From the NCBI GenBank assembly GCA_945881865.1, contig CAMCVK010000011.1, forward strand, positions 62,001 through 126,000: a stretch of DNA of 64,000 nucleotides. Direction: 5' to 3'. The notes under the pieces are model-generated. The model was not told where the DNA came from, made no database searches, and saw nothing but the letters and a program-made list of their open reading frames with translations. Positions 1 to 64,000 of the stretch are shown piece by piece. A program made the position numbers and the translations under genes. Source of the stretch: Fimbriimonas ginsengisoli Gsoil 348 (GTDB lineage Bacteria > Armatimonadota > Fimbriimonadia > Fimbriimonadales > Fimbriimonadaceae). Numbering within the stretch: position 1 is the stretch's first letter; every line of letters begins with the position of its first letter.

Positions 1-1
1 T

Positions 2-400
2 CGGTTCGACGGCGGCAAGACGATGGACCTCATCGAGAGCTGGGCACTCAACCTCAACTCACTCGAAGGCTCCTGGATCGTCGGCGATCGCGGCGGCGTG
101 AAGCTCGATCCGTTCGGCTTCTTCAAGAGCTACGGTCACCTCGACATGAACGCGACGGCCGAGCTTGGTTCGGCAAACTTCCGGTGGCGAAAAGTGCAGG
201 GCGACGGCGACTACTACGGCGACTCGCAGGCGCACTGGATCGCGGCGCTTTCGGGCAAGGTCGAACTTTGGCCGACCGCCGAGGTTGCTTTGAACACGAT
301 GCTGGTTTCGGAAGGCGTGTACCTTTCGTCGGAACTGGGACGCGAAGTCACCGCCGACGAAGTTCGGTCATCTTCTAAGAGCACGGCTGTTCAGATCTGA
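2..400 (+). CDS. Gfo/Idh/MocA family oxidoreductase, C-terminal part (5' truncated by window edge)
   Basis: An open frame runs in from the left edge (first full codon at base 2) to TGA at 398-400, giving about 132 residues. Near the start GDRGGVKLDPF, then HWIAALSGK, and the C-terminal run ALNTMLVSEGVYLSSELGREV match the end of the alpha/beta C-terminal domain of Gfo/Idh/MocA sugar oxidoreductases, where the last helices read 'a..alnvm.v.eaiy.S...GreV'. The NAD-binding Rossmann half would lie outside the window, so substrate cannot be judged. It is convergent with the priming sugar transferase, whose stop is one base away, leaving no room for a terminator. A nucleotide-sugar dehydrogenase role in the EPS locus is possible but unproven. 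Confidence 0.75.
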   Translation, partial: RFDGGKTMDLIESWALNLNSLEGSWIVGDRGGVKLDPFGFFKSYGHLDMNATAELGSANFRWRKVQGDGDYYGDSQAHWIAALSGKVELWPTAEVALNTMLVSEGVYLSSELGREVTADEVRSSSKSTAVQI

Positions 401-401
401 A

Positions 402-1850
402 CTACTGACCGGCGGCCGTCAGAACGACCCGGATCGTCTTTGAGATGATCCTTACATCAAGCACCGGTGAACGGTGCTTGATGTAATATAAATCGTATTG
501 CAGCTTGATCAGGCTGTCTTCCTCGCTTGAGCCGTACCGGTACTTCACCTGCGCCCAGCCGGTGAGACCCGGCTTCACCGCGTGTCGCGCCCGGTAAAAC
601 GGGATGGATTCGGCCAGCTTCGCGACGAACTCGGGCCGCTCGGGACGCGGCCCGATGAGACTCATTTCACCCTTTAGAATGTTCCAGAACTGGGGCAACT
701 CATCGAGTCTTGTGCGCCGGAGAAATCGACCAACCGGCGTGATCCGGGGGTCGCCGTGCGTGCTCCACTGAGCCCCGTTCGACTCCGCGTTCACCGTCAT
801 CGACCGAAACTTCACGATGGAAAAGTTGCGACCGCTCTTGCCGACTCGCAGCTGGTGGTAAAAGATGGGGCCGGGGCTTCCACCGCAGGCGTTCGCGAGC
901 GCAATAAACGGCATCAACAACGCGGTGAGCGCAAGGCCGAGGATGCCCGCGGCAACGTCGAGGATGCGCACAAAAACGTCGTGCAACAGCAGATGACGTG
1001 GCTGCTCCACCGGGAACATAACGCCCCAGTTGTTCCCGACATGCTCGACCGCGACCTTTTGCATGAGGTCTTCGTACATCTGCGGCATGCTGGTGATGCG
1101 CACCCCTTGCTCGCGGGCGGCGACCAAACCGGTGAACACCCCGGCACTGAGTACCGGCGTGCGATTGATGGAGAGACAGATTGTGTCGACACCAAGTTGC
1201 TTCACCCAATCCATCAAGGTTTCGGTTTTGCCGAGCACCGGCAATCCGGCATGTAATTGCCCAACCTTCGTCTCCTCGTCGTCCACAAAGCCTACGAGTT
1301 GGAACCCGCGGTCTCCCCGCAATTGATTCTCGGCCACGGCCGCGGCGAGAATGCCGCCGCTTCGTCCGGCCCCCACCACCAGAACTCTTCGGGCAAAGGG
1401 AAATTTTCTTGCCGCAGCGCAAAAGAGCGTCCGCCAGATAGCAAACAGCACGACCGCCGTGATTGCTAACGAAGCCTTTAGCCACAGCGGACCCGTCAAT
1501 GAAGGCAATTCATAGAGTGAACGTGCCGTGAGCACCACGAACGCGGCCGCGACCGTTGCAAGGTGAGTGCGCGGGTAAGAAGCCGCCCGGCTGAGGCTAT
1601 AGAGGTTCGAACTTAGGGCAAGCAGGAACCAAAGCGCGGTTGAGCCGAAGAGAGAAAGCAACTCCACGCTTGAGATGAATTGCAGCGACGCGCCGCGACG
1701 GTCCCAGGTTGCCAGCAGCATCGGGACCAACAGCGCGACCATGTCTCCGGTCGCGAGGAGAATCTTTCCGTCGCGCAAAGACAGCCGCGCGGCAACCGCT
1801 TGGTCAGCCGAGGGCACCTTAACCGTATAAGCATCTTCCGCGTGAATCAT
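402..1850 (-). CDS. Priming undecaprenyl-phosphate sugar phosphotransferase (exopolysaccharide biosynthesis polyprenyl glycosylphosphotransferase)
   Basis: This integral membrane enzyme would move a sugar-1-phosphate from a nucleotide sugar onto undecaprenyl phosphate, the first step of exopolysaccharide repeat-unit assembly. The N-terminal half has several hydrophobic segments, followed by a CoA-binding-like Rossmann domain (VVGAGRSGG, then LVGFVDDE). The C-terminal third is a bacterial sugar transferase domain with KFRSM, RRTRLDELPQFWNI, LIGPRPERPEF and KPGLTGWAQV. These are all hallmark motifs of the WcaJ/WbaP group. I start at ATG 1850; an upstream ATG at 1883 adds 11 residues and cannot be excluded, since neither has a clear ribosome-binding site. 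It lies downstream of the SLBB export gene on the same strand. Confidence 0.92.
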   Translation of the reverse strand: MIHAEDAYTVKVPSADQAVAARLSLRDGKILLATGDMVALLVPMLLATWDRRGASLQFISSVELLSLFGSTALWFLLALSSNLYSLSRAASYPRTHLATVAAAFVVLTARSLYELPSLTGPLWLKASLAITAVVLFAIWRTLFCAAARKFPFARRVLVVGAGRSGGILAAAVAENQLRGDRGFQLVGFVDDEETKVGQLHAGLPVLGKTETLMDWVKQLGVDTICLSINRTPVLSAGVFTGLVAAREQGVRITSMPQMYEDLMQKVAVEHVGNNWGVMFPVEQPRHLLLHDVFVRILDVAAGILGLALTALLMPFIALANACGGSPGPIFYHQLRVGKSGRNFSIVKFRSMTVNAESNGAQWSTHGDPRITPVGRFLRRTRLDELPQFWNILKGEMSLIGPRPERPEFVAKLAESIPFYRARHAVKPGLTGWAQVKYRYGSSEEDSLIKLQYDLYYIKHRSPVLDVRIISKTIRVVLTAAGQ

Positions 1851-1897
1851 ACGTATTGAGCAATAAACAAGAAATACAATCAAACAAAATAAAGTTT

Positions 1898-1912
1898 GCC
1901 GCCCCTGGCGGC
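1898..1912 (-). terminator. Possible intergenic hairpin between SLBB export gene and sugar transferase
   Basis: GCCGCC and GGCGGC arms with a 3-base loop lie just after the stop of the SLBB gene. On the minus strand they are followed by AAACTTTATTTTG, a T-rich but imperfect tract. It could be a weak terminator or a processing hairpin between two genes that probably belong to one transcription unit. Confidence 0.35.
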
Positions 1913-1924
1913 CGCAAAACTCGC

Positions 1925-4900
1925 CTACTTCGAGAGTGCCCGGATGAGCGCGAGGGTGAGGCCCGCGCTGGCCAAGCCCGAAGCCGCATTCTGAAGGTCA
2001 CTGACCTTCTCTCGCAATCGAACCGCCATCACCTTTGTTGGCACCAGAATGTGGTCGCCAAGCTCAATCTTAACGCCGCGTCGGTACTTTAGAATCGTGC
2101 CGGAGGCGCGCACGACAATGATGAGATCGACGGCTGCGTCCGCCGAGGTGCCGCCCGCCCGGTCCAGGTAGTACGCAAGCGACTCACCCGGCGCGAACGT
2201 TACCGCGCTGGGCAGGGCCACGGCTCCCGAGATCGCGACCGTCGTTGGTCGCTCCGGAATGATCAGCGTGTCGCCGTCCTGCAAAATCACATCCGTACGA
2301 CCGCCCGGCTGACGTAGCGCCGTTTCGACGTTCACGTTTAGGTTGCCGCTGGGAATCAGTTCTCGCTCGCCCAGCACGCGCGCGGCGGTGGCCGCCTCGC
2401 TTCGCAGCGCCTCCGCCAGTGCCTGGTCCAGCGACTTTCCGGGCTGGATCGAAAGACCGCCCTGCCCGCTCGGAGTCGGTTGATTCGTCAGCAAGGGTGC
2501 TGATCCGCTGATGCTGGAACCTTGTGAGAACACAATTCGAAGCCGATCCAGGTCGATGAGCGCCTGCGCGCGCTTGAACTCGTCTTCCGAAACCAGACGG
2601 AAGGCCGCTGCGAGCCGCGGCTGAAGCGCAAGCTGGCGCGCGGTCGTTAGGAACTTCGGATCACGAACAAACTCCGCACCGGGCGTGAAGGCACGCTCGG
2701 TGAGGCCGCCGGACCGCTGGACCAGGTTGCTCAGGCGGTCATTGCGGCCGGTCAACATGTAGGGGCCGGGGTACTTCACTGCGCCCAGGATTTGAACGAT
2801 CCGAGGCTTCTCGATGAGATCGGTTCGCGTTGGAAGCGTGATCGTGTCGCCCGGCTGAAGTGCGACGTTCGCGGACGGCATGCCGGCGAGGACGTCGGCC
2901 AGCTTGATGCGCACGGTGGGGGCACCGATCTCGCTCCAGGCGCGCGTTAATTCTAGGGTTTCGGCGGCATTCGGGAACGCGCCACCGGCAAACGAAATCG
3001 CGTCCTTCAGGGTCATGTTCGATGCGCGGCGGAACGTCCCGGGCCGTTGCACGGCGCCGATGACGCGGACAGTCTCATCAACGCGGAACGCCGTTTCTTC
3101 CTGAGTGAACACGCTGAGTTTGTCCTTCGCAAGCAACTCAACGTTCTGGCTCGGGTCCCCCGTCATGACCTTGGCTAAGTCTAGGACGAGCAGCGGACCT
3201 TGGGTGCCGTCGGCATTCACGCGCTGAAGGTAAGCGCGATCGATGGAGGCGTTCGGTTTGAGGCCGCCAACGACGGCGATGAGGTCGGCAACCCGCATCC
3301 CCTTGGATCGCGTGTAGGTTCCCTGTCGAAGCACCGCGCCGCTAATCTCCACTGTTTGCTCTGCGGTGAACGCGCTCTCGGCGAACGTGTTCACGGTCAG
3401 GACGTCGTCATCCAACAGCAAAATGTTCGCCGTCTTGTCGCCGTCGAGGGCTTTGCCGAGGTCCACCTTAAGCAGTTCGCCGGGCGTTCCGTCCGGCAGC
3501 GTGCGCTGGATGAAGCCCATTCGGTCGTTTGCCGTTGGTAGCAGACCGCCGACCTGCACCAAGAGATCGCGCAACGTCATTCCGTCGGCGCGGCGATAGG
3601 CACCCGGCCGCTGCACCGCCCCGGCCACCGAGAGTCGGCGCGGGCTGAGGAACGCCAGCTCGCCGACGGTGTAAATCTTCAGCCGGTCGCCTTCCTTCAG
3701 CAGCGGATTCGCGGCCGACTTCTGCACGGCGTCCCGTAGGTTCACCGGAATCAGGATGTCTTCGCCAAGAGCCGTTTTCCGGAAGAGATCGGCTCGGTCG
3801 AGTGCCGCTTCCGGCAGGAGACCTCGCGCGGTGTCGATGAGGTCCGAAACGCGCATGCCCGGCCGGAGCGCGTAGGTTCGAGGCTGGTCGACCGGGCCCT
3901 GAATCGTGACCACGTTCGCTAGCACGGGTCGGACGGAGAAGACCTCGACGTTGTCGCCGTCGTAGAGCACCGGGTTGCCGTCCTTCGCGCCCAGGTTCAC
4001 GTCCGCCAAAAATCGGCTGTTACCAGGGCGAATCGATTCGACGGATACGCGCTGCGAGATTCCCGCCGGGCGAACGCCACCGGCAAACTTCAGCGCCTGT
4101 TTCAGCGTCTCGCCGGTTTTGAGTTCAAAAATGGCTGGGCGGCGAACTTCGCCGCGCACGCTTACCTGCGAAACGGCGGGCGGGATGAGCAGCAAGTCGC
4201 CGGGTTGCATTCCAATGTCCCCCGATGCGTCGCCCCGCAGGAAGTAGCCATACAGGTCAATCGTCTTCGTGGCACCGTTGGCGCGTCGCAGCTCGATGGT
4301 GCGGAGCGAACCGAAGTCCGAAGGGCCACCGGCCGCATAAAGCGCGTTGAAAACGGAAATGATGCTCGGAACCTCGTAGGTTCCGGGCGCGAACGCCTCG
4401 CCCAGCACGCGAATGGTGATGCTCCGGACGGCAGCAAGTTGAATCTCGGCTTTTGCGTCCCGAACAAACCTCGCGGCCACCCGGCTAATGAGCTGCTCGG
4501 ATTGGGCAAGTGTCTGGCCGCGCAGAACCACTTTTCGGTTTGTGCCCGGCACCAAAATAGAACCCGTTGCGTCCAGCTTCGCTTCCGTTTCGGTTGCCGC
4601 CTGCACCGGGCTGGTGATTCGAATCGTGAGCCGATCGCCGGGGCCGAGCTGGTACCGCGCCGGAACGGTGGTCATGTTTCCTCGCGCCAAATCGCTGGGT
4701 CCAACCGGCGTCGCCGTCGGGTCGGTCGGCGCAGCTGGGTTCTCTCGCTGACGCTGAAACACCAGCTTGCGGGCTTCGGCGAAGAAACTGTAGCCAAATC
4801 GGTCGAGCGGCGGCCGCACGGCGGGCGTCACATCGGCACTTTGCGGCTTCGCTTTCTCAGTAACTGGCGCGGTAACCGGTTTTTCGGCGGCGGGTTTTTC

Positions 4901-5059
4901 TTGTACGGGAGTCACAACCGGCGGAACGGAGCCGGTCGTTTCGGTGCTCTGCGCGTAGCTGCCGGGGAAAGAGCCAAGAACCAAAACGGCAAGCATGGCC
5001 GTGAAGACCCAACGGCCGGACATCCTCACCCACGCGTATTTACTGGCAAATTCAGTCAT
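1925..5059 (-). CDS. Large SLBB-domain polysaccharide export protein (Wza-like) with about eight SLBB repeats
   Basis: Outer-membrane or periplasmic polysaccharide export protein of about 1044 residues. After a hydrophobic N-terminal signal segment and a Pro/Lys/Thr-rich linker, a Poly_export domain begins at YQLGPGDRLTI. About eight SLBB units follow, recognisable by repeats such as VRGEVRRPAIFEL, VAGAVQRPGAYRRADG, ISGAVLRQGTYTRSKG, IGAVQRPGTFRRA, LGAVKYPGPYML and ISGAVALPSAVTF, each with a following AGG. Wza has far fewer SLBB units, so this protein is unusually long. I use ATG 5059. An in-frame TTG at 5140 would add a poor N-terminal extension, and ATG 5023 would give a shorter signal sequence. 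It is divergent from the Wzz-like gene at 5201 and is probably the export channel for the locus. Confidence 0.9.
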   Translation of the reverse strand: MTEFASKYAWVRMSGRWVFTAMLAVLVLGSFPGSYAQSTETTGSVPPVVTPVQEKPAAEKPVTAPVTEKAKPQSADVTPAVRPPLDRFGYSFFAEARKLVFQRQRENPAAPTDPTATPVGPSDLARGNMTTVPARYQLGPGDRLTIRITSPVQAATETEAKLDATGSILVPGTNRKVVLRGQTLAQSEQLISRVAARFVRDAKAEIQLAAVRSITIRVLGEAFAPGTYEVPSIISVFNALYAAGGPSDFGSLRTIELRRANGATKTIDLYGYFLRGDASGDIGMQPGDLLLIPPAVSQVSVRGEVRRPAIFELKTGETLKQALKFAGGVRPAGISQRVSVESIRPGNSRFLADVNLGAKDGNPVLYDGDNVEVFSVRPVLANVVTIQGPVDQPRTYALRPGMRVSDLIDTARGLLPEAALDRADLFRKTALGEDILIPVNLRDAVQKSAANPLLKEGDRLKIYTVGELAFLSPRRLSVAGAVQRPGAYRRADGMTLRDLLVQVGGLLPTANDRMGFIQRTLPDGTPGELLKVDLGKALDGDKTANILLLDDDVLTVNTFAESAFTAEQTVEISGAVLRQGTYTRSKGMRVADLIAVVGGLKPNASIDRAYLQRVNADGTQGPLLVLDLAKVMTGDPSQNVELLAKDKLSVFTQEETAFRVDETVRVIGAVQRPGTFRRASNMTLKDAISFAGGAFPNAAETLELTRAWSEIGAPTVRIKLADVLAGMPSANVALQPGDTITLPTRTDLIEKPRIVQILGAVKYPGPYMLTGRNDRLSNLVQRSGGLTERAFTPGAEFVRDPKFLTTARQLALQPRLAAAFRLVSEDEFKRAQALIDLDRLRIVFSQGSSISGSAPLLTNQPTPSGQGGLSIQPGKSLDQALAEALRSEAATAARVLGERELIPSGNLNVNVETALRQPGGRTDVILQDGDTLIIPERPTTVAISGAVALPSAVTFAPGESLAYYLDRAGGTSADAAVDLIIVVRASGTILKYRRGVKIELGDHILVPTKVMAVRLREKVSDLQNAASGLASAGLTLALIRALSK

Positions 5060-5160
5060 GGAAATGTGATCCGGTCGGGCACCGCCTTCCAGTGGCGGCA
5101 GGTTACCTCTCGATCTCCCCAAGTTTTCGGTCTTAACCAAATCTTTACATAACTCCGCGC

Positions 5161-5166
5161 TATACT
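5161..5166 (+). promoter_or_regulatory. Candidate -10 box upstream of the first Wzz-like gene
   Basis: TATACT lies 35 bases before the ATG at 5201 in the short divergent region between the SLBB and Wzz-like genes. No good -35 hexamer is found at 16-18 bases, so this is only a weak promoter call. Confidence 0.25.
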
Positions 5167-5200
5167 CCCACGGGTTCGGCCTCCGGTTCCTTCTGATTCT

Positions 5201-6460
5201 ATGAAACGTTCGTCTGCGCCACAGGAGTCGAAGTCAACTTTTTTCGGCAGCGGACTTCTTGTACGAGGCTTTGTTATTGGGGCGGTTATGGCTGCGGCCA
5301 CAGCTGGTTTTGTGCTCCTGTCGCCGGCGCGATACGAAGCGTTTTCGACATTCGTGATTCCCAACCTCACCACCGGCCAAGCTTCGATTTCGTTGGCAAG
5401 TCGGGATGCGACGCCTTTGACAATTTTGCAAGGAGTTGGCGGAAGTGCGCGAATGGTGAGCGCGCTAAGCGCCAAGTCTGGCCGCCCGGCTGAGGAGATT
5501 CGGCTCGGCTTGCGCTGGGACGTTAACGCGGAGGCAAACCAGCTGACGGTTAGATACCAAGACTCTGACGCCAAGCAAGCGGTTCAGATCGTCCAGGACG
5601 CCTCGACCGAATTGCGTTCGCTCGGAAGCGAACTCCGAAAAGAGCTCGCCAGTACGTTGGAAATGCAACTTCAGGCCGCTCTCAAACAACGCGAGGCGGG
5701 CCTAGTCGAACTGGAGCAAAGCCTAGTCGCGGCCCAAAAGCGGTTGCGCACTGTGCCCGATGCGACTTCCCCGACCGGCCTAACGGCGCTTGGCCGCCTG
5801 AAGGACGTAGAGATTGAGCTTGGCCGAACCGAAACGGCGCTCGAAATCGCGCGAAAATCGGCCGTCGCCCGTGGCGAAACGAAGAACAGCGTCGTCTTGC
5901 CGGTGTCTTCGCGGACCAACGCGATGACGGGGCCCAGTTGGAAGCAGCGCGTTCAGCAAGATGAGTACGAGCTTCGTGTCGCCGAGACCAAGTTCGGACC
6001 CGATTCGCCCGAAGTCCTGACCCAGCGACGCAAGCTTCGCGAAACCGAGCGCCAGTTGACGCGGGAGATGACCGATTACCTTGCCTCCGTCCGCCAGAGT
6101 CTCGACCCTGAGATCGCCGCCCTGGAATCGAAGCGCCAGGTTTTGGCCTGGCAACGCCAAACGCTCGCGACCCTAGGGAAGGTTGCTCCGGAAGAAGCGC
6201 TGGACCTCGAGCGGCGCGTTCGGGAAATCCAGGCGGAGGCGGAAGCTCTCGCGAGGATGAAGAGCCAGGTCGATGCCGCTCGACTGGATGCGGAGATTGA
6301 TCGAGCGACCTATGTGATGCTGGATCCGCCGCAATTGCGAGATCGACCAGTGAACAAAGACCTTCCGGTACCGGTTGGAATCGCGCTCCTCGCTGGCTTT
6401 GGGCTTTCGGCTCTTCTGAGCCTCCGCCCGGGCAAGTCGACCGAATCGGCAGGCAGCTGA
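5201..6460 (+). CDS. Wzz-like polysaccharide co-polymerase without kinase domain
   Basis: Inner-membrane protein of 419 residues. One hydrophobic segment lies near residues 22-45 and a second near the C-terminus (PVGIALLAGFGLSALLSL). Between them is a long periplasmic domain rich in Gln, Glu and Arg that is predicted coiled coil. This is the layout of chain-length determinants that set polymer length with the Wzy polymerase. No Walker motif or C-terminal tyrosine kinase is present. It shares design and local motifs (KFGPDSPEV here, KFGDDAPEV there) with the second Wzz-like protein at 12490-13737. The stop overlaps the ATG of the MurA-like gene by one base (TGATG), indicating translational coupling. 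Confidence 0.85.
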   Translation: MKRSSAPQESKSTFFGSGLLVRGFVIGAVMAAATAGFVLLSPARYEAFSTFVIPNLTTGQASISLASRDATPLTILQGVGGSARMVSALSAKSGRPAEEIRLGLRWDVNAEANQLTVRYQDSDAKQAVQIVQDASTELRSLGSELRKELASTLEMQLQAALKQREAGLVELEQSLVAAQKRLRTVPDATSPTGLTALGRLKDVEIELGRTETALEIARKSAVARGETKNSVVLPVSSRTNAMTGPSWKQRVQQDEYELRVAETKFGPDSPEVLTQRRKLRETERQLTREMTDYLASVRQSLDPEIAALESKRQVLAWQRQTLATLGKVAPEEALDLERRVREIQAEAEALARMKSQVDAARLDAEIDRATYVMLDPPQLRDRPVNKDLPVPVGIALLAGFGLSALLSLRPGKSTESAGS

Positions 6461-7722
6461 TGTCCGGAACCCCGCGAAGCTACACGCTCCGTCCTGGTCG
6501 GCCCGAAGGCAAGGTCACCGTGAGCGGCGCGAAAAACAGCGTGCTCCGGCTTCTTGCCGCCTCACTTCTCACCAGCGAGCCAGTTAGCCTATCGAACTAC
6601 CCCAGCGGCCTGCTCGATGCCCAAATCCACGTCGGCATGCTCCGCATGCTCGGCAAGAGTTGCATCGTAAGGGAAAGTGAAATTCACATTACGGAGGGCT
6701 TTCCGGTTCCGGCGGCCCTCAACTGGACGGAAAGATCGATCCGGAACACCCTCCTGATTCTCGGCGCGATGGTCGCCCGGACCGGCGTTGGGGCCGTACC
6801 CGTGCCGGGCGGATGCCGCCTGGGGGATCGAAAGCATGATCTTCACGAGCTGGTTCTCACCTCGCTGGGGGCTAAAGTCTGGGTAGACCAAGAGGGTCGA
6901 CTCGCCGCCGAAGCACCCAACGGACTGACCGGTGCGGACATCCACCTGCCGATTCGAAGTACGGGCGCGACCGAGAACGCCATCATCTGTGGCTCGCTGG
7001 CCGCCGGAACCACCCGAATCTGGAACCCCCATGTGCGGCCCGAAATTCTGGATCTCGTTGCGTTCCTTCGACAGCTCGGGGCGAACATTGAGGTCTTCGG
7101 ACAGGAGCACATCGCTGTACACGGCGTCGACCGGCTCGGCGGCGGGACGCACCGGGTGATCGCCGACAATATGGAAGCACTCACGTGGGCGGTGGGTGCC
7201 GTGATCACCGGCGGCGACGTCGAGATCGAAAACTTTCCTTTTGGCGACCTAGAAGTTCCGCTCATTCATCTGCGGGAGAGCGGCGCGAAGTTCTATCGGG
7301 GCGAGAATTCGCTCATCGTCCGTGGCGGCCGACCGTATCCGGTCGAGATTAGTACCGGGCCCTACCCGGGCATCAACTCGGACATGCAGCCAATTTTCGC
7401 CGTCTACGGAGCGGCCGCTCGGGGAACGTCGAAAGTCATCGACCTGCGATTCCCGGGTCGGTATGCCTATGCGGATGAACTGCGGAAGCTCGGCGCCGAC
7501 GTTGTCTCTGAAGGCGACCTGCTGGTGATTCACGGCGGCAGACCGCTCGTTGGGTCGGACGTAATCGCCGTGGACCTCCGGGCGGGAATTGCCCTTGCTC
7601 TGGCCGGCCTCATCGCCGAAGGCGAGACGACGATCCACGACGCCTGGCAGATCGAGCGCGGCTACAACCAATTCATCCCAAAGCTGCGCGCTCTGGGTGC
7701 CAACGTCACCGTGACGCCCTGA
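6460..7722 (+). CDS. MurA-like UDP-N-acetylglucosamine 1-carboxyvinyltransferase (EPSP synthase family)
   Basis: This 420-residue protein has the length and motifs of MurA, which transfers enolpyruvate from PEP to UDP-GlcNAc in the cytoplasm. GAKN at residues 23-26 supplies the conserved Lys-Asn pair. GGCRLGDR (Cys119, Arg124) matches the catalytic Cys and nearby Arg of E. coli MurA, and SDMQ (Asp308) matches the conserved Asp. The enzyme therefore looks active rather than degenerate. Its place is odd: it is translationally coupled to a Wzz-like gene inside an exopolysaccharide cluster. It may be the housekeeping enzyme, a MurZ-type second copy, or one making a modified sugar for the polymer. 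It converges with the glycosyltransferase gene, overlapping by 17 bases. Confidence 0.85.
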   Translation: MSGTPRSYTLRPGRPEGKVTVSGAKNSVLRLLAASLLTSEPVSLSNYPSGLLDAQIHVGMLRMLGKSCIVRESEIHITEGFPVPAALNWTERSIRNTLLILGAMVARTGVGAVPVPGGCRLGDRKHDLHELVLTSLGAKVWVDQEGRLAAEAPNGLTGADIHLPIRSTGATENAIICGSLAAGTTRIWNPHVRPEILDLVAFLRQLGANIEVFGQEHIAVHGVDRLGGGTHRVIADNMEALTWAVGAVITGGDVEIENFPFGDLEVPLIHLRESGAKFYRGENSLIVRGGRPYPVEISTGPYPGINSDMQPIFAVYGAAARGTSKVIDLRFPGRYAYADELRKLGADVVSEGDLLVIHGGRPLVGSDVIAVDLRAGIALALAGLIAEGETTIHDAWQIERGYNQFIPKLRALGANVTVTP

Positions 7723-8911
7723 GGCGCGCCGAAAGCTGCGCCCGAAAACTTTTCGACATCATTGCCCTCAGGCCGCGCTTTGCCACGGCATAGGGCATCG
7801 CCGCGCGGATATTGGAGGCTGCAGGTACCCGGGCCGGGCCTCCATAGAGCGCCTCGTATGCGGCCAGCGAGTGTCGAACATCGAGAAAACGATCGGCATA
7901 ATCTGTGCCCAGGGCGGCCAAATCTTCTCGCACGCCTGGCTCAAAAAGAACGCGTTCCAGGTCGTCCACAAGCTGCGCCTGAGGAAGCGATGCCGCGTTT
8001 CGACCGCTGAAATTGAACTCCGCGAACGAGTCGATGTTGTCCTTCTGCACTAAGCCCGAATAGCCGTCTTTGTTCACCAAGAAGAGCGGGCAGCCAACGG
8101 CAAGGGCCTCGAACGCCGTCCGCCCCATGCCAAAAATGGCGTCCGCCATGCCCAGATAGGACTGCGCGTCCATGGCGACCGTTTCATCCGAGACGGCAAA
8201 CGGTACTTCGGCGCAGCGCGTTCGCACCTGCTCGGCCAATGCGGGAACGTCGGCGTAGCCGATGTGCACGAAGGTGACCTTTCGGCCGCGCTTGCGAAGC
8301 TCCGCCGCCGCGTCGATGCCCTCCAGAATGCCCCGCGTGTAGGCCGGACCGATACGGGCGATGCGGAGAATAATCTTGGCTTCCGGTTCGATCCCGTGCT
8401 TCCGTCGAAATTCAAGCCACTTTTCGCTGTTTTGCCTCGCCCGCAACTCGCCGGTATCAATACGCGCCGGAATGACCTGCACCTCTGCGGCGGGACAAAG
8501 CTCGCGAAGCTCCGCTTGGTTTTCGGAACTCAAACAAGTGAGCAGCGGTGGGTTAAGCCGTCGCATGAGCTTTAGCTCAAGCGGCTCTCGCACCGGCGGG
8601 CCGCCGCAACGAGTGTAAATCACTGGCTTGTCTCGCCTGACCCCGAGAGACGCTGATTCCACCAGGCCAAGCGTGCTGAACAAGTGGATTGCATCGAATT
8701 CCTCCCCGGTCTGTGCCGCGAGATCGGTCCGAAAGCGGTGCCGCACGCGCACCGGTGTAAAGCCGGCCCCGCGCACCACCGCGTCCGGCGACGCTTCGCC
8801 GATAAGAAAACGGATGTCGTGACCACGCGACCGCATGCCAGAAGCCAGCGTGACGGCGGTTCGGGTGTGTCCGCCCAACCCCGCATCCAGCACAACGTAG
8901 ACCAGCTTCAT
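7706..8911 (-). CDS. Glycosyltransferase, GT-B fold (GT4-like)
   Basis: About 401 residues with a GT-B layout. The N-terminal motif MKLVYVVLDAGLGGHTR with its glycine-rich loop starts the acceptor domain. The second half has LRIARIGPAYTRG, then a helix-strand pattern, GYADVP, and the donor-site region GRTAFEALAVGCPLFLVNKDG, similar to the E-x7-E region of GT4 enzymes. It would add a sugar from a nucleotide donor to the lipid-linked repeat unit at the inner membrane face. I start at ATG 8911 because the longer frame to 9055 is low-complexity and overlaps the divergent beta-propeller gene. Start codons of the two divergent genes are only 20 bases apart. Donor and acceptor sugars cannot be inferred. 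Confidence 0.85.
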   Translation of the reverse strand: MKLVYVVLDAGLGGHTRTAVTLASGMRSRGHDIRFLIGEASPDAVVRGAGFTPVRVRHRFRTDLAAQTGEEFDAIHLFSTLGLVESASLGVRRDKPVIYTRCGGPPVREPLELKLMRRLNPPLLTCLSSENQAELRELCPAAEVQVIPARIDTGELRARQNSEKWLEFRRKHGIEPEAKIILRIARIGPAYTRGILEGIDAAAELRKRGRKVTFVHIGYADVPALAEQVRTRCAEVPFAVSDETVAMDAQSYLGMADAIFGMGRTAFEALAVGCPLFLVNKDGYSGLVQKDNIDSFAEFNFSGRNAASLPQAQLVDDLERVLFEPGVREDLAALGTDYADRFLDVRHSLAAYEALYGGPARVPAASNIRAAMPYAVAKRGLRAMMSKSFRAQLSARLRASR

Positions 8912-8931
8912 CCGGGGCAGAGGGTACCGTC

Positions 8932-10122
8932 GTGCCTGTGGTTGCCTCTGGCACGTTTTTGTTTGACGCCCAGCGGTCGGGGCGGTCTCCGCACGCCATC
9001 GGGAACCTCCGCGAGCCGGATGTTTGCTGGCAAACGTGGCTTCGGGCCTATCCACCGTCCGGTGCGGAGTCCTCGGCGGGCTTCGATGCGGCCGGAAATC
9101 TCTATTTCGGCTCGCACAACGGCACGTTCTATTCCCTATCGCCAGCCGGGGAAATCCGGTGGGTCGCGCTATCGACGGCCAAGATCTACGGCAGCCCGTT
9201 GGTCCTCGCTGATCAAGTGATCTATACCAGCGGGGACGGATTTTGCCATTCTTTCTCCTTGAATGGCGAACTTCGGTGGCGGCTGGACCTACTGCCTGCC
9301 ATACGTAACGAATCGACCAGGATGCGAGTTTTGCGCGAACTTCGGGAGCTGCCGGACACGCTGGACTTTCGCCGCAAGTATCTCGTCACGACCAAAAGCT
9401 GGGCGTCGCCGGTTCAAGTTGGCCCGGAAACGGTCGTGGTCACCGGCTACGGCGCGGCCGTTCACGCGTTGGACTTCGATGGTGGACTTCAATGGAAATT
9501 CGATTTACCGGGGTCGGCCTACACGCTTTCTGGCGCTTGCGCCGACCCACAGGGCAACGTCTACGCCACGTCCTTCTTTGGTTACGGCTTTTGCCTTGGC
9601 CTCAACGGAAAGGAGAAATGGCGGGTTCGACTGCCTCGCGGGTACCGCAATTGGGCCTCACCGTCGTTCGATGTCCGGCTCGGCCAAGTTCTGTTCCCGA
9701 TGTCTCGCGGGGAAAGTGACGCGAAAATCTTTGCCGTCTCAAACGGTGCGATCCGGTGGGAATCGACCATTCCCGGCGGAGTGCGCGGTTCGGTCGTCTT
9801 CGCTGAAGACAGCTATCTGGTCGCCGGGCTGGACGGAAACCTTCGGTGGCTGGAGCCGAACTCCGGCCGCATCACCCGCACCGTGCGGCTATCCAAAGCC
9901 GAACGTGGTCTCTGGACCACGCCCGCCATCACCGCCGACGGCCGAATCCTCATCACGACGAAGCAAAGCAACCTCAAAGGCACGCTGGTTTGCCTGGAGC
10001 CAGACGGCGAGAAGCGGTGGGAAGTCGAGATCGGCAAGGCGCTCTCCGTGCCGGTGATCGATGCCGCTGGACGGGTCTACGTTGGCTCCTGGGACGGCAA
10101 CTACCGCTGTTTTCAAACTTAA
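8932..10122 (+). CDS. PQQ-like beta-propeller repeat protein
   Basis: GTG start; 396 residues. The chain is built of repeated blades in which a GxxxW/LxWxF pattern recurs (GEIRWVAL, GELRWRLDL, GGLQWKFDL, GKEKWRVRL, GEKRWEVEI), each followed by a 'spv.d..G.vYvgs.dG' strand. This is typical of PQQ_2/BamB-like eight-bladed propellers. The N-terminal FDAQRSGRSPH resembles the start of many PQQ-repeat proteins, which supports the start. No signal peptide is evident, so either it is cytoplasmic or the true start differs. No PQQ-enzyme catalytic residues are apparent. It may scaffold the EPS machinery, but nothing proves this. Confidence 0.8.
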   Translation: MPVVASGTFLFDAQRSGRSPHAIGNLREPDVCWQTWLRAYPPSGAESSAGFDAAGNLYFGSHNGTFYSLSPAGEIRWVALSTAKIYGSPLVLADQVIYTSGDGFCHSFSLNGELRWRLDLLPAIRNESTRMRVLRELRELPDTLDFRRKYLVTTKSWASPVQVGPETVVVTGYGAAVHALDFDGGLQWKFDLPGSAYTLSGACADPQGNVYATSFFGYGFCLGLNGKEKWRVRLPRGYRNWASPSFDVRLGQVLFPMSRGESDAKIFAVSNGAIRWESTIPGGVRGSVVFAEDSYLVAGLDGNLRWLEPNSGRITRTVRLSKAERGLWTTPAITADGRILITTKQSNLKGTLVCLEPDGEKRWEVEIGKALSVPVIDAAGRVYVGSWDGNYRCFQT

Positions 10123-11405
10123 CCGCGCTTACGAAAGGCAAAGTCTCCCGGCTGGAACCGGAAAACTTCGGCGAGCGAGAGCCGGTGCTCGCGGACATAT
10201 TCCCGCAAGAAGAGAACCGCGCCGATGGCATAGCCGACGCTGGAAGCAATCGCCGCGCCGATCGCCCCCATCTGCAAGCCCGATATGAGCCATAGCCCGA
10301 CCGCGACGTTCGCCCCAACCGCCCAAATATATGACCGCGCGGCAAAAAGCGGCTTGCCGCGTCCGGCAAGATCGGAGCTCAAAACTTTGTAAATCACCCC
10401 AAGCACAACCCCCGGTAGCATGATCCAAGTGGCGATCATCGCCTCGTGCGACTGCACCGGATCAGACAGCTTTGAGCCGAAAAACAGGTGCAAAAGCGGC
10501 ATTGCCAGAACGCCAACCGCCAGACCGCAAAAAGCCGTCACCGGAAGCGTCACCCGTAGCATGCGGCACGACCGTCGCACCGCCTCTTCGACGCTCTTGG
10601 TGTTCGCGCTTTTCGAAACCAGCACCGTCCCCACGGCGTTGGGCAATTGCCACAGCGCTTCGGCAAGATTGATCCCGGCGGCAAACAGTCCAACGCGCTC
10701 GGGTGCAACGAACCTCTCCAGAATCAGCACGCTAACGCGGTAGTTGAGAGCCATGACCAGCGCGCCTAGCGCGTATTGGCCACCCAGCATCAGGAACTCA
10801 CGCACGACTTCACGGTCGAAGCGCGGTACCGTCCAGGCGATTTTCCGCAGAAGCACGACCGGCACCGCCGCCCCGGCCACGCACCCGACCAAGTACGCGA
10901 GCGTGATGCCGTTCTGGCCGGCATGGAACAAGATGAGCGCCGCCGCTAGGGCAACGACGAAGATTCCGTAGCGCGCGAGGCTCGTGAGGTTAAAGGAATT
11001 GATGCGTTCCTTGGCCAAGAAAACGCCGTTTCCGTAGTCGATGAGCAGCAGCGGCGCGACGCAGATCACGGCCGGCCACAACGCCGCCCAGCCGTAAGTC
11101 GTAGCCGGCCCGGAAAGGAACCCGAGGCCAACCGCCGCCGCACCCAGGCTCGCGCCCATCAGCCAAACCGAAATGGCGTTGCCGAAAAAGACTCGGTCGT
11201 CATATTTCTTGGCCGCGTAGAGCACGGTGATCGACCGGTACATGCCCAGGCTGCTAAACGACGTGATGACGTTGACCGTTGCGAACGCCACCCCGTACAG
11301 ACCCGCACCGTACGGCCCGATCGTTCGGCCAATGATGATCGTCGCCAAAATGCTGGCCGCCGTCTGCGCGATTTTCGTCAGAAAAACAAGCAGCGAACTC
11401 TTCAC
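10119..11405 (-). CDS. Wzx-type polysaccharide repeat-unit flippase (MOP superfamily)
   Basis: A highly hydrophobic protein of about 428 residues with roughly 12-14 membrane segments. The N-terminal pattern KIAQTAASILATIIIGRTIGPYGAGLYG is split across helix 1 and the loop; the GR.lGp...G.y motif is typical of Wzx/RfbX proteins of the MOP flippase superfamily. It would flip the undecaprenyl-linked repeat unit to the periplasm. I start at GTG 11405: its GTGA overlaps the stop of the upstream Wzy-like gene, which indicates translational coupling. The longer frame to 11549 would run far into that gene. It is last in the galE-acyltransferase-Wzz-Wzy-Wzx operon. Confidence 0.88.
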   Translation of the reverse strand: MKSSLLVFLTKIAQTAASILATIIIGRTIGPYGAGLYGVAFATVNVITSFSSLGMYRSITVLYAAKKYDDRVFFGNAISVWLMGASLGAAAVGLGFLSGPATTYGWAALWPAVICVAPLLLIDYGNGVFLAKERINSFNLTSLARYGIFVVALAAALILFHAGQNGITLAYLVGCVAGAAVPVVLLRKIAWTVPRFDREVVREFLMLGGQYALGALVMALNYRVSVLILERFVAPERVGLFAAGINLAEALWQLPNAVGTVLVSKSANTKSVEEAVRRSCRMLRVTLPVTAFCGLAVGVLAMPLLHLFFGSKLSDPVQSHEAMIATWIMLPGVVLGVIYKVLSSDLAGRGKPLFAARSYIWAVGANVAVGLWLISGLQMGAIGAAIASSVGYAIGAVLFLREYVREHRLSLAEVFRFQPGDFAFRKRG

Positions 11406-12493
11406 GCCGGTCGCTCTCGAGCGAGGTGCCAAGTACACCATGCGATGGCCAACACGCACCACAGCATCGTGAGCCGCAGGCCCTGGTGCGTGATTCCGTA
11501 GAACGCCACGGGGAGCAGCGGCTGAACGTGCGCTCCCATTCGACCGCAAAGCAATCCGAGGAAGAGCAACCCCAGGGCCGAGCCGACCAGCCCGTAGCTG
11601 AACAGCACCGTACCGAAGACCGAGTGCAGTTCCTTGCCGCCGTAGACGTTGAACCGGCTGAACCGGCCTTCACCCGAGCCAAATGCCAAATACTGCGGAT
11701 TCTTTACGATTCGGTCGTACCCGCGACCCTCAATCGTGTCGTCGCCCTGGTCGCCGATGCTTTCGATTCGGTCGACGGCCGTTGTCACAATTTTGTTGCC
11801 AACTGGCACGGCGGTGGCGAAGATCACCAGCGCCGCCGCAAGTGCAAGGCCGAGCTTTGGTCGTCGAAAACCCTCCAGAGCCAGAATCAAAACCGCCCCG
11901 ATGATCGCCGCCTTTGAGAGCGAGATCAGGGCCAAGAACAGGCAACCGGAAAGTGCCGCCACCACGACGGCCGGCTTGGGCTTCACGACCCCGGCGCAGT
12001 AGGCCACGACCGCCGCCGCCAGCAAGGCGTAGTAGCCCAGCTGGTTCGGATTGTTGAAGAAGATGGTTTGCCGGACTTCGCCCTGCTGCAGAAAGTACAG
12101 CCCCAGCGGAACCTGAACCGCCAACGAAATCAGCACGCCCCGCAGCGTGGCCGCGATGAACTCCTCGCGGTGGCGCGCAAACAGAACTAAAGCGGTCGTG
12201 AAGAACAGCCCGTTGTAGATGTAGAAGATCGAGCTTTGGAGGAACTGGCCCTCGATGAGGTTCAGCGAAAACACCAGGTTGACGCCAAAAATGTAGGCGA
12301 CGAAGGCGGTGAGAACGGCGAGCAACGGACGTGCCGCCCGGTCCAGATAGAACTTCCCTTCAAAAAGAGTTCGTCCCAAAATCGCCACGATGAAAAAGTC
12401 CGAGATTCGCGGGTAGCCGCTAGGCAGGAAATAGAACGGAAAGGTAACCAGAAAGCCCTGCCACAGGGCAAGATTCAGGTTCCGGATTTTCAT
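11402..12493 (-). CDS. O-antigen ligase/polymerase-like membrane protein (Wzy candidate)
   Basis: 363 residues with about ten hydrophobic segments and a larger extracytoplasmic loop around DRIESIGDQGDDTIEGRGYD and a following glycine/arginine-rich part. This matches the Wzy_C/O-antigen ligase layout, in which a big periplasmic loop carries Arg and His residues for polymerisation. It would join repeat units in the periplasm. The start ATG overlaps the stop of the Wzz-like gene (ATGA), and its own stop overlaps the flippase start. Sequence conservation in this family is low, so the call rests on topology and context. A WaaL-type ligase is the alternative. Confidence 0.75.
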   Translation of the reverse strand: MKIRNLNLALWQGFLVTFPFYFLPSGYPRISDFFIVAILGRTLFEGKFYLDRAARPLLAVLTAFVAYIFGVNLVFSLNLIEGQFLQSSIFYIYNGLFFTTALVLFARHREEFIAATLRGVLISLAVQVPLGLYFLQQGEVRQTIFFNNPNQLGYYALLAAAVVAYCAGVVKPKPAVVVAALSGCLFLALISLSKAAIIGAVLILALEGFRRPKLGLALAAALVIFATAVPVGNKIVTTAVDRIESIGDQGDDTIEGRGYDRIVKNPQYLAFGSGEGRFSRFNVYGGKELHSVFGTVLFSYGLVGSALGLLFLGLLCGRMGAHVQPLLPVAFYGITHQGLRLTMLWCVLAIAWCTWHLARERPA

Positions 12494-13737
12494 GCCGAAG
12501 CCCGGCGCTTTTCTCGGAACGCGATGCTCAGGCAGAGGCCGAAGATGCTTAGCAGGAGCCCGCTAACCCCCGAGATGGCGGCGGCAATGGAGTACGACTT
12601 GTTGATGGGAGTGGCCTGCGTCATCGGTGGTTGCAAGACTGTCCAGGGAAACTTATACACTTCCGCCGAGACGTTCGCTTCTTCCAGTCGGTTGCGGATG
12701 AGACCAGCCGCTGAGTCTAGGGCTTCTACTTCGCGCCGCTGTTTCGCGAAGGCGACCGCTTCGGCGGGAGACGACTGTGCCAGCTTGGCCAGTACACCCC
12801 GCTGCCACTCCAGCGTCTGGCGGGTGGCCTCCAGCTTGGCAAACTCGTCGGCAAGGTTGCCGTCGACCGCCGTGATATAGCGCCGGACCTCGGCCGCCAG
12901 CCCGTCGCGGGCGACTTTCGCCTCGCGGCGAACCGTTTCCACCTCGGGGGCGTCGTCGCCGAACTTTGTTAGGGCAACTCGCAAGTCATATTCGAGTTCC
13001 ACGACCCGGGCCCGCCACTCGTCCAGGCCCGGAATCGCGACACGAATGAGAATGTCCGCCTGGGAAACCTTACGCGCGTGCTCCCGGCGAACCTCCAACT
13101 CCCGCGTTACTTTGCCAAGTTCGAACTCAACTGAGCGCAAACGGTTGAGCGTGTTCAGGCTCTTCAGGGGGCTGCCTTCGTCCGGCACCGTTTTGAACCT
13201 CGCGGTCATTTGGGCAAGCTTCGCCTGCGCCTTGCTCAGTTCAGATTCGCGCGCGGCCAGCGCCACCGCAAGCTGCTTCGCTTCGTTCTCGCCGAGCGTC
13301 AGCGAGAGGTTCGCGGTGATACCTCGCATCTCGGAAAGGGCGGTCTCGACCATCGCCAGCGAGGTTTTGCGGCTTGGCCACTCGGCCGAGATCACCAATT
13401 GGCTGAAGACCGGCGACTCTTCGAAGTCGAGCGCGGTTTGCACTTCGCGCCCCGAGAGGCCGGTAGCTTCGCTTACCGCCCGGGTCACGCGGGGCGAACG
13501 TCCGATTCCGTTGAGGACGCTCAGCGGCGAGGTTGCCCCGGCGAGGGCCTGACCGATGCTGACAGAACCCGTCCCGGACGGCGTCACCACGATGGCGATG
13601 CTTCGGTAGGTCGGCTTCTGCAAAAAAACCACCAACAGCGTGGCAAGGATGCCCAGCACCGTGGCGACCAAAATGGTGACTCGCCGTGCCCAGAGCCCTT
13701 CGAGATAGGGTTGCAGAGAAATCTCATCCGGCGGCAT
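12490..13737 (-). CDS. Second Wzz-like polysaccharide co-polymerase without kinase domain
   Basis: About 415 residues. A cytoplasmic N-terminal part with ISLQPYLEGLWARR precedes the first membrane helix (ILVATVLGILATLLVVFL). A long coiled-coil periplasmic domain follows, then a C-terminal helix (ISGVSGLLLSIFGLCLSI) and a short basic tail. No ATP-binding Walker motif is present. It is clearly related to the Wzz-like protein at 5201-6460. I use ATG 13737; a TTG at 13758 would add seven residues. It is third in the minus-strand operon and overlaps the polymerase gene by four bases, which is fitting because co-polymerases act with Wzy to set chain length. Confidence 0.85.
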   Translation of the reverse strand: MPPDEISLQPYLEGLWARRVTILVATVLGILATLLVVFLQKPTYRSIAIVVTPSGTGSVSIGQALAGATSPLSVLNGIGRSPRVTRAVSEATGLSGREVQTALDFEESPVFSQLVISAEWPSRKTSLAMVETALSEMRGITANLSLTLGENEAKQLAVALAARESELSKAQAKLAQMTARFKTVPDEGSPLKSLNTLNRLRSVEFELGKVTRELEVRREHARKVSQADILIRVAIPGLDEWRARVVELEYDLRVALTKFGDDAPEVETVRREAKVARDGLAAEVRRYITAVDGNLADEFAKLEATRQTLEWQRGVLAKLAQSSPAEAVAFAKQRREVEALDSAAGLIRNRLEEANVSAEVYKFPWTVLQPPMTQATPINKSYSIAAAISGVSGLLLSIFGLCLSIAFREKRRASA

Positions 13738-13779
13738 AGGAAAACGGCTCTCACCCAACCGGTTCAGCCGCCGGGGAGG

Positions 13780-14880
13780 TTACCTAAGCGCGACCGGCTG
13801 GCGAAACAGAAAGCGCGTCAGGCTTCCCTCGATGAATCGCCAACCGAGATAGCCAACGCCGATAGAAAGCGCGAGCCCAAAGCAGAAGAGCGCGGACCCC
13901 TTGTAGGCGAGCGGGATGCCGCGCAAAAGGAATCGGTCGAGGCCGTGAACGATGATCGGATGCACCAAGTAGAGGCTATAGCTGATCGCTCCCAGAAATT
14001 GCAGAGGCCTGATCTGGAGGAATCGCGACAGCCAGCCAGACTGATAGACGACGGCCAGGAAGAAGACCGCCCCGCCAAGCGTAAACGGAACCCATAGCCA
14101 AAGCGTTTGCCAGAACCAGCCCCACTTTTGGGCATCGGTTGCCACCGGATGGTCCGCCCGGAGGAGATTGCCGGGCATCGGCGGCACGAACTTCCAGCCC
14201 GCCGGAAAAGCCAGGTACGCGATCACGAGCGCAATCAGTCCAACCGGGCCCGACCGAAGCCAAGCCGGCACGGTCGGGCGATCACGGTAGATGAAATGGG
14301 TTGCGGCGCCGATCGCAAAAAAAATCGCGTACGGACGAAACAGCACAAAGCAGATCGCAATCGCGACGCCAATCCAGGTGATCGCCCGGCCACGACCAAA
14401 AAAGATAAGTCCGGCGCAGACGTAAAACAGCGCCTCAAAGCTGAGCGACCAGGCGTTTTCCTGAGCGATGGGCAGATCGAAAACCCCTGGCAGCAGGAAG
14501 AAATTCGAAATGAACTGGACCGATGCCCCGAGAGCATCCTGCCGGAACGGCTGCAAATCGTCCTTGATGAACAGCGCAATCGGGAACAGAATCAACTGTA
14601 AAACGACAAACAAAGGCATGAGCCTTTTGATGCGGTTGATGGCGAACCGCTGCGGGCTTTGCGCTCGTTCAAGGCTTTGGGTAATCAGGTAACCACTGAT
14701 GCTGAAGAACGCACATACGCTAAACAAGCCAACGTGCTCTAGCCAAATCGTGTCGAGCCAAACCATCATTTGTGAGGCGTAGCCCTTCGCCATCGCGATG
14801 CCGTTCAGATGCGAAACCACGACCAGCACCGCCGAAAGACCCCGAAGTCCTTCGATCGCCTGGTTCCGCTCCGGCTTCAT
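13780..14880 (-). CDS. Membrane acyltransferase (acyltransferase family 3, OafA/YrhL type)
   Basis: 366 residues with about ten membrane segments. It starts with the family signature RNQAIEGLRGLSAVLVVVSH, whose His and Arg residues are characteristic of acyltransferase_3 proteins, followed by ISGYLI in the second segment region. Such enzymes O-acetylate or otherwise acylate sugars of exopolysaccharides at the inner membrane. The ATG at 14880 overlaps the TGA of the epimerase gene (ATGA), which fixes the start. The longer frame is spurious. No SGNH domain is fused. Confidence 0.88.
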   Translation of the reverse strand: MKPERNQAIEGLRGLSAVLVVVSHLNGIAMAKGYASQMMVWLDTIWLEHVGLFSVCAFFSISGYLITQSLERAQSPQRFAINRIKRLMPLFVVLQLILFPIALFIKDDLQPFRQDALGASVQFISNFFLLPGVFDLPIAQENAWSLSFEALFYVCAGLIFFGRGRAITWIGVAIAICFVLFRPYAIFFAIGAATHFIYRDRPTVPAWLRSGPVGLIALVIAYLAFPAGWKFVPPMPGNLLRADHPVATDAQKWGWFWQTLWLWVPFTLGGAVFFLAVVYQSGWLSRFLQIRPLQFLGAISYSLYLVHPIIVHGLDRFLLRGIPLAYKGSALFCFGLALSIGVGYLGWRFIEGSLTRFLFRQPVALR

Positions 14881-15800
14881 CCGCGGGCGAGCAAACCGAC
14901 AAGGCCCTCGGGCAGGGTGGTCCAACTCACGAAGCCAAGCGCGGCGAGGCGCGACGCGTCAGCCGAGGAAAACCGGATATCACCGGTACGGGCTTCGGCA
15001 AAACTGACATCGGGTTCAACTTCCAGAGCGTGGCCCAGGGCCCGAATAAGATCGAGCAGCGTGACCGAGGTGCCCGTCGCGAGATTCATCAAAGCGGGAG
15101 CTTCCAGCCCGACCAACCCTGCAATCACGGTTGCGAGATCGCGAACGTAGACGAAATCGCGGGTCTGGCTGCCATCGCCAAATACGGTGATCGGCTGGCC
15201 CCGACGCAGGCGATCCGCAAAGACGGAGATCACGCCGGAGTACGTCGAAGTCGGATCTTGCCGCTCGCCAAAGATGTTGAAGAAGCGAAGGGCGACGGTC
15301 TGAAGTCCGTAATTCTTTGCGTATGCCTTCAGCAGGAACTCGCCCGCAAGTTTATCGACGCCGTAGGGCGAGGTCGGGTCGGGCAGTTCCCCTTCGTGGT
15401 GCGGGGCATTCCCTTCGGCGGAATAAACCGCTGCCGACGAGGCATAAATAATCTTGTTAACCCCGGCTCGCCTCATGGCTTCGAGCACTTGAAGCGTCCC
15501 GGTGTAGTTCACGGCGTGGGTGGAAACCGGCTCCAGCATGCTCTTGGGAACGCTCGGCACGGCGGCGAGATGGATGACGGCGTGAACTCCCTGTAGCGCC
15601 GCATCGAGATCGGCATCGTCGTTAATGGAGCCCTCCATCACCTCGATTTGATCGGCAACGTGCTCCAGGTTGGCCCGCTTACCGGTCGCAAAGTTATCGA
15701 GAACGCGCACCGCGTAGGACCGGTCCAGCAGATGATCGACAACGTGCGAGCCGATGAAACCGGCCCCGCCCGTCACCAGAATTTTCGTCGTTTCCCCCAT
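14877..15800 (-). CDS. NAD-dependent epimerase/dehydratase, GalE-like nucleotide-sugar epimerase
   Basis: 307-residue extended short-chain dehydrogenase. The N-terminal VTGGAGFIGSHVVDHLL is the NAD-binding Rossmann motif, SSAAVYS carries the catalytic Ser/Thr region, and SPYGVDKLAGE carries the YxxxK pair. RFFNIFGERQDP and FGDGSQTRDFVYVRD are typical of UDP-glucose/UDP-GlcNAc 4-epimerases. It would supply an epimerised nucleotide sugar for the EPS locus. ATG 15800 is chosen because the Rossmann strand begins eight residues later. First gene of the five-gene minus-strand operon, and divergent from the CocE-type gene with only 42 bases between start codons. Confidence 0.88.
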   Translation of the reverse strand: MGETTKILVTGGAGFIGSHVVDHLLDRSYAVRVLDNFATGKRANLEHVADQIEVMEGSINDDADLDAALQGVHAVIHLAAVPSVPKSMLEPVSTHAVNYTGTLQVLEAMRRAGVNKIIYASSAAVYSAEGNAPHHEGELPDPTSPYGVDKLAGEFLLKAYAKNYGLQTVALRFFNIFGERQDPTSTYSGVISVFADRLRRGQPITVFGDGSQTRDFVYVRDLATVIAGLVGLEAPALMNLATGTSVTLLDLIRALGHALEVEPDVSFAEARTGDIRFSSADASRLAALGFVSWTTLPEGLVGLLARG

Positions 15801-15842
15801 CGGCGCGAAGGTTACCGAGAAAGCTGTGATAGGGTGATAGCG

Positions 15843-17714
15843 ATGCTTCGCCACGCTAAGGTCGCCACCGCGTCCGCTCTCCTTCTGCTCGCCGCACTTT
15901 CATCGGCCCAAACCGGCGGCCAAGCCCGGCAGAGCCTCGCCGAGCTCTACACAAAGTACGAGTATATGATTCCGATGCGCGACGGGGTGAAGCTCTACAC
16001 CGCCGTATACGTTGCAAAAAACAAGCCCGGCAAGCGCCCGATTCTGATGGAGCGCACGCCGTACAGCGCGGGGCCGTACGGTCCGACTAGCTTCAAGAAT
16101 CATCGCGGTAGCCCGGCGCTTCGCGAAGCCGGCTACACCTTTGCCTACCAAGACGTGCGCGGAAAATACATGAGCGAAGGCGAGTTTGTGAACGTTCGGC
16201 CACAGCTCAAGAAGGGCCAAACCGGCATCGACGAAAGCACCGACACGTTCGACACGGTGGAATACCTGGTGAAGAACGTGCCCGACAACAACGGCGCGGT
16301 CGGCCTTTGGGGCATCTCCTATCCGGGCGGCTACGCGGGACTGGGCGGCATCAACTCACACCCTGCGCTCAAAGCGATCTCGCCGCAGGCACCGACTTCG
16401 GACTGGTTTGTCGGCGATGACTTCCACCACAATGGCGCCCTGTTCCTTCAGGATGGGTTCGACTTCATGCTGGGGTTTGGCCAGGCCCGACCCAAGCCGT
16501 CGCCGAGCGGCGGAGTCGCCCCGCCCCGAGTTGACCGGGGCGGAAAGACCGCCTACGACTTCTTCCTGACCACGGGCGCCCTGAAGAACTTTGATGCCCT
16601 GCACATGAAAGGGACGGTCTCGTTCTGGAAGGACATGATGGACCACCCAACCTACGACGAGTTTTGGCAAGACCGCAGCCTGCCGAAGAACATGAAGGGC
16701 GTCAAATGCGCCGTCCTTACCGTTGGCGGCTGGTTCGACGCGGAAGACCTCTGGGGTCCGCTGAACCTCTACTCCCACACCGAGAAGCAGAATCCTGGAA
16801 CGCCGAACACCCTCGTGATGGGTCCCTGGTTCCACGGCATGTGGGCCGGACCGACCGGTCAAACCTTTGGTGACCTTGACTTCGGCAGTCGAACCGCCCG
16901 CTACTACCAGGACAACATCGAGGCCCCGTTCTTCGAGAAGTACCTGCGGGGTCAAAACGTTCCGGCTCCGGCCGAGGCCAACGTTTTTCAAACCGGTGCC
17001 AACACATGGCGCACGTTCGAGAGCTGGCCGCCGAAGGGCCTGAAGAAGGAAACCTTCTTCCCGGGTGACTCCGGCGTACTGAGCCAGACGGTACCGGCCA
17101 CCGAAGGCAAAGATGTCTACGATGCCGACGCGACGGCTCCGACGCCCTATCTCGCCGACCCGAAGGTCAACCGACGAACCCGGGAATACATGATCGATGA
17201 CCAGCGGTTCTTGAATGGCCGGAAAGATGTTGTCGGATACGTTTCCGACACCTTCGCCAAGGACCGAACCTTCGCGGGCCCGATCGAGGCCGATCTTTGG
17301 GTGACGACCACCGGCACGGACGGCGACTTCATCGTGAAGGTCGTGGACGTCTGGCCAAGCGATAGCACGGTGACCAGCCCGCGCGGCGGCTCGATGGCCG
17401 GCTACGAACAACTCGTTCGGTGGGAAGTGATGCGCGGAAAGTTCCGCAACAACCTTTCCAAGCCGCAACCGTTTAAGCCGGGCGAGCCCACCCGGGTTCG
17501 CTTCAAGCTGAACGACCTGTTGCACACCGTGAAGGCCGGCCACCGGCTGAAGGTCATCGTCCAGAGCAGCATGTTCCCGCTTATCGACCGCAACCCAAAC
17601 AAGTTCATCAACATCCCCACCGCCGACGACGCGGATTATCAAAAGGCGACGGTGGAGATTTTGCGAACGAAGCGTCACCGAACGAAGTTCACGTTCGGTG
17701 AGCTGCTGGACTAG
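15843..17714 (+). CDS. CocE/NonD family secreted hydrolase (X-Pro dipeptidyl-peptidase S15-like)
   Basis: 623 residues with a signal peptide (about 22 residues, ending SSAQT). The alpha/beta hydrolase core has MRDGVKLYTAVYV, RTPY, YQDVRGKY and the nucleophile motif GISYPGG (Ser159). VGGWFDAED and GPWFHGMW hold the likely catalytic Asp and His. The C-terminal half (FAGPIEADLWV, LFDLLHTVKAGHRL-like region) is the jelly-roll domain of S15/CocE enzymes. It probably cleaves esters or acylated peptides outside the cytoplasm. ATG 15843 is preceded by AGGGTGAT, a plausible ribosome-binding site. An upstream in-frame start at 15648 would overlap the epimerase gene and is rejected. Confidence 0.9.
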   Translation: MLRHAKVATASALLLLAALSSAQTGGQARQSLAELYTKYEYMIPMRDGVKLYTAVYVAKNKPGKRPILMERTPYSAGPYGPTSFKNHRGSPALREAGYTFAYQDVRGKYMSEGEFVNVRPQLKKGQTGIDESTDTFDTVEYLVKNVPDNNGAVGLWGISYPGGYAGLGGINSHPALKAISPQAPTSDWFVGDDFHHNGALFLQDGFDFMLGFGQARPKPSPSGGVAPPRVDRGGKTAYDFFLTTGALKNFDALHMKGTVSFWKDMMDHPTYDEFWQDRSLPKNMKGVKCAVLTVGGWFDAEDLWGPLNLYSHTEKQNPGTPNTLVMGPWFHGMWAGPTGQTFGDLDFGSRTARYYQDNIEAPFFEKYLRGQNVPAPAEANVFQTGANTWRTFESWPPKGLKKETFFPGDSGVLSQTVPATEGKDVYDADATAPTPYLADPKVNRRTREYMIDDQRFLNGRKDVVGYVSDTFAKDRTFAGPIEADLWVTTTGTDGDFIVKVVDVWPSDSTVTSPRGGSMAGYEQLVRWEVMRGKFRNNLSKPQPFKPGEPTRVRFKLNDLLHTVKAGHRLKVIVQSSMFPLIDRNPNKFINIPTADDADYQKATVEILRTKRHRTKFTFGELLD

Positions 17715-18388
17715 TTCGAGAGAATGAGATTGCGCCGGAGGTCGACGCCCAATTTATCCACCGGAACTTCAACGATGAAGGATCCGCTGGAGAACGGCCC
17801 AAGATCGTACGGCGCAAAGTAGAACTCCAGGCCGACCGGCGTCACGGCGAAAGTGCTCAGGTCGGCCGTCGAGAAGTCTCGCTTTCCGTTCTGAATCTCG
17901 GTGGCCTTGTCGTTGTAGCGAAGCTGGTCGAGGATGCCGTACGCGGCCTGCTGCTTGTAGTTGGCGCCCCGGCTGTAGAAGTCCTCAAGGGTCAAGTCGG
18001 CATAGTTGCCCGACCCAAAACCACGGGTCCAAGATCGAAACATGGTGAGGCCGTGCGCGCCGCCGGTGTAGGTACCCAGCGAAACCGCGATGCTGTTGAC
18101 GCGAGATGAGTAAAACGTTCGCTTCGTCGTGATGACGAGCATGTATTCTCGGAATCCGTTTGGCATGCGCTTCTTCTCTTGGTCCGCAAGATTCATGACC
18201 TTGATGGACTCGGCCCAGGCCCACTTCCAAACGTCGTCGATCAGCTTCTGCTGTCGAACGTTTCCGCTTGGCTTGGGCAGCGAAATCGAGATTCGGTAAA
18301 TGCCAGGTTTTCGGCTGGTAAATGGCTTTACCGGTCGGGCGTTGGTCGCCTGGGCGACGGCGATGGTTGCAATCAGGCTCAGCATCAT
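17711..18388 (-). CDS. Secreted DUF3298-domain protein
   Basis: 225 residues beginning with a hydrophobic signal segment (MMLSLIATIAVAQA). The middle and end carry DUF3298/RsiV-like features: TYTGGAHG, the LTLEDFY region after it, and a C-terminal YDLGPFSSGSFIVEVP. This domain, often paired with DUF4163, occurs in anti-sigma factor RsiV (lysozyme-binding) and in stand-alone secreted proteins. The first part of DUF4163 seems to be present as well (RISISLPKPSGN). Two ATGs are adjacent; I take the first, 18388. The stop overlaps the CocE gene by four bases in convergent orientation. Divergent from tatD by 72 bases. Confidence 0.75.
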   Translation of the reverse strand: MMLSLIATIAVAQATNARPVKPFTSRKPGIYRISISLPKPSGNVRQQKLIDDVWKWAWAESIKVMNLADQEKKRMPNGFREYMLVITTKRTFYSSRVNSIAVSLGTYTGGAHGLTMFRSWTRGFGSGNYADLTLEDFYSRGANYKQQAAYGILDQLRYNDKATEIQNGKRDFSTADLSTFAVTPVGLEFYFAPYDLGPFSSGSFIVEVPVDKLGVDLRRNLILSN

Positions 18389-18460
18389 GCGCAGGTTACC
18401 GCTCCAGATTTCTGGCGAATGCCAAAGTGCCCGGCAACCAATCCGCCGTTGCGGTTCACA

Positions 18461-19228
18461 ATGGAACCCGTGTTCATCGATACCCACTGCCACGTTCACG
18501 ACCGCGAGGCTTTTCCCGAACCGGAAGGCGTGGTTGCTCGGGCGGCGGCCGCCGGGGTGGAGACCCTAGTCGTTGTCGGCACCGATCCACATGATTGGGA
18601 AAGAGCCCTTTCTTTTAGCGGGCGGTTCTCCAACGTGTGGGTCATCCTGGGCTGGCACCCCAACATGTGTGCCGCGTACCAAACCGAGTCGCTTGCCGGG
18701 CTTGAGGACATGCTATCGCACCCCAACGTCGTCGCTTTGGGCGAAATCGGGCTCGACTTTCACTGGGATACCACTCCGCGAGACGTACAGTTCCGGGCAC
18801 TAAAGGAGCAATTGAACCTCGCGGAGCGGCTCGATCTTCCGGTGGTTTTCCACGCGCGAAACGCTTATTCCGAGCTACTGGGGGTGCTAAAAGCGCGGCC
18901 AATCCGGCCGTATCTCTTCCACTGCTTCGCCGGGAACGCCGAGGAGGCAGCCAGAGCCGTCGCTCTGGGTGGAATTCTGGGGGTTGACGGCCCGGTGACC
19001 TACAAGAAAGCGGACGACCTTCGCGGAGTACTGCGTGACGTTCCCTTGGACCGGCTCGTGCTGGAGACGGATAGCCCGTACATGGCACCGGCTCCGCACC
19101 GGGGCAAGCCAAACGAGCCTTCGTACGTGCCGTACATTGCGCAGTCTTTGGCGGAACTTTTCGACGTGACCGTCGAGGAAATTGCCGCCCGCACGACGCA
19201 GACGGCAAAGGCCTTCTTTAGGAGATAA
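18461..19228 (+). CDS. TatD family metal-dependent deoxyribonuclease
   Basis: 255-residue amidohydrolase-fold hydrolase. Metal-binding motifs are in the usual order: DTHCHVHD at the N-terminus, GEIGLDFH in the middle, VVFHARNAY, FHCFAGN and ETDSPYM near the end. These match TatD/YcfH-type 3'-5' DNases acting on single-stranded DNA in the cytoplasm. ATG 18461 is chosen because the metal motif starts seven codons later, as in homologues, and the upstream extension overlaps the divergent gene. It converges with the sigma factor gene, overlapping by 11 bases. Confidence 0.92.
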   Translation: MEPVFIDTHCHVHDREAFPEPEGVVARAAAAGVETLVVVGTDPHDWERALSFSGRFSNVWVILGWHPNMCAAYQTESLAGLEDMLSHPNVVALGEIGLDFHWDTTPRDVQFRALKEQLNLAERLDLPVVFHARNAYSELLGVLKARPIRPYLFHCFAGNAEEAARAVALGGILGVDGPVTYKKADDLRGVLRDVPLDRLVLETDSPYMAPAPHRGKPNEPSYVPYIAQSLAELFDVTVEEIAARTTQTAKAFFRR

Positions 19229-19808
19229 AGCCGCGCTTCTGAACGATCTCGCGAAGCAGCCGTCGGCCCCGGTGGATTCGACTTCGGACGGTGCCGATCG
19301 TCGTCTTCTGGGCGTCGGCGATCTCGCTGTAGCTCAGGCCTTCTAAGTCACACATCACAATTGCGCCCCGGTAGACCTCCGGAAGCTCCTGGAGCGAAGC
19401 GTGGATCTCGCGCCGGAACTCATCCTGAAGCAGTTCCTGGTCGGGCGTCAGCGCGTGGTCGGCGATCGGCAGCTCTTGCACCTCGCCGTCCGAAGGCGAG
19501 ATCATCGAGTTCAAAGATTCGGCCCGTCGAATCGGGTTATCCCGGCGGCGCGAATCAAGGTAGGCGCGCTGCATGATGCGAAGCAGCCAGTTGAGGAACG
19601 GTCGCCCCGGCATGTAGCTGTCGAATCCCTTCCAAGCCTTGACGAAGGTGTCCTGCATCAGGTCCTCGGCATCCGATGCGTTGCGCGTTAGCTGAAACGC
19701 CATCGTGTAGGCGCGTCGTCGGTGGTCGCCGATCATCCCCTGAAACCGGCGTAGTTCTTCGTCGGTTCTGGTCACCAGGGTCGTTTCTTCGAGTACGGGG
19801 AGATTCAT
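19218..19808 (-). CDS. ECF-type RNA polymerase sigma factor (sigma-70 family)
   Basis: 196 residues with the two-domain ECF layout. Region 2 is AYTMAFQLTRNASDAEDLMQDTF followed by WLLRIMQRAYLDSRRR (in halves). Region 4 is LQELPEVYRGAIVM then LSYSEIADAQKTTIGTVRSRIHRGRRLLRE, the helix-turn-helix for -35 recognition. The linker resembles SigE/SigM-like group members. No anti-sigma factor gene sits next to it, which is unusual for ECF sigmas. A good sigma-70-type promoter lies upstream (19867-19895), so it may be expressed by the main sigma factor. Its regulon is unknown. Confidence 0.92.
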   Translation of the reverse strand: MNLPVLEETTLVTRTDEELRRFQGMIGDHRRRAYTMAFQLTRNASDAEDLMQDTFVKAWKGFDSYMPGRPFLNWLLRIMQRAYLDSRRRDNPIRRAESLNSMISPSDGEVQELPIADHALTPDQELLQDEFRREIHASLQELPEVYRGAIVMCDLEGLSYSEIADAQKTTIGTVRSRIHRGRRLLREIVQKRGFIS

Positions 19809-19866
19809 GGGAGCTCTGCTGCGGTGGTTAGGGTCGAACCATTCTGTTCGGCTGATCTATTTTCCT

Positions 19867-19895
19867 ATCATATATCATCGAAAAATAATATGCAA
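19867..19895 (-). promoter_or_regulatory. Sigma-70-type promoter for the ECF sigma factor gene
   Basis: On the minus strand TTGCAT (-35, 19890-19895) and TATGAT (-10, 19867-19872) are separated by exactly 17 bases in an AT-rich stretch, 58 bases before the ATG. This is the best consensus promoter I see in the window. Confidence 0.55.
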
Positions 19896-19923
19896 GCGGG
19901 ACCTACCGAATTCAGCGGTTAGC

Positions 19924-19951
19924 CTGACAAATTCGCCGCGTCGGGTACTTT
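19924..19951 (+). promoter_or_regulatory. Candidate promoter for the small protein gene at 20001
   Basis: CTGACA and TACTTT are separated by 16 bases, about 50 bases upstream of the ATG at 20001. The hexamers are moderate matches to sigma-70 consensus. Confidence 0.3.
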
Positions 19952-20000
19952 ACATGCTCGGTCCGGCTCATTTCAGAGTCTAGGCACCGTAAGAGATTGA

Positions 20001-20366
20001 ATGAACTTCATGGTCATCACAAAGGATGAAGAGCTCCGCCAGGCAGCTCGCGAGGGGATTCATCCGACGGACCGCGTGGTGTTCTTCGAGGACTGGCGTT
20101 TGGCGCTCGACGACGCCATGGAAATTGACCTGATGTTCGTGGATATGCACGCCACGCTTGACGTGCCGCACCGGATCGCAGGGTACGAAGATTTCGCCCA
20201 AGCAAAGATGGTGCATTCAACTAAGGCGAAAGTTCCCCTCGTGCTCATCTCGCCCGAAGCGGATTATCCCATCGACTACGTCGTCGGCTGGCCGGGTTTT
20301 GTCTACGGAAACGTGCAGCGACCGGTGGACTACCGAATCTTCCGCCGCGCTTCTACGTGGGTGTAG
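20001..20366 (+). CDS. Hypothetical protein, receiver-like alpha/beta fold
   Basis: 121 residues, no signal peptide. The pattern MNFMVITKDEEL, IDLMFVDMHATL and KVPLVLISPEADYP alternates strand and helix like a response-regulator receiver domain, with an Asp in the third strand (FVDMH). The acidic cluster and the conserved Lys of true receivers are not clear, so phosphorylation is doubtful. I do not recognise a named family. ATG 20001 has AAGAG a few bases upstream. Two strong hairpins follow the stop. Its function is unknown. Confidence 0.65.
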   Translation: MNFMVITKDEELRQAAREGIHPTDRVVFFEDWRLALDDAMEIDLMFVDMHATLDVPHRIAGYEDFAQAKMVHSTKAKVPLVLISPEADYPIDYVVGWPGFVYGNVQRPVDYRIFRRASTWV

Positions 20367-20371
20367 AGGGA

Positions 20372-20394
20372 CCTGGGTCGCGACGCGACCCAGG
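20372..20394. terminator. Perfect palindromic hairpin after the gene at 20001
   Basis: CCTGGGTCGCG and CGCGACCCAGG are perfect inverted arms around one base. It lies six bases after the stop, in the space between convergent genes. On the plus strand a short GTAAAAG follows rather than a T-run, so Rho-independent termination is plausible but not textbook. Confidence 0.5.
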
Positions 20395-20426
20395 GTAAAA
20401 GCCCGCCACTTTGGGGCCACTGGGAG

Positions 20427-20461
20427 GGGTCGCAGAATCTCTTTCTAAGATTCCGCGACCC
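20427..20461. terminator. Second long hairpin between convergent genes
   Basis: GGGTCGCAGAATCT and AGATTCCGCGACCC form a 14-pair stem with one mismatch and a 7-base loop (CTTTCTA). It sits 11 bases beyond the minus-strand stop at 20473. Its outer arms share GGGTCGC/GCGACCC with the first hairpin, so alternative pairings are possible. Probable bidirectional terminator. Confidence 0.5.
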
Positions 20462-20472
20462 GGCTAAATCGC

Positions 20473-22512
20473 CTAGTTGACTTTGCCTTCAAGCAAAACT
20501 TGAAGCTGATCGAATCTGGCCGTGAACGTCGGCGGAGTCGCGCCACCTCGGATCGGGTTGACGATTCTCGCGAGGATCTTTACTTCGCCATTGGCCTTGA
20601 TGTAGTTCAAGGGGGCCGGCGAGCTCAGGTCCACCCGGATCGCCGTGGTTGACGCCTGGGTGGTTTGGAGAAGATCGTACTTCGACGTTGCGTAGTTGTA
20701 GAAGAACAACTGTACGCTGGACCCCGCCGGGGCGGTGAGAAGCGTGTTGCCGCGCATGAATTCGGTCGTCGATCCAGTCAGCGGCGTCGTAAACGTTGCC
20801 TCAACGGCGGCGACCTGACCGACTGACTTCACAGCCTTCGAGGTGACGTTGTAGGTGTTCCTATCAACGTTCCACAACGATCCCGCGTTGCCGCCGGTAA
20901 GGGTTCCTTGTCCCGACCAGATGTTGGCCGACGAAGCGTTGTATGCCCTGGCGTTCTCGCCCGAAGACGGCACCAGCCAGCTGGCAACAAACGTGGCCCA
21001 GCCGCCATCGGCACGGCTGACTTGTCCGTAGCCCCAGAACGTTTTCTGGTCTACCGGATCAATCGCGAGCCCGAAATAGTCGCCCCAGCGATTCTCGCCG
21101 GTCCCACCGTACAATCCGGCACTCTTTGCAATGAGTTGGGGTCGACCGACAACGCCAGCCGGATCACTCGCCCGATGAGCCGCGTAAACCAAGTCTGCCT
21201 GGGTCAAGCTGCTGCTTCGCGAGAAGACCACGGAGATGTCGTTCTTCTGGTTGATGTTGATGGCGGGCATGTGAAGGTGCTCGCCGGCGCCGCCAAAGAT
21301 GTTTCCGGTCTGTCGAACCGCCGGAGTCTTACCGGCATCTGGCCAGCTGTTCGTAAGGATTTCGTACCAGCGCACTAGCTGTCGGCTGTCGCCGCCCGGC
21401 ACGTTAATTCCGTGTGCGGCAACGACGCGACCATTTCGGTAGTTGGCATTGTAGATTCGAGCATCGAATCGGTCCATGTCGTGGCCGCTTGGTCCCGGCA
21501 CCGGCACCGCTGGGTTCGCGTAGTTCGGAACTCTAAGGAGCGTCGAAGTCAATCGTGGGCTGCTGCCGGCTCCGCCCCGGATCGCGTGCATCTTCAGGTT
21601 TGCGCCGTCGTAGTCACCGATGGTGTAGACGGTGCCTTCCCGCGTATCCGAGCTGATCGCGACTTTCGTCGTGCTTGCCTGCGGATCCTGGAACTTGGTC
21701 GTCGTAACCGTCGTGCCGTTCAGCAGCGAAGCCTTGGACATGACTATGAAAATGTTTCCGCCGTAGCCGCCGGCCGAGAACGGGAACATGTTGCCGGTGA
21801 TCACCACCGTGTCGCTGGATGCGCCAAAACCGGGATAGTCCAACCACAGAAGATTGGTGTCCGCGCCGAGGCTGGAATCGATTCGGTACCGAGTCCACGT
21901 GCCGTTCGGGTCTTCGTCGTCGGAAACCGCAACCAGCTGCTTACTTTCCTTCGTCTTCGTCGAATCGAACAGCCCGCCAACCTCGATGATCAGGGTGAAC
22001 CAGCGCCGAGAAGCGACGTCGAAGAAGACCTTCGGGTCCGAGATCAGCTCGCCTTGAATCTCGCTCTGGAAGAACACGCCCATGTCCTGCTCGAACGTTT
22101 TCGTGCCGGTTCGCTTGTTGTAGAAAGCAATCGTGGTGTTGACCGTGCTAACGACCCAGTTGTTGCTGACGCTGACGTCGCAGTCCGGCGGGAAGTAGCC
22201 GGTGAAGCCGGTACCGGGGAACGTGATTTTCGGCTTGGCCGTGTTCTCCAACGTGGGATCGCTGGCTCCGGCTCGCAACGAGTTCAGCGCGCCGGACATC
22301 GTCCACGGTTTCGTGAATTCGTTTTCCGAAATCTGCTTTCGCTTGCGGAATGTAGTGGCAATCTGCGGCGAGATTGTTCTCGTGTCAAATGGGGCGAGCG
22401 GCGCAAATTGCTGCTGCTGCACGGCCTGGAACTCTTTCTGTTGGGCGGATGCCGAGCCCGCGAGGGTCAGCAATCCGAGAACGCCGATGGATGCGAAGAG
22501 AATATTTTTCAT
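20473..22512 (-). CDS. Large secreted protein of unknown function
   Basis: 679 residues with a clear signal peptide (MKNILFASIGVLGLLTLAGSASA, cleaved before QQK). The body has repeated short beta-type segments (VVSTVNTTIAFYNKRTG, WFTLIIEV, TVVITGNMFPF, GTVYTIGDYDG, ENRWGDYFGLAIDP), which suggests a beta-propeller over most of the chain and a C-terminal beta-sandwich. The 'P.n.ts.W...' and 'WGDY.gl..DP' patterns resemble the exported proteins seen in sequence projects of soil bacteria without known activity. CCGGAGG lies 11 bases upstream of the ATG. No catalytic motif is identifiable. The upstream TPR gene on the same strand may be cotranscribed. Confidence 0.8.
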   Translation of the reverse strand: MKNILFASIGVLGLLTLAGSASAQQKEFQAVQQQQFAPLAPFDTRTISPQIATTFRKRKQISENEFTKPWTMSGALNSLRAGASDPTLENTAKPKITFPGTGFTGYFPPDCDVSVSNNWVVSTVNTTIAFYNKRTGTKTFEQDMGVFFQSEIQGELISDPKVFFDVASRRWFTLIIEVGGLFDSTKTKESKQLVAVSDDEDPNGTWTRYRIDSSLGADTNLLWLDYPGFGASSDTVVITGNMFPFSAGGYGGNIFIVMSKASLLNGTTVTTTKFQDPQASTTKVAISSDTREGTVYTIGDYDGANLKMHAIRGGAGSSPRLTSTLLRVPNYANPAVPVPGPSGHDMDRFDARIYNANYRNGRVVAAHGINVPGGDSRQLVRWYEILTNSWPDAGKTPAVRQTGNIFGGAGEHLHMPAININQKNDISVVFSRSSSLTQADLVYAAHRASDPAGVVGRPQLIAKSAGLYGGTGENRWGDYFGLAIDPVDQKTFWGYGQVSRADGGWATFVASWLVPSSGENARAYNASSANIWSGQGTLTGGNAGSLWNVDRNTYNVTSKAVKSVGQVAAVEATFTTPLTGSTTEFMRGNTLLTAPAGSSVQLFFYNYATSKYDLLQTTQASTTAIRVDLSSPAPLNYIKANGEVKILARIVNPIRGGATPPTFTARFDQLQVLLEGKVN

Positions 22513-22596
22513 CGAACACCAAACCTCCGGGGTGAAACTTACTTTAGATGATCTTGGGCAAGCCGATATTGCTTCGTGGATACAATGGCGAAAAAG

Positions 22597-23283
22597 TTAT
22601 CCACCCAGGGCAGAAATTTCTTTTTTCGCGCGTTCCGAGTAGGCGGTTCCAGGGTTGAGTTCGATGATCCGCTTGAACGCCGCGATCGCCGCCGGCTTGT
22701 TTCCTAGCCGTGCTTGGGCGATGCCCAGCTCGCCGAGCGCTTCGCCCCGAACGTGGATGGAAACCTTTCGAATTCGGTCCTCGCCAATAAACTTCAGGAA
22801 CTTCGTGCAATCGTCCCGCAACTTTTCCCAGTTCGCGCGGGGAATCTCCTCGGTCGGCCAATACTGCCCCTGAATGTAAATCGTCGCCGCCCGCATCATG
22901 TAAATGTTCGGATCGTCGGGCCGAAGCGCCACGGCGCGATCCAACGTTTTCCGGGACTTTTCGACCAGCTCCTTGTTCGCCGGATCCTTCTGAATCCGAA
23001 GCAGTCCCGCCTTGATCGTTTGTCCGTTCCCTAGCCATACGAGGGCCCGGGCGTCGTTCGGATTCTTTTTCAACATCGCCTGAATCTCTTCGTAGGCCTT
23101 GTTGAACGTGAGGAAGTCGCCCCGGAACACGCTGAAGAACTTCTGCCGGTACTTCACGATGAAAGGGTCTTCCTCGTAGGTGCCCGGCACCGAGACGTTG
23201 TATTCCGGTTTCGGATAGACAAACTGGGCCCTTACCGCCGGGGCAAGAGCCATCAAAACCGTCACCGCGACGCAGAATCTCAC
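22597..23283 (-). CDS. Exported tetratricopeptide-repeat protein
   Basis: 228 residues. GTG start followed by a hydrophobic signal sequence (CVAVTVLMALAPAVRAQ). Helical repeats with TPR-like spacing follow: DARALVWLGNGQTI, DRAVALRPDDPNIYMMRAATIY and GEALGELGIAQARLGNKPAAIAAFKRIIELNPGTAYSERA (in parts). The last is a near-perfect TPR with the conserved Gly-Ala-Pro positions. It likely acts as a protein-protein scaffold in the periplasm. The GTG at 23283 gives a compact signal peptide; the longer frame overlaps the hydrolase gene and is rejected. Partners are unknown. Confidence 0.8.
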   Translation of the reverse strand: MRFCVAVTVLMALAPAVRAQFVYPKPEYNVSVPGTYEEDPFIVKYRQKFFSVFRGDFLTFNKAYEEIQAMLKKNPNDARALVWLGNGQTIKAGLLRIQKDPANKELVEKSRKTLDRAVALRPDDPNIYMMRAATIYIQGQYWPTEEIPRANWEKLRDDCTKFLKFIGEDRIRKVSIHVRGEALGELGIAQARLGNKPAAIAAFKRIIELNPGTAYSERAKKEISALGG

Positions 23284-23305
23284 AATCGATTCTACGTCGC
23301 AGATA

Positions 23306-25222
23306 TCAATGCGATAGCACCAACATCGTATGACCGGCCACGTTTGGAAGCGTAACCTCCGACCGACCCTCCGAGACCTGCAACTCGAGGTCGATGCCGT
23401 GGGGCTCCAGCCTCGCGGCCGCGAATTCGCCCGCAACCGAGACCACCGCCCCGGCAAGCGACATCCGGTCTTCAACGACGTCCATCTTGAGGCCGCGGCG
23501 CTCAGGAATGTAGTGCAAGAGATGCACGACGGTCTTCTCCCCCAGCGAGTGCACGTGCGCTTGGATTGAGCGAGGACCCGTGAGCCGTACCAGAGGCTCC
23601 GGCTGGAGCCGATCCAGAACCGACGCCAGCAAGTTCCGGTGGAACGTCATGGCGTGCTCGGCATACGTGCTGAAGATCGGGTGCGCGAGGTACCCGAACG
23701 AGCCCGAAACGACGGCGGCCGGAATGTCCGTTTGCTCAGCAATCGGCGCGTGGGCGTGTGAGCAAAAGTGAAGGTAGTTCCGGTCGAAGTAAGGGTTTGC
23801 CACCGTCGCTAGAACTTCCGCGCCCTCCAAAGCCCGAACTTCGACGCCACGCTCGTACATCACGCCGGTGATGTCGCCAAACTTCACGTAGTCCGGCGAA
23901 AACAGAAGGTCGCCGACCTTCTCGACGGGGAAACCGTCGATGCCGAAGCCGGAGTTTCCGGTCGCCAGTACGCTTCCTCCGGCGGCCACAAACGCGTTGA
24001 CGCGGTCGAGGAATGCGCCCTCGACGCTAATGAAGTCCGGAAGGACGAGAAGCCGATAACTGTCCAATGGCGTTTCGAAGTCGACGAAATCGAACTGGAC
24101 CTGCAACTCGGTCAGGGCGCGGACCACGCCAACGTTCGGCGCGTTCGACCGCTCGGCGACTCCAGGAACCGACTCGGCCGACAGCACGGCGACGTCGGAC
24201 ACGACCTTCGCCCCTTGCAGCCATGGCTCGCGTTCGGCGATCTGCTTAAAGACGCCGCCGATGAGGTCGTAGGTTGGCGCATCGAGCTCGCCACTCGGAT
24301 GCAACTGATCCCCCACGGAACAGCGACCGCCCAGCGCAACCGCCGAGAAACACTCGAACTCCAACGCCGCCGGGTTCTTGTAGGAGTTAAAGTGACCCCA
24401 CGTCTCCGAGAACTTGCCGGTCATGCCTAGCCAGTCTTCGGAGAGGGTGCGGGCGTAGCGCGCGGTGGTCGGAAGGTGGTTGTAGCCCCAGCCGCCGGTC
24501 GGCAAAGACTCGACCTCGAGGTGGCTGAAGAACGGCATGCGGTTCCGGAACTGCGGCGAGACGTGCCCGCTATTGTGGAAGATGCCCACTTTCGGGGCCT
24601 TCGCCCGCACGGCTTCGGTGATGCGAGTCATGTACCGCTCCACCAAAATCGACTTCATTTGGCGAATGTTTGCTTCGTTCTCCGGGTTGAGACCGCGCCG
24701 CCGATACTCGTCCAGAGCATATTGCGAGTGCGCACCGTCGACAAAAATGATGTCGAAGAAGAAGCCATCGACCTCGTCGCCAAAGAGGTCGAGCACTTCC
24801 TCCGTCTGTTCCACAACGTAGTCCAGATAGGGCGAACCCATGCAGAGCTTCCGCCAGCCGGCCTCCGTGGGTCCGGCGCCGGCGAGTTTGCCATCCGCGC
24901 GAACTTCTCGCCATTCCGGGTGCAGCGATGCCTGCAGTTCATCCCAGCCGACGGTGATGTAGATCGGGCAGCGGATGTCCCGCGCGTGGCAAGCGCGGAT
25001 CTGCTCCGCGAGCAAATTCCGTTCTAGGTGCGGATGGCGGAACGGGAATTTTGTATCGTGATAAATATAACCGTGGTGACAACGGGAGAAGAGGGTCACG
25101 GAATCGACGTACGCATCGCGCAACGCGTCGCCAAACCGATCCGGGTCGAAATCGGCGCCGATGCCGCCGATGTGCTGCGAAGTGTGAAAATCAAGATGAA
25201 CTTGACGAAAGCGCAATGACAT
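23306..25222 (-). CDS. GHL6-type glycoside hydrolase (alpha-amylase-like TIM barrel with trimerisation-like domain)
   Basis: 638 residues, no signal peptide. The start RQVHLDFHTSQHI followed by VDSVTLFSRCHHGY and HPHL matches the hypothetical glycosyl hydrolase 6 (GHL6) family, whose members are usually annotated as alpha-amylase or beta-galactosidase-like. VDGFFFDIIF is the strand with a likely catalytic Asp. The middle (YRLLVLPDFISVEGAFLDRV, then GGSVLATG) looks like the glutamine-amidotransferase-like trimerisation domain of GH42-type enzymes, and a beta-rich C-terminal domain follows. Likely cytoplasmic oligosaccharide hydrolase; substrate unknown. GTG and ATG lie side by side at the start; I use the ATG. 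Confidence 0.8.
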   Translation of the reverse strand: MSLRFRQVHLDFHTSQHIGGIGADFDPDRFGDALRDAYVDSVTLFSRCHHGYIYHDTKFPFRHPHLERNLLAEQIRACHARDIRCPIYITVGWDELQASLHPEWREVRADGKLAGAGPTEAGWRKLCMGSPYLDYVVEQTEEVLDLFGDEVDGFFFDIIFVDGAHSQYALDEYRRRGLNPENEANIRQMKSILVERYMTRITEAVRAKAPKVGIFHNSGHVSPQFRNRMPFFSHLEVESLPTGGWGYNHLPTTARYARTLSEDWLGMTGKFSETWGHFNSYKNPAALEFECFSAVALGGRCSVGDQLHPSGELDAPTYDLIGGVFKQIAEREPWLQGAKVVSDVAVLSAESVPGVAERSNAPNVGVVRALTELQVQFDFVDFETPLDSYRLLVLPDFISVEGAFLDRVNAFVAAGGSVLATGNSGFGIDGFPVEKVGDLLFSPDYVKFGDITGVMYERGVEVRALEGAEVLATVANPYFDRNYLHFCSHAHAPIAEQTDIPAAVVSGSFGYLAHPIFSTYAEHAMTFHRNLLASVLDRLQPEPLVRLTGPRSIQAHVHSLGEKTVVHLLHYIPERRGLKMDVVEDRMSLAGAVVSVAGEFAAARLEPHGIDLELQVSEGRSEVTLPNVAGHTMLVLSH

Positions 25223-25268
25223 CACGCCTATGATAACGGATTCACGCGTGAACTGTCAGGGACTCTTT

Positions 25269-25772
25269 CTAAGCGCTAGGGTAGACGACTTTTCGTCGCT
25301 CCATCGCTTCTTCGTACCGCGCGATTTGCAGGTTGATTTCTTCGGGCTGGGCGCGGGCGTACCGAAGGGCGGCCGACACTTCAGCGCGGGATAGGCCAGG
25401 AAAAGAGGTCTCAAGGAGTTCGACCGAACCGACGCGGCGGTACTCGCGAACGATCTCCCACACGGCAATCGCGCCGTTCGCCAGCCGGGCCGTTTTGGTG
25501 GGGCCATCAAGCGTGACAAGCCCTTCTTCGGCGAGCTCTTGGCTTCGGAAGGCTTGCAGGCGCACTTCGACGTCGGCAACGGTAGCGCACAGCCGCTCTG
25601 CGGCTTCCTCCAAGGAGAGGGTGCGTTGGTCGGTCGCCAAGATCACCAGTGCCTCGTACAGGGCGGGGTCAGCGTCAAAAAGGCTCTCGATTGCGGCAAC
25701 GCAACGCGGTCGATCAATCGACGCGAGTCGCTGCAGTTGCGCCAGTTGCCAAGGCTCGAACGGCATTGCCAT
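25269..25772 (-). CDS. Small protein with winged-helix-like N-terminus and DUF433-like C-terminus
   Basis: 167 residues. The N-terminal half is helical with a pattern of LSLEEAAERLCATVADVEVRL that looks like a winged-helix DNA-binding fold. The C-terminal half (VWEIVREYRRVGSVELLETSFPGLSRAEVSAALRYA, in parts) resembles DUF433, the antitoxin-like domain with 'G.s.eel...fPgLs..ev.aAl.ya'. No PIN or other toxin gene is adjacent. It could be a regulator or an orphan antitoxin-like protein. Fold inference is by eye only. Confidence 0.6.
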   Translation of the reverse strand: MAMPFEPWQLAQLQRLASIDRPRCVAAIESLFDADPALYEALVILATDQRTLSLEEAAERLCATVADVEVRLQAFRSQELAEEGLVTLDGPTKTARLANGAIAVWEIVREYRRVGSVELLETSFPGLSRAEVSAALRYARAQPEEINLQIARYEEAMERRKVVYPSA

Positions 25773-25807
25773 AGTGATTCCTACGAGCGGGCCGCGCTCA
25801 GGCGCGA

Positions 25808-26725
25808 CTACGCTTTTGGAAGCGTAGGATCCGACGGCCTTGGCGGAGCACTTCCGACTTCCATTATGAAGTCTAGGACCGCCCGCTGATACGCGAAAAC
25901 ATCAAAGATTCTCGCTTGGCAGTGCCCCATGTCGGCAAACCGGACCAATCGAACCGGGCCCAAAGCCGGCCGCTGGCCCGCCGCGGCCAGAATCTCCTCG
26001 GCCGCCGAGATCGGCGCGACCATGTCTCTCTCTCCGTGAAGAATCAGAATCGGCACATCCGGCACGCCGGCCATCGCGACCGGCACCGAGACGTGGGCCA
26101 GGTCCCTTTTCAAAACAACCCGCGCGATCAAGCGCGTTGGGCGCAGTAACGTCGAGAGAACCCGACCGCCGAGCATGCCCCACCAAGATTCGATGGCATC
26201 GCGCAGCCGTGCATACGCTCCGTCCAGGATCAAAAAATCGAACGTCTCCGGTTTGTCGGCAACGGCGAACACGATGGCGGCCGCACCCATGCTACTTCCG
26301 AATGCTCCTAGCGGAAGGTCCGGGGCTCGGCGGCGGGCCTCGGCGGCCATCGCCAAAATATCGTTGCGCTCATTTAGGCCGATGGTGCAGACCCCGCCGC
26401 GAGATAGACCGTGCGCCGGAAAGTCAAACAGCAGGGCGTTGTATCCCTCCTTCCAAAGCAGAATGGCCTCGGCCACCAGCTCGCAGCGGTTCATCACGTA
26501 GCCATGGGCATACACAATCGTGCCCTTTGGGTTCTCGGCGGGCATCCACCAACCGCTAATCGTCCCGTTGCCGTACGGAATCACAAACGACTCTTGCGGG
26601 TAGCCCAACGCGCCGGGCGAAAGGTACGGCGGGGTTCGAAAAGGATGCAGGCTGAACCGCATCGCGAGCAGGTTCGCCACGACCCAAAGACAAACAAGCA
26701 CCAGAACAACGACAAAGAGGGTCAT
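25808..26725 (-). CDS. Membrane-anchored alpha/beta hydrolase
   Basis: 305 residues. An N-terminal membrane segment (TLFVVVLVLVCLWVVANLL) is followed by an alpha/beta-hydrolase domain. GTIVYAHGY is the oxyanion strand, FGSSMGAAA carries the nucleophile Ser, ILILHGERDMVAP the catalytic Asp region and FADMGHCQ the catalytic His. The layout resembles serine aminopeptidase S33/YfhR-type proteins. It probably hydrolyses esters or peptides at the membrane. ATG 26725 is chosen; the longer frame runs across the divergent gene. Substrate unknown. Confidence 0.85.
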   Translation of the reverse strand: MTLFVVVLVLVCLWVVANLLAMRFSLHPFRTPPYLSPGALGYPQESFVIPYGNGTISGWWMPAENPKGTIVYAHGYVMNRCELVAEAILLWKEGYNALLFDFPAHGLSRGGVCTIGLNERNDILAMAAEARRRAPDLPLGAFGSSMGAAAIVFAVADKPETFDFLILDGAYARLRDAIESWWGMLGGRVLSTLLRPTRLIARVVLKRDLAHVSVPVAMAGVPDVPILILHGERDMVAPISAAEEILAAAGQRPALGPVRLVRFADMGHCQARIFDVFAYQRAVLDFIMEVGSAPPRPSDPTLPKA

Positions 26726-26794
26726 GAATGGGCTACCGTACCCGCGATGGATTTGCGTTTTTCGGGTTGACTCGCAAACAATAGGAACGCCGGA

Positions 26795-27142
26795 ATGTTT
26801 GCACTCAACTTTTACACCGACCTCTACGGAGACGTTCTCCGAAACAACCGCAAGACGGTCACGATCCGTCTCGGAGATAAGTCTGCCAAATATCAGACGG
26901 GAATGGTGGTCTGGGTGACCATTGGCCCCCGTTTTGGCCGCCGCCAAAAGCTCTACAGCGCCATTCTCGATCGGGTGGAGACCAAGCCGATCGCCGATCT
27001 GAGCCCACGCGACATCGAACGCGAGAACCCGGAGTTCCGCAGCCAGGACGACGTCATCGCGATGCTCAGCCGGATTTACGGCGACGTGATCACCCCGGAA
27101 CAACCCGTCACCGTCATCTATTTCAGTCGAGTTGATGAATAA
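26795..27142 (+). CDS. ASCH/PUA-like RNA-binding domain protein
   Basis: 115 residues. KTVTIRLGDKSAKYQTGMVVWVTIG, followed by the 'srildrv..kpi.dls..di..e' helix region, looks like the ASCH/PUA-like fold: a beta-barrel with the K-T-x-T-x-R start typical of ASCH proteins. Such domains bind RNA or modified bases. It lies 17 bases before the next gene and probably shares an operon with it and mnmG, a tRNA-modification gene. That context fits an RNA-related role but does not prove it. Confidence 0.7.
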   Translation: MFALNFYTDLYGDVLRNNRKTVTIRLGDKSAKYQTGMVVWVTIGPRFGRRQKLYSAILDRVETKPIADLSPRDIERENPEFRSQDDVIAMLSRIYGDVITPEQPVTVIYFSRVDE

Positions 27143-27159
27143 CTAAAAGGCTAAGTAAC

Positions 27160-27768
27160 ATGGCAGACCTCACGTCACTCTCGTCGTACGGCCAGGATCC
27201 GTTCCTCCACAACCACCTGTTGCTCAAAAAGAAGCTCCTGAAGCTTGTCGGCGGAGAGTTTCGCCTGTTCGCGCCCAACGGCGAGCTAGCGCTGGTCGCC
27301 CACCAGAAGGGTTTTAAGCTGAAGGAAGAGATCACCGTCTACGCCGATGACTCGAAGTCGCGACCGCTGATTGGCATCTTTGCGCGGCAGATCATGGACT
27401 TCAATGCCTCGTACGACGTGGTCGACCTGACGAACAATTCCAAGATTGGGGTCCTTCGCCGGAAGGGTTGGAGCTCCATCGCGCGGGACGAATGGGAAGT
27501 GTTGGACCCGTGGGACAAGCAGGTCGGCAGTCTGTTTGAAGACAGCATCGCCATGGCGCTCATTCGGCGGCTACTGACGAATCTGGTGCCCCAAAACTAC
27601 GATATGGAAGTTATGGGCACGAAGGTCGTGGACTTCAAGCAGAACTTTAACCCGTTCGTCTACCACCTTCAGGTCATCTTTACGGTGCCCCCAAACCAGT
27701 TTGATCGGCGAATCGGCGTCGCCGCATCCATCCTTTTGGCCGCCATCGAAGGTAGGCAGCGAAACTAA
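27160..27768 (+). CDS. Phospholipid scramblase/LURP-one-related (LOR) domain protein
   Basis: 202 residues. The start PFLHNHLLLKKKLLKLVGGEF, followed by 'lf.pnGelal.a..k.fklkEei.vy.d....pl..i.ar.i.df.a.Ydv.D' strands, is typical of bacterial LURP-one-related/scramblase-like proteins with a tubby-like beta-barrel. LRRKGWSSIARDEWEV continues the barrel. Bacterial members are poorly characterised and may bind lipids. ATG 27160, close to the ASCH gene; its stop is two bases before the TTG start of mnmG, so all three are probably one operon. Confidence 0.75.
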   Translation: MADLTSLSSYGQDPFLHNHLLLKKKLLKLVGGEFRLFAPNGELALVAHQKGFKLKEEITVYADDSKSRPLIGIFARQIMDFNASYDVVDLTNNSKIGVLRRKGWSSIARDEWEVLDPWDKQVGSLFEDSIAMALIRRLLTNLVPQNYDMEVMGTKVVDFKQNFNPFVYHLQVIFTVPPNQFDRRIGVAASILLAAIEGRQRN

Positions 27769-27770
27769 GC

Positions 27771-29636
27771 TTGGCCGAATCGTTCGACGTTATCGTGGTT
27801 GGGGCCGGGCATGCCGGCATCGAAGCGGCCCTGGCGAGTGCCCGCCTGGGCCGCCGCACGCTCTGCGTCACGATGCGGCTCGACCGAATCGGTCACCTGC
27901 CCTGCAACTGCAGCATCGGCGGGCCCGCAAAGGGGCACATGGCGCGCGAAATCGACGCGCTGGGCGGCCAAATGGGGCTGACCACCGACCGCGCCGTAAC
28001 GCACATACGGCGGGTTGGCACCGGAAAAGGCCCGGCCGTGCAGACAGTCCGGGCGCACGTCTGCAAGGATCTTTACCCGCAGCTCATGCAGGAGGTTCTG
28101 GCTTCCACGCTAAATCTCACCGTTCGGGCGGGCGAGGTTCGGACGGTCCTTTACGGTCCGGACGGCGTAACGGGAGTGCAGGTTGGGGACGAGACGATCG
28201 CGACCCGGGCGGTGGTGCTAACGACCGGCACCTTTCTAAACGGCCTCTGCCACGAAGGCAAGAATAAGACCGTGGCGGCCCGCAGCGGCGACGCGGCCAC
28301 CGCCGGGCTGTCGGCATTTTTGACCCAGCTTGGAGTTCGCCTACGGCGATTCAAGACCGGAACCACGCCGCGGATTCATCGCGCCACCATCGACTACGAC
28401 CGCACCGAAACCGTAGACAGCGAGCCGGACGCTGGTCCATTTAGCTTTGTGAACAATGCGCTTTCGCCCGTTCATCCGCTGCTTCCTTCCTGGCAGACGC
28501 GCACGAACGAGACCACGCACGAAATCATTCAGTCGAACCTGGGCGAAAGCGCGATGTACAGCGGTCAGATCGAGGGCGTTGGCCCGCGATACTGCCCCAG
28601 CATCGAGGACAAAATCGTTCGCTTCGCCGACAAGCTGTCGCACCCGGTTTGGCTGGAGCAGGAGACGTGGGACGGCCCGGAGGTGTACGTCCAGGGCGTT
28701 TCGACCAGCCTCCCGGCGGCGGTTCAGATCGACATTTTGCGTTCGATTCCCGGGCTGGAAAACTGCGAGATGCTGCGGCCGGGCTACGCCGTCGAGTACG
28801 ACATGGCCGATCCGCTTCAGCTTTTGCCAACGCTGATGTCGAAGCTGCTTCCCGGCCTCTTTTTGGCCGGACAGTTGAACGGCACAAGCGGATACGAAGA
28901 AGCCGGGGGCCAGGGCCTGGTTGCCGGAGTCAATGCGGCGCGCTTCGCCGTCGGCGAGCCCGCCTGGGAGCTTTCACGCCACGACAGCTTCATCGGCGTC
29001 ATGATCGACGACCTTGTCACCAAGGGCGTCGAAGACCCTTACCGGATGCTCACCGCCCGCGCGGAGCACCGTCTGCTGCTTCGGCACGACAACGCCGACG
29101 CGCGGCTGACCCCGGTTGCCCGCGACCTCGGACTCTGTAGCGAAACTCGCTGGGAGCGGTTTTCACGAAAGCAAGAGTCCATCATCCTCGGTCGAAGCAC
29201 GCTCGAGAACACTTGGTTCACTCCTGCCGACAACGACGCCCTTGCCGCCGCCGGCTCGTCGCCGATTGAAACCAAGCAATCAGCGTTCGAACTCATGCGG
29301 CGACCGGAGTTACGGCTTGCCGGAGTCGAAAGGCTGCGTCCGCTTGGCTTGCCAACCGATCCCGCCGTTCGGGAACAGCTCGAGTTGGCCGCGATATACG
29401 AGGGCTACATCCAACGTCAGGAGCGGCTTGCCGCCCAAACGCGCCGCCTAGACGGGCTCCGCATTCCGGCCGACTGGAACTACATGACGACCGGCGGACT
29501 TAGCTATGAGACCCGCGAAAAGCTAACCCGGATTCGGCCGACCACGGTTGGGCAAGCCGGACGAATCCCCGGCGTTCGGCCTTCGGACATCGCGTTGCTC
29601 ATCGGCCACCTGCGCGGTGTCGTGGGCGCGGCTTAG
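27771..29636 (+). CDS. mnmG: tRNA uridine-5-carboxymethylaminomethyl modification enzyme MnmG (GidA)
   Basis: 621 residues, TTG start. With MnmE, MnmG uses FAD, NADH and glycine/ammonia with methylene-THF to make cmnm5U34 in tRNAs. Motifs: VVGAGHAGIEAALASARLG (FAD binding), CNCSIGGPAKGH, GTFLNG, RRFKTGTTPR, then SGQIEGVGPRYCPSIEDKI, and GQLNGTSGYEEAGGQGLVAG, all family hallmarks. The C-terminal domain ends in YETREKLTRIRPTTVGQAGRIPGV, the tRNA/MnmE-interacting helical region. Length is normal. MnmE is not in the window. It converges with galT, overlapping by four bases. Confidence 0.96.
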   Translation: MAESFDVIVVGAGHAGIEAALASARLGRRTLCVTMRLDRIGHLPCNCSIGGPAKGHMAREIDALGGQMGLTTDRAVTHIRRVGTGKGPAVQTVRAHVCKDLYPQLMQEVLASTLNLTVRAGEVRTVLYGPDGVTGVQVGDETIATRAVVLTTGTFLNGLCHEGKNKTVAARSGDAATAGLSAFLTQLGVRLRRFKTGTTPRIHRATIDYDRTETVDSEPDAGPFSFVNNALSPVHPLLPSWQTRTNETTHEIIQSNLGESAMYSGQIEGVGPRYCPSIEDKIVRFADKLSHPVWLEQETWDGPEVYVQGVSTSLPAAVQIDILRSIPGLENCEMLRPGYAVEYDMADPLQLLPTLMSKLLPGLFLAGQLNGTSGYEEAGGQGLVAGVNAARFAVGEPAWELSRHDSFIGVMIDDLVTKGVEDPYRMLTARAEHRLLLRHDNADARLTPVARDLGLCSETRWERFSRKQESIILGRSTLENTWFTPADNDALAAAGSSPIETKQSAFELMRRPELRLAGVERLRPLGLPTDPAVREQLELAAIYEGYIQRQERLAAQTRRLDGLRIPADWNYMTTGGLSYETREKLTRIRPTTVGQAGRIPGVRPSDIALLIGHLRGVVGAA

Positions 29637-30610
29637 ACTTCGCGCAAGGTTTTCGCCGTGACTTCGGGCAACGTGTCGTTGATATAGGCCCCCGCGCCGG
29701 CCTCGCTTCCCGCCAAATACTTCAGCTTGGTGGCGGTTCGGTAGGGCGGATAGAACTCGACGTGGAGCCAAGTCGACTCGTAGCCGGCGGCGGTCGGCGC
29801 TTGATGCATCGCCATCACATAGGGCATCGAAAACCCGAACAAGCGATCGTATTTCTGGGCTACCACCTGCAAGACCTCGCCAAACCCGTCTAGTTCGGCG
29901 TCGTTCATCTCCCCGAGCGAGCGGCGATGGGCTTTCGGTGCCACGTACACCTCGTAGGGGTAACGCGCAAAGAACGGGATAAACGCAACCGCCGAATCGT
30001 TCTCCACGATGATCTGGTTCTCGCCGTTCACCGCATTGGGAGCCGCGCTTGCCTCCAGTACCTCTTCCATCAGCGGGCGCCCAGTGCGCTCAAAGTGTCG
30101 CTGCTCCGCCGCCAGCTCAATCGCAAGGATTGGCGGAATGAACGGATAGGCGTAAATTTGACCGTGCGGGTGCGACAGCGTGACGCCGATCTCCTTCCCC
30201 TTGTTCTCAAAAATGAAGACGTACTCGATCTCGGGATGCGCCGCCAACGATACGTACCGATCTCTCCAAACGCGCACAAGCTTGCGAACCTGCAGAAACG
30301 GCATTTGGGCGAACGACGTGTTGGGATCTTGTGAGTAGCAAACCACCTCGCAGGCTCCCGCTGCCGGGCGCACCGGCAGGAGTTCGGTTCCGGGCACCGC
30401 CGGATTGGGCGGCGTGAGCGAGAGCGAGGGGAACTTGTTCTGAAAAACGACGATGTCGTATTCCGGAAACGGAATCTCGGTAGGAAAGCCGCCCGGCTTG
30501 GTCGGCGCCAGCGGGTTGTAGTCTGGCGGCGGGAAAAACGTCCGGTCCTGACGATGGGTCGCCGTAATCACCCATTGGTCCAAAAAAGGGTGGTAGCGCA
30601 GTTCCGACAT
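29633..30610 (-). CDS. galT: Galactose-1-phosphate uridylyltransferase
   Basis: 325 residues. GalT exchanges UMP between UDP-glucose and galactose-1-phosphate in the Leloir pathway. The HPHGQ motif near residue 173, with the nucleophilic His, and the C-terminal HVEFYPP histidine motif are both present. The start ELRYHPFLDQWVITATHRQDR is typical of the family, as is PYEVYVAPKAHR. The zinc-binding Cys pair of the E. coli enzyme is not evident, as in many bacterial GalTs. Together with the GalE-like gene at 14877-15800 it could feed UDP-galactose to the EPS locus, but the two are far apart. Confidence 0.93.
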   Translation of the reverse strand: MSELRYHPFLDQWVITATHRQDRTFFPPPDYNPLAPTKPGGFPTEIPFPEYDIVVFQNKFPSLSLTPPNPAVPGTELLPVRPAAGACEVVCYSQDPNTSFAQMPFLQVRKLVRVWRDRYVSLAAHPEIEYVFIFENKGKEIGVTLSHPHGQIYAYPFIPPILAIELAAEQRHFERTGRPLMEEVLEASAAPNAVNGENQIIVENDSAVAFIPFFARYPYEVYVAPKAHRRSLGEMNDAELDGFGEVLQVVAQKYDRLFGFSMPYVMAMHQAPTAAGYESTWLHVEFYPPYRTATKLKYLAGSEAGAGAYINDTLPEVTAKTLREV

Positions 30611-30772
30611 CGCGACCGTTTTACCTTTTGCTTACTCTCCGGATCGACGAAGAAGGTGTCGGTCCAGATTTCGTCATCCCTCCATGCTTTTTAATCCAGC
30701 CTTAACACTTTCTTAATACATTACGTTCTAAATAGTATGGTTTGGAGTCCAAGAACATCTCGGAATAATCCC

Positions 30773-31648
30773 ATGAAGAAGGCATTCACCCTTATCGAGC
30801 TGTTGGTCGTCATCGCGATCATCGCTATCCTCGCTGCAATTTTGTTCCCCGTTTTCGCTCAGGCGAAGGCTGCGGCCAAGAACGTTACTTCGTTGAGCAA
30901 CATCCGACAGATCGGTACGGCCCAGCACCTTTACTTCGGCGACAACGACGACAACAACCCGGCGGGCGACGACTACGCCGAGTGGCTTTGGATGTTCCTG
31001 TGGGCACCCTACATCAAGAGCCAGCCGGCCGACTTCAGCGGATCGAAGAACAACTTCTTCTACTCGCCGACGGCTCCCGGAAACACGCCGCAGTACCTCA
31101 GCGAGCAGCGGTACGACGAGTTCATCGAGCGAGGACTCCACACCCAGTTCAAGATGCGAACCGACCTCACCGATCCGGCTGGCGAGCGAGCCATCGTTTT
31201 CTGGTCCAGCTACTCGATCAACGAGCACTCCGTCCAGGAGTGGCCGAACATGAGCAGCTACAACGAGCCGGCAGAAACGCTGTCGATCCTCGAAGCAACC
31301 GACACGGAGATCGAAGGCGACGAACTGCGAAAGCTGTTCGCACGCGGCGTGGACTGTTCCGGCGGCCTCGCGGATAACTTCGAGTCGCGACCGACGCTCG
31401 GCGGTTACGCGGGCGGATCCAACTTCCTCTACATGGACGGCCACGCCAAGTACTCGAAGCACACCATTGGCAATCGCTTCGCTACCAGCGCCGAGAACTT
31501 CTGCGACTTCTCGCGGTACCAGTTCCCGCAGGGCGGCCGCGGTGGCTCGAGCACCACTCCAAACAGCTCGGGCGTTCGACCGGACTGCGGCGCGTGGACC
31601 GCTCCAGCAGACCAGCTGGATGCGAACGGCGCCTGCGTCGCTAAGTAA
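30773..31648 (+). CDS. Type IV pilin-like (pseudopilin) secreted protein with H-X9-DG motif
   Basis: 291 residues. The N-terminal [20 protein letters not shown] is a classic prepilin signal: short basic leader, GF/AFTLIE cleavage site and hydrophobic helix. It runs on to [12 protein letters not shown], a sequence very typical of Armatimonadota. The body is polar, and the H-X9-DG motif appears as [11 protein letters not shown] near the C-terminus, placing it in the DUF1559-like family of secreted pseudopilin proteins. ATG 30773 is chosen; an upstream ATG at 30737 only adds a polar stretch before the leader. A clean terminator follows, so it is expressed alone. Confidence 0.92.
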
Positions 31649-31672
31649 GGCGAAGGCCAAAACATGAGCCTT

Positions 31673-31705
31673 GGGGTCCGGTGCGCTCGTACCGGACCCC
31701 TTTTT
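31673..31705 (+). terminator. Rho-independent terminator of the pseudopilin gene
   Basis: GGGGTCCGGT and ACCGGACCCC form a perfect 10-pair stem with an 8-base loop, followed at once by TTTTT (31701-31705). It begins about 25 bases after the stop. Confidence 0.9.
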
Positions 31706-31817
31706 GCATCAGGTTGTATGCGGTGCAAATCATCGCTGAAGTCTTTCGGCCATAATTCTTGCCACAACTCAAAGAGTTGGGCCGAGCTGCCCACGTTCTC
31801 CCTGTCTTAATAACGCC

Positions 31818-32855
31818 ATGATTCTTGCCTCGCTCGCGCTCCTCGTCACGGCTCAGGCCGACGTCAAGCTTCCGTTCGTTCGGCCCGCGCTGGCAACCCA
31901 GCCGGTATCCGACGACGCCGACGACCCGGCCATCTGGATCAAGCGGTCGAACTACCACCAGTCGGTGGTCTACGGCACGAATAAGATCAAAGCCCCGGGC
32001 GGCGCAATCTATGCCTACAACAACCAAGGCAAGATCATCCAGGTCATCCGAGGATTAGACCGTCCAAACAACATCGACGTCGAATATGGCCTTTCCATGG
32101 GGAACAAAGGCTTGATGGACATCGCCGTCGCAACCGAGCGCGTGGCCGGCCGACTTCGAATTTTCGCGATCAACCCGAACTCGGGCAAACTCACCGACGT
32201 CACCGGCAATACCAAGGTTCAGATGGCGGGAATTCCCGACTTTGGCGAACCGATGGGCATCGCACTCTACCGCCACGACGGCCGCATCTTTGCCTTCGTC
32301 AGCAACAAATCCGGCCTCGCCGATGGCTACATCGAGCAGTACCGCCTCTACTGGAACAGCGACGGCAACAAGGTCGATTCCCAGTTTGTGCGCCGCTTTG
32401 GCAAGTTCAGCCAGAAGAAGGAGATCGAGTCGATGGTCGTGGACGACGAAAACGGGTTCCTGTACTACAGCGATGAACGCGCCGGAATCCACAAGTACGA
32501 CATCAAGCGGCCGGATATCATGCCGCGAGAGGAGGCGTTCTGGGCCACGCCGTTTCGGGGTGACACCGAGGGGTTGGCGATCTGGAAGAAGCCGGACGGC
32601 ACGGGCTATCTAGTGGCCACCGACCAGATTCCGAACGCAACCGAGTTCACGTTCTACAAGCGCGAGGGCAACAACGCGCGGGTGGCCGTGATTCGTACTC
32701 CGGCCGATGAAACCGATGGCATCGAAGTTTCGAGCTATCCGATCAGCCCGACCCTCTGGTGCGGCGTACTCGTGGCAATGGACAGCAAGCGAAAGCGTTT
32801 CGTTTACTTCAACTGGGCCGAGTTCGAAACGACGCTCTTCAAAGGGAAACAGTAA
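31818..32855 (+). CDS. Beta-propeller phytase (3-phytase family)
   Basis: 345 residues with a short signal peptide (about 14 residues). Beta-propeller phytase features: DDADDPAIWIKRSN at the first blade, VVYGTNK, GLDRPNNIDVEYG, DIAVATER and GYIEQYRL. The acidic ligands of the calcium sites match the 'DDPAIW' and 'R-x-N-N-x-D' positions. Such enzymes release phosphate from phytate in the environment using calcium. The start at ATG 31818 follows the terminator at a distance of about 110 bases. Its 3' end overlaps the Uma2 gene by 17 bases in convergent orientation. Confidence 0.9.
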   Translation: MILASLALLVTAQADVKLPFVRPALATQPVSDDADDPAIWIKRSNYHQSVVYGTNKIKAPGGAIYAYNNQGKIIQVIRGLDRPNNIDVEYGLSMGNKGLMDIAVATERVAGRLRIFAINPNSGKLTDVTGNTKVQMAGIPDFGEPMGIALYRHDGRIFAFVSNKSGLADGYIEQYRLYWNSDGNKVDSQFVRRFGKFSQKKEIESMVVDDENGFLYYSDERAGIHKYDIKRPDIMPREEAFWATPFRGDTEGLAIWKKPDGTGYLVATDQIPNATEFTFYKREGNNARVAVIRTPADETDGIEVSSYPISPTLWCGVLVAMDSKRKRFVYFNWAEFETTLFKGKQ

Positions 32856-33354
32856 CGGAGCAACCCATCTCAAAATGGATCGTCGCCGGAGCCGTGAGGT
32901 CGAGTTCCTCGCCCTTGCGGAAGTGCTTCGTGGTTCCGGTTGCCGGGTCGAAAACAATGACGTCCCGCACGCCGTGGGAAAGGTAGAAGGGCGGGGCCAG
33001 CCGGAAGTCTTTCTCCCGCGAACTTTGGCTTACGACTTCGATGACGGCACCGGGGATGATCGTCGCCGCTTCGACGGTTGGCGGAACCTCAGTGCAATAT
33101 ATGGCCAAGTCGGGTCGCTTGTAGGAGCCGTCGGGAAACCGGACGTACATGTCTTGGTAGGAGAAACACCCGCACTCTCCGGCAGCCCCGGTGGGCTGGA
33201 TGGACTGCTCAAGCCGCTTTACCGCAATGGTATGGGCGGGCGACGGCATCAGGTCCCATAATAAAAGACCGCCTTGGATCTCGAGCTTCACGCCGAGTTC
33301 TTCGGCGGCGGCAAACGCCTCGTCGAAAGAACGTAATTCGGGCGCGGTCAGCAT
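32839..33354 (-). CDS. Uma2 family endonuclease (DUF820)
   Basis: 171 residues. The PD-(D/E)xK-type motifs are ordered SYKRPDLAIY and PGAVIEVVSQSSREKDF, with the catalytic Asp and Glu-X-Val/Val-Ser region as in Uma2. The last part (GVRDVIVFDPATGTTKHF) fits the family's 'yg..eyw.idp....v.vy' end. Uma2 proteins are common in cyanobacteria and other large genomes and are of uncertain biological function. ATG 33354 is used; the longer frame to 33642 overlaps the divergent protease gene and is low-complexity. Confidence 0.85.
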   Translation of the reverse strand: MLTAPELRSFDEAFAAAEELGVKLEIQGGLLLWDLMPSPAHTIAVKRLEQSIQPTGAAGECGCFSYQDMYVRFPDGSYKRPDLAIYCTEVPPTVEAATIIPGAVIEVVSQSSREKDFRLAPPFYLSHGVRDVIVFDPATGTTKHFRKGEELDLTAPATIHFEMGCSVTVSL

Positions 33355-33411
33355 GCCCAATTCTACGTGTTTTCGCGCGCGTCCCAGCCAACATTTCGTA
33401 GAAGTACCAAA

Positions 33412-34509
33412 ATGAGTTCCATGTCGCCGCGAGCCGAAAAACCTCCGATCACGTTCTGGTCGATTCGCATTGCGACGATCTCGGGCATTCCGATCCGGCT
33501 GCATACGACGTTCCTGCTGTTCATCCTTTGGGAGATTTGGGCGAACCGCGCCGGAGACGTAACGATCAGCCTGCTGTTCGCCTTCGCGATCTCGGTTTGC
33601 ATCCTGCTCCACGAGTTGGCGCACGCGCTTGTCGCGCGCCACTACGGCTACGCCACCTCGGAGATCACGCTGAGCCCCATCGGCGGCTACACCTTAACCG
33701 ACGGTCGCCCGACGCCCAAACAGGAGCTTCTCATCTCCGGGGCCGGGCCGCTCGTGAATGCCATCCTAGCCGGTTTCTTTTTCTTCGTGATGATCTTCAC
33801 GCGCCAAGTTTCGGGCGACTTCCGGCTTTCCAGCGAAAACTTCTGGCAGATGTTGTGCTTCGCAAACGTCATCATGGCGGTATTCAACATGATGCCGGTG
33901 TTTCCGCTCGACGGTGGCCGCATGCTGCGGGCGTTGCTCGCAATGTTTATTCCGATCCATACGGCAACAAAAATCACTACGGGCACGGGCCAAGTCCTCT
34001 CCGTCGTCCTCGGCATCGTCGGACTCGTGATCGGTGCCCCCATCCTCTGCGTGATTGCGTTCTTTCTGTTTTTGGGGGCTTCGCGCGAGCTTGCCAACTC
34101 CACGTTGCTCTCGCTGTTGCACGGCAAGACGGTTGGGGACGCGATGAGCCGGCAGTACCTCTGGCTTGCCCACGGCCAAACCGCCCAATCGGCGGCCGAT
34201 ATGATGAGCCAGACGCCGCAGGACGACTATCCGGTCGTCGTTGGGCACGACGTGGTCGGCATCGTTTCGTCGGCGGCCATTCAGTCGGCGGTGAACACCG
34301 GCGACAAAGACGCCTACCTAGCAACCCTGATGACCCGGAACTACCTTCAACTCACCCCGGATGTTGACCTCACGGTCGCCGCCGAAAAGATGGGTGTTGA
34401 ACAAGCTCCTGCCCTCGTCTATGAAGGCGACAACCTGGTGGGAACGCTTTCGAACCTGTCCCTTCAGAGGTTTATCGACTTTCAAGCCGGTGCCGCAAAA
34501 AAACGTTAG
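33412..34509 (+). CDS. Site-2 protease family (M50) membrane zinc metalloprotease with CBS-like domains
   Basis: 365 residues. HELAH (residues 67-71) gives the zinc ligands and catalytic Glu; NMMPVFPLDGGRM is the NxxPxxPLDGG motif in a later membrane helix with the third ligand. About six membrane segments surround the active site. The C-terminal ~120 residues (GDAMSRQYLWL, then YPVVVGHDVVGIVSSAAI and VYEGDNLVGTLS) form two CBS-like motifs, as in many bacterial S2P homologues. It would do regulated intramembrane proteolysis; substrate unknown. ATG 33412 is preferred; 33421 is also possible. Confidence 0.88.
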   Translation: MSSMSPRAEKPPITFWSIRIATISGIPIRLHTTFLLFILWEIWANRAGDVTISLLFAFAISVCILLHELAHALVARHYGYATSEITLSPIGGYTLTDGRPTPKQELLISGAGPLVNAILAGFFFFVMIFTRQVSGDFRLSSENFWQMLCFANVIMAVFNMMPVFPLDGGRMLRALLAMFIPIHTATKITTGTGQVLSVVLGIVGLVIGAPILCVIAFFLFLGASRELANSTLLSLLHGKTVGDAMSRQYLWLAHGQTAQSAADMMSQTPQDDYPVVVGHDVVGIVSSAAIQSAVNTGDKDAYLATLMTRNYLQLTPDVDLTVAAEKMGVEQAPALVYEGDNLVGTLSNLSLQRFIDFQAGAAKKR

Positions 34510-35570
34510 AGCATCACTTTGCGGATGCGGTGGTACGAATTGCCGCTGCTACCGTCACCATCCGTAACGATCAGATACTTTCCGTCTCGGCTGATTCGAA
34601 TGCACTCCGGCAGATAAAAAATGGCTGAGATGCCCTTGCCCTCGGCATAGCCGGCAAAACCATTTCCGGCGATGGTGATGACTTGGCCGTCCTTTATGCG
34701 ACGGATGACGTGATTCCCGGCGTCCGCAACGTACATCGCGCCGTCGGGCCCAACCTCGATGTCGGTGGGCCGGCGGAACTTCGCCTTGCTAAGGCCACCG
34801 TTGGTAAAGCCCTCACCGCCAAAGCCCGTAATGGTCGTAACCTTTCCGGTGCCGTCAATACGACGAATCGCATGATTGCCGTAATCCACGAAGACGATCG
34901 TCCCGTCCTTCGCAACCGCCATTCCGGCGGGTCTATTTAGGCGAGCGGCTACCAGAGTTGCATCAGCGTAGCCGGGCGTGTCGGCCTTGCCAGCACTCGT
35001 CTTGATCTGGTCATCGGCGATGTCAATCAACTGAAGCGTGTGGCGGTTCCATACCGTAAATGCCGGATTGCCGGTGCTAAGACCCTGAATGCCTCGCACA
35101 TAGCCAGGAAGCTCCTTCCAAAGGGTACGAGCGCCGGTCGTCTTGTCCACTCGCCAAAGTCTTGAGTCCGAGCGACCTGCGGTTTCAGTGGCGACGAGCA
35201 GCTGGCCGCTAAGACTGAGAATGTGGATTGCGTACGGTCGGCTCTTGTCGGCCCAGGTCGCCAACGTCGAGACTATTCCGCCCGGGCTGATCTTGCGAAT
35301 CGAGCTGTTGTTGTAATCCGAGATGTAGATGTTGCCATCCGAATCGATCTCGGCCCCAACCGGAGTGCGGAAGGTGGCGGTGGCGACGGGGCCGTCGGCG
35401 TTGCCCGCCGTCCCGCTCCCCGCGATCAGCGAGGTTTTGCCGGTGTTCCCACCAACGTCAATCCCACTGCCCCCACCTGTAGAGCCACCCGAGCCACCGC
35501 ACCCGGCGAAAACGGCCGACAGTGCCGCCGCCGCCATTGCAATCCTGCCAAACCGAAAGCCGTTACGCAT
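34506..35570 (-). CDS. NHL-repeat lipoprotein 1
   Basis: 354 residues. The N-terminal segment ends with the lipobox AVFAGC, so it is probably lipid-anchored after Cys. Then a Gly/Ser-rich linker and repeated NHL blades of the form 'VGAEIDSDGNIYISDYNNSSIRKI' and 'DIEVGPDGAMYVADAGNHVIRRI' build a six-bladed propeller. NHL domains bind ligands or partners. It is tandem with a second paralogue. Converges with the S2P gene, overlapping by four bases. Confidence 0.85.
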   Translation of the reverse strand: MRNGFRFGRIAMAAAALSAVFAGCGGSGGSTGGGSGIDVGGNTGKTSLIAGSGTAGNADGPVATATFRTPVGAEIDSDGNIYISDYNNSSIRKISPGGIVSTLATWADKSRPYAIHILSLSGQLLVATETAGRSDSRLWRVDKTTGARTLWKELPGYVRGIQGLSTGNPAFTVWNRHTLQLIDIADDQIKTSAGKADTPGYADATLVAARLNRPAGMAVAKDGTIVFVDYGNHAIRRIDGTGKVTTITGFGGEGFTNGGLSKAKFRRPTDIEVGPDGAMYVADAGNHVIRRIKDGQVITIAGNGFAGYAEGKGISAIFYLPECIRISRDGKYLIVTDGDGSSGNSYHRIRKVML

Positions 35571-35627
35571 GTCGCAAGCGTAGCCGTTTGGGCCGCTGCG
35601 CCGAAGTCCCGTTTTTTGGCGAGCAGG

Positions 35628-36653
35628 CTAGAGTTGGATCCGACGCACGCGGTTGTACGGCCGAACCTCGCCGCCCGTGCCATCCGCCACGATCAGCGCA
35701 GATCCATCCGGCGTCAGGTCAAAGCCTTCGATGCCGTAGAATCTCGCCGCAGTGCCGAACCCTTCGCGGTAGCCGCCAATGCCGTCACCCGCTAGGTTCG
35801 AAACCTGCCCGCGAGCGATCAGGCGAATGCGAAATCCGCCGGTATCGGCAACATATACGTTCCCGCGCGCGTCGACCGCAACGTCCTGCGGACCCATGAA
35901 TCTGGCCCGCGTCAGCGCTCCGCTGGCCGAGCCCTTTTGCCCGATGCCGGCATAAGTGGTGACCACACCGGCTAGCGTCACCCGGCGGATCGAGTAGTTG
36001 TACTGGTCCGCCACGAGGAGGTCGCCGTTCGGCAACTGCGCCATGCCGTAGGGCCGGTAGAACCGCGATGCCAATCCCGTTCCGTTGACATAGCCGATTC
36101 CGCCACGCTTGCCCGCGAGCTCCGTGATGACGCCCGTGGTTGGGTCGAGAAGAGAAATTTGGTGCCGCCCAATGTCGGACAAGGCAATCCGGCCATCGGC
36201 GAGAGCCAACAGGCCGCGCGGCCGGCCAACGTTCCGCACCACAAGTGTCAGGGCACCGGTTGCGGTGTTCACCCGCCAGATCGTGCCGGTATCGGAGGAG
36301 CGCTCCAGGCTATCGTTAGCGTCGGTCTGCACATAGAGATCACCACTTGGGGCAATGGTCAGGCCGAAGGGCCGCTGAAAGTTGGCTGCCTGCACCAGCG
36401 TGCTTACCACGCCGTCCTTGATTTTCCGGATCCGACCGTTGTAGAAATCGGCCACGTAGACCGTGCCGTCCGGACCGACCTCGGCATTCACCGGGTTATC
36501 AAACGTTGCCGTGGCTGCGGGGCCGTCAATCGCGCCCGTGGCTGCCGTCCCGGCCAAAGTGTTCGTCGCGAGGTAGCTCGGACCGTCGCTGGTGCCTCCG
36601 CAACCGGCAAGTGCCACCATAGCGGCCGGAAAAATCCAAAGCAAGCGTTTCAT
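35628..36653 (-). CDS. NHL-repeat lipoprotein 2
   Basis: 341 residues. Paralogue of the preceding gene: hydrophobic signal ending in ALAGC (lipobox), then NHL blades such as VNAEVGPDGTVYVADFYNGRIRKI and DVAVDARGNVYVADTGGFRIRLI. The ends of both proteins share YNRVRRI or YHRIRKV. AGAGGTG lies directly upstream of ATG 36653, while a GTG just before it is too close. The two genes are 57 bases apart in the same direction and probably came from a gene duplication. Divergent from prfC. Confidence 0.85.
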   Translation of the reverse strand: MKRLLWIFPAAMVALAGCGGTSDGPSYLATNTLAGTAATGAIDGPAATATFDNPVNAEVGPDGTVYVADFYNGRIRKIKDGVVSTLVQAANFQRPFGLTIAPSGDLYVQTDANDSLERSSDTGTIWRVNTATGALTLVVRNVGRPRGLLALADGRIALSDIGRHQISLLDPTTGVITELAGKRGGIGYVNGTGLASRFYRPYGMAQLPNGDLLVADQYNYSIRRVTLAGVVTTYAGIGQKGSASGALTRARFMGPQDVAVDARGNVYVADTGGFRIRLIARGQVSNLAGDGIGGYREGFGTAARFYGIEGFDLTPDGSALIVADGTGGEVRPYNRVRRIQL

Positions 36654-36716
36654 CACCTCTAAGATAGCGATCCTGGACAGATAACGTCAAGGCGTCCGAA
36701 TGTACACTAGACGTCT

Positions 36717-38324
36717 GTGGCGGATCTTGCTTCCGAAATCTCGCGGCGTCGAACCTTCGCCATCATCTCTCACCCGGACGCCGGAAAGACCACGCTCACC
36801 GAAAAGCTCCTGCTCTACGGAGGCGCGATTCAGCTGGCCGGTGCCGTAACTGCGCGCCGAAACCAACGAAAGGCGACCTCCGACTGGATGGAGATCGAAA
36901 AGCAGCGCGGCATCTCGATTACCTCGACCGTGCTTCAGTTCGAGTATCGCGGGTGCATGCTGAACCTGCTGGATACCCCCGGCCACGACGACTTTAGCGC
37001 CGATACCTACCGAACGCTCACCGCCGCCGACAGCGCGGTGATGCTCATCGACAACGCGAAAGGCGTCGAAACGCAGACAAAGAAGCTGTTCGCCGTTTGC
37101 CGGCAGCGGGGCATCCCGATCTTTACGTTCATCAACAAGATGGACCACCCCGGCATCGGTCCATTGGCCCTGCTAACCGAAGTTGAAGACACGCTCGGGA
37201 TTCGCTGCGTGCCGATGAACTGGCCGATCGGCCAGGGGTCGGAGTTTAAGGGCGTGTATGACCGGCAAACGCGACAGGTCCACTTGTTCCAACGGGTGGC
37301 CCACGGTGCCGAGCGCGTGCCGACGATCGCCATGTCGATCGACGACCCGCACCTAAATGAGCGGCTCGACCCGGAGTATTTGGAAGCCCTGCGCGAGGAG
37401 ATCGAACTCGTCGAGATTGCGGGCGAACCGTTCGACGAAGACAAGGTCGCCCGGGGCGAACTCTCGCCGGTTTATTTTGGAAGCGCGATTACCAACTTTG
37501 GCGTGGAGCTGTTCCTCAATCACTTTATCCAAATTGCGCCGCCCCCCGGAGCCCGCATGGCCGAAGACATGGTGATCGAGCCAACGAACCCTTCGTTCAG
37601 CGGCTTCGTTTTCAAGATTCAGGCAAACATGGACCCGAATCACCGGGACCGAATCGCGTTCATGCGCATCGTGAGTGGCCGATTCGAGAAGGACATGCAG
37701 GTCAACCATCGCCGGCTGGGTAAGCCGATTCGATTGACCCGTCCGCAACGACTGTTCGCCCAAGACCGCGAGACGGTGGAAGAGGCCTACGCGGGCGATA
37801 TCGTCGGCCTGACGAACGTCGGTGCGTTTATCCTCGGCGATTCGATCTCCGAGAAATCTGGGCTTACTTTCCACGAAGTCAGTCCGTTTGCGCCGGAGAT
37901 ATTCGCCACGCTCATCAACCGTAGCATCGACCGCTTCAAGCACTTCGAGAAGGGGATCGAGCAGTTGTGCGACGAAGGACTTTCAGACCTTTTCTTCGAC
38001 CCCAAGTCGTCGCAGCGAAACCCAATTCTTGGCGTCGTCGGCCGACTCCAGTTCGAGGTAATCCAACACCGTTTGATGGCCGAATACGGCGTAAAGACCC
38101 TGTTGGAAGCCGTGCCGTTCGAGCTAATTCGCTGGCTGGAAGGCAGCGAAAACGAGATTTCCGCCGTTTACTGGGGCAACAACGCGAAGTTTGTGCATAC
38201 GCGAACCGGCGGGCCGGCCGTGCTCGTCGCCAGCGACTGGCACCTTGGCTATCTCAAAGATAAGAACCCGGCGATCCGGTTCCACGAGCGCGCGGATTGG
38301 ATGCGGCAGGCATCGGCAGCGTAG
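36717..38324 (+). CDS. prfC: Peptide chain release factor 3 (RF3 GTPase)
   Basis: 535 residues, GTG start. RF3 is a translational GTPase that recycles RF1/RF2 from the ribosome. G1 is AIISHPDAGKTT (about residues 14-25). RGISITSTV is the switch region, LLDTPGHDDF is G3, and FINKMDHPG is G4. Domains II and III follow (RPQRLFAQDRETVEEAYAGDIVG). The C-terminal ~97 residues are duplicated further downstream as a broken fragment at 39606-39896. Length is normal. Promoter elements lie in the 63-base divergent region with the NHL gene. Confidence 0.96.
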   Translation: MADLASEISRRRTFAIISHPDAGKTTLTEKLLLYGGAIQLAGAVTARRNQRKATSDWMEIEKQRGISITSTVLQFEYRGCMLNLLDTPGHDDFSADTYRTLTAADSAVMLIDNAKGVETQTKKLFAVCRQRGIPIFTFINKMDHPGIGPLALLTEVEDTLGIRCVPMNWPIGQGSEFKGVYDRQTRQVHLFQRVAHGAERVPTIAMSIDDPHLNERLDPEYLEALREEIELVEIAGEPFDEDKVARGELSPVYFGSAITNFGVELFLNHFIQIAPPPGARMAEDMVIEPTNPSFSGFVFKIQANMDPNHRDRIAFMRIVSGRFEKDMQVNHRRLGKPIRLTRPQRLFAQDRETVEEAYAGDIVGLTNVGAFILGDSISEKSGLTFHEVSPFAPEIFATLINRSIDRFKHFEKGIEQLCDEGLSDLFFDPKSSQRNPILGVVGRLQFEVIQHRLMAEYGVKTLLEAVPFELIRWLEGSENEISAVYWGNNAKFVHTRTGGPAVLVASDWHLGYLKDKNPAIRFHERADWMRQASAA

Positions 38325-38349
38325 CCTCCGAAATTCTTCATTCTTGTAG

Positions 38350-38377
38350 TTACGACTGGCCGTTTCGCGCGTAAACT
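38350..38377 (+). promoter_or_regulatory. Candidate promoter for CAP-domain gene, copy 1
   Basis: TTACGA and TAAACT are separated by 16 bases. The -10 element ends 8 bases before the ATG at 38386, so transcription would begin at or just before the start codon, giving a leaderless or nearly leaderless message. Both hexamers are conserved in copy 2 (39922-39949). Confidence 0.4.
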
Positions 38378-38385
38378 GTTTTGAA

Positions 38386-39552
38386 ATGGCACTGCTTTCT
38401 GTCCTGGCGATGACGGCACTGTTACCGGCATCGGGCTACTCATTACAGGTTAAGCCGGCCGACGCGACCGCATTGCGCGTCCAGTCGATCGGTTTCGGCC
38501 CGACAACCACCGTTAACTGGAAGTTCCCCTACATCCGGTGGAGTTTTCAGCCGAAGCCGGAGACAGCTCAGATCACGGCCTTTGAAATGAAGGTGAACGG
38601 GAAAGTAGTGACGCCCGAGGCAGACCCACCCCGAAAGCAGTATCTCTACTCTCCTGTCGAAGGTTTCGGCCCGGGCAAATATGATGTCGAGTGCAAAGTA
38701 ACCCTTGACAACAAGGCATTTTTCCTTAAGAAGTTCTCCTTCCAAATTGGCGAAGGCGCAGAAAGCGTAGCTCCACCACCATCGGCAGCCCAGAAACTGG
38801 TCATGGACGAGGTCAACGCAATCCATCAGGAAATGGGCCACCCGCAGAGCATTCCCAATGACATCTTGAGCTACGTCGCGCAGAAACACTCTGATTATAT
38901 GGCCGCAAACGGAGCTTTGGTCCACGACCAGGTTGATGGCAAGCCTGGATTCTTCGGAGCGAACTCCATCGACCGGCTCGCCAACTATGGCATGACTAAT
39001 TTGGTTAACGAGGTACTTGGACACGACGCTGGAAACCTGAAGGCCACCGTGCGGGAGGTCTACCATGCCCCGTACCACCGCATTTCCTTCCTGGTTCCTG
39101 GCCCGGTTTGTTTAGGCGCGGGCATCAACAACGGGTTCATCACGATCTTGAACGGATCGCAGGTCCTCGACAAAACGATTCTGAGCGGACCGGCACCCGA
39201 CCAGAAGAACATTCCGTTGCAATGGGATTGCACCGAGAAGCCTAGCCCGCTGCGTAGCACGGGGAAAACCACGGGAATCACCGGCTACCCGGTTGTAGCT
39301 CTCATCTACGGGTACTTATTGCAGGATCTTTCGGACTTCACGTGCAGTCTGAAGCTAGACGGTAAAGATGTTCCGATGCTTTCGCTGACTCCTGGAAACG
39401 ACGAGTTTTTGAAGCGCGCCGTGATCATGATCCCGAACAACCCTCTACTTCCCAACCGCAAGTATGATGCTACTTTTTCCTGTAAAGTGAAGGATCAGGT
39501 GGTTTCGAAGGAGTGGTCCTTCACCACCGCGGCCAAATATTCGCTTAGGTAA
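38386..39552 (+). CDS. Secreted CAP-domain (SCP/YkwD-like) protein, copy 1
   Basis: 388 residues with a short hydrophobic N-terminus (ALLSVLAMTALLPASGYS), likely a signal peptide. A beta-sandwich-like region covers about residues 20-130. The CAP domain follows: MDEVNAIHQEMG, AQKHSDYMAANGALVHDQ and VREVYHAPYHRISFLVPG, comparable to YkwD-type 'lN..R...gl..l', 'A...a..Ma..g...H' and 'W..Sp.Hr.nil'. A C-terminal Ig-like part is beta-rich. Compared with copy 2 it gained a short extension: the stop TAA of copy 2 reads TAT here, so SLR is added before the next stop. It overlaps no other gene. Function unknown; likely cell-surface or secreted. Confidence 0.85.
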   Translation: MALLSVLAMTALLPASGYSLQVKPADATALRVQSIGFGPTTTVNWKFPYIRWSFQPKPETAQITAFEMKVNGKVVTPEADPPRKQYLYSPVEGFGPGKYDVECKVTLDNKAFFLKKFSFQIGEGAESVAPPPSAAQKLVMDEVNAIHQEMGHPQSIPNDILSYVAQKHSDYMAANGALVHDQVDGKPGFFGANSIDRLANYGMTNLVNEVLGHDAGNLKATVREVYHAPYHRISFLVPGPVCLGAGINNGFITILNGSQVLDKTILSGPAPDQKNIPLQWDCTEKPSPLRSTGKTTGITGYPVVALIYGYLLQDLSDFTCSLKLDGKDVPMLSLTPGNDEFLKRAVIMIPNNPLLPNRKYDATFSCKVKDQVVSKEWSFTTAAKYSLR

Positions 39553-39605
39553 CCTAGGCGGATGCGATTTTTCGCCTTAGGAGATCTGGGCTTCGCCTTC
39601 GATGC

Positions 39606-39896
39606 CTCGTCGGACGGCTCCAATTTGAGGTAACCCAGCAACGTCTGATGGCCTAGTACGGCGTAAAGACCCTGTTGGAAGCCGTACCGTTTGAGCTAAT
39701 TCGCTGGCTGGAAGGCAGCGAAAACGAGATTTCCGCCGTGTGTTGGGGCAACAGCGCGAAGTTCCTTCACACGCGAACCGGCGGGCCGGCCGTGCTCGTC
39801 ACCAGTGACTGGCACTTGGGCTACGTGAAAGATAAGAACCCGGCGATCCGGTTTCATGAGCGCGCGGATTGGATGCGGCAGGCATCGGCAGCGTAG
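39606..39896 (+). pseudogene. Truncated 3' fragment of prfC from the tandem duplication
   Basis: These 291 bases match the last 97 codons of prfC (38034-38324) in the same frame, but lack the first 438 codons. An in-frame TAG at 39654-39656 replaces a GAA codon of the intact copy, and several other codons are changed. A 73-codon open stretch from the second part of the fragment remains, reading MEAVPFELIRWLEG, but it has no GTPase domain and could not work as RF3. This is a dead by-product of the duplication. Confidence 0.9.
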
Positions 39897-39921
39897 CCTC
39901 CGAAATTCTTCATTCTTGTAG

Positions 39922-39949
39922 TTACGATAGGCCGTTTCGTGCGTAAACT
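39922..39949 (+). promoter_or_regulatory. Candidate promoter for CAP-domain gene, copy 2
   Basis: The same pair as in copy 1: TTACGA, 16 bases, TAAACT, ending 8 bases before ATG 39958. Surrounding bases differ while both hexamers are kept, which supports the call. Confidence 0.4.
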
Positions 39950-39957
39950 GTTTTGAA

Positions 39958-41112
39958 ATGGGACTGCTTTCTATCCTGGCGATGACGGCACTGTTACCGG
40001 TGTCGGGCTACTCGTTGCAAGTTAAACCCGCCGACGCGACCGCATTGCGTGTCCAGTCGATCGGTTTCGGCCCAACAACCACCGTTAACTGGAAATTCCC
40101 CTACATTCGTTGGTGTTTCCAGCCGAAGCCAGAGACCGCACAGATCACCGCGTTCGAGATGAAAGTGAACGGGAAAGTTGTTACGCCCGAGGCAGACCCA
40201 CCCCGAAAGCAGTACCTCTACTCTCCTGCCGAAGGTTTCGGCCCCGGCAAATATGATGTCGAGTGCAAAGTAACCCTTGACAACAAGGCATTTTTCCTTA
40301 AGAAGTTCTCCTTCCAAATTGGCGAAGGCGCAGAAAGCGTAGCTCCACCACCATCGGCAGCCCAGAAGCTGGTCATGGACGAGGTCAACGCAATCTTTAA
40401 GGAGATGGGCTATCCGCAGAGCATTTCCAGCGACATCATGAGCTACGTCGCGCAGAAACACTCTGACTATATGGCCGCAAACGGAGCTTTGGTCCACGAC
40501 CAGGTTGATGGCAAGCCAGGATTCTTCGGAGCGAACTTCATCGACCGGCTCGCCGACTACGGCGTTACTTCTTTGACTAACGAGGTACTTGGACGCGACT
40601 CTGGAAACCTGAAGGCCACCGTGCGGGAGGTCTACCACGCCCCGTACCACCGCATTTCCTTCCTGGTTCCTGGCCCGGTTCACTTCGGTGCGGGCATCAA
40701 AAACGGATTCATCACGATCTTGAACGGATCCCAGGTCCTCGACAAAACGATTCTGAGCGGACCGGCACCCGACCAGAAGAACATTCCGTTGCAATGGGAT
40801 TGCACCGAGAAGCCTAGCCCGCTGCGAAGCATCGGTAAGACCACCGGCATCACCGGCTACCCGGTCGTGGCACTCGTCTACGGCTACCTGCTTCAGGATC
40901 TTTCCGACTTTAAATGCAGCCTAAAGTTGGACGGAAAGGACGTTCCGATGCTCTCGCTAACTCCGGCGAACGACGACTTTCTGAGGCGAGCGGTCGTGAT
41001 GATCCCGACCGATCCGTTACTCCCTAACCGCAAATATGACGCTACTTTTTCCTGCAAAGTGAAAGATCAGGTGATCTCTAAAGAGTGGTCCTTCACGACT
41101 GCGGCCAAATAA
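39958..41112 (+). CDS. Secreted CAP-domain (SCP/YkwD-like) protein, copy 2
   Basis: 384 residues, the tandem paralogue of the gene at 38386. Domain order is the same: signal segment, beta-rich N-terminal part, CAP-type helices (MDEVNAIFKEMGYPQS, HSDYMAANGALVHDQ, VREVYHAPYHRISF) and a beta-rich C-terminal part. Amino-acid changes cluster in the CAP-domain middle (NAIFKEMGYPQSISSD versus NAIHQEMGHPQSIPND) and in the C-terminal part, while two blocks are identical in DNA. It ends at a TAA, three codons earlier than copy 1. Function unknown; the two copies may have diverged in partner or ligand. Confidence 0.85.
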   Translation: MGLLSILAMTALLPVSGYSLQVKPADATALRVQSIGFGPTTTVNWKFPYIRWCFQPKPETAQITAFEMKVNGKVVTPEADPPRKQYLYSPAEGFGPGKYDVECKVTLDNKAFFLKKFSFQIGEGAESVAPPPSAAQKLVMDEVNAIFKEMGYPQSISSDIMSYVAQKHSDYMAANGALVHDQVDGKPGFFGANFIDRLADYGVTSLTNEVLGRDSGNLKATVREVYHAPYHRISFLVPGPVHFGAGIKNGFITILNGSQVLDKTILSGPAPDQKNIPLQWDCTEKPSPLRSIGKTTGITGYPVVALVYGYLLQDLSDFKCSLKLDGKDVPMLSLTPANDDFLRRAVVMIPTDPLLPNRKYDATFSCKVKDQVISKEWSFTTAAK

Positions 41113-41133
41113 TCCCTTAGGTAACCTAGCCTA

Positions 41134-42555
41134 ATGCGATTTTTCGCCTTGGGGGATCTGGGCTTCGCCTTCGATGCGCGGCTAGGATTTTTACGGCGCG
41201 CCCGGCATCAAGGACGACAGTTCTGTAACGCCGTCTACGTGGCCGTGCGGGATGAAAACTGGGGGACCCTCGATTTCCAAAATCAGACCTTAGACGTAGT
41301 CGAAACCACCGGGAAGATCGAACTGACATGGAAGGCAGAGTCGGTTAAGGACGGCGAGGTTTGGGCGACCTGGACGGTGAAGGTAAGCGCCGAGGCAGGA
41401 ACGCTTCGGTATCACGCCGTGGGAATCGCCACCAAGACCTTTCAAACGTGCCGCACCGGGGTTTGCCTGCTGCACCCGGTCGCCGAAACCCGTGGGCTGC
41501 CCGTTGAAGTGCGCCATCCGGACGGCGATCGGACCTCGGCAACTTTTCCCGTGGAAGTTTCGCCGCACCAGCCGTTCTCGAACGTTGCCGAACTGCACCA
41601 TGCGATCGGCCCCGAATCGGTTTTGGCCATCCGCTTTGGTGGCGTCGTTTTTGAGGCCGAAGACCAGCGTAATTGGACGGACTATAGTTATAAAACTTAT
41701 TGCAACCCGCTCGGGAGCGGGCGGGCAACGACCCTTCCGGCCGGTCACCGAATTGAGCACTCCGTAGAGTTCGCCGTCTCCTCGGGCAAGCCGAACTCCT
41801 GGATGCCGACGCCCGCGCCGTTTGCCCCACGCCGTCAGCCGATGCGCATCGGCCTTTTGGCCACGCAGACCACCGCCGAAGAACGGGTTTCCCTAGCGAG
41901 GATTCCCTGGGACCACATTGGCGTGGTGTTGCGGTCGGGCTTCGACGACGCCGAGCTGGCAAACGCTGGCCTTCTGGCAGAAAAGCTAAATGCCTCGCTA
42001 CGGGTGTTTTGGGACGGAGGTTTCTCGCAAGAAGATGCGCAGCGACTGGCGGCGGCCGCCCCGCGCGAAATCGCCCTGCGAGACTTCTCGGTTGCAGTCG
42101 ACCCAGAGTGGCGAAAGGTGTTGGGCAAGACAGCATTCCTGACCATGTCGGCCGACAACTTTACCGAGCTCAACCGATCGCGGCCGCACCTGCGGGCAGT
42201 ACCCTACGACGGCGTCGGCTTTGCGGCAAATCCGCAGGTACACGCCTTCGACGAAGTGTCGATCCTGGAAACGCCAACGACTTTTGCCGATATTGTTTCC
42301 ACGATAGAGAAGCAAACGGCGTTGCCCATTTACGTTGGCCCGGTCACTTTCGAGCCGCGCGGACTGGAGCCGCAGCCCCTCGTCGAAGAACGTCTTAGGG
42401 TGTTCGCCCGGTACATCGAGGACAGCGTCAAAGTGCTCCGGCGAACCAATGTCGCCAGCGTCACCCTTGGTCCGGCGACCGGTTTTCGAGGATTTCTCCA
42501 GCCTTCAGGTGAACTGTTGCACGATCCTCAGGAATTTACGGACTGGCTACGGTAA
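41134..42555 (+). CDS. D-apionate lactonase-like protein (ApnL family candidate)
   Basis: 473 residues, no signal peptide. Motifs that I recall from D-apionate lactonase ApnL are present: VYVAVRDENWGTL near the N-terminus, TGVCLLHP in the middle and FEAEDQRNWTDYSYKTYCNPL. The C-terminal half looks like a TIM-barrel region. ApnL opens D-apionolactone to D-apionate, which is then oxidised. The next two genes match the following steps, which strengthens the call. The first 44 bases of the gene also appear at the junction of the tandem repeat. No clear ribosome-binding site is seen before the ATG. Confidence 0.6.
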   Translation: MRFFALGDLGFAFDARLGFLRRARHQGRQFCNAVYVAVRDENWGTLDFQNQTLDVVETTGKIELTWKAESVKDGEVWATWTVKVSAEAGTLRYHAVGIATKTFQTCRTGVCLLHPVAETRGLPVEVRHPDGDRTSATFPVEVSPHQPFSNVAELHHAIGPESVLAIRFGGVVFEAEDQRNWTDYSYKTYCNPLGSGRATTLPAGHRIEHSVEFAVSSGKPNSWMPTPAPFAPRRQPMRIGLLATQTTAEERVSLARIPWDHIGVVLRSGFDDAELANAGLLAEKLNASLRVFWDGGFSQEDAQRLAAAAPREIALRDFSVAVDPEWRKVLGKTAFLTMSADNFTELNRSRPHLRAVPYDGVGFAANPQVHAFDEVSILETPTTFADIVSTIEKQTALPIYVGPVTFEPRGLEPQPLVEERLRVFARYIEDSVKVLRRTNVASVTLGPATGFRGFLQPSGELLHDPQEFTDWLR

Positions 42556-42564
42556 AACCGTTCG

Positions 42565-43407
42565 GTGGTTCGTATTGCGTTGTTTGGGGCGGGGGGAAAA
42601 ATGGGCATGCGCCTGACCCGAAACCTAACGGAGAGTTCCGGCTATTCAGTGGCTTATGTTGAGCCCGGGGCCGAAGGAGCGGCGCGCCTCGCGACGCTTG
42701 GCATTTCGCCAACGTTAGCCGACGAGGCTTTGTCCGACGCCGAAGTCGTCATTCTGGCGCTGCCGGACGCACATCTGGGAGCGATTAGCGAGGAATTGGT
42801 GCCCAACATGGCCACCGGAGCGATGCTGGTGACCCTTGACCCCGCCGCCGCCCATGCCGGAGTGCTGGCGCACCGAGACGACCTCGCGTACTTTGTGACG
42901 CATCCCTGCCACCCGCCGGTGTTTAACGATGAGACCGGCGAAGCGAAGAAGGATTTCTTTGGCGGGGTGCTCGCGAAGCAGGCGATCGTCTGCGCCCTGA
43001 TGCAAGGTTCCGAGGACGATTACGCCCGCGGTGCCGCCCTTGCCGAAGCGATGTATGCACCGGTGATGCGATCCCACCGGGTATCGGTTGAGCAGATGGC
43101 AATTTTGGAACCGGCAATGGCCGAGACCGTGACCGCGTGTTGCATCACCATCATTCGCGAGGCCATGGACGAAGCGATTCGACGGGGCGTACCGGCGGAA
43201 GCAGCGCGGGACTTCATGCTGGGTCACGTGAACATCCCGCTCGCCATCGTGTTTGGCGAAGTGGATTCGCCGTTTAGCGACGGAGCGAAGCTCATCATTG
43301 AGCACGGCCGCCGACAAATTTTTCGGGAAGATTGGAAGAAAGTGTTCGAACCGGAATCCGTCCGAGACCAGGTGAGGGCCATTGTTGAAAACCGAACTCC
43401 CGCCTAG
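42565..43407 (+). CDS. D-apionate oxidoisomerase-like dehydrogenase (ApnO family candidate)
   Basis: 280 residues, GTG start. The N-terminal IALFGAGGKMGMRL is a Rossmann NAD-binding motif. The second half carries the phosphogluconate-dehydrogenase-like C-terminal domain with HPCHPPVFNDETGEAKKDFFGG (in parts), CALMQGSEDDY and HRVSVEQMAILEPAMAETV, then RGVPAEAARDFMLGHVNI. This domain group includes ApnO, which oxidises and isomerises D-apionate to 3-oxo-isoapionate with NAD. Nine bases separate it from the upstream gene. A related sugar-acid dehydrogenase is the alternative. Confidence 0.65.
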   Translation: MVRIALFGAGGKMGMRLTRNLTESSGYSVAYVEPGAEGAARLATLGISPTLADEALSDAEVVILALPDAHLGAISEELVPNMATGAMLVTLDPAAAHAGVLAHRDDLAYFVTHPCHPPVFNDETGEAKKDFFGGVLAKQAIVCALMQGSEDDYARGAALAEAMYAPVMRSHRVSVEQMAILEPAMAETVTACCITIIREAMDEAIRRGVPAEAARDFMLGHVNIPLAIVFGEVDSPFSDGAKLIIEHGRRQIFREDWKKVFEPESVRDQVRAIVENRTPA

Positions 43408-43437
43408 GCCAACGGCGTTGTGCTTGGCGGTGACGAA

Positions 43438-44253
43438 ATGAAGTTCGGAATCGGCAGCTATACCTACGCTTGGAACATCGGAATTCCCGGCTTCACGTCG
43501 CCGGAGCAACCGATGGACGCCTTCGGACTTTTGCGCACGGGCATCCGCCAGGGCGTGGACGTGATTCAGTACTGCGAGAACTTGCCTCTTACCGACCTCT
43601 CGGGGTCTGCGTTGCAGGATCTGCATGCCGAGGCCAGCCAACACAATGTCTCGATTGAGGTGGGAACCCGCGGTATCGACGCGGCGGAGATCCACAAGTT
43701 GGCGGAACTTGCCAACCAGTTTGGGTCGGGTTTTGTCCGATTGGTGATCGATACCGAGCAGTCGAAGCCTTCTCCAAGCGAAATCGTCAACCTGCTGTCA
43801 CCTATCCTTCAGGGAATGGGCGGCGTTCGCCTCGCCATTGAAAACCACGACCGCATCTCCGTGTGGGTTCTTGCCTGTATCGTCGAGGAGCTTGGAGCTT
43901 CGGTCTGCCTCGACACCGCAAATTCTTTGGGAACCATGGAGGGCGTGAATGAGGTCGTGGCCGCGCTCGCCCCGTATGCCGCTTGCCTTCACTTGAAGGA
44001 CGTCAAGGTGGAACGCGCCGCCGCGAACCTCGGCCTAAACGTTCGTGGAACCGCGCTGGGCGCCGGGCAGCTCGACATCCTCTGGGCGCTTCGCGAGATA
44101 GGCCAGGCAGAAAACTGCGAGAGCGTCATCGTCGAACTGTGGCCCGAGTGGCAAGGCGAGGCGACACTCGCGACCGAACGCGCCATGGCCGAAGCAAGCT
44201 TTCGCCAGTTAACTCATTTTGGAGAATTTCGGTCAGGTTGGCAACTCGCTTAA
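43438..44253 (+). CDS. Sugar phosphate isomerase/epimerase-like TIM barrel (OiaC-type 3-oxo-isoapionate decarboxylase candidate)
   Basis: 271 residues. ATG 43438 is preceded by GGCGGTGA, a good ribosome-binding site, and fits the start FGIGSYTYAWNIGIPG. The xylose-isomerase-like TIM barrel has metal-ligand motifs IEVGTRGI, LAIENHDR, VCLDTANSLG and LHLKDVKV. OiaC, which decarboxylates 3-oxo-isoapionate to L-erythrulose, belongs to this fold and shares the GTRGI, ENHDR and LDT-NS patterns as I recall them. Following the ApnL-like and ApnO-like genes, a three-step D-apionolactone to L-erythrulose route is plausible. The fold call is firm; the exact enzyme is inference. Confidence 0.7.
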   Translation: MKFGIGSYTYAWNIGIPGFTSPEQPMDAFGLLRTGIRQGVDVIQYCENLPLTDLSGSALQDLHAEASQHNVSIEVGTRGIDAAEIHKLAELANQFGSGFVRLVIDTEQSKPSPSEIVNLLSPILQGMGGVRLAIENHDRISVWVLACIVEELGASVCLDTANSLGTMEGVNEVVAALAPYAACLHLKDVKVERAAANLGLNVRGTALGAGQLDILWALREIGQAENCESVIVELWPEWQGEATLATERAMAEASFRQLTHFGEFRSGWQLA

Positions 44254-44270
44254 CGTAAGGTAAATCAGTT

Positions 44271-44735
44271 ATGGCTCTCTTTTCAGAACTTCGCGGGCGG
44301 CAGGCAATCAGCATTCAGGAAGGGGATCGCCTCGGCGACGTCCGTGACTTTTGGATCGACGCCGCCGGCCTTTCCGTCGCGGCGTTTCTCCTTTTGGAAG
44401 AAGGAAACGAGCGCGTCCTCAAATTCTCCGATGTTCGGAAAATAGGCCCCGACGCGCTGATGGTGGAAACGGCGGCCGTTGCCGAACCTCGAACCTCAAA
44501 CAATCCGCCGGCCGAGTGGAAGCTATTTTCCGAGCTGAGCCGCCTGCAGGTGGTGAGCGGCGAAGGCGTTCAATTAGGCGCGCTGGCCGATATCGAGTTC
44601 GACCCAATGACCGGGCGGCTTATCTCTCTAGAGTTGCGCTCGGGCGGCGTTTTTGGCGTCGGCGCGAAGATCGAGGTCGTTCCCATCGAGAGCGTACGGA
44701 GCTTTGGCACCGCCGCGATCACGCTGGTGGGCTGA
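44271..44735 (+). CDS. PRC-barrel domain protein
   Basis: 154 residues, no signal peptide. Two PRC-barrel-like halves are visible: LRGRQAISIQEGDRLGDVRDFWID and LSRLQVVSGEGVQLGALADIEFDPMTGRLISLEL (each quoted in part), with the GxrlGxvxDi pattern of the fold. PRC barrels occur in photosynthetic reaction centre subunit H and in RNA-processing protein RimM. Stand-alone two-repeat versions are common and of unknown function. Converges with the photolyase-related gene by 17 bases. It is 17 bases after the OiaC-like gene and could be transcribed with it, but no functional link is evident. Confidence 0.85.
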   Translation: MALFSELRGRQAISIQEGDRLGDVRDFWIDAAGLSVAAFLLLEEGNERVLKFSDVRKIGPDALMVETAAVAEPRTSNNPPAEWKLFSELSRLQVVSGEGVQLGALADIEFDPMTGRLISLELRSGGVFGVGAKIEVVPIESVRSFGTAAITLVG

Positions 44736-46209
44736 TCATCACGCGGTCGATGAAGGCTTCGGCCTTGTCGTAGATGCGTTGCTTCCTGTCCGGGTCCAGC
44801 TTGTCTGCGCCCCGGACCATCATCGCCATTCGGGGATTCTTTGCCAGCTTCTCGCGATTCCGGTCGAGAAAGCGCCAATACAATCCGTCCCAAACCTCGC
44901 ACCAATCTCCCTTCGTGTAGTCCCCCATTTTGAGCAAGTAGCTTGAACCGCTGAGGTACGGCTTGGTCGCGAGCAGGCCACCATCGGCGAACTGGGACAT
45001 GCCGAGGACGTTTGGCCCCATGACCCAATCGGCGGAGTCAACAAACATTTCCATGAACCATTGATAAGCATCGGCTGGCTCGGCTTCGCACATCAGCATC
45101 ACCGAGCCCAGCACCATCAGCCGCTCGATGTGGTGGCACCAGCCGGTTTGCTGGGCGCGCTTGATCGCCTGATCGAGCGGCGGCAAGCCGGTCTCGGCCG
45201 ACCACCAGGCTGGTCCGAGCTTCCTCTGGTGGCCGAAGAAGTTCTTGTCTGCCGTCTCGTTCGACGCCGGGTACCGGTGGCTGATGCCGTAAACGAACTC
45301 CCGCCAGCCGACAACTTGCCGCAGAAACCCTTCCAATGATGCGAGCGGCACGGGGCGTTGGGCGTGTCGCGCCATGGTTGCATCGACTACTTGCCGCGGC
45401 GTGAGGAGTCCGCAATTTAGCATGGGCGATAGCACCCCGTGAAACACCGTTCGCGTTCGCTGCGGGATCGCGTCTTCGTAGGGCCCGAAGAGGTCGAGCC
45501 GCGTCTCCAGAAAGTCGCTAAGCCAATCCTCTGCTTCGGCATGGGTGACGGGATAGGCAAACTCGGTCGCCCGGCCGGGGTGGGTAGCGAACTCCTGATC
45601 CACAAGTTGGATAACGGCCCGCGTGAGAGGGTCGGGTTGCGGCGGCCAGATTTCGGGCACAGATAAGGTCTTGGGTAGGGCGCGGCGATTCTCCTCATCA
45701 AAGCTCCACTTCCCACCGACGGGGTCGCCGTTAGCTTCGACCAGCAAGCTCAGTCGCTGCCGTTGCAGCGCGTAGAAGTCGCCCATCACAAGGCGCTTTC
45801 GGTCCGCCTCAAAGGTTTCCCAGAAGTTCGGCGGCGTGAGAAACATCGGGTTCGGCAGTAGCCGGAGTTCTAAATCTAGGCTCTTGGCGAAGTCACTTAG
45901 CTTGTCGCTCATGAAGCGGTCGGCCGGCAGATAGGTCTCCAAACACTCGATATCGTCTGCTTGGCATTCCTGCCGGAGCACATCGAAAAGAGACTGCCGT
46001 TGCTCGAACTCAACGTAAGTGATAGGTCGATCTTCCACCTGCGAGGCGAAGTGCCGCATCGCCGAGAAGAAAAGCACGATCTTTTGGCGATGGTGCCGAA
46101 CCCGGGTCGCCAGCCCAAGGTCCTCGACCATGAGAACTCGCGACTCCGGATCCGTCCCTGGAAGTCCCGCGAAAAGCATGTCGCCGAGGATGAGGGTTAA
46201 GGTTTTCAT
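44719..46209 (-). CDS. Deoxyribodipyrimidine photolyase-related protein (cryptochrome/photolyase, FeS-BCP/PhrB-type), degenerate cluster motif
   Basis: 496 residues. TLILGDMLF at the start and FEADRKRLVMGDFY match DPRP/PhrB-type (6-4) photolyases. HHIERLMVLG, MGPNVLGMSQFADGGLLATKPY and the region after it are hallmark FAD-site sequences. In PhrB that region has a CxxC and a further Cys for the [4Fe-4S] cluster; here the corresponding stretch reads DYTKGDWCEVWDGLYW (about residues 430-445), with only one Cys and a shorter loop, so the cluster is likely missing. The ATG overlaps the TGA of the polymerase gene (ATGA), implying one operon. It may still repair UV lesions or have become a light sensor. 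Confidence 0.85.
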   Translation of the reverse strand: MKTLTLILGDMLFAGLPGTDPESRVLMVEDLGLATRVRHHRQKIVLFFSAMRHFASQVEDRPITYVEFEQRQSLFDVLRQECQADDIECLETYLPADRFMSDKLSDFAKSLDLELRLLPNPMFLTPPNFWETFEADRKRLVMGDFYALQRQRLSLLVEANGDPVGGKWSFDEENRRALPKTLSVPEIWPPQPDPLTRAVIQLVDQEFATHPGRATEFAYPVTHAEAEDWLSDFLETRLDLFGPYEDAIPQRTRTVFHGVLSPMLNCGLLTPRQVVDATMARHAQRPVPLASLEGFLRQVVGWREFVYGISHRYPASNETADKNFFGHQRKLGPAWWSAETGLPPLDQAIKRAQQTGWCHHIERLMVLGSVMLMCEAEPADAYQWFMEMFVDSADWVMGPNVLGMSQFADGGLLATKPYLSGSSYLLKMGDYTKGDWCEVWDGLYWRFLDRNREKLAKNPRMAMMVRGADKLDPDRKQRIYDKAEAFIDRVMISPPA

Positions 46210-47513
46210 GAATTGGCCCGAAGACCACGGAACGTATCTACCGAATCGTCCATCGAGAAGAGGTGGTCGCCTTTGCCTTCTACGAAGAGTTCCGTCTTCT
46301 GGAACGCGATCTTCTCGTCCGCCGTGCCCTTGGTCCGCTCCATCCCGGCCAGAAACACGGAGTTCTTGCCGAACTTATGGTTCATTTGATCCACCGCCGA
46401 CATCAACGGCCGATGATCGTCGACCTCATCGAACAAGCTCGGGGTGAAGGCTGTCTTTGGACGCAGTTCCGAGAACCACACCGACACGCTCCGCGGCTTC
46501 GAGAAGTCGCTGGTCTTCCATTCCTTCATGAAGGCTTCGTTCATCAGCAGCGTATCCTGCGTTGGTGGCAGCGAAAGCCTTGTTTGCCACGATCGATCGA
46601 ACCCTCGTACCGAGACCTGCATGTGAGCCGCCCACAGGTGGTTCGCCCTCAGCCGGGCGCTCGCCTTCTGGATCAGCCTCAAGAGAACCTCGCGGCAACC
46701 GTCTCGGTTGCGCAATTCCGGCGGGAGAACGTGGCTGTGGGAAAGGCTCTTGCGCCCCGTTTCAGTTTCCTCAAGCTCGTAGCCGCGAAGCATGTACCAC
46801 CAACGTTCGCCGACGACTCCGCCAAAAGCCTTCCGCAGATCTGGCCGCGACGCCGCGCATAGTTCCTCGGCGTTGAAGATTCCGTTCGCTTGGAGGCGCG
46901 CCGCCATACGCCGATTGATTCCGGTGAAATCGGTGAGTTTGAGCCCCAGAAGTGCGGTGGGCAAGGAGCTAGCTTCCAGCACCACCAGACCGTCGGGCTT
47001 CTTTAGCTCGGTGGCGAGCTTAGCCAAAAAGCTGTTCGGTGCGATGCCAACGCTCGCCTTGATGTGGTCGCCCAGCTGGGTGCGAAGCGCTTCCTTCAGC
47101 CGCAGGGCAATCGCTTCCGCGTTCGCGGGGGTGCGTTCACCTCCGATCAGGTCGAAACGCATTTCGTCGATGCTGCAAACCTTGGCGACGGGCAGTACCG
47201 AATCGACTGCCGCCAAAACGCGCCGGTGATACTCGACGTAGAGCGACGGGCGAGCCTGCAAGATGACGATTCCTGGGCACATCTGCCTTGCGTCGCGAAT
47301 CATCGTCCCGCACTTCACGCCGAACTTCTTCGCCTCGTAGCTGGCCGCGATCACGCCCGTCGTCTCGGCGTAAACCGGAACCACGGCGACTGGTCGTCCG
47401 CGCAGCTCGGGACGTTCCTGTTGTTCGACGCTCGCAAAGTAAGCGTTTAGGTCCAGGAAGAGCGATCGAAGCGGCCGACTCTGTTTCTCTATAGGTAGAA
47501 GACCGTCTACCAT
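46206..47513 (-). CDS. Y-family DNA polymerase (DinB/ImuB-like)
   Basis: 435 residues. LFLDLNAYFASVEQQERPELRGRPVAVVP (in parts) contains the catalytic Asp and the finger motif of Y-family polymerases; SIDEMRFDL carries the catalytic Asp-Glu, whereas DinB usually has S-x-D-E-A. KASVGIAPNSFLAKLATELKKPDG is the classic palm segment. The C-terminal part (little finger) is present. Translesion synthesis is likely. The stop overlaps the photolyase start by four bases, so both are UV-damage response genes expressed together. ATG 47513 is chosen; a longer frame reaches into the ribosomal terminator. Confidence 0.88.
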   Translation of the reverse strand: MVDGLLPIEKQSRPLRSLFLDLNAYFASVEQQERPELRGRPVAVVPVYAETTGVIAASYEAKKFGVKCGTMIRDARQMCPGIVILQARPSLYVEYHRRVLAAVDSVLPVAKVCSIDEMRFDLIGGERTPANAEAIALRLKEALRTQLGDHIKASVGIAPNSFLAKLATELKKPDGLVVLEASSLPTALLGLKLTDFTGINRRMAARLQANGIFNAEELCAASRPDLRKAFGGVVGERWWYMLRGYELEETETGRKSLSHSHVLPPELRNRDGCREVLLRLIQKASARLRANHLWAAHMQVSVRGFDRSWQTRLSLPPTQDTLLMNEAFMKEWKTSDFSKPRSVSVWFSELRPKTAFTPSLFDEVDDHRPLMSAVDQMNHKFGKNSVFLAGMERTKGTADEKIAFQKTELFVEGKGDHLFSMDDSVDTFRGLRANS

Positions 47514-47530
47514 ATGAAAAGTATACGCCA

Positions 47531-47557
47531 AAAAAACCGGCACGAGGCCGGTTTTTC
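47531..47557 (-). terminator. Rho-independent terminator after rpsI
   Basis: AAAAACCGGC and GCCGGTTTTT form a 10-pair stem with a 5-base loop and run into T-rich flanks on either strand. It lies between the rpsI stop (47575) and the polymerase start (47513), so it ends the ribosomal operon. Because of its symmetry it may work in both directions. Confidence 0.85.
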
Positions 47558-47574
47558 TGAAAATGCCGAACGGA

Positions 47575-47964
47575 TCAGCGCTTAACGAACTGGAAGCCAC
47601 GTCGGGCTTTCTTTCGACCGTACTTCTTGCGTTCCTTAACTCGGGAATCCCGCGTTAGGAAGCCCGCACCGCGAAGTTCTTTTCGCAAGTTCTCGTCGTA
47701 GCTGACGAGAGCTCGGGCGATGCCAAGTCGGATGGCTCCGGCCTGACCCGTGATACCGCCGCCTTTTGCGGTGGCCTTCACGTTGAATCGGCCATCGAAG
47801 CTCGTAAGAACCAACGGGCTCTTCACGAGGATCTCGAGGACAGGCCGGCCGAGATACTCCTTGAAGTCTCGTCCGTTAATGGTGATGATGCCGTCGCCCG
47901 GGAGCAGCCAAACGCGTGCAATCGCGCTCTTTCGTCGTCCGGTTCCGTAATTCTCTGATGCCAT
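47575..47964 (-). CDS. rpsI: 30S ribosomal protein S9
   Basis: 129 residues, normal length. [16 protein letters not shown] at the start and the C-terminal [24 protein letters not shown] (its last Lys-Arg tail contacts P-site tRNA) are typical of S9. [19 protein letters not shown] is the conserved middle motif. It is the last gene of the operon, five bases after rplM, as in the usual rplM-rpsI pair. Confidence 0.98.
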
Positions 47965-47969
47965 GCTGG

Positions 47970-48422
47970 TTATTTCTTATCCTTGCGTACGTCAAGTGGC
48001 TCGGGGTTTTGCGCCTCGTGCGGATGGTCGGGGCCGGCATATACCTTCAGTTTCTTGAAAAGTGCCTTTCCGAGTTTGGTCTTGGGCGTCATTCCCCAGA
48101 CCGCCTTTTCGACCAGCTTCACCGGGTCGTCGGCGCGAAGCTTGCCTTTCGTGATGTTGCGAAGTCCGCCTGGCCAGCCGGTGTGCCAATAGATGAGCTC
48201 ATCTTCTTTGTGGCCGGTTAGGGCAACCTTGTCGGCGTTGATGATGATGACGAAGTCACCAAGGTCAGCGTTGTATTGGAAGGTCGGCTTATGCTTCCCA
48301 CGGAGCACTTGCGCAACCTGGCCAGCCAGTCGGCCAACCGGGATTCCGGCGGCATCGACGACATACCACTTGCGGTCTGTGATCTCTCCTTTATTTGTAA
48401 ATGTTTTGTTTAGGTTTTCCAT
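47970..48422 (-). CDS. rplM: 50S ribosomal protein L13
   Basis: 150 residues. [30 protein letters not shown], quoted in part, is the L13 signature; [12 protein letters not shown] and [30 protein letters not shown] (in part) complete the fold. The start ATG 48422 is supported by GGTGG 10-14 bases upstream; the longer frame to 48482 overlaps the truA end. Followed at five bases by rpsI. Confidence 0.97.
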
Positions 48423-48478
48423 GTTTCTTTTCCACCTTTCATAAGGCAAAGTCGTACGGGGCCGTATGTGGGGAAAAG

Positions 48479-49264
48479 TCATGAATCAAGATTTTCTTTG
48501 GCGATTCGATGGTCGGTGCGCTTTCGGGCATACCGGACCTCGCGTAGGCAGAGTCCTTTTGCAGGAAGCACTACGGGCCATTGAAGATGATGACGCTCTT
48601 GCGGATCCAAGAGCTGGCTGACCTCTGCGATGTTTCGGCGCCCGGTTCCAATTTCGAACAAGCAGCCGGCCATTCTGCGCATCATCCCTCGCATGAAAGC
48701 CGTACCGTAAACATCCACCCACACCTCATCTCGAACTTGCTTCACTTCGAATCGGTAGAGCTCCCGCACAGTGTTTTGCACGTGGGGTTCTAGTTCTTCG
48801 GTGAAGGCGCGGAAATCGTGTCGGCCGGCGAGTTCGCTGGCGGCACGCTGCATGAGATCTAGCTGAAGGGGTCTCCCGTATGGGTAGATAAACCTTCCGC
48901 GAAGGGGGTCATAGTCACCGGTTTGAATCCGGTAGCGGTAATGGCGGAAGTCCACCGAAAAGCGACTATGGAACCAATCGGGAACTTCCCGGCTGGATAC
49001 CACCGTCACGTCATACGGAAGAATCGCCCGCAAGATGCGCGGCCAACGGTCAACCGGAACGCGGCAGTCGGTGTCGAAATGACAAACCTGACCGGCCGCA
49101 TGGGCTCCTCCGTCGGTGCGACTTGCGCCCCAAATCTCATTTTCCTCGCCCGAGATGTGGCGAACAGCTTCCGTCAATGTTCCCTGAACGGTTCTCCGTC
49201 CAGTTTGTGTGGCCCAGCCACTGAAGTCGGTTCCGTCGTAGGCAACGACGAACTTAACTTTCAT
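48479..49264 (-). CDS. truA: tRNA pseudouridine(38-40) synthase TruA
   Basis: 261 residues. TruA makes pseudouridine at positions 38-40 of the anticodon arm. VAYDGTDFSGWATQTGRRTVQGTL opens the fold, and RTDGGAHA carries the catalytic Asp. Most TruA proteins read GRTDAGVHA, so SRTDGGAHA differs at three positions around the invariant Asp. FMRGMMRRMAG is the RNA-contact region. Downstream of rplQ, a placement also found in other phyla. Confidence 0.93.
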   Translation of the reverse strand: MKVKFVVAYDGTDFSGWATQTGRRTVQGTLTEAVRHISGEENEIWGASRTDGGAHAAGQVCHFDTDCRVPVDRWPRILRAILPYDVTVVSSREVPDWFHSRFSVDFRHYRYRIQTGDYDPLRGRFIYPYGRPLQLDLMQRAASELAGRHDFRAFTEELEPHVQNTVRELYRFEVKQVRDEVWVDVYGTAFMRGMMRRMAGCLFEIGTGRRNIAEVSQLLDPQERHHLQWPVVLPAKGLCLREVRYARKRTDHRIAKENLDS

Positions 49265-49308
49265 GATCGTGGCACCCGGCGCGCCGGATGCAGAGGGACG
49301 AAATCTTT

Positions 49309-49761
49309 TTAGGCGACGAGTTCAAGCACGGCTTGCGGCGCGGCGTCTCCGCGGCGAGGGGCAAGCTTGGTGATGCGGGTGTAGCCGCCTTGTCGATCCT
49401 TAAAGCGAGGTCCGATCTCGTCGAACAGGTGCTTGACGAGGTCTTCGCCGTTGATCAGGCTTCGGTTGGCAAGAATCTGCGTCTTCTCGGCGGCGGTTTT
49501 GCCGGCGAGTGCCTTCTCGGGCTTCGGCGAGCTGCTGCTGTGGCCAACGAGAACCTTTCGGGCGCGGCGACGTGCTTCCAGTCCGTCCTCAAGCTTCGTA
49601 AGCGTGATCAGCTTCTCGACGAGTCGCTGCAGTTCCTTCGCTCGGCCAAGCGTAGTTCGCGTGTAGCCGTGTCGGATGAACTGGCGCTGAAGGTTGGTAA
49701 GGAGGGCCATCCGCTGATCGGACGGCAATCCAAGCTTGCGGTGGTCAATCTTATGTGTCAT
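49309..49761 (-). CDS. rplQ: 50S ribosomal protein L17
   Basis: 150 residues. HRKLGLPSDQRMALLTNLQRQFIRHG is the canonical start (given in part), followed by TTLGRAKELQRLVEKLITL and a C-terminal part with YTRITKLAPRRGDAAPQAVLELV. Follows rpoA at 29 bases, the standard order at the end of the alpha operon. Confidence 0.97.
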   Translation of the reverse strand: MTHKIDHRKLGLPSDQRMALLTNLQRQFIRHGYTRTTLGRAKELQRLVEKLITLTKLEDGLEARRRARKVLVGHSSSSPKPEKALAGKTAAEKTQILANRSLINGEDLVKHLFDEIGPRFKDRQGGYTRITKLAPRRGDAAPQAVLELVA

Positions 49762-49790
49762 TTCTGTACTCTCTATTTGCCAAAGGCAAT

Positions 49791-50780
49791 TTAGAAATCG
49801 TCCTCGTCGTCTTCGTCCGAAATCTCCGGTCGGTAACCGGCCTTCGGCGGCTTCATTTCCAGGCCATGCTCGCCCAGCTTGTCGCGAACTTCCACGAGCG
49901 ACTTCTTACCGAAGCCTCGGATCGCGGTGAGGTCCGATTCGCTGGTGCCCGCCAGGCTGCGCAGGGTAAGAATTCCGGCGCGGCGCAGGCAGTTAAAGGT
50001 TCGCTGCGAGAAGTCCAGCTCTTCGATGCGAAGCTCCGGAACATTTTGCAGGCTCTCGTCCTCTTCCTCAACGGCAACGCTGTAGGAAGATTCGAATCCA
50101 GCCTCGCCGAGCTCGAAGAACATGCGGAAGAACTTGTCAAGTACGTGCGCGGCTTGCGACACGGCGTCGTTGGGGCGGATGGCACCGGTGGTCGTCACGT
50201 CAATGATCAGCCGCTCGTAGTCCGTGCGCATTCCAACGCGGGTTGCTTCCACCGTGAAGTTCACTTTCTTCACCGGGGTGAACTGCGATCCAACCGGGAT
50301 GAGACCGATGATGCCGCGGTAGCGCTCCTGCTTCTCGGGAAGGATGTAGCCCGATCCCCAGTTCGCATAGAGCTCAACGTTCAGGGTGATGTCCGGGTCG
50401 CTAATCGTTGCGATGTAGACATCAGTGTTAACAACCTCGACTCCTTCGGGGCAAACGATATCGGCGCCAGTGACTCGACCCGGGCCCTTGATGTCGATGA
50501 TCAGGACCTGCTCGGTCTGCATCGTCTCGGCGCTGGCGCGGAGCGAGAGCTGCTTCAGGTTCAGGATCAGCTGGGTGACATCTTCCTTCACGCCCGGAAT
50601 CGGCGCGAACTCGTGGAAGACTTTGTCGATCTTGATCGCGGCAACGGCCGCGCCCTGGATCGAGCTGAGCAAGACGCGTCGAAGCGCGTTGCCAAGCGTG
50701 TGTCCGTAGCCGCGCTCAAGCGGTTCGAGAACGAACTTGCCGTAGTCGTTTTGAAGGTTGAGAGTGGAAATCTGAGGCAT
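49791..50780 (-). CDS. rpoA: DNA-directed RNA polymerase subunit alpha
   Basis: 329 residues. The N-terminal domain (LEPLERGYGHTLGNALRRVLLSS) contains the dimerisation motif; DPDITLNVEL and FTPVKKVNFTVEATRVG are typical. A C-terminal domain with two helix-hairpin-helix motifs (LRRAGILTLRSLAG, IRGFGKKSLVEVRDKLGEHGLE) binds upstream promoter DNA and activators. A Lys/Glu/Asp-rich tail ends in DEDDEDDF. Normal length. Note that rpsD, normally between rpsK and rpoA, is not here. Confidence 0.98.
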   Translation of the reverse strand: MPQISTLNLQNDYGKFVLEPLERGYGHTLGNALRRVLLSSIQGAAVAAIKIDKVFHEFAPIPGVKEDVTQLILNLKQLSLRASAETMQTEQVLIIDIKGPGRVTGADIVCPEGVEVVNTDVYIATISDPDITLNVELYANWGSGYILPEKQERYRGIIGLIPVGSQFTPVKKVNFTVEATRVGMRTDYERLIIDVTTTGAIRPNDAVSQAAHVLDKFFRMFFELGEAGFESSYSVAVEEEDESLQNVPELRIEELDFSQRTFNCLRRAGILTLRSLAGTSESDLTAIRGFGKKSLVEVRDKLGEHGLEMKPPKAGYRPEISDEDDEDDF

Positions 50781-50807
50781 GGAATAGTGGGGGAGGAAAA
50801 AGGGAAA

Positions 50808-51200
50808 TCAGACGCGGCGTCGCTTGGGAGGGCGGCAGCCGTTGTGCGGGATCGGGGTGACATCGCAAATGCTGCCGACTTCAAGCCCGGAAGCCTGAAG
50901 AGCGCGAATCGCGGTCTCTCGCCCTGAACCCGGGCCTTTCACCAAAACTTCGACCTTCCGGACGCCATGCTCTTGGGCTAGGCGGCTCGCCTTGTCCGCC
51001 GCGACCTGAGCCGCAAACGGGGTGCCTTTTCGGCTTCCCTTGAAGTTCACGTTGCCGGCGCTCGCCCAGGAAATCGTATTTCCGGTCGGGTCCGTGATCG
51101 TGATGAGCGTATTGTTAAAGGAAGCATGAATATGCGCGACGCCCGCGGGGATATTCTTCTTTTCCTTCTGCTTGCCTTTTTGAACTGCCTTTCTTGCCAT
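50808..51200 (-). CDS. rpsK: 30S ribosomal protein S11
   Basis: 130 residues from ATG 51200. [22 protein letters not shown] and [18 protein letters not shown] are the S11 core; it ends [18 protein letters not shown], the invariant C-terminus. The longer frame to 51227 adds nine non-conserved residues and is rejected. Next gene is rpoA, not rpsD. Confidence 0.97.
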
Positions 51201-51255
51201 AGTGTCTTTTGGGTTTGAAGCCGCCAACCAATCCTGGCGGCTCCGATTTTAATGC

Positions 51256-51633
51256 TTACTTCTTGGTCTTTTTCTTGCCGGCGACCGTCTTTGCCTTGCC
51301 CTTACGGGTTCGCGCGTTGCTTCGCGTTCGTTGACCACGCGTCGGGAGGCCACGTCGGTGGCGCAGGCCACGATAGCAACCGATTTCCATGAGGCGGCGG
51401 ATATTGCCGTTAACCTCTCGGCGAAGGTCTCCCTCAACCTGGAAATCCTTGTCCAAGACTTCTCGAATGCGGGTGATTTCCGCCTCGGTGAGGTCCTTGA
51501 TCTTCTTGCGCGGGTCTAGCCCGGCCTTCTCAACAAGGTCATGTACGTTGTGCTTGCCGATTCCGTAAAGGATCGGGAGCGCATACAACACCGCTTTCTC
51601 TCGCGGAAGGTCGATACCTGCAATTCTTGCCAT
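51256..51633 (-). CDS. rpsM: 30S ribosomal protein S13
   Basis: 125 residues. [24 protein letters not shown] begins the protein; the C-terminal [25 protein letters not shown] (in part) is the classic tail that contacts tRNA. Normal length with an extra Lys-rich end. Located 19 bases after the rpmJ stop. Confidence 0.97.
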
Positions 51634-51652
51634 TCTCTTCTTCTAACCCGGG

Positions 51653-51766
51653 TTAACCTTGGCGCTGCTTGTGCTTTGGCACGATGCAAATGACCCGCAC
51701 AACTCCGTTGCGCTTAATAATTTTGCACTTGTCGCAGATCTTCTTTACGCTTGCCCGAACTTTCAT
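51653..51766 (-). CDS. rpmJ: 50S ribosomal protein L36
   Basis: A 37-codon frame, [17 protein letters not shown] followed by [20 protein letters not shown], then TAA at 51653-51655. The CDKC and ICIVPKH pattern gives the three Cys and one His zinc ligands of the C+ form of L36. It sits between infA and rpsM, its usual place, and is too short for many gene finders. A TATAAT box upstream suggests an internal promoter. Confidence 0.97.
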
Positions 51767-51866
51767 CTTAAATTGACTATCTCCCCTGCGTGGCGGATGG
51801 ATTCCGCATGCAGAGATTTGCGCGTGCCGAGGCTTTTCTCAAGACCTCACCTAGGCGCAAACAAGG

Positions 51867-51872
51867 ATTATA
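51867..51872 (-). promoter_or_regulatory. Candidate -10 box upstream of rpmJ
   Basis: TATAAT on the minus strand lies about 100 bases upstream of the rpmJ start, in a 180-base gap after infA. A TTGGCG is 20 bases further upstream, a little far for a -35. An internal promoter for the alpha operon is plausible. Confidence 0.35.
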
Positions 51873-51946
51873 CCCACGATTCCCGCTTCCTGCGCCAAAG
51901 TTTGCGGCGTTTTCGAAACGTTGACCGTCTGTATTAGTTCGCTGGT

Positions 51947-52201
51947 TTAGCGGAACCGGTAGACGATGCGCCCCATCGTGAGGTCATACGGGGACAGCTC
52001 GACCTTCACCCGGTCACCGGGCAAAATTCGGATGTAGTTCATGCGCATTTTTCCGCTGACGTGCGCGAGGATGTCGTTCTCTTGCTCATCGAGCTTGATG
52101 CGAAATCGTGCGTTCGGGAGATTCTCGAGGACGGTGCCTTCCAGCTCGATTCCCTTCTCTTTGTCTTCCTGCGGTTTATATTGCGGACGTCTTCTACCCA
52201 T
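51947..52201 (-). CDS. infA: Translation initiation factor IF-1
   Basis: 84 residues. [21 protein letters not shown], the [29 protein letters not shown] motif and the terminal VYRFR are conserved for IF-1, an S1-like OB fold that binds the 30S A site. It has a polar N-terminal extension of about 13 residues ([15 protein letters not shown]) compared with the common 72-residue form, although the exact start could be later. Its ATG overlaps the stop of the phosphatase gene by eight bases. Confidence 0.95.
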
Positions 52202-52682
52202 TCGTTACTAGTTTACCGGTTCGTCGTAAATACGCCAAGAATTCTTCGCTTCCTCGGCTGACAAGCTCAAAGACGTCGTCAAAGTCCTGGGACGTTCCGT
52301 AGTAGGGGTCCGGAACCTCGACCGAGGCCTCATCGCCAAACGACAGAAAGAGGTGGATCTCGGCCGTGGCGTTGTCCGGTGCGACCCGCCGGAGGTCGCG
52401 CACGTTCGCCTTATCCATGCCAAAAATGTAGTCGAAGGTCGTGAAGTCGGCAACGCTCACTTGTCGGCCCAAGTGCTCCGTTTCCAACCCGTGCTTATCG
52501 AGCGTAACCAGGGCGCGGCCGTCGGGCAGATCGCCTAAGTGCCAGTCGCCGGTGCCGGCCGAGTCGACCTGAACGTAACCGGCCACCCCATTCTCTTTGG
52601 CACGATGCATAAACACCGACTCCGCGATGGGACTTCGGCAGATGTTGCCCAGGCATACAAACAGAATTCGGATCGGCCTCAT
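52194..52682 (-). CDS. Low-molecular-weight protein tyrosine phosphatase
   Basis: 162 residues. [18 protein letters not shown] is the P-loop C-x4-CRS active site (the second Cys is the nucleophile's neighbour in the family), and VPDPYYG carries the catalytic Asp. This is the Wzb/YwlE-type arsenate-reductase-fold phosphatase. Its place between adk and infA, overlapping adk by four bases (ATGA) and infA by eight, is where map (methionine aminopeptidase) usually lies. Bacterial enzymes act on tyrosine kinases of exopolysaccharide systems or on phosphoarginine. The window's two Wzz proteins have no kinase domain. Confidence 0.92.
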
Positions 52683-53335
52683 TTTGATTCCAGGTGAAGC
52701 CCGGCAACTACTTGATGAAACGTCGAAGCCGGGTCGTGGCTTGCGTCCACTTTCAGGAGCGATCCTGTTTTTGAATAATAGTCAATCACCGGAGCCGTCG
52801 TCTCCCAAAAGACCCGGATGCGCTCACGGATGGACTCGGGCTTGTCGTCTTCGCGGATGAACAGGGGGCTGTTGCACCGGTCACAGATGCCGTCGCGCTT
52901 CGGTGGCTTGGTAACGCTGTGATAAATTTCTCCGCAGCGGGTGCAACCGATGCGGCCAGCGAGTCGCCCGACGATCAGATCCGCCGGCGCCTCCAACGAA
53001 ATGGCTTTATCGAGGCCGAACGAGAGGTCAAATAGCATCTCGTCCAGGGCTTCTGCCTGTCGAACGGTTCGGGGAAAGCCGTCCAGAACGAATCCGCTCT
53101 TCCGGATGGAAGGGTCACGGAGCCGCTTATTCATCATCTCGATCGTGACGCCGTTAGGCACGAGCTCGCCGTGGTCGATGTAGCGCTTGGCCATCCGCCC
53201 AAGGTCCGTTTGGGCCTCAATTTCTGCGCGAAAGATCGCTCCCGAAGAAATCGGCAGGGCGCCGTATTTTGCTTCGAGGGCGGCACCGAGGGTGCCTTTT
53301 CCAACGCCGGGAGGACCAATAAGAATGAGGAACAT
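52679..53335 (-). CDS. adk: Adenylate kinase
   Basis: 218 residues. LIGPPGVGKGT is the P-loop (residues 5-15), FVLDGFPRT the NMP-binding/core motif. The LID has CTRC and CDRC, a four-Cys zinc site as in Gram-positive-type and thermophile adenylate kinases, whereas E. coli lacks it. It follows secY with a hairpin in between, which is the usual spc-operon order. Overlaps the phosphatase gene by four bases. Confidence 0.97.
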   Translation of the reverse strand: MFLILIGPPGVGKGTLGAALEAKYGALPISSGAIFRAEIEAQTDLGRMAKRYIDHGELVPNGVTIEMMNKRLRDPSIRKSGFVLDGFPRTVRQAEALDEMLFDLSFGLDKAISLEAPADLIVGRLAGRIGCTRCGEIYHSVTKPPKRDGICDRCNSPLFIREDDKPESIRERIRVFWETTAPVIDYYSKTGSLLKVDASHDPASTFHQVVAGLHLESK

Positions 53336-53365
53336 GGTGATTAATGAAATTTGGGTTTAGGTGAA

Positions 53366-53407
53366 ACAAGAACGGGCGACCATGCCGTGCATGTCGCCCG
53401 TCCTTGT
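53366..53407 (-). terminator. Hairpin between secY and adk (attenuator or partial terminator)
   Basis: ACGGGCGAC and GTCGCCCGT form a 9-pair stem around a 12-base loop, extended by ACAAG/CTTGT arms after one mismatch. On the minus strand it is followed by TCTTGTTTC, not a clean T-run. It could lower readthrough from secY into adk or act as an RNA processing site. Confidence 0.5.
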
Positions 53408-53421
53408 CTGCAATTTTTGTC

Positions 53422-54825
53422 TTATTGACCGTATTGCTTCATCAGAAGGTTCGCTTCGATCTGCCGCATCGTTTCCAGCGCGACGCTGACCATGATGAGG
53501 AGCGAGGTTCCACCGATAATGCTAACGTAGCCGCTTGGAATCTGAGCAATCGCCGGAGCGATGTACTGAAGCAACGCGACCACGGCAATGAAGAGCGCGC
53601 CAACGATGGTGATACGGGAGATCACGCCGTCGAGGAAGTCCTTCGTCTGCTTGCCAGGCCGAACGCCCGGAATGAACGAGCCGCCGCGTTTCAGGTTGTT
53701 GCTGATGTCTTCAACGTTGTACTGGATAGCGGTCCAGAAGTAGGTGAAGAATCCGATGAGCGCAGTGTAAAGGACACAGCCGATGAGACCGCGAGGAATC
53801 GGAATTCCCGGCGCAACCGCCTGACCGTTCGACGGAATCAGGTAGGAGCCGAGGTTAAGGAGCCAAGCTCCGATCGGCGACTGCTCGCCTCCGAACATGG
53901 TTCCGAACTGGCTCGGCAGACCCACGAGCGACACCGCGAAGATGATTGGCAGAACGCCGGCCATGTTCACGCTGAGCGGAAGGTAGCTGGCGGTGCCGCC
54001 AACCTGGCGGTTACCGACCTGGCGCTTCATGTGCTGGATCGGAATGCGTCGCTGGGCGGTGGTGAAGAAGACGATAAACCAGGTTGCCGCAAAGAACAGC
54101 ACGGCAATGATGCCGATGCTCCACCATGCGACGAAGCCCTTCATGGCACCGTCGAAAAGCGTTTGAGCCTGTAGCGGAAGCGAGAGGATGATTCCCGCGA
54201 AGATCATGAGCGAAACGCCGTTGCCGATTCCCTTCTCCGAGATCTGCTCACCCATCCACAGGACGAACATGGCGCCGGCAGTCCAAAACAGCAGAATCAT
54301 CAGCTGGTAGTGGAGCGGAATCGCGGCGATGCTGGGCGCCGTCTTCATGATTTGTAGGAAGCCCCAGCCCTGGAAGATACACAGCACAAGGCTGAGGTAT
54401 CGAGTTCGCAGGTTGTTCTTCTTTCGGGCATACTCGCCGCCCTCCTGCATGTCCTTCTTCCACTGCGGAATCGCCGTCTGCAGAATCTGCATGATGATCG
54501 ACGCCGTGATGTATGGGTTCAACCCGAGAGCAAAAATGGAAAGACGCTTGAGTGCGCCGCCGCCCAAAACGTTGAGCAGGTCGAAAGCCGGAAGGCCCTC
54601 CAGGGTTTTGACGACGGCCGCCGAGTCGAAGCCCGGAACCGGAACCGGAACGTGAACGCCAAGGGCGTACACGCCGAACATCATCAAGACGAAAATGATG
54701 CGCTGCCGGAGCTCGGGGTCTAACCAAGCCAACCGGAACGTATCGGCCAGCGGCATGGAGAGACCCTTGTCACTCCCGCCGCCGGTCTTCCCGCCGCTAC
54801 CGCCAAAACCCGAAGGCAAACTCAT
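53422..54825 (-). CDS. secY: Preprotein translocase subunit SecY
   Basis: 467 residues, about ten membrane segments. GVHVPVPG near the first helix, NPYITASIIMQIL and the loop with NNLRTRYLS are canonical for SecY, as are QRRIPIQ and PLSVNMAGVLPIIFA. It has a glycine-rich N-terminal extension before the first helix. SecY is the channel of the Sec translocon. Its ATG overlaps the stop of rplO by four bases. Long compared with 430-440-residue relatives, mostly at the N-terminus. Confidence 0.97.
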   Translation of the reverse strand: MSLPSGFGGSGGKTGGGSDKGLSMPLADTFRLAWLDPELRQRIIFVLMMFGVYALGVHVPVPVPGFDSAAVVKTLEGLPAFDLLNVLGGGALKRLSIFALGLNPYITASIIMQILQTAIPQWKKDMQEGGEYARKKNNLRTRYLSLVLCIFQGWGFLQIMKTAPSIAAIPLHYQLMILLFWTAGAMFVLWMGEQISEKGIGNGVSLMIFAGIILSLPLQAQTLFDGAMKGFVAWWSIGIIAVLFFAATWFIVFFTTAQRRIPIQHMKRQVGNRQVGGTASYLPLSVNMAGVLPIIFAVSLVGLPSQFGTMFGGEQSPIGAWLLNLGSYLIPSNGQAVAPGIPIPRGLIGCVLYTALIGFFTYFWTAIQYNVEDISNNLKRGGSFIPGVRPGKQTKDFLDGVISRITIVGALFIAVVALLQYIAPAIAQIPSGYVSIIGGTSLLIMVSVALETMRQIEANLLMKQYGQ

Positions 54826-55316
54826 TCTGGCTTGGGATCCTTCTTATTCTTCTTTTCTTGAAGCTTCGGTGGTTTCACGATCAGAGTCGCGGTACCGCCC
54901 TTGGCTTCGATGACCGAGATGGCGGTCGCGCTGAAGCGATCTGCCGTCACGTTGAGCTTCTTCTCGAGCTCGCCAAAAGCCAGCACCTTGATGCCGTCTT
55001 TTGCCTTGCTGACGATGCCCGTCGCGTAAAGAATTTCCGGCGTCACGTCCGCGCCATCTTCGAAAAGGTTCTGCAGGTCGTCGAGATTGACGATCGCGAA
55101 TACCTTCTTGTTGACGTTCCGGAAACCCTTCTTAACCGGGGCTCGGCGCTGGATCGGCGTCTGTCCACCTTCAAAGTTGGGGTGGATCTGTCGCCGGGCG
55201 CTTTGTCCCTTTGTACCGCGGGTGGCCGTTTTGCCCATGCCGCTTCCGATACCTCGGCCGATAATTCGCTTTCGCTTAGTACCGCCGACGCCCGGTGTAA
55301 ATTTGTTTAGTGCCAC
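54822..55316 (-). CDS. rplO: 50S ribosomal protein L15
   Basis: 164 residues, GTG start. KRIIGRGIGSGMGKTATRGTKGQSAR, given in part, and FEGGQTPIQRRAPVKKGF are the L15 glycine-rich signature. The C-terminal part carries a basic/acidic tail ending in KKNKKDPKPE. Standard rpmD-rplO-secY order. Stop overlaps secY start by four bases. Confidence 0.95.
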   Translation of the reverse strand: MALNKFTPGVGGTKRKRIIGRGIGSGMGKTATRGTKGQSARRQIHPNFEGGQTPIQRRAPVKKGFRNVNKKVFAIVNLDDLQNLFEDGADVTPEILYATGIVSKAKDGIKVLAFGELEKKLNVTADRFSATAISVIEAKGGTATLIVKPPKLQEKKNKKDPKPE

Positions 55317-55356
55317 TGTTCAATATCTCCCTTTGGGGTCCGGGCAAACGCCCGGA

Positions 55357-55611
55357 CTAGTGCGTCTCCGACGGCTTGTGGTCTCGGGCATGGGCGTTGC
55401 GCTTGATGAGGGTGGCGTCCACCAAAATCTTGCCCGTCTCCAGGTCCGTAACCTTTACCATGTGCCGAACGGTGTGGATCATGCCAAGAATCGTCGGCAC
55501 GTTCTGCTTCTCCACGGCTTGTCGAATTTTTCGCAGGCCCAGGGCCTGTATCGTTGCCTTATGCACCGGCCGTTGGGCGATGATGCTCCGGACTAGTTCA
55601 ATGCGCAGCAT
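55357..55611 (-). CDS. rpmD: 50S ribosomal protein L30
   Basis: 84 residues. Typical L30 features: LRIELVRSIIAQRPVHKATIQALGLRKIRQAVEKQN (in part) and a MIHTVRHMVKV stretch. Longer than the usual 58-60 residues owing to a polar C-terminal extension. Overlaps the rpsE stop by 14 bases, an unusually long overlap for this junction. Confidence 0.93.
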   Translation of the reverse strand: MLRIELVRSIIAQRPVHKATIQALGLRKIRQAVEKQNVPTILGMIHTVRHMVKVTDLETGKILVDATLIKRNAHARDHKPSETH

Positions 55612-56170
55612 CGGCTTCTTCCTTTCTGGCCTTCTCGATCCAGGGGGTCAATCGCTTCACATCGATGTTGCGGCGCTGGGCCACTTCCTCGGGGCTAAGC
55701 AGCAGTTCGAACGCCGCGATCGTGGCGTAGGCCATGTTGATCGCGTTGCGGCTACCCAGCGATTTCGCCAGGACGTCGTGAATACCGCAGGCTTCCAGAC
55801 AGGCCCGAACCGCACCGCCGGCTTTAACGCCGGTTCCGGGGGCAGCCGGTCGGAGCATTACCTGCGCCGTTCCGGAAACCGCACGGATTTCGTGGGGAAT
55901 CGTGGAGCCAATCATGGGAACCGGGAACATATCGCGTCGGGCGGCTTCTTCCGCCTTTCGGATCGCGTCGGGGATGCCGCGCGCTTTGCCAATTCCAACG
56001 CCCACTCGGCCCTTGTTGTCGCCAACGACAACAAGAATGGACCAAGAGGCCGTCTTTCCACCCTTGGTGGTCTTGAAAACTTTGTTCGTTCGGATCACTC
56101 GGACGTCGAGCTGTGGGCCCTCGGTCGCGTTGCGATCTCTTTTTCCGCTCATTCGGTTGGCCATTCGCAT
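55598..56170 (-). CDS. rpsE: 30S ribosomal protein S5
   Basis: 190 residues. GGKTASWSILVVVGDNKGRVGVGIGKARGIPDAIRKA (in part) is the S5 signature, and the second half has GTGVKAGGAVRACLEACGIHDVLAKSLGSRN. The start ATG 56170 overlaps the TAA of rplR (TAATG), a sign of coupled translation. A downstream ATG at 56161 is an alternative. Normal gene order. Confidence 0.96.
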   Translation of the reverse strand: MRMANRMSGKRDRNATEGPQLDVRVIRTNKVFKTTKGGKTASWSILVVVGDNKGRVGVGIGKARGIPDAIRKAEEAARRDMFPVPMIGSTIPHEIRAVSGTAQVMLRPAAPGTGVKAGGAVRACLEACGIHDVLAKSLGSRNAINMAYATIAAFELLLSPEEVAQRRNIDVKRLTPWIEKARKEEADAAH

Positions 56171-56523
56171 TAGAACTTAAGCCCTCCTTCTCGTGCGCCG
56201 TTCGCCAGCGCTTCTACTCGTCCGTGGTATCGGAAACCGCCGCGATCAAATACGACCGCTTCGACTCCCTTCTCCTTGGCTCGCTCGGCAAGCAGGCCAC
56301 CGACGGCTTTTGCGCCATCGATGTTGCCCGAAACGCTGAGGTCCTTCTCGATGGAAGAAGCCGCCGCGATCGTCGTACCGGTCGTATCGTCGATGAGTTG
56401 CGCACTGATATGTTTCAGGCTGCGGAACACGCTTAGCCGCGGGCGCTCCGCGGTACCGGTCACACGCTTGCGAATGCGGGCGTGGCGTGCGTGCCGTAGC
56501 TCGTCTCTGGTTTGTTTTGCCAT
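56170..56523 (-). CDS. rplR: 50S ribosomal protein L18
   Basis: 117 residues. [33 protein letters not shown] (in part) is the L18 core, followed by [47 protein letters not shown] (in part), the conserved end. Standard place between rplF and rpsE. Confidence 0.97.
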
Positions 56524-56537
56524 GGTCTGCTACTTCC

Positions 56538-57104
56538 TTATTTCTTTGCCGCCGCGCGTTTACCGGCTTTGAGCTTGACGATTTCGCCTTGGTAGCGAAT
56601 ACCCTTGCCCTTATAGGGTTCAGGCTTACGGACCTTTCGCACGTCGGCAGCCACTTGGCCAACCGCTTGCTTGTCGGTTCCGCTAATGATAATTTGCGTC
56701 GCACGCGTCTTTTCGTCGGCCTTCACTTCGAAGCTCACGCCTTCGGGCGCAGTAAGCACGACCGGGTGGGAGTAGCCGATGGCGAGGGTCAGCGTTTTGC
56801 CGGCTGTCGTGGCACGATAACCCACACCGATGACGTCGAGGGTCTTCGAGTGACCCTTGGTGACGCCCTCAACCATGTTGAAAAGAAGCGTTCGAGCGAG
56901 ACCATGCTGGCTGCGCGCCTCGCGCAGGTTGTTCGGTCGCTCCAACTTTACGGTCTCGCCTTCCTGCGAAACGGTAAGGAGTCGCGAGATCTGCTGTTCC
57001 AAGGAACCTTTCGGACCTTTGATGGTCACCGTATTGGTCGCTTCGTCTACCGAGAAGGTGACGCCGGCCGGCACGGTAATGGGTCGAATTCCAATTCGAG
57101 ACAT
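56538..57104 (-). CDS. rplF: 50S ribosomal protein L6
   Basis: 188 residues. SRIGIRPITVPAGVTFSV at the start, KGSLEQQISRLLTV and the two-domain L6 structure ending with RKPEPYKGKGIRYQGEIVKLKAGKRAAAKK (in part). Normal length and place; one base separates it from the rpsH stop. Confidence 0.97.
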   Translation of the reverse strand: MSRIGIRPITVPAGVTFSVDEATNTVTIKGPKGSLEQQISRLLTVSQEGETVKLERPNNLREARSQHGLARTLLFNMVEGVTKGHSKTLDVIGVGYRATTAGKTLTLAIGYSHPVVLTAPEGVSFEVKADEKTRATQIIISGTDKQAVGQVAADVRKVRKPEPYKGKGIRYQGEIVKLKAGKRAAAKK

Positions 57105-57105
57105 C

Positions 57106-57501
57106 TTAGTACACCTCGCAGATGACTTCGCCGCCCATCTTGCGTCGTCGGGCTTCGCGGTCGGTCATGAGACCGGCGCTCGTGCTCACGATCCGGGTTG
57201 CAAGGCCGTTTCGAATCGGCTTGAGGTCGGTCACGGGCTTGTAAACACGCAGACCAGGCTTGCTAACGCGGGCGATGTGGGTAATGAGGGGCCGTCGCTT
57301 CGTATCGTAGCGCAGGGCCACCTTGATGGTGGGGAACTTGGTTTCGGTCGTAATTTCGTGGCTGGTGATGAATCCTTCGGCCTCGAGAATCTTTACGATT
57401 TCAACCTTAATCTTGCTGTGCGGAATGCTGACCGCATCTTGACGGCCTCGGGCACCGTTTCGGATACGCGTCAAAAGGTCCGCGATTGGATCGCTATGCA
57501 T
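57106..57501 (-). CDS. rpsH: 30S ribosomal protein S8
   Basis: 131 residues. SDPIADLLTRIRNGARGRQDAVSIPHSKIKVEIVKILEAEGFI (in part) is a strong S8 start, and the end STSAGLMTDREARRRKMGGEVICEVY (in part) is the conserved RNA-binding motif. S8 usually also regulates the spc operon by binding its mRNA near rplE, which is missing here. Confidence 0.97.
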   Translation of the reverse strand: MHSDPIADLLTRIRNGARGRQDAVSIPHSKIKVEIVKILEAEGFITSHEITTETKFPTIKVALRYDTKRRPLITHIARVSKPGLRVYKPVTDLKPIRNGLATRIVSTSAGLMTDREARRRKMGGEVICEVY

Positions 57502-57527
57502 GGGTCATTTCCTCCTGAAGATCGGCT

Positions 57528-57821
57528 TTACCAGCTCGACTTTTTGATCCCCGGAAGCTCACCCTTGTGGGCCTTCTCGCGCAAGACGTGTCGGCATACG
57601 CCGAAATATCGGAAATAGCCGTGGGCCCTTCCCGTAATCGCGCATCGGTTGTAGCTGCGCGCTTTGAACAGTCGGGCCTTAACCCGCTTCGCTTTGAGTT
57701 CCGCCATCGCTTCTTCTCGCTTTTCCTTCGGCAGTTCCGCAAGTTTTTCTTCTTCCTTGCGCAACGCGTCGAACTTAGCTTGAAGCCGCTTATGCTTTTC
57801 GATAAGACATTGCTTTGCCAT
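57528..57821 (-). CDS. rpsN: 30S ribosomal protein S14 (long form)
   Basis: 97 residues from ATG 57821. The end [41 protein letters not shown] (in part) is the S14 signature. It has a single pair of Cys, not the four-Cys zinc knuckle of short S14, and a long N-terminal helix, so it belongs to the C- long type. It is the first gene of the operon here. In most bacteria rplN, rplX and rplE precede it, but upstream is the divergent SGNH gene. The longer frame to 57857 lacks conserved residues. Confidence 0.93.
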
Positions 57822-58032
57822 TTGTTTCCCGCCGTTGTCGGATCGGTCCAGACTCATCGCCTATCTGCCCGAAGGACAGGAAGGGGAGCTGCGCGACCCG
57901 TGGCTAATTACCGGTATTGACCCGGCAATTTGAGAAGATACCCGAATCAAAGGCCCTCCGCGCGTCGTCTTTAATTCCTTCGAAGGCACTAGCCGGGTCG
58001 GTTTTCGGTTGAGGATAATCGGAAACATCCTC

Positions 58033-58851
58033 ATGGCACGCCGATTCCTCATTCTTTGCGTTTGGCTTTTGGCGATTTTCTCGCCTATCACGGTGTCAAA
58101 CGCTCAGGGAATTAGCCGGCCGACGCGCATTATGTGCCTCGGCGACTCCGTGACCCGCGCGACCGCCCAGCGAAACAGCTTCCGACGCCCGCTCTGGCAG
58201 TTTCTTGAACAAAACAAGTTCCGCGTCGACTTCGTCGGCTCCGACACCTCACACAAGGGCGGACCGCCGCCGAACCCCGACTTCGATCTGAACCACGAAG
58301 GGCACACCGGCTACCGCACCGACATGATTTTGAAGGAGTTGCCGGATTACCTCGCGCAAAACATGCCGGACTACGTGCTTATCCACCTCGGGACGAACGA
58401 CATTGCGCAAGGACGAGATCCGTTTTCGGCGGCAACCAACGTCGCCAGTATCGTCGCCCTCATGCGCGCGGCCAACCCCAAGCTGACTTTTCTGGTGGCC
58501 CAAATCATCCCAATGGAAGGCAAGGAGGGCGTCGTTCGAGTGTTTAACCAACAGCTTGGATTGAGACTGAAGAATGCCTCCACACCTCAATCCCAGATCA
58601 TCTTCGTGGATCAGTACACCGGGTTCGACGCCAAAGCCGAAACCGGAGACGGCGTGCATCCGAACGCGAAAGGGGATCTGAAGATCGCGCAGAGATGGTG
58701 GGCCGTCCTTCGCACCCTGCTCGACCCGCGCGGCTACCGAGCCTCGATGGCCCCGATGTCCACACCTCTCCCGATGGGTCGCTTCCGGCCCGCGAAATCC
58801 ACGGTCGCCGCCAGGACCGATGTTCCGGCATCCACCGCCGGGCTCGCGTAG
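58033..58851 (+). CDS. SGNH/GDSL-type secreted esterase
   Basis: 272 residues from ATG 58033, with a signal sequence (RFLILCVWLLAIFSPITVSNAQ). Block I CLGDSVTR carries the nucleophile Ser, HLGTNDIAQG (block III) the Asn, and DGVHPNAKGDLK (block V) the Asp and His. This is the SGNH hydrolase catalytic set. Deacylation of sugars or lipids outside the cytoplasm is likely. The C-terminal ~35 residues are low-complexity and overlap the beta-helix gene on the other strand by 118 bases; the catalytic domain ends before this. A TTG start at 58009 is also possible. Confidence 0.87.
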   Translation: MARRFLILCVWLLAIFSPITVSNAQGISRPTRIMCLGDSVTRATAQRNSFRRPLWQFLEQNKFRVDFVGSDTSHKGGPPPNPDFDLNHEGHTGYRTDMILKELPDYLAQNMPDYVLIHLGTNDIAQGRDPFSAATNVASIVALMRAANPKLTFLVAQIIPMEGKEGVVRVFNQQLGLRLKNASTPQSQIIFVDQYTGFDAKAETGDGVHPNAKGDLKIAQRWWAVLRTLLDPRGYRASMAPMSTPLPMGRFRPAKSTVAARTDVPASTAGLA

Positions 58852-60011
58852 CGCGGCGTGTAGGCCCGCAGTTTCGAGTCTCCCGCGACGTCAATTCCGA
58901 ATCCGGGATCACCGATCTTGTCACCGGACTCGAGCGCTGGAATCCTCTCCGAGCCGAAATACAGGTTGTAGCCGACCTTGAGGTTGACGTTATCGTCATC
59001 TTCGTTCACCTTGCAACCGGGCCGCGCCACCAGGATGTTATTGAGGATGGCCACGTCATCCGACTGCTTCGCGAAGATTTGGCCCCAATCCAGCTCCGGC
59101 GACTGGTTGTTCAGCACCGCCGTGTTGTTCACGATCTCCACGTGCGCTGCGCGGAGGACGCGGATTCCCGACCCGCCGTTCCGGAGGCAGATGTTGTTCT
59201 CGACCCGGGTTCGGCCCCGGTAGCCGGCCAACTTACCGTTTGGTACCCGCGTTACGAAAGACTCAAGCACAATCCCGTTTCCGTCCGTCACTTTTCCGCT
59301 GACCGTCCACGGGATCTCGCAACGATTCTCCACGCAAAGATTTCGGCGGATCAAAATTTTCAGGCCCTCGTTCTTGTCGATGTCCACCGGGCGGACCACC
59401 GCGATCCCGCTTCCGGCATAGGCCGAGTACCACGCATTCTCCGCCACAACGTTCTCTTCGATCGTCAAGTAGTCGGCGGCGACCGCCGCAATGCCCGCGC
59501 CTGCCTTTCGAACGATGTTCTGCGCGACCGTGATGTGGTGCGGCTTCACATCATCCTTACGGCCATCAATCGAAATTCCGATGCCGTTCGTGCGTGGGTT
59601 TGTTGGGTCCGGATCTTCGAGAAGCAGGTCGCCAAAGGGAATTGAGTCGTTCGCGCCGGTAATCGTAAAGCCACGAATCTCGATGTACGCCGCCGGGGAG
59701 AGCACCTGAAAGCCCGCCCAGCCGTCGAACCGAACCTGAGGCTGCTGATCGGCCGCCGCCCGAAACCGAATCCAAGCGTCTTCGCGACCGGCTTTCGAGA
59801 TTTGGCAGACGGGCACACCGGGGACGGCGCTCCGGTATTCACCGTTCATCACCCATACGGTGTCGCCGGGCTCGGCTTGATCGGCAGCGTGCTGCAACGT
59901 TCGCCAAGGCGCGACGCGGGATCCAGGGTTTGCGTCTGAAGCCCCGCGACCTCCGCTCACGTAGAACTCGCTCGGACCGAGAGACGCAATGGCAAAAATC
60001 AGCCCGAGCAT
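58734..60011 (-). CDS. Secreted right-handed beta-helix protein (pectate lyase-like)
   Basis: 425 residues. After a short signal segment (MLGLIFAIASLGPS) it begins FYVSGGRGASDANPGSRVAPWRTLQHAADQAEPGDTVWV, quoted in part, the typical DUF1565-type start of exported beta-helix proteins. Repeated coils with N-x-x-x-x-N patterns follow (VAQNIVRKAGAGIA, IEENVVAENAWYSA, VENNICLRNGGSGIRV, IVNNTAVLNN). It ends in DFAGRKRPIGRGVDIGAIEAR (in part), the classic 'DFdG.pRP.g...DiGAyE' end. Probably a polysaccharide-binding or lyase protein; substrate unknown. ATG 60011 is chosen, as the long upstream frame has no signal sequence. Confidence 0.87.
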   Translation of the reverse strand: MLGLIFAIASLGPSEFYVSGGRGASDANPGSRVAPWRTLQHAADQAEPGDTVWVMNGEYRSAVPGVPVCQISKAGREDAWIRFRAAADQQPQVRFDGWAGFQVLSPAAYIEIRGFTITGANDSIPFGDLLLEDPDPTNPRTNGIGISIDGRKDDVKPHHITVAQNIVRKAGAGIAAVAADYLTIEENVVAENAWYSAYAGSGIAVVRPVDIDKNEGLKILIRRNLCVENRCEIPWTVSGKVTDGNGIVLESFVTRVPNGKLAGYRGRTRVENNICLRNGGSGIRVLRAAHVEIVNNTAVLNNQSPELDWGQIFAKQSDDVAILNNILVARPGCKVNEDDDNVNLKVGYNLYFGSERIPALESGDKIGDPGFGIDVAGDSKLRAYTPRYASPAVDAGTSVLAATVDFAGRKRPIGRGVDIGAIEAR

Positions 60012-60048
60012 GCCTATTCGACGCCCGGGCTTAGGCGATGTTTCTCGA

Positions 60049-60948
60049 TTAGCGAACCGACGTAAACCGCGACAACGAAACCCGGAAGATTTGGCGTTGC
60101 TCGTTGGTGATGAGGAGCGAATCCGGACCATCGAAGCAGATCGCCTCGCACTGGTTGCCGCCGGAGAACACGAATCGCTTGAGGGGTTTCGAGAGGAACT
60201 TATCCTGCGGCGCGGTGGCGTCGAAAAGCCACACGCTTTGAACCGGCGCCTGTGTGAGCACGGCCAGCACCTTCCCATCCGGCGAGGCGTCGGCGGCGGT
60301 CACCCAGCCACCAAGATCAGCTTTCTGGTCAACTTTCTTCAGCATGTTGACCCGGTTTGCCTGCGGCCGTTTCAGCCGGTAGAGCGACGCCGCACCCACC
60401 GGACCCTTCCCGCCTTCGGCGCGGTGCTTCGTAATGACAAAGAGCGTGTCGCGGACGGCGAACAACGCCTCAGAGTCAAAGTCGAAAGTGCCCTTCGGCG
60501 GAAAATCTTTCTGGTCGGGGTAGGCCACCGGATACCAGGCGAACGAGCGTGCGGCCGGGAACGCCATCGGGTTCGGTTCGGTAACGGCGTAGATACCCAA
60601 GTCCCGGCGAGAGTTGCCGTTGTTGCCTAGGTCCGAGACATAGAGCGTGTCGCCGATTCGGGCGATGTCTTCCCAGTCTGCGTTTGCCGCGTTACCGATC
60701 TCGACGCCCTCGTAGTCGCCCGTCTTCGGCTTCTGCCCGATGAAAGTGCCGTCGGCGCGGATCGCGAAGATTCGGGATTTATCTCCGCTGTCGTTGTGAA
60801 CCCAAAACGTATCGGGATAGCGCGCGCTTTTCACAATCCCACTCATCTCCTGGATGGCAGGTGTCATTACCCGGGCCGACTCGGCGAGGACGGGGACTAG
60901 GGGCGTCTGCAGGAGACCCACATAGCAGAGCAAACTGGTGAACATCAT
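60049..60948 (-). CDS. Secreted protein with beta-propeller-like fold, unknown function
   Basis: 299 residues with a signal peptide (about 20 residues). The pattern EMSGIVKSARYPDTFWVHNDSGDKSRIFAIRADG (in part) and NADWEDIARIGDTLYVSDLGNNGNSR (in part) resembles exported proteins with an SdiA-regulated or esterase-like-phytase-type beta-propeller, where D-S-G-x-x-x-x-I-y-a-i, then W-E-D-I-A and D-x-G-D-N-x-x-x-R motifs occur. No catalytic residues are evident. The start ATG 60948 overlaps the stop of the upstream lipoprotein gene (ATGATGA). Confidence 0.75.
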   Translation of the reverse strand: MMFTSLLCYVGLLQTPLVPVLAESARVMTPAIQEMSGIVKSARYPDTFWVHNDSGDKSRIFAIRADGTFIGQKPKTGDYEGVEIGNAANADWEDIARIGDTLYVSDLGNNGNSRRDLGIYAVTEPNPMAFPAARSFAWYPVAYPDQKDFPPKGTFDFDSEALFAVRDTLFVITKHRAEGGKGPVGAASLYRLKRPQANRVNMLKKVDQKADLGGWVTAADASPDGKVLAVLTQAPVQSVWLFDATAPQDKFLSKPLKRFVFSGGNQCEAICFDGPDSLLITNEQRQIFRVSLSRFTSVR

Positions 60949-61967
60949 GATTTTGTACCGGTAAGCCCCTCTGCTGGAATTGCAAAGCCTCTTGTGTCGA
61001 TTACGGCTTCAGTTCCGAATCGCCAGTACACACTCCAAACCGTTCGGGTGGGAACCCCCTTCGTCGCCAACGGGCCGGCCTTCGTCTCGGTCCGCACCGT
61101 TATCGGATATCCACGGGCGGCGTCCGTCACGATTTCAATGTTCGGCTCGCTCGGGCTCTTGCCGGAGATGAGGATGCGCCGCATCTGGAACTTCTTGCCT
61201 CCGGAGGTGACCGTCCGCTCATCGCCGGTGACGTTCATTCCCTTGCTCTTCGCTACTTTCACCAAGTTTTGCAGGGGGGTTTCCTTGGTTCCAACGGCGG
61301 CGAACATGTCCCGGGCGAAGTGAAGCGGCCAGTATTTGAGATCGATGGCCGACGACTTCCGCGCCTTCGGGTCGCCTTGGGGGCGCCAGCCGGTGTTGGA
61401 GAAAACGGTCGCAACGCGTCCGTCGGCAATCAGCGTTTGCTGGTCCAGATCTCGCGGAACACGCTCCATATACGGATACTCGATCCGGTATCGGCGCCCG
61501 TCCAGGATCTGAATCTTCGATTTATCGCGCCCGCTTCCCTGGCCGGATTCGAACAGCGCGTTCGATTCTCCGGAAATCCGACTCGCCTTTTGAAGGGCGG
61601 TGTCGGCGGCCTTCGCGACCAGTTCAGGCGTGAGAGCCTTTGACACCTTGCGGTCGATAGTGAAAATTTTGGTGAGCGCGGCCTTTTGCTCCGGCGAGAC
61701 TTTGGGAACAATTGCTTCGCGCTGTTTGGGGTCGAGTAGGTTCGGCTGGCTTGGCGGCGGACCGGCGTTAGCGCTTGGATTCGTGCTTGGCGGAACCGCG
61801 GTGGCACCGGGCTCCGTCTTCGGGGCTTCGTTGGTCGCCACCGGTTCCGACGGCTTCGGAGCCTCAACTTTCGGCTCAGTGGGCGCGCACCCGATCACGA
61901 CCACGCCAACCAACCACAGACAACCCGCTTTCACGTTCATCAGTTTACTAACGCGCATAGCGGCCAT
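60945..61967 (-). CDS. Putative lipoprotein, unknown function
   Basis: 340 residues. The signal segment ends VVVIGCAP, which may be a lipobox, and a Pro/Glu/Thr/Asn-rich linker of about 50 residues follows. The remaining domain is mixed alpha/beta: LTPELVAKAADTALQKA, YRIEYPYMERVPRDL, TVFSNTGWRPQG, MRRILISGKSPSEPNIEIVTD. It resembles the LolA/DUF2092-like outer-membrane lipoprotein fold in spacing, with 'D..y.i..p......lv.dG...w.y', but this is weak. The start at 61967 overlaps the TGA of the GH57 gene by one base; an ATG at 61940 also gives a good signal sequence. Confidence 0.65.
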   Translation of the reverse strand: MAAMRVSKLMNVKAGCLWLVGVVVIGCAPTEPKVEAPKPSEPVATNEAPKTEPGATAVPPSTNPSANAGPPPSQPNLLDPKQREAIVPKVSPEQKAALTKIFTIDRKVSKALTPELVAKAADTALQKASRISGESNALFESGQGSGRDKSKIQILDGRRYRIEYPYMERVPRDLDQQTLIADGRVATVFSNTGWRPQGDPKARKSSAIDLKYWPLHFARDMFAAVGTKETPLQNLVKVAKSKGMNVTGDERTVTSGGKKFQMRRILISGKSPSEPNIEIVTDAARGYPITVRTETKAGPLATKGVPTRTVWSVYWRFGTEAVIDTRGFAIPAEGLTGTKS

Positions 61968-63652
61968 CAGTGATGCGTGCCTTTCCAGTAATCCAATTTG
62001 AGGTCGGCAAACGGCGCATCCTTCTTCTGGCAGTCCAGCAAGAACTCCGTTTCCTCGTCTGTGAGCGCCACGCCAGCATGCACGGAGGCCGCCATATCGG
62101 CCAACCGGTCGAACCGGTCGAGGTGATCCGTAATGCGAATTTCAGAGTAGTCCTTCGCCGAGACGGTGCTGATGAGGAACTGCCAGTCCGAGCTTTCGGC
62201 CAACAGGATTTCCCTCGCCGCCTGCGTCACGATCTCCTTTGCCGGGCCGGTGCCAAAGTCGCGGACCATCTGCCGCAGCCTCCGCTCCGCCGGGTACAGC
62301 CGCTTCCACGTCCAGGCGTTGTCTTCGTTCAGCCAAGTGTAGTGGTAGCCGCCCTCGCCCCACGAGCCTTCGGGCAGGTGGATCATGTGCTGCGGCGGAT
62401 CCTCGTCGAGTACGTCGCCGCCGCTCAGCATCGTCAGCGTGCCGTCGGCGTGGATGTTGCGCGCGAGGTTGTAGAGGAACTCCGGCCCCTCCCACCACCA
62501 GTGGCCAAACAGCTCGGTGTCATACATGGCAACGAGGGTTCCGGTTCGGTCGGCGAGCCCTTTGTAGGTGGCCAAGGTGCTCTTGAGAACGTTCACCAGG
62601 TCAGCGGCGTGGGCCTGAATCCGCTCGAATGCCTCGTACGGGTCGTACGGCTGCTTCTTGCCGAGGTCCGACTTCTCTTGGCTGATACGCCAATACTTTA
62701 ATCGACCAGGGTACTGCTGTTTATGGAACTCTAGGTAGTGCTCGTCGCCCGGGTAGCCCGAGTCGCCACTCCAGACCTTCACGGTAGTTTGCGGGTCGCG
62801 GGCGAAGCACACGACACCGCTGGGCAGCGCATAGTGCTCGTATTCGCTGCGGAACTCTTCCGGCGGCGTGAAGTATTTCGAGCTGCGCGCGAACATCTCG
62901 GCGAGTTGCGGGAAGTTGCCGGCATAGGTTCCGAGCGGCGTGCCGCCGCGAATCATGTGGGAGTCGACAAAGAAATACTCGATGCCCTCCAGCTTCAGAA
63001 TCTCGTCGGTTCCCAGGCGCGGCCAAGGAATCTCGTCCTCGTTGACCGGCGACTTCCAGGCATAGCGCGGGCGGTAGGCGCACTCGGGAAGCCAGATTCC
63101 GCGTGGCTTCCGGCCGAAGTACTTCTCGTACGTATCGATACCGAGCCGCACCTGCGCCCGGCAGGCTTCGTCGGTGCCCAGCAGCGGCTGGTAGCCGTGG
63201 GTGGCGCCGCTGGTGATGACCTCGATGCTCCCGATATCCTGGAAATGGCGGAAGCCCGCGATGATGCTCCGGTTCCAGCGGTTTTCAAATTGGTCGATCG
63301 ACCGCTGGTAGGCGCGCCGCCAGAACTCGGAAAGGCCCTGCATCCACGGCTCGCCCCGCCGCGCGAACATTTCGCCGTCTTCGTGGGAGGCCTTGATTTT
63401 CTCTTCGCAGTAGGCCACAAACCCGTCTTTGAACGACTCGTCTTCCAGCTGCTCGGCAAGGATCGGCGTCATGTTCACCGTCCAGCGCGGGAAGATGCCT
63501 TCCTTTTCGAGTCGCCATAGGGCGTCGAGCAGCGGGAGGTAGCACTCGGCGGCCGACTCGTTGATCCAGTCGGTGCCGTGGGGGCTCTTCCCGTGGCTCA
63601 ACACGTAGGGCATGTGCGAGTGCAGGCAAAGCAAAAAGCGTCCGACGGCCAT
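61967..63652 (-). CDS. GH57/DUF1957 1,4-alpha-glucan branching enzyme-like protein
   Basis: 561 residues, no signal peptide. RFLLCLHSHMPYVLSHG is the GH57 N-terminal motif with its His residues; WLPECAYRP carries the probable nucleophile Glu, and MYDTELFGHWWWEG the acid/base Asp. The C-terminal ~130 residues are helical (DUF1957-type), as in branching enzymes from Thermococcus and Thermus. It would form alpha-1,6 branches in glycogen or a related glucan in the cytoplasm. Use of ATG 63652 avoids a poorly conserved 41-residue extension. First in a possible operon with the two downstream secreted-protein genes. Confidence 0.88.
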   Translation of the reverse strand: MAVGRFLLCLHSHMPYVLSHGKSPHGTDWINESAAECYLPLLDALWRLEKEGIFPRWTVNMTPILAEQLEDESFKDGFVAYCEEKIKASHEDGEMFARRGEPWMQGLSEFWRRAYQRSIDQFENRWNRSIIAGFRHFQDIGSIEVITSGATHGYQPLLGTDEACRAQVRLGIDTYEKYFGRKPRGIWLPECAYRPRYAWKSPVNEDEIPWPRLGTDEILKLEGIEYFFVDSHMIRGGTPLGTYAGNFPQLAEMFARSSKYFTPPEEFRSEYEHYALPSGVVCFARDPQTTVKVWSGDSGYPGDEHYLEFHKQQYPGRLKYWRISQEKSDLGKKQPYDPYEAFERIQAHAADLVNVLKSTLATYKGLADRTGTLVAMYDTELFGHWWWEGPEFLYNLARNIHADGTLTMLSGGDVLDEDPPQHMIHLPEGSWGEGGYHYTWLNEDNAWTWKRLYPAERRLRQMVRDFGTGPAKEIVTQAAREILLAESSDWQFLISTVSAKDYSEIRITDHLDRFDRLADMAASVHAGVALTDEETEFLLDCQKKDAPFADLKLDYWKGTHH

Positions 63653-63753
63653 GCCCGTATTGTACGTCGGAGTTCGGATTGTCGGAACCGCCCTTGATGA
63701 ACTTGGCCCGCGGTCTTCATTGGGAAAGTTTTCGTGGGTTTTGGACGGGACGA

Positions 63754-63780
63754 TTGCGTTAAATTTTCTTAACAATGCAA
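63754..63780. promoter_or_regulatory. AT-rich inverted repeat in the divergent region
   Basis: TTGC-GTTAA, then six bases, then TTAAC-AAT-GCAA form a near-palindrome between the GH57 start (63652) and the right-end gene (63816). The inner five-base arms are exact; the outer arms pair with a three-base offset. It could be an operator for one or both divergent genes. Confidence 0.25.
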
Positions 63781-63815
63781 CGGATTTGGGTGAACATCGC
63801 GAACAATGTAAATCA

Positions 63816-64000
63816 ATGGGAGTGCTGTCTGCGCCTCGCGCTGGAATTCTCCGCTCGGCGAAAGTGGCGGCTGTCGTGCTCCTTGCGATTGCTTCCGGAT
63901 ACGCCGTTCCGCAGGGGAAGAAGCCCGTTGCAAAACGTTGGCCGAATCAGCTGATTCAAGCCGCTGCCAAGGATCTGAAGCGCAAGAAAATCGTGGCGGT
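63816..64000 (+). CDS. Start of a secreted protein gene (3' truncated by window edge)
   Basis: An open frame from ATG 63816 reaches the window end (61 complete codons). Its N-terminus begins MGVLSAPRAGILRSAKV, then a hydrophobic core AAVVLLAIASGYAVPQG, a plausible signal peptide; KKPVAKRWPNQLIQAAAKDLK follows. No domain can be assigned from this piece. The start is chosen because the frame is open and the signal-like segment follows; no strong ribosome-binding site is visible. Confidence 0.55.
   Translation, partial: MGVLSAPRAGILRSAKVAAVVLLAIASGYAVPQGKKPVAKRWPNQLIQAAAKDLKRKKIVA

Follow-up and report, generated by a model that had tools for sequence, protein, structure and literature searches.

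A probable core set of oxidative D-apiose pathway genes, and dispersed candidates for other steps, in the genome of Fimbriimonas ginsengisoli (Armatimonadota)

Introduction

Plant cell walls contain the rare branched sugar apiose. An oxidative D-apiose pathway with the enzymes ApnL, ApnO and OiaC was reportedly described by Carter et al. in 2018, and the pathway chemistry considered here comes from that work. Does the stretch of 64,000 nucleotides analysed here (the window) carry part of such a pathway and, if so, where in the genome are the other steps encoded? The question was raised by an earlier note, made from the letters of the window, which claimed three adjacent ApnL-, ApnO- and OiaC-like genes, read them as a cluster for D-apionate catabolism and placed the earlier steps elsewhere in the genome.

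Results

Three co-directional open reading frames occupy 41134-44253 of the plus strand, where the earlier note had put them. The apnL-like gene (41134-42555, plus strand) encodes a 473-residue protein of the D-apionate lactonase family in a short form, the family model having 595 positions. After a gap of 9 nt follows apnO (42565-43407, plus strand; GTG start), which encodes a D-apionate oxidoisomerase-type NAD(P)-dependent dehydrogenase of 280 residues, and after a further 30 nt the oiaC-like gene (43438-44253, plus strand), whose 271-residue product is a candidate 3-oxo-isoapionate decarboxylase with a xylose-isomerase-like TIM barrel. The most likely start of the oiaC-like gene is the ATG at 43438 and not the GTG at 43420, because homologues align from that methionine. 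A survey of open reading frames and Pfam matches adjoining the triad revealed no transporter, regulator or apiose dehydrogenase gene, as the earlier note had also observed. Between prfC and apnL lie two tandem genes (38386-39552 and 39958-41112) whose proteins are 92% identical; neither has any Pfam match, and the pair has no counterpart in the prfC regions of the related genomes G013 and G014.

The ApnO protein matched PF16896 with 215 bits (E 7e-64; cut-off 25) and its N-terminal part matched F420_oxidored/NAD_binding_2, i.e. it combines a Rossmann NAD(P) domain with a PF16896 C-terminal domain. It retains the GxGGxxG motif (G8-x-GGxxG14) and 50+ invariant residues, and is a close relative of PDB entries 5t57 and 3c24. 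Its nearest homologues are 58-68% identical (nearest named relative L021, at 68%, which suggests Armatimonadota as the lineage), and several of them adjoin apiosidases or oiaC. A tree of ApnO proteins groups the window protein with those of Armatimonadota, Cohnella and spirochaetes, with the Bacteroidota proteins as sister. This joint clade has 32 other rows, and for 27 of them at least one partner (ApnL, OiaC or the dehydrogenase) is encoded nearby, which marks the clade as linked to apionate or apiose. Most Rhizobiales rows in the tree have no partner nearby, and many Rhizobiales homologues (51-57% identical) have none within 8 kb. At L048, L065, L069 and similar Rhizobiales loci (Bosea and others), PF16896 proteins 54-57% identical to the window protein are encoded with apnL, oiaC and dehydrogenase genes absent within 8 kb.

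PF16896 bears the name of a 6-phosphogluconate dehydrogenase. We rejected that identity for the second gene, as its nearest homologues sit among apiose genes.

We examined ApnO homologues from 80 genome loci for partner genes. The ApnL, ApnO and OiaC families occur together in related genomes, in Bacteroidota and in KSB1, and two of the three do so in Cohnella. Because the same three families keep company in other genomes, the triad is more than a chance grouping; together with the reading frames and the NF049900 and PF16896 matches, this recurrence confirms the earlier claim of three adjacent ApnL-, ApnO- and OiaC-like genes. The set is often joined by a Gfo/Idh/MocA dehydrogenase gene, as at the Bacteroidota and KSB1 loci, and sometimes by PF13204 apiosidase genes. 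L022 shows the same order, apnL-apnO-oiaC, with gene ends touching, and L118 has, in this order, apnO, oiaC and the dehydrogenase. L117 belongs to G027, a genome from the family of the window genome, and has the order apnL, dehydrogenase, apnO, oiaC; it resembles the window in carrying all three triad genes on the same strand, with an ApnO 65% identical, but has the dehydrogenase inside the cluster, whereas that of the window genome lies on another contig. At L099 (KSB1) and L029 the clusters hold the same dehydrogenase together with a RhaT-like transporter and a PF13204 apiosidase. At a spirochaete locus (L026, 1367-6365), three consecutive PF13204 genes stand directly upstream of an apnO whose product is 58% identical, with no ApnL, OiaC or dehydrogenase nearby.

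The oiaC-like protein had a weak Pfam match (37 bits) to the AP_endonuc_2 TIM barrel and shares 32-42% identity with 19 proteins whose genes lie near apnO at other loci. A metal-binding tetrad (E135, D159, H185 and E233) is invariant in the alignment. The predicted model (pLDDT 92) resembles sugar epimerases and isomerases, the best being Art22 (Z 26), and superposes on 8z1i with Z 26.1 and rmsd 2.4 over 241 residues. The protein is therefore a metal-binding, xylose-isomerase-like TIM barrel by alignment and predicted fold. Against NCBIfam it matched no OiaC model and gave weak generic matches.

The ApnL-like protein matched the NCBIfam ApnL model NF049900 with 168 bits (E 3e-49), far below the curated equivalog cut-off of 750 bits, and so is not a member by that measure; pathway-linked Bacteroidota ApnL-like proteins also fall under 750 bits, at 304 and 318. 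The earlier note had proposed a search against the three family models: gene 2 was borne out by PF16896, ApnL was matched short of its cut-off, and no OiaC model was hit. Over 20 ApnL-like sequences E174, E176, D177, R179, N180, W181, D183, S185, K187 and Y189 are invariant, and the window protein carries the E-x-EDQRNW-D-S-K-Y block of residues invariant in ApnL-like proteins encoded near apnO. Its predicted model (pLDDT 83) has a mutarotase-like beta-sandwich (1-217), which resembles a galactose-mutarotase or beta-galactosidase domain (Z about 14-15), followed by a TIM-type barrel (227-473) closest to GH10 and GH39 (Z about 14-15). The invariant residues lie mostly within the sandwich. Searched as a profile against the PDB, ApnL had no match. 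For neither of these two proteins does likeness of predicted fold show function.

The window gene is the single ApnL found in its genome. In the ApnL tree its product groups with orphan proteins of G013 and G014 (98/90); next closest are the proteins of L022 and L117, whose genes are in direct linkage with apnO and oiaC. Of 19 same-genus genomes 13 carry an ApnL-like gene, and in none of these 13 is ApnO, OiaC or the dehydrogenase strongly matched, so that their ApnL-like genes are orphans. Such an orphan lies directly 3' of prfC in G013 and G014, where prfC is 78% identical to its counterpart in the window, and in the window, too, apnL is downstream of prfC. Since these prfC-adjacent orphans group with the window protein, ApnL could have had an older role at this place. 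Orphan ApnL-like genes immediately 3' of prfC are at L120 (6218-7642) and L121 (6252-7550), in two same-genus genomes without apnO and oiaC.

A search of the window genome (G000) with the dehydrogenase of the KSB1 operon put a Gfo/Idh/MocA dehydrogenase gene on another contig, outside the window (G000:C1:414403-415401), far ahead of all others (E 2e-73; next 9e-19). Its product falls inside the apnO-linked, i.e. pathway-linked, dehydrogenase clade (95/95), with five sampled paralogues from the same genome outside, as an orthologue should. Among 61 relatives, strong matches to it occur in G000, G020 and G027 only, the very three in which ApnO and OiaC are strongly matched. Because the dehydrogenase gene is linked to the other genes in G020 and G027 and unlinked in G000, it is G000 that makes the informative case of co-occurrence; by our own reckoning over the 59 other genomes, which ignores kinship, chance would produce this coincidence about 1 time in 59. 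Another Gfo/Idh gene, at G000:C11:61312 immediately before the window, was rejected as the pathway dehydrogenase, being a paralogue of 25-29% identity outside the clade. Two strong PF13204 apiosidase-type glycosidase genes were also located in the genome; with the unlinked dehydrogenase gene they bear out the earlier suggestion that preceding steps are encoded elsewhere. A transporter like the RhaT-like one of L099 had no match in the window genome in a search run without a positive control, a result of little weight, and the genome yielded no DAK-type L-erythrulose kinase in a search whose controls matched.

Discussion

We consider it probable that the triad is the core of an oxidative D-apiose pathway whose remaining genes are dispersed over the genome. 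In such a pathway the two PF13204 glycosidases could free apiose, the contig C1 dehydrogenase would convert D-apiose to D-apionolactone, and the apnL product would hydrolyse this to D-apionate. The apnO product would then oxidise and isomerise D-apionate to 3-oxo-isoapionate with NAD(P), and the oiaC product, with a bound divalent metal, would decarboxylate that to L-erythrulose. We infer these substrates and products, and likewise which way the flux runs and what becomes of L-erythrulose. Family matches, the neighbourhoods with apiosidases and dehydrogenase, and co-occurrence across relatives support D-apionate catabolism as the likely role, as first proposed from the sequence. Speaking against the pathway are the low NF049900 score of ApnL, its grouping with two of the orphans that are frequent in the genus, the many Rhizobiales ApnO homologues that have no partner close by, and the lack of a match to a RhaT-like transporter or a DAK kinase in the genome.

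The same families would also serve if the triad degraded another sugar acid (a branched or C5 aldonate or lactone), apiose being merely the best-known substrate. The ApnL score under the equivalog cut-off, PF16896 proteins of similar identity without apiose partners and the 32-42% identity of the OiaC-like protein to linked proteins would fit this, but the linked apiosidases of KSB1, Bacteroidota and the spirochaete, and the shared dehydrogenase, tie the ApnO clade to apiose, and we find such a substrate improbable. Somewhat less improbable, though still unlikely, is that ApnO and OiaC serve apionate while the ApnL-like protein is an old resident after prfC that acts on another lactone or sugar, apnO and oiaC having arrived beside it. 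The post-prfC orphans of G013 and G014, their grouping with the window protein and the frequency of orphans in the genus favour this; however, the apnL-like genes next closest to it stand in direct linkage with apnO and oiaC, and the genome has no second ApnL that we found. That the genes are chance neighbours, e.g. a 6-phosphogluconate dehydrogenase beside a sugar isomerase, accords with the generic Pfam names of genes 2 and 3 but hardly with the same set in distant phyla and its co-occurrence across relatives; we give it next to no credence.

The locus, read as the core of an apiose pathway, is ordinary in kind, the pathway itself being already known, and well supported in substance. Membership of the gene families, conservation of linkage, co-occurrence, position in the trees and predicted folds are all observed. 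The window genome agrees with the oxidative D-apiose pathway (Carter et al. 2018) in having lactonase, oxidoisomerase and TIM-barrel families together and a Gfo/Idh/MocA-type dehydrogenase, and apiosidases occur in related operons. It differs in that dehydrogenase and glycosidases are unlinked, ApnL is short, no transporter or regulator adjoins the triad, and the downstream kinase was not found in the genome. Growth on D-apiose has been shown for Rhodobacteraceae strain LCG007, which has related genes; the description of its apiose cluster names D-apionolactonase, apiose dehydrogenase and D-apionate oxidoisomerase, but has a 3-oxoisoapionate kinase plus a phosphate decarboxylase in place of a direct OiaC step (PMC11747546).

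Our literature search found no paper on apiose in Armatimonadota. We put forward only tentatively, and with some doubt, that this phylum has the oxidative apiose pathway complete but scattered over the genome and with a short lactonase, alongside an orphan ApnL-type protein that is widespread in the genus. If true, D-apiose use would extend to a little-studied lineage, and the pathway could be split over a genome, so that cluster-based screens would miss such cases. For each step, co-occurrence names partners that can be tested.

Within the genus, PF13204 genes commonly occur in the absence of ApnO and therefore support plant-glycan use generally, not the apiose pathway in particular. In the window's own genome, at L139, a GH95 gene (6480-8696) is followed by a PF13204 apiosidase-type gene (8597-10021), a pair that is suggestive of rhamnogalacturonan-II degradation.
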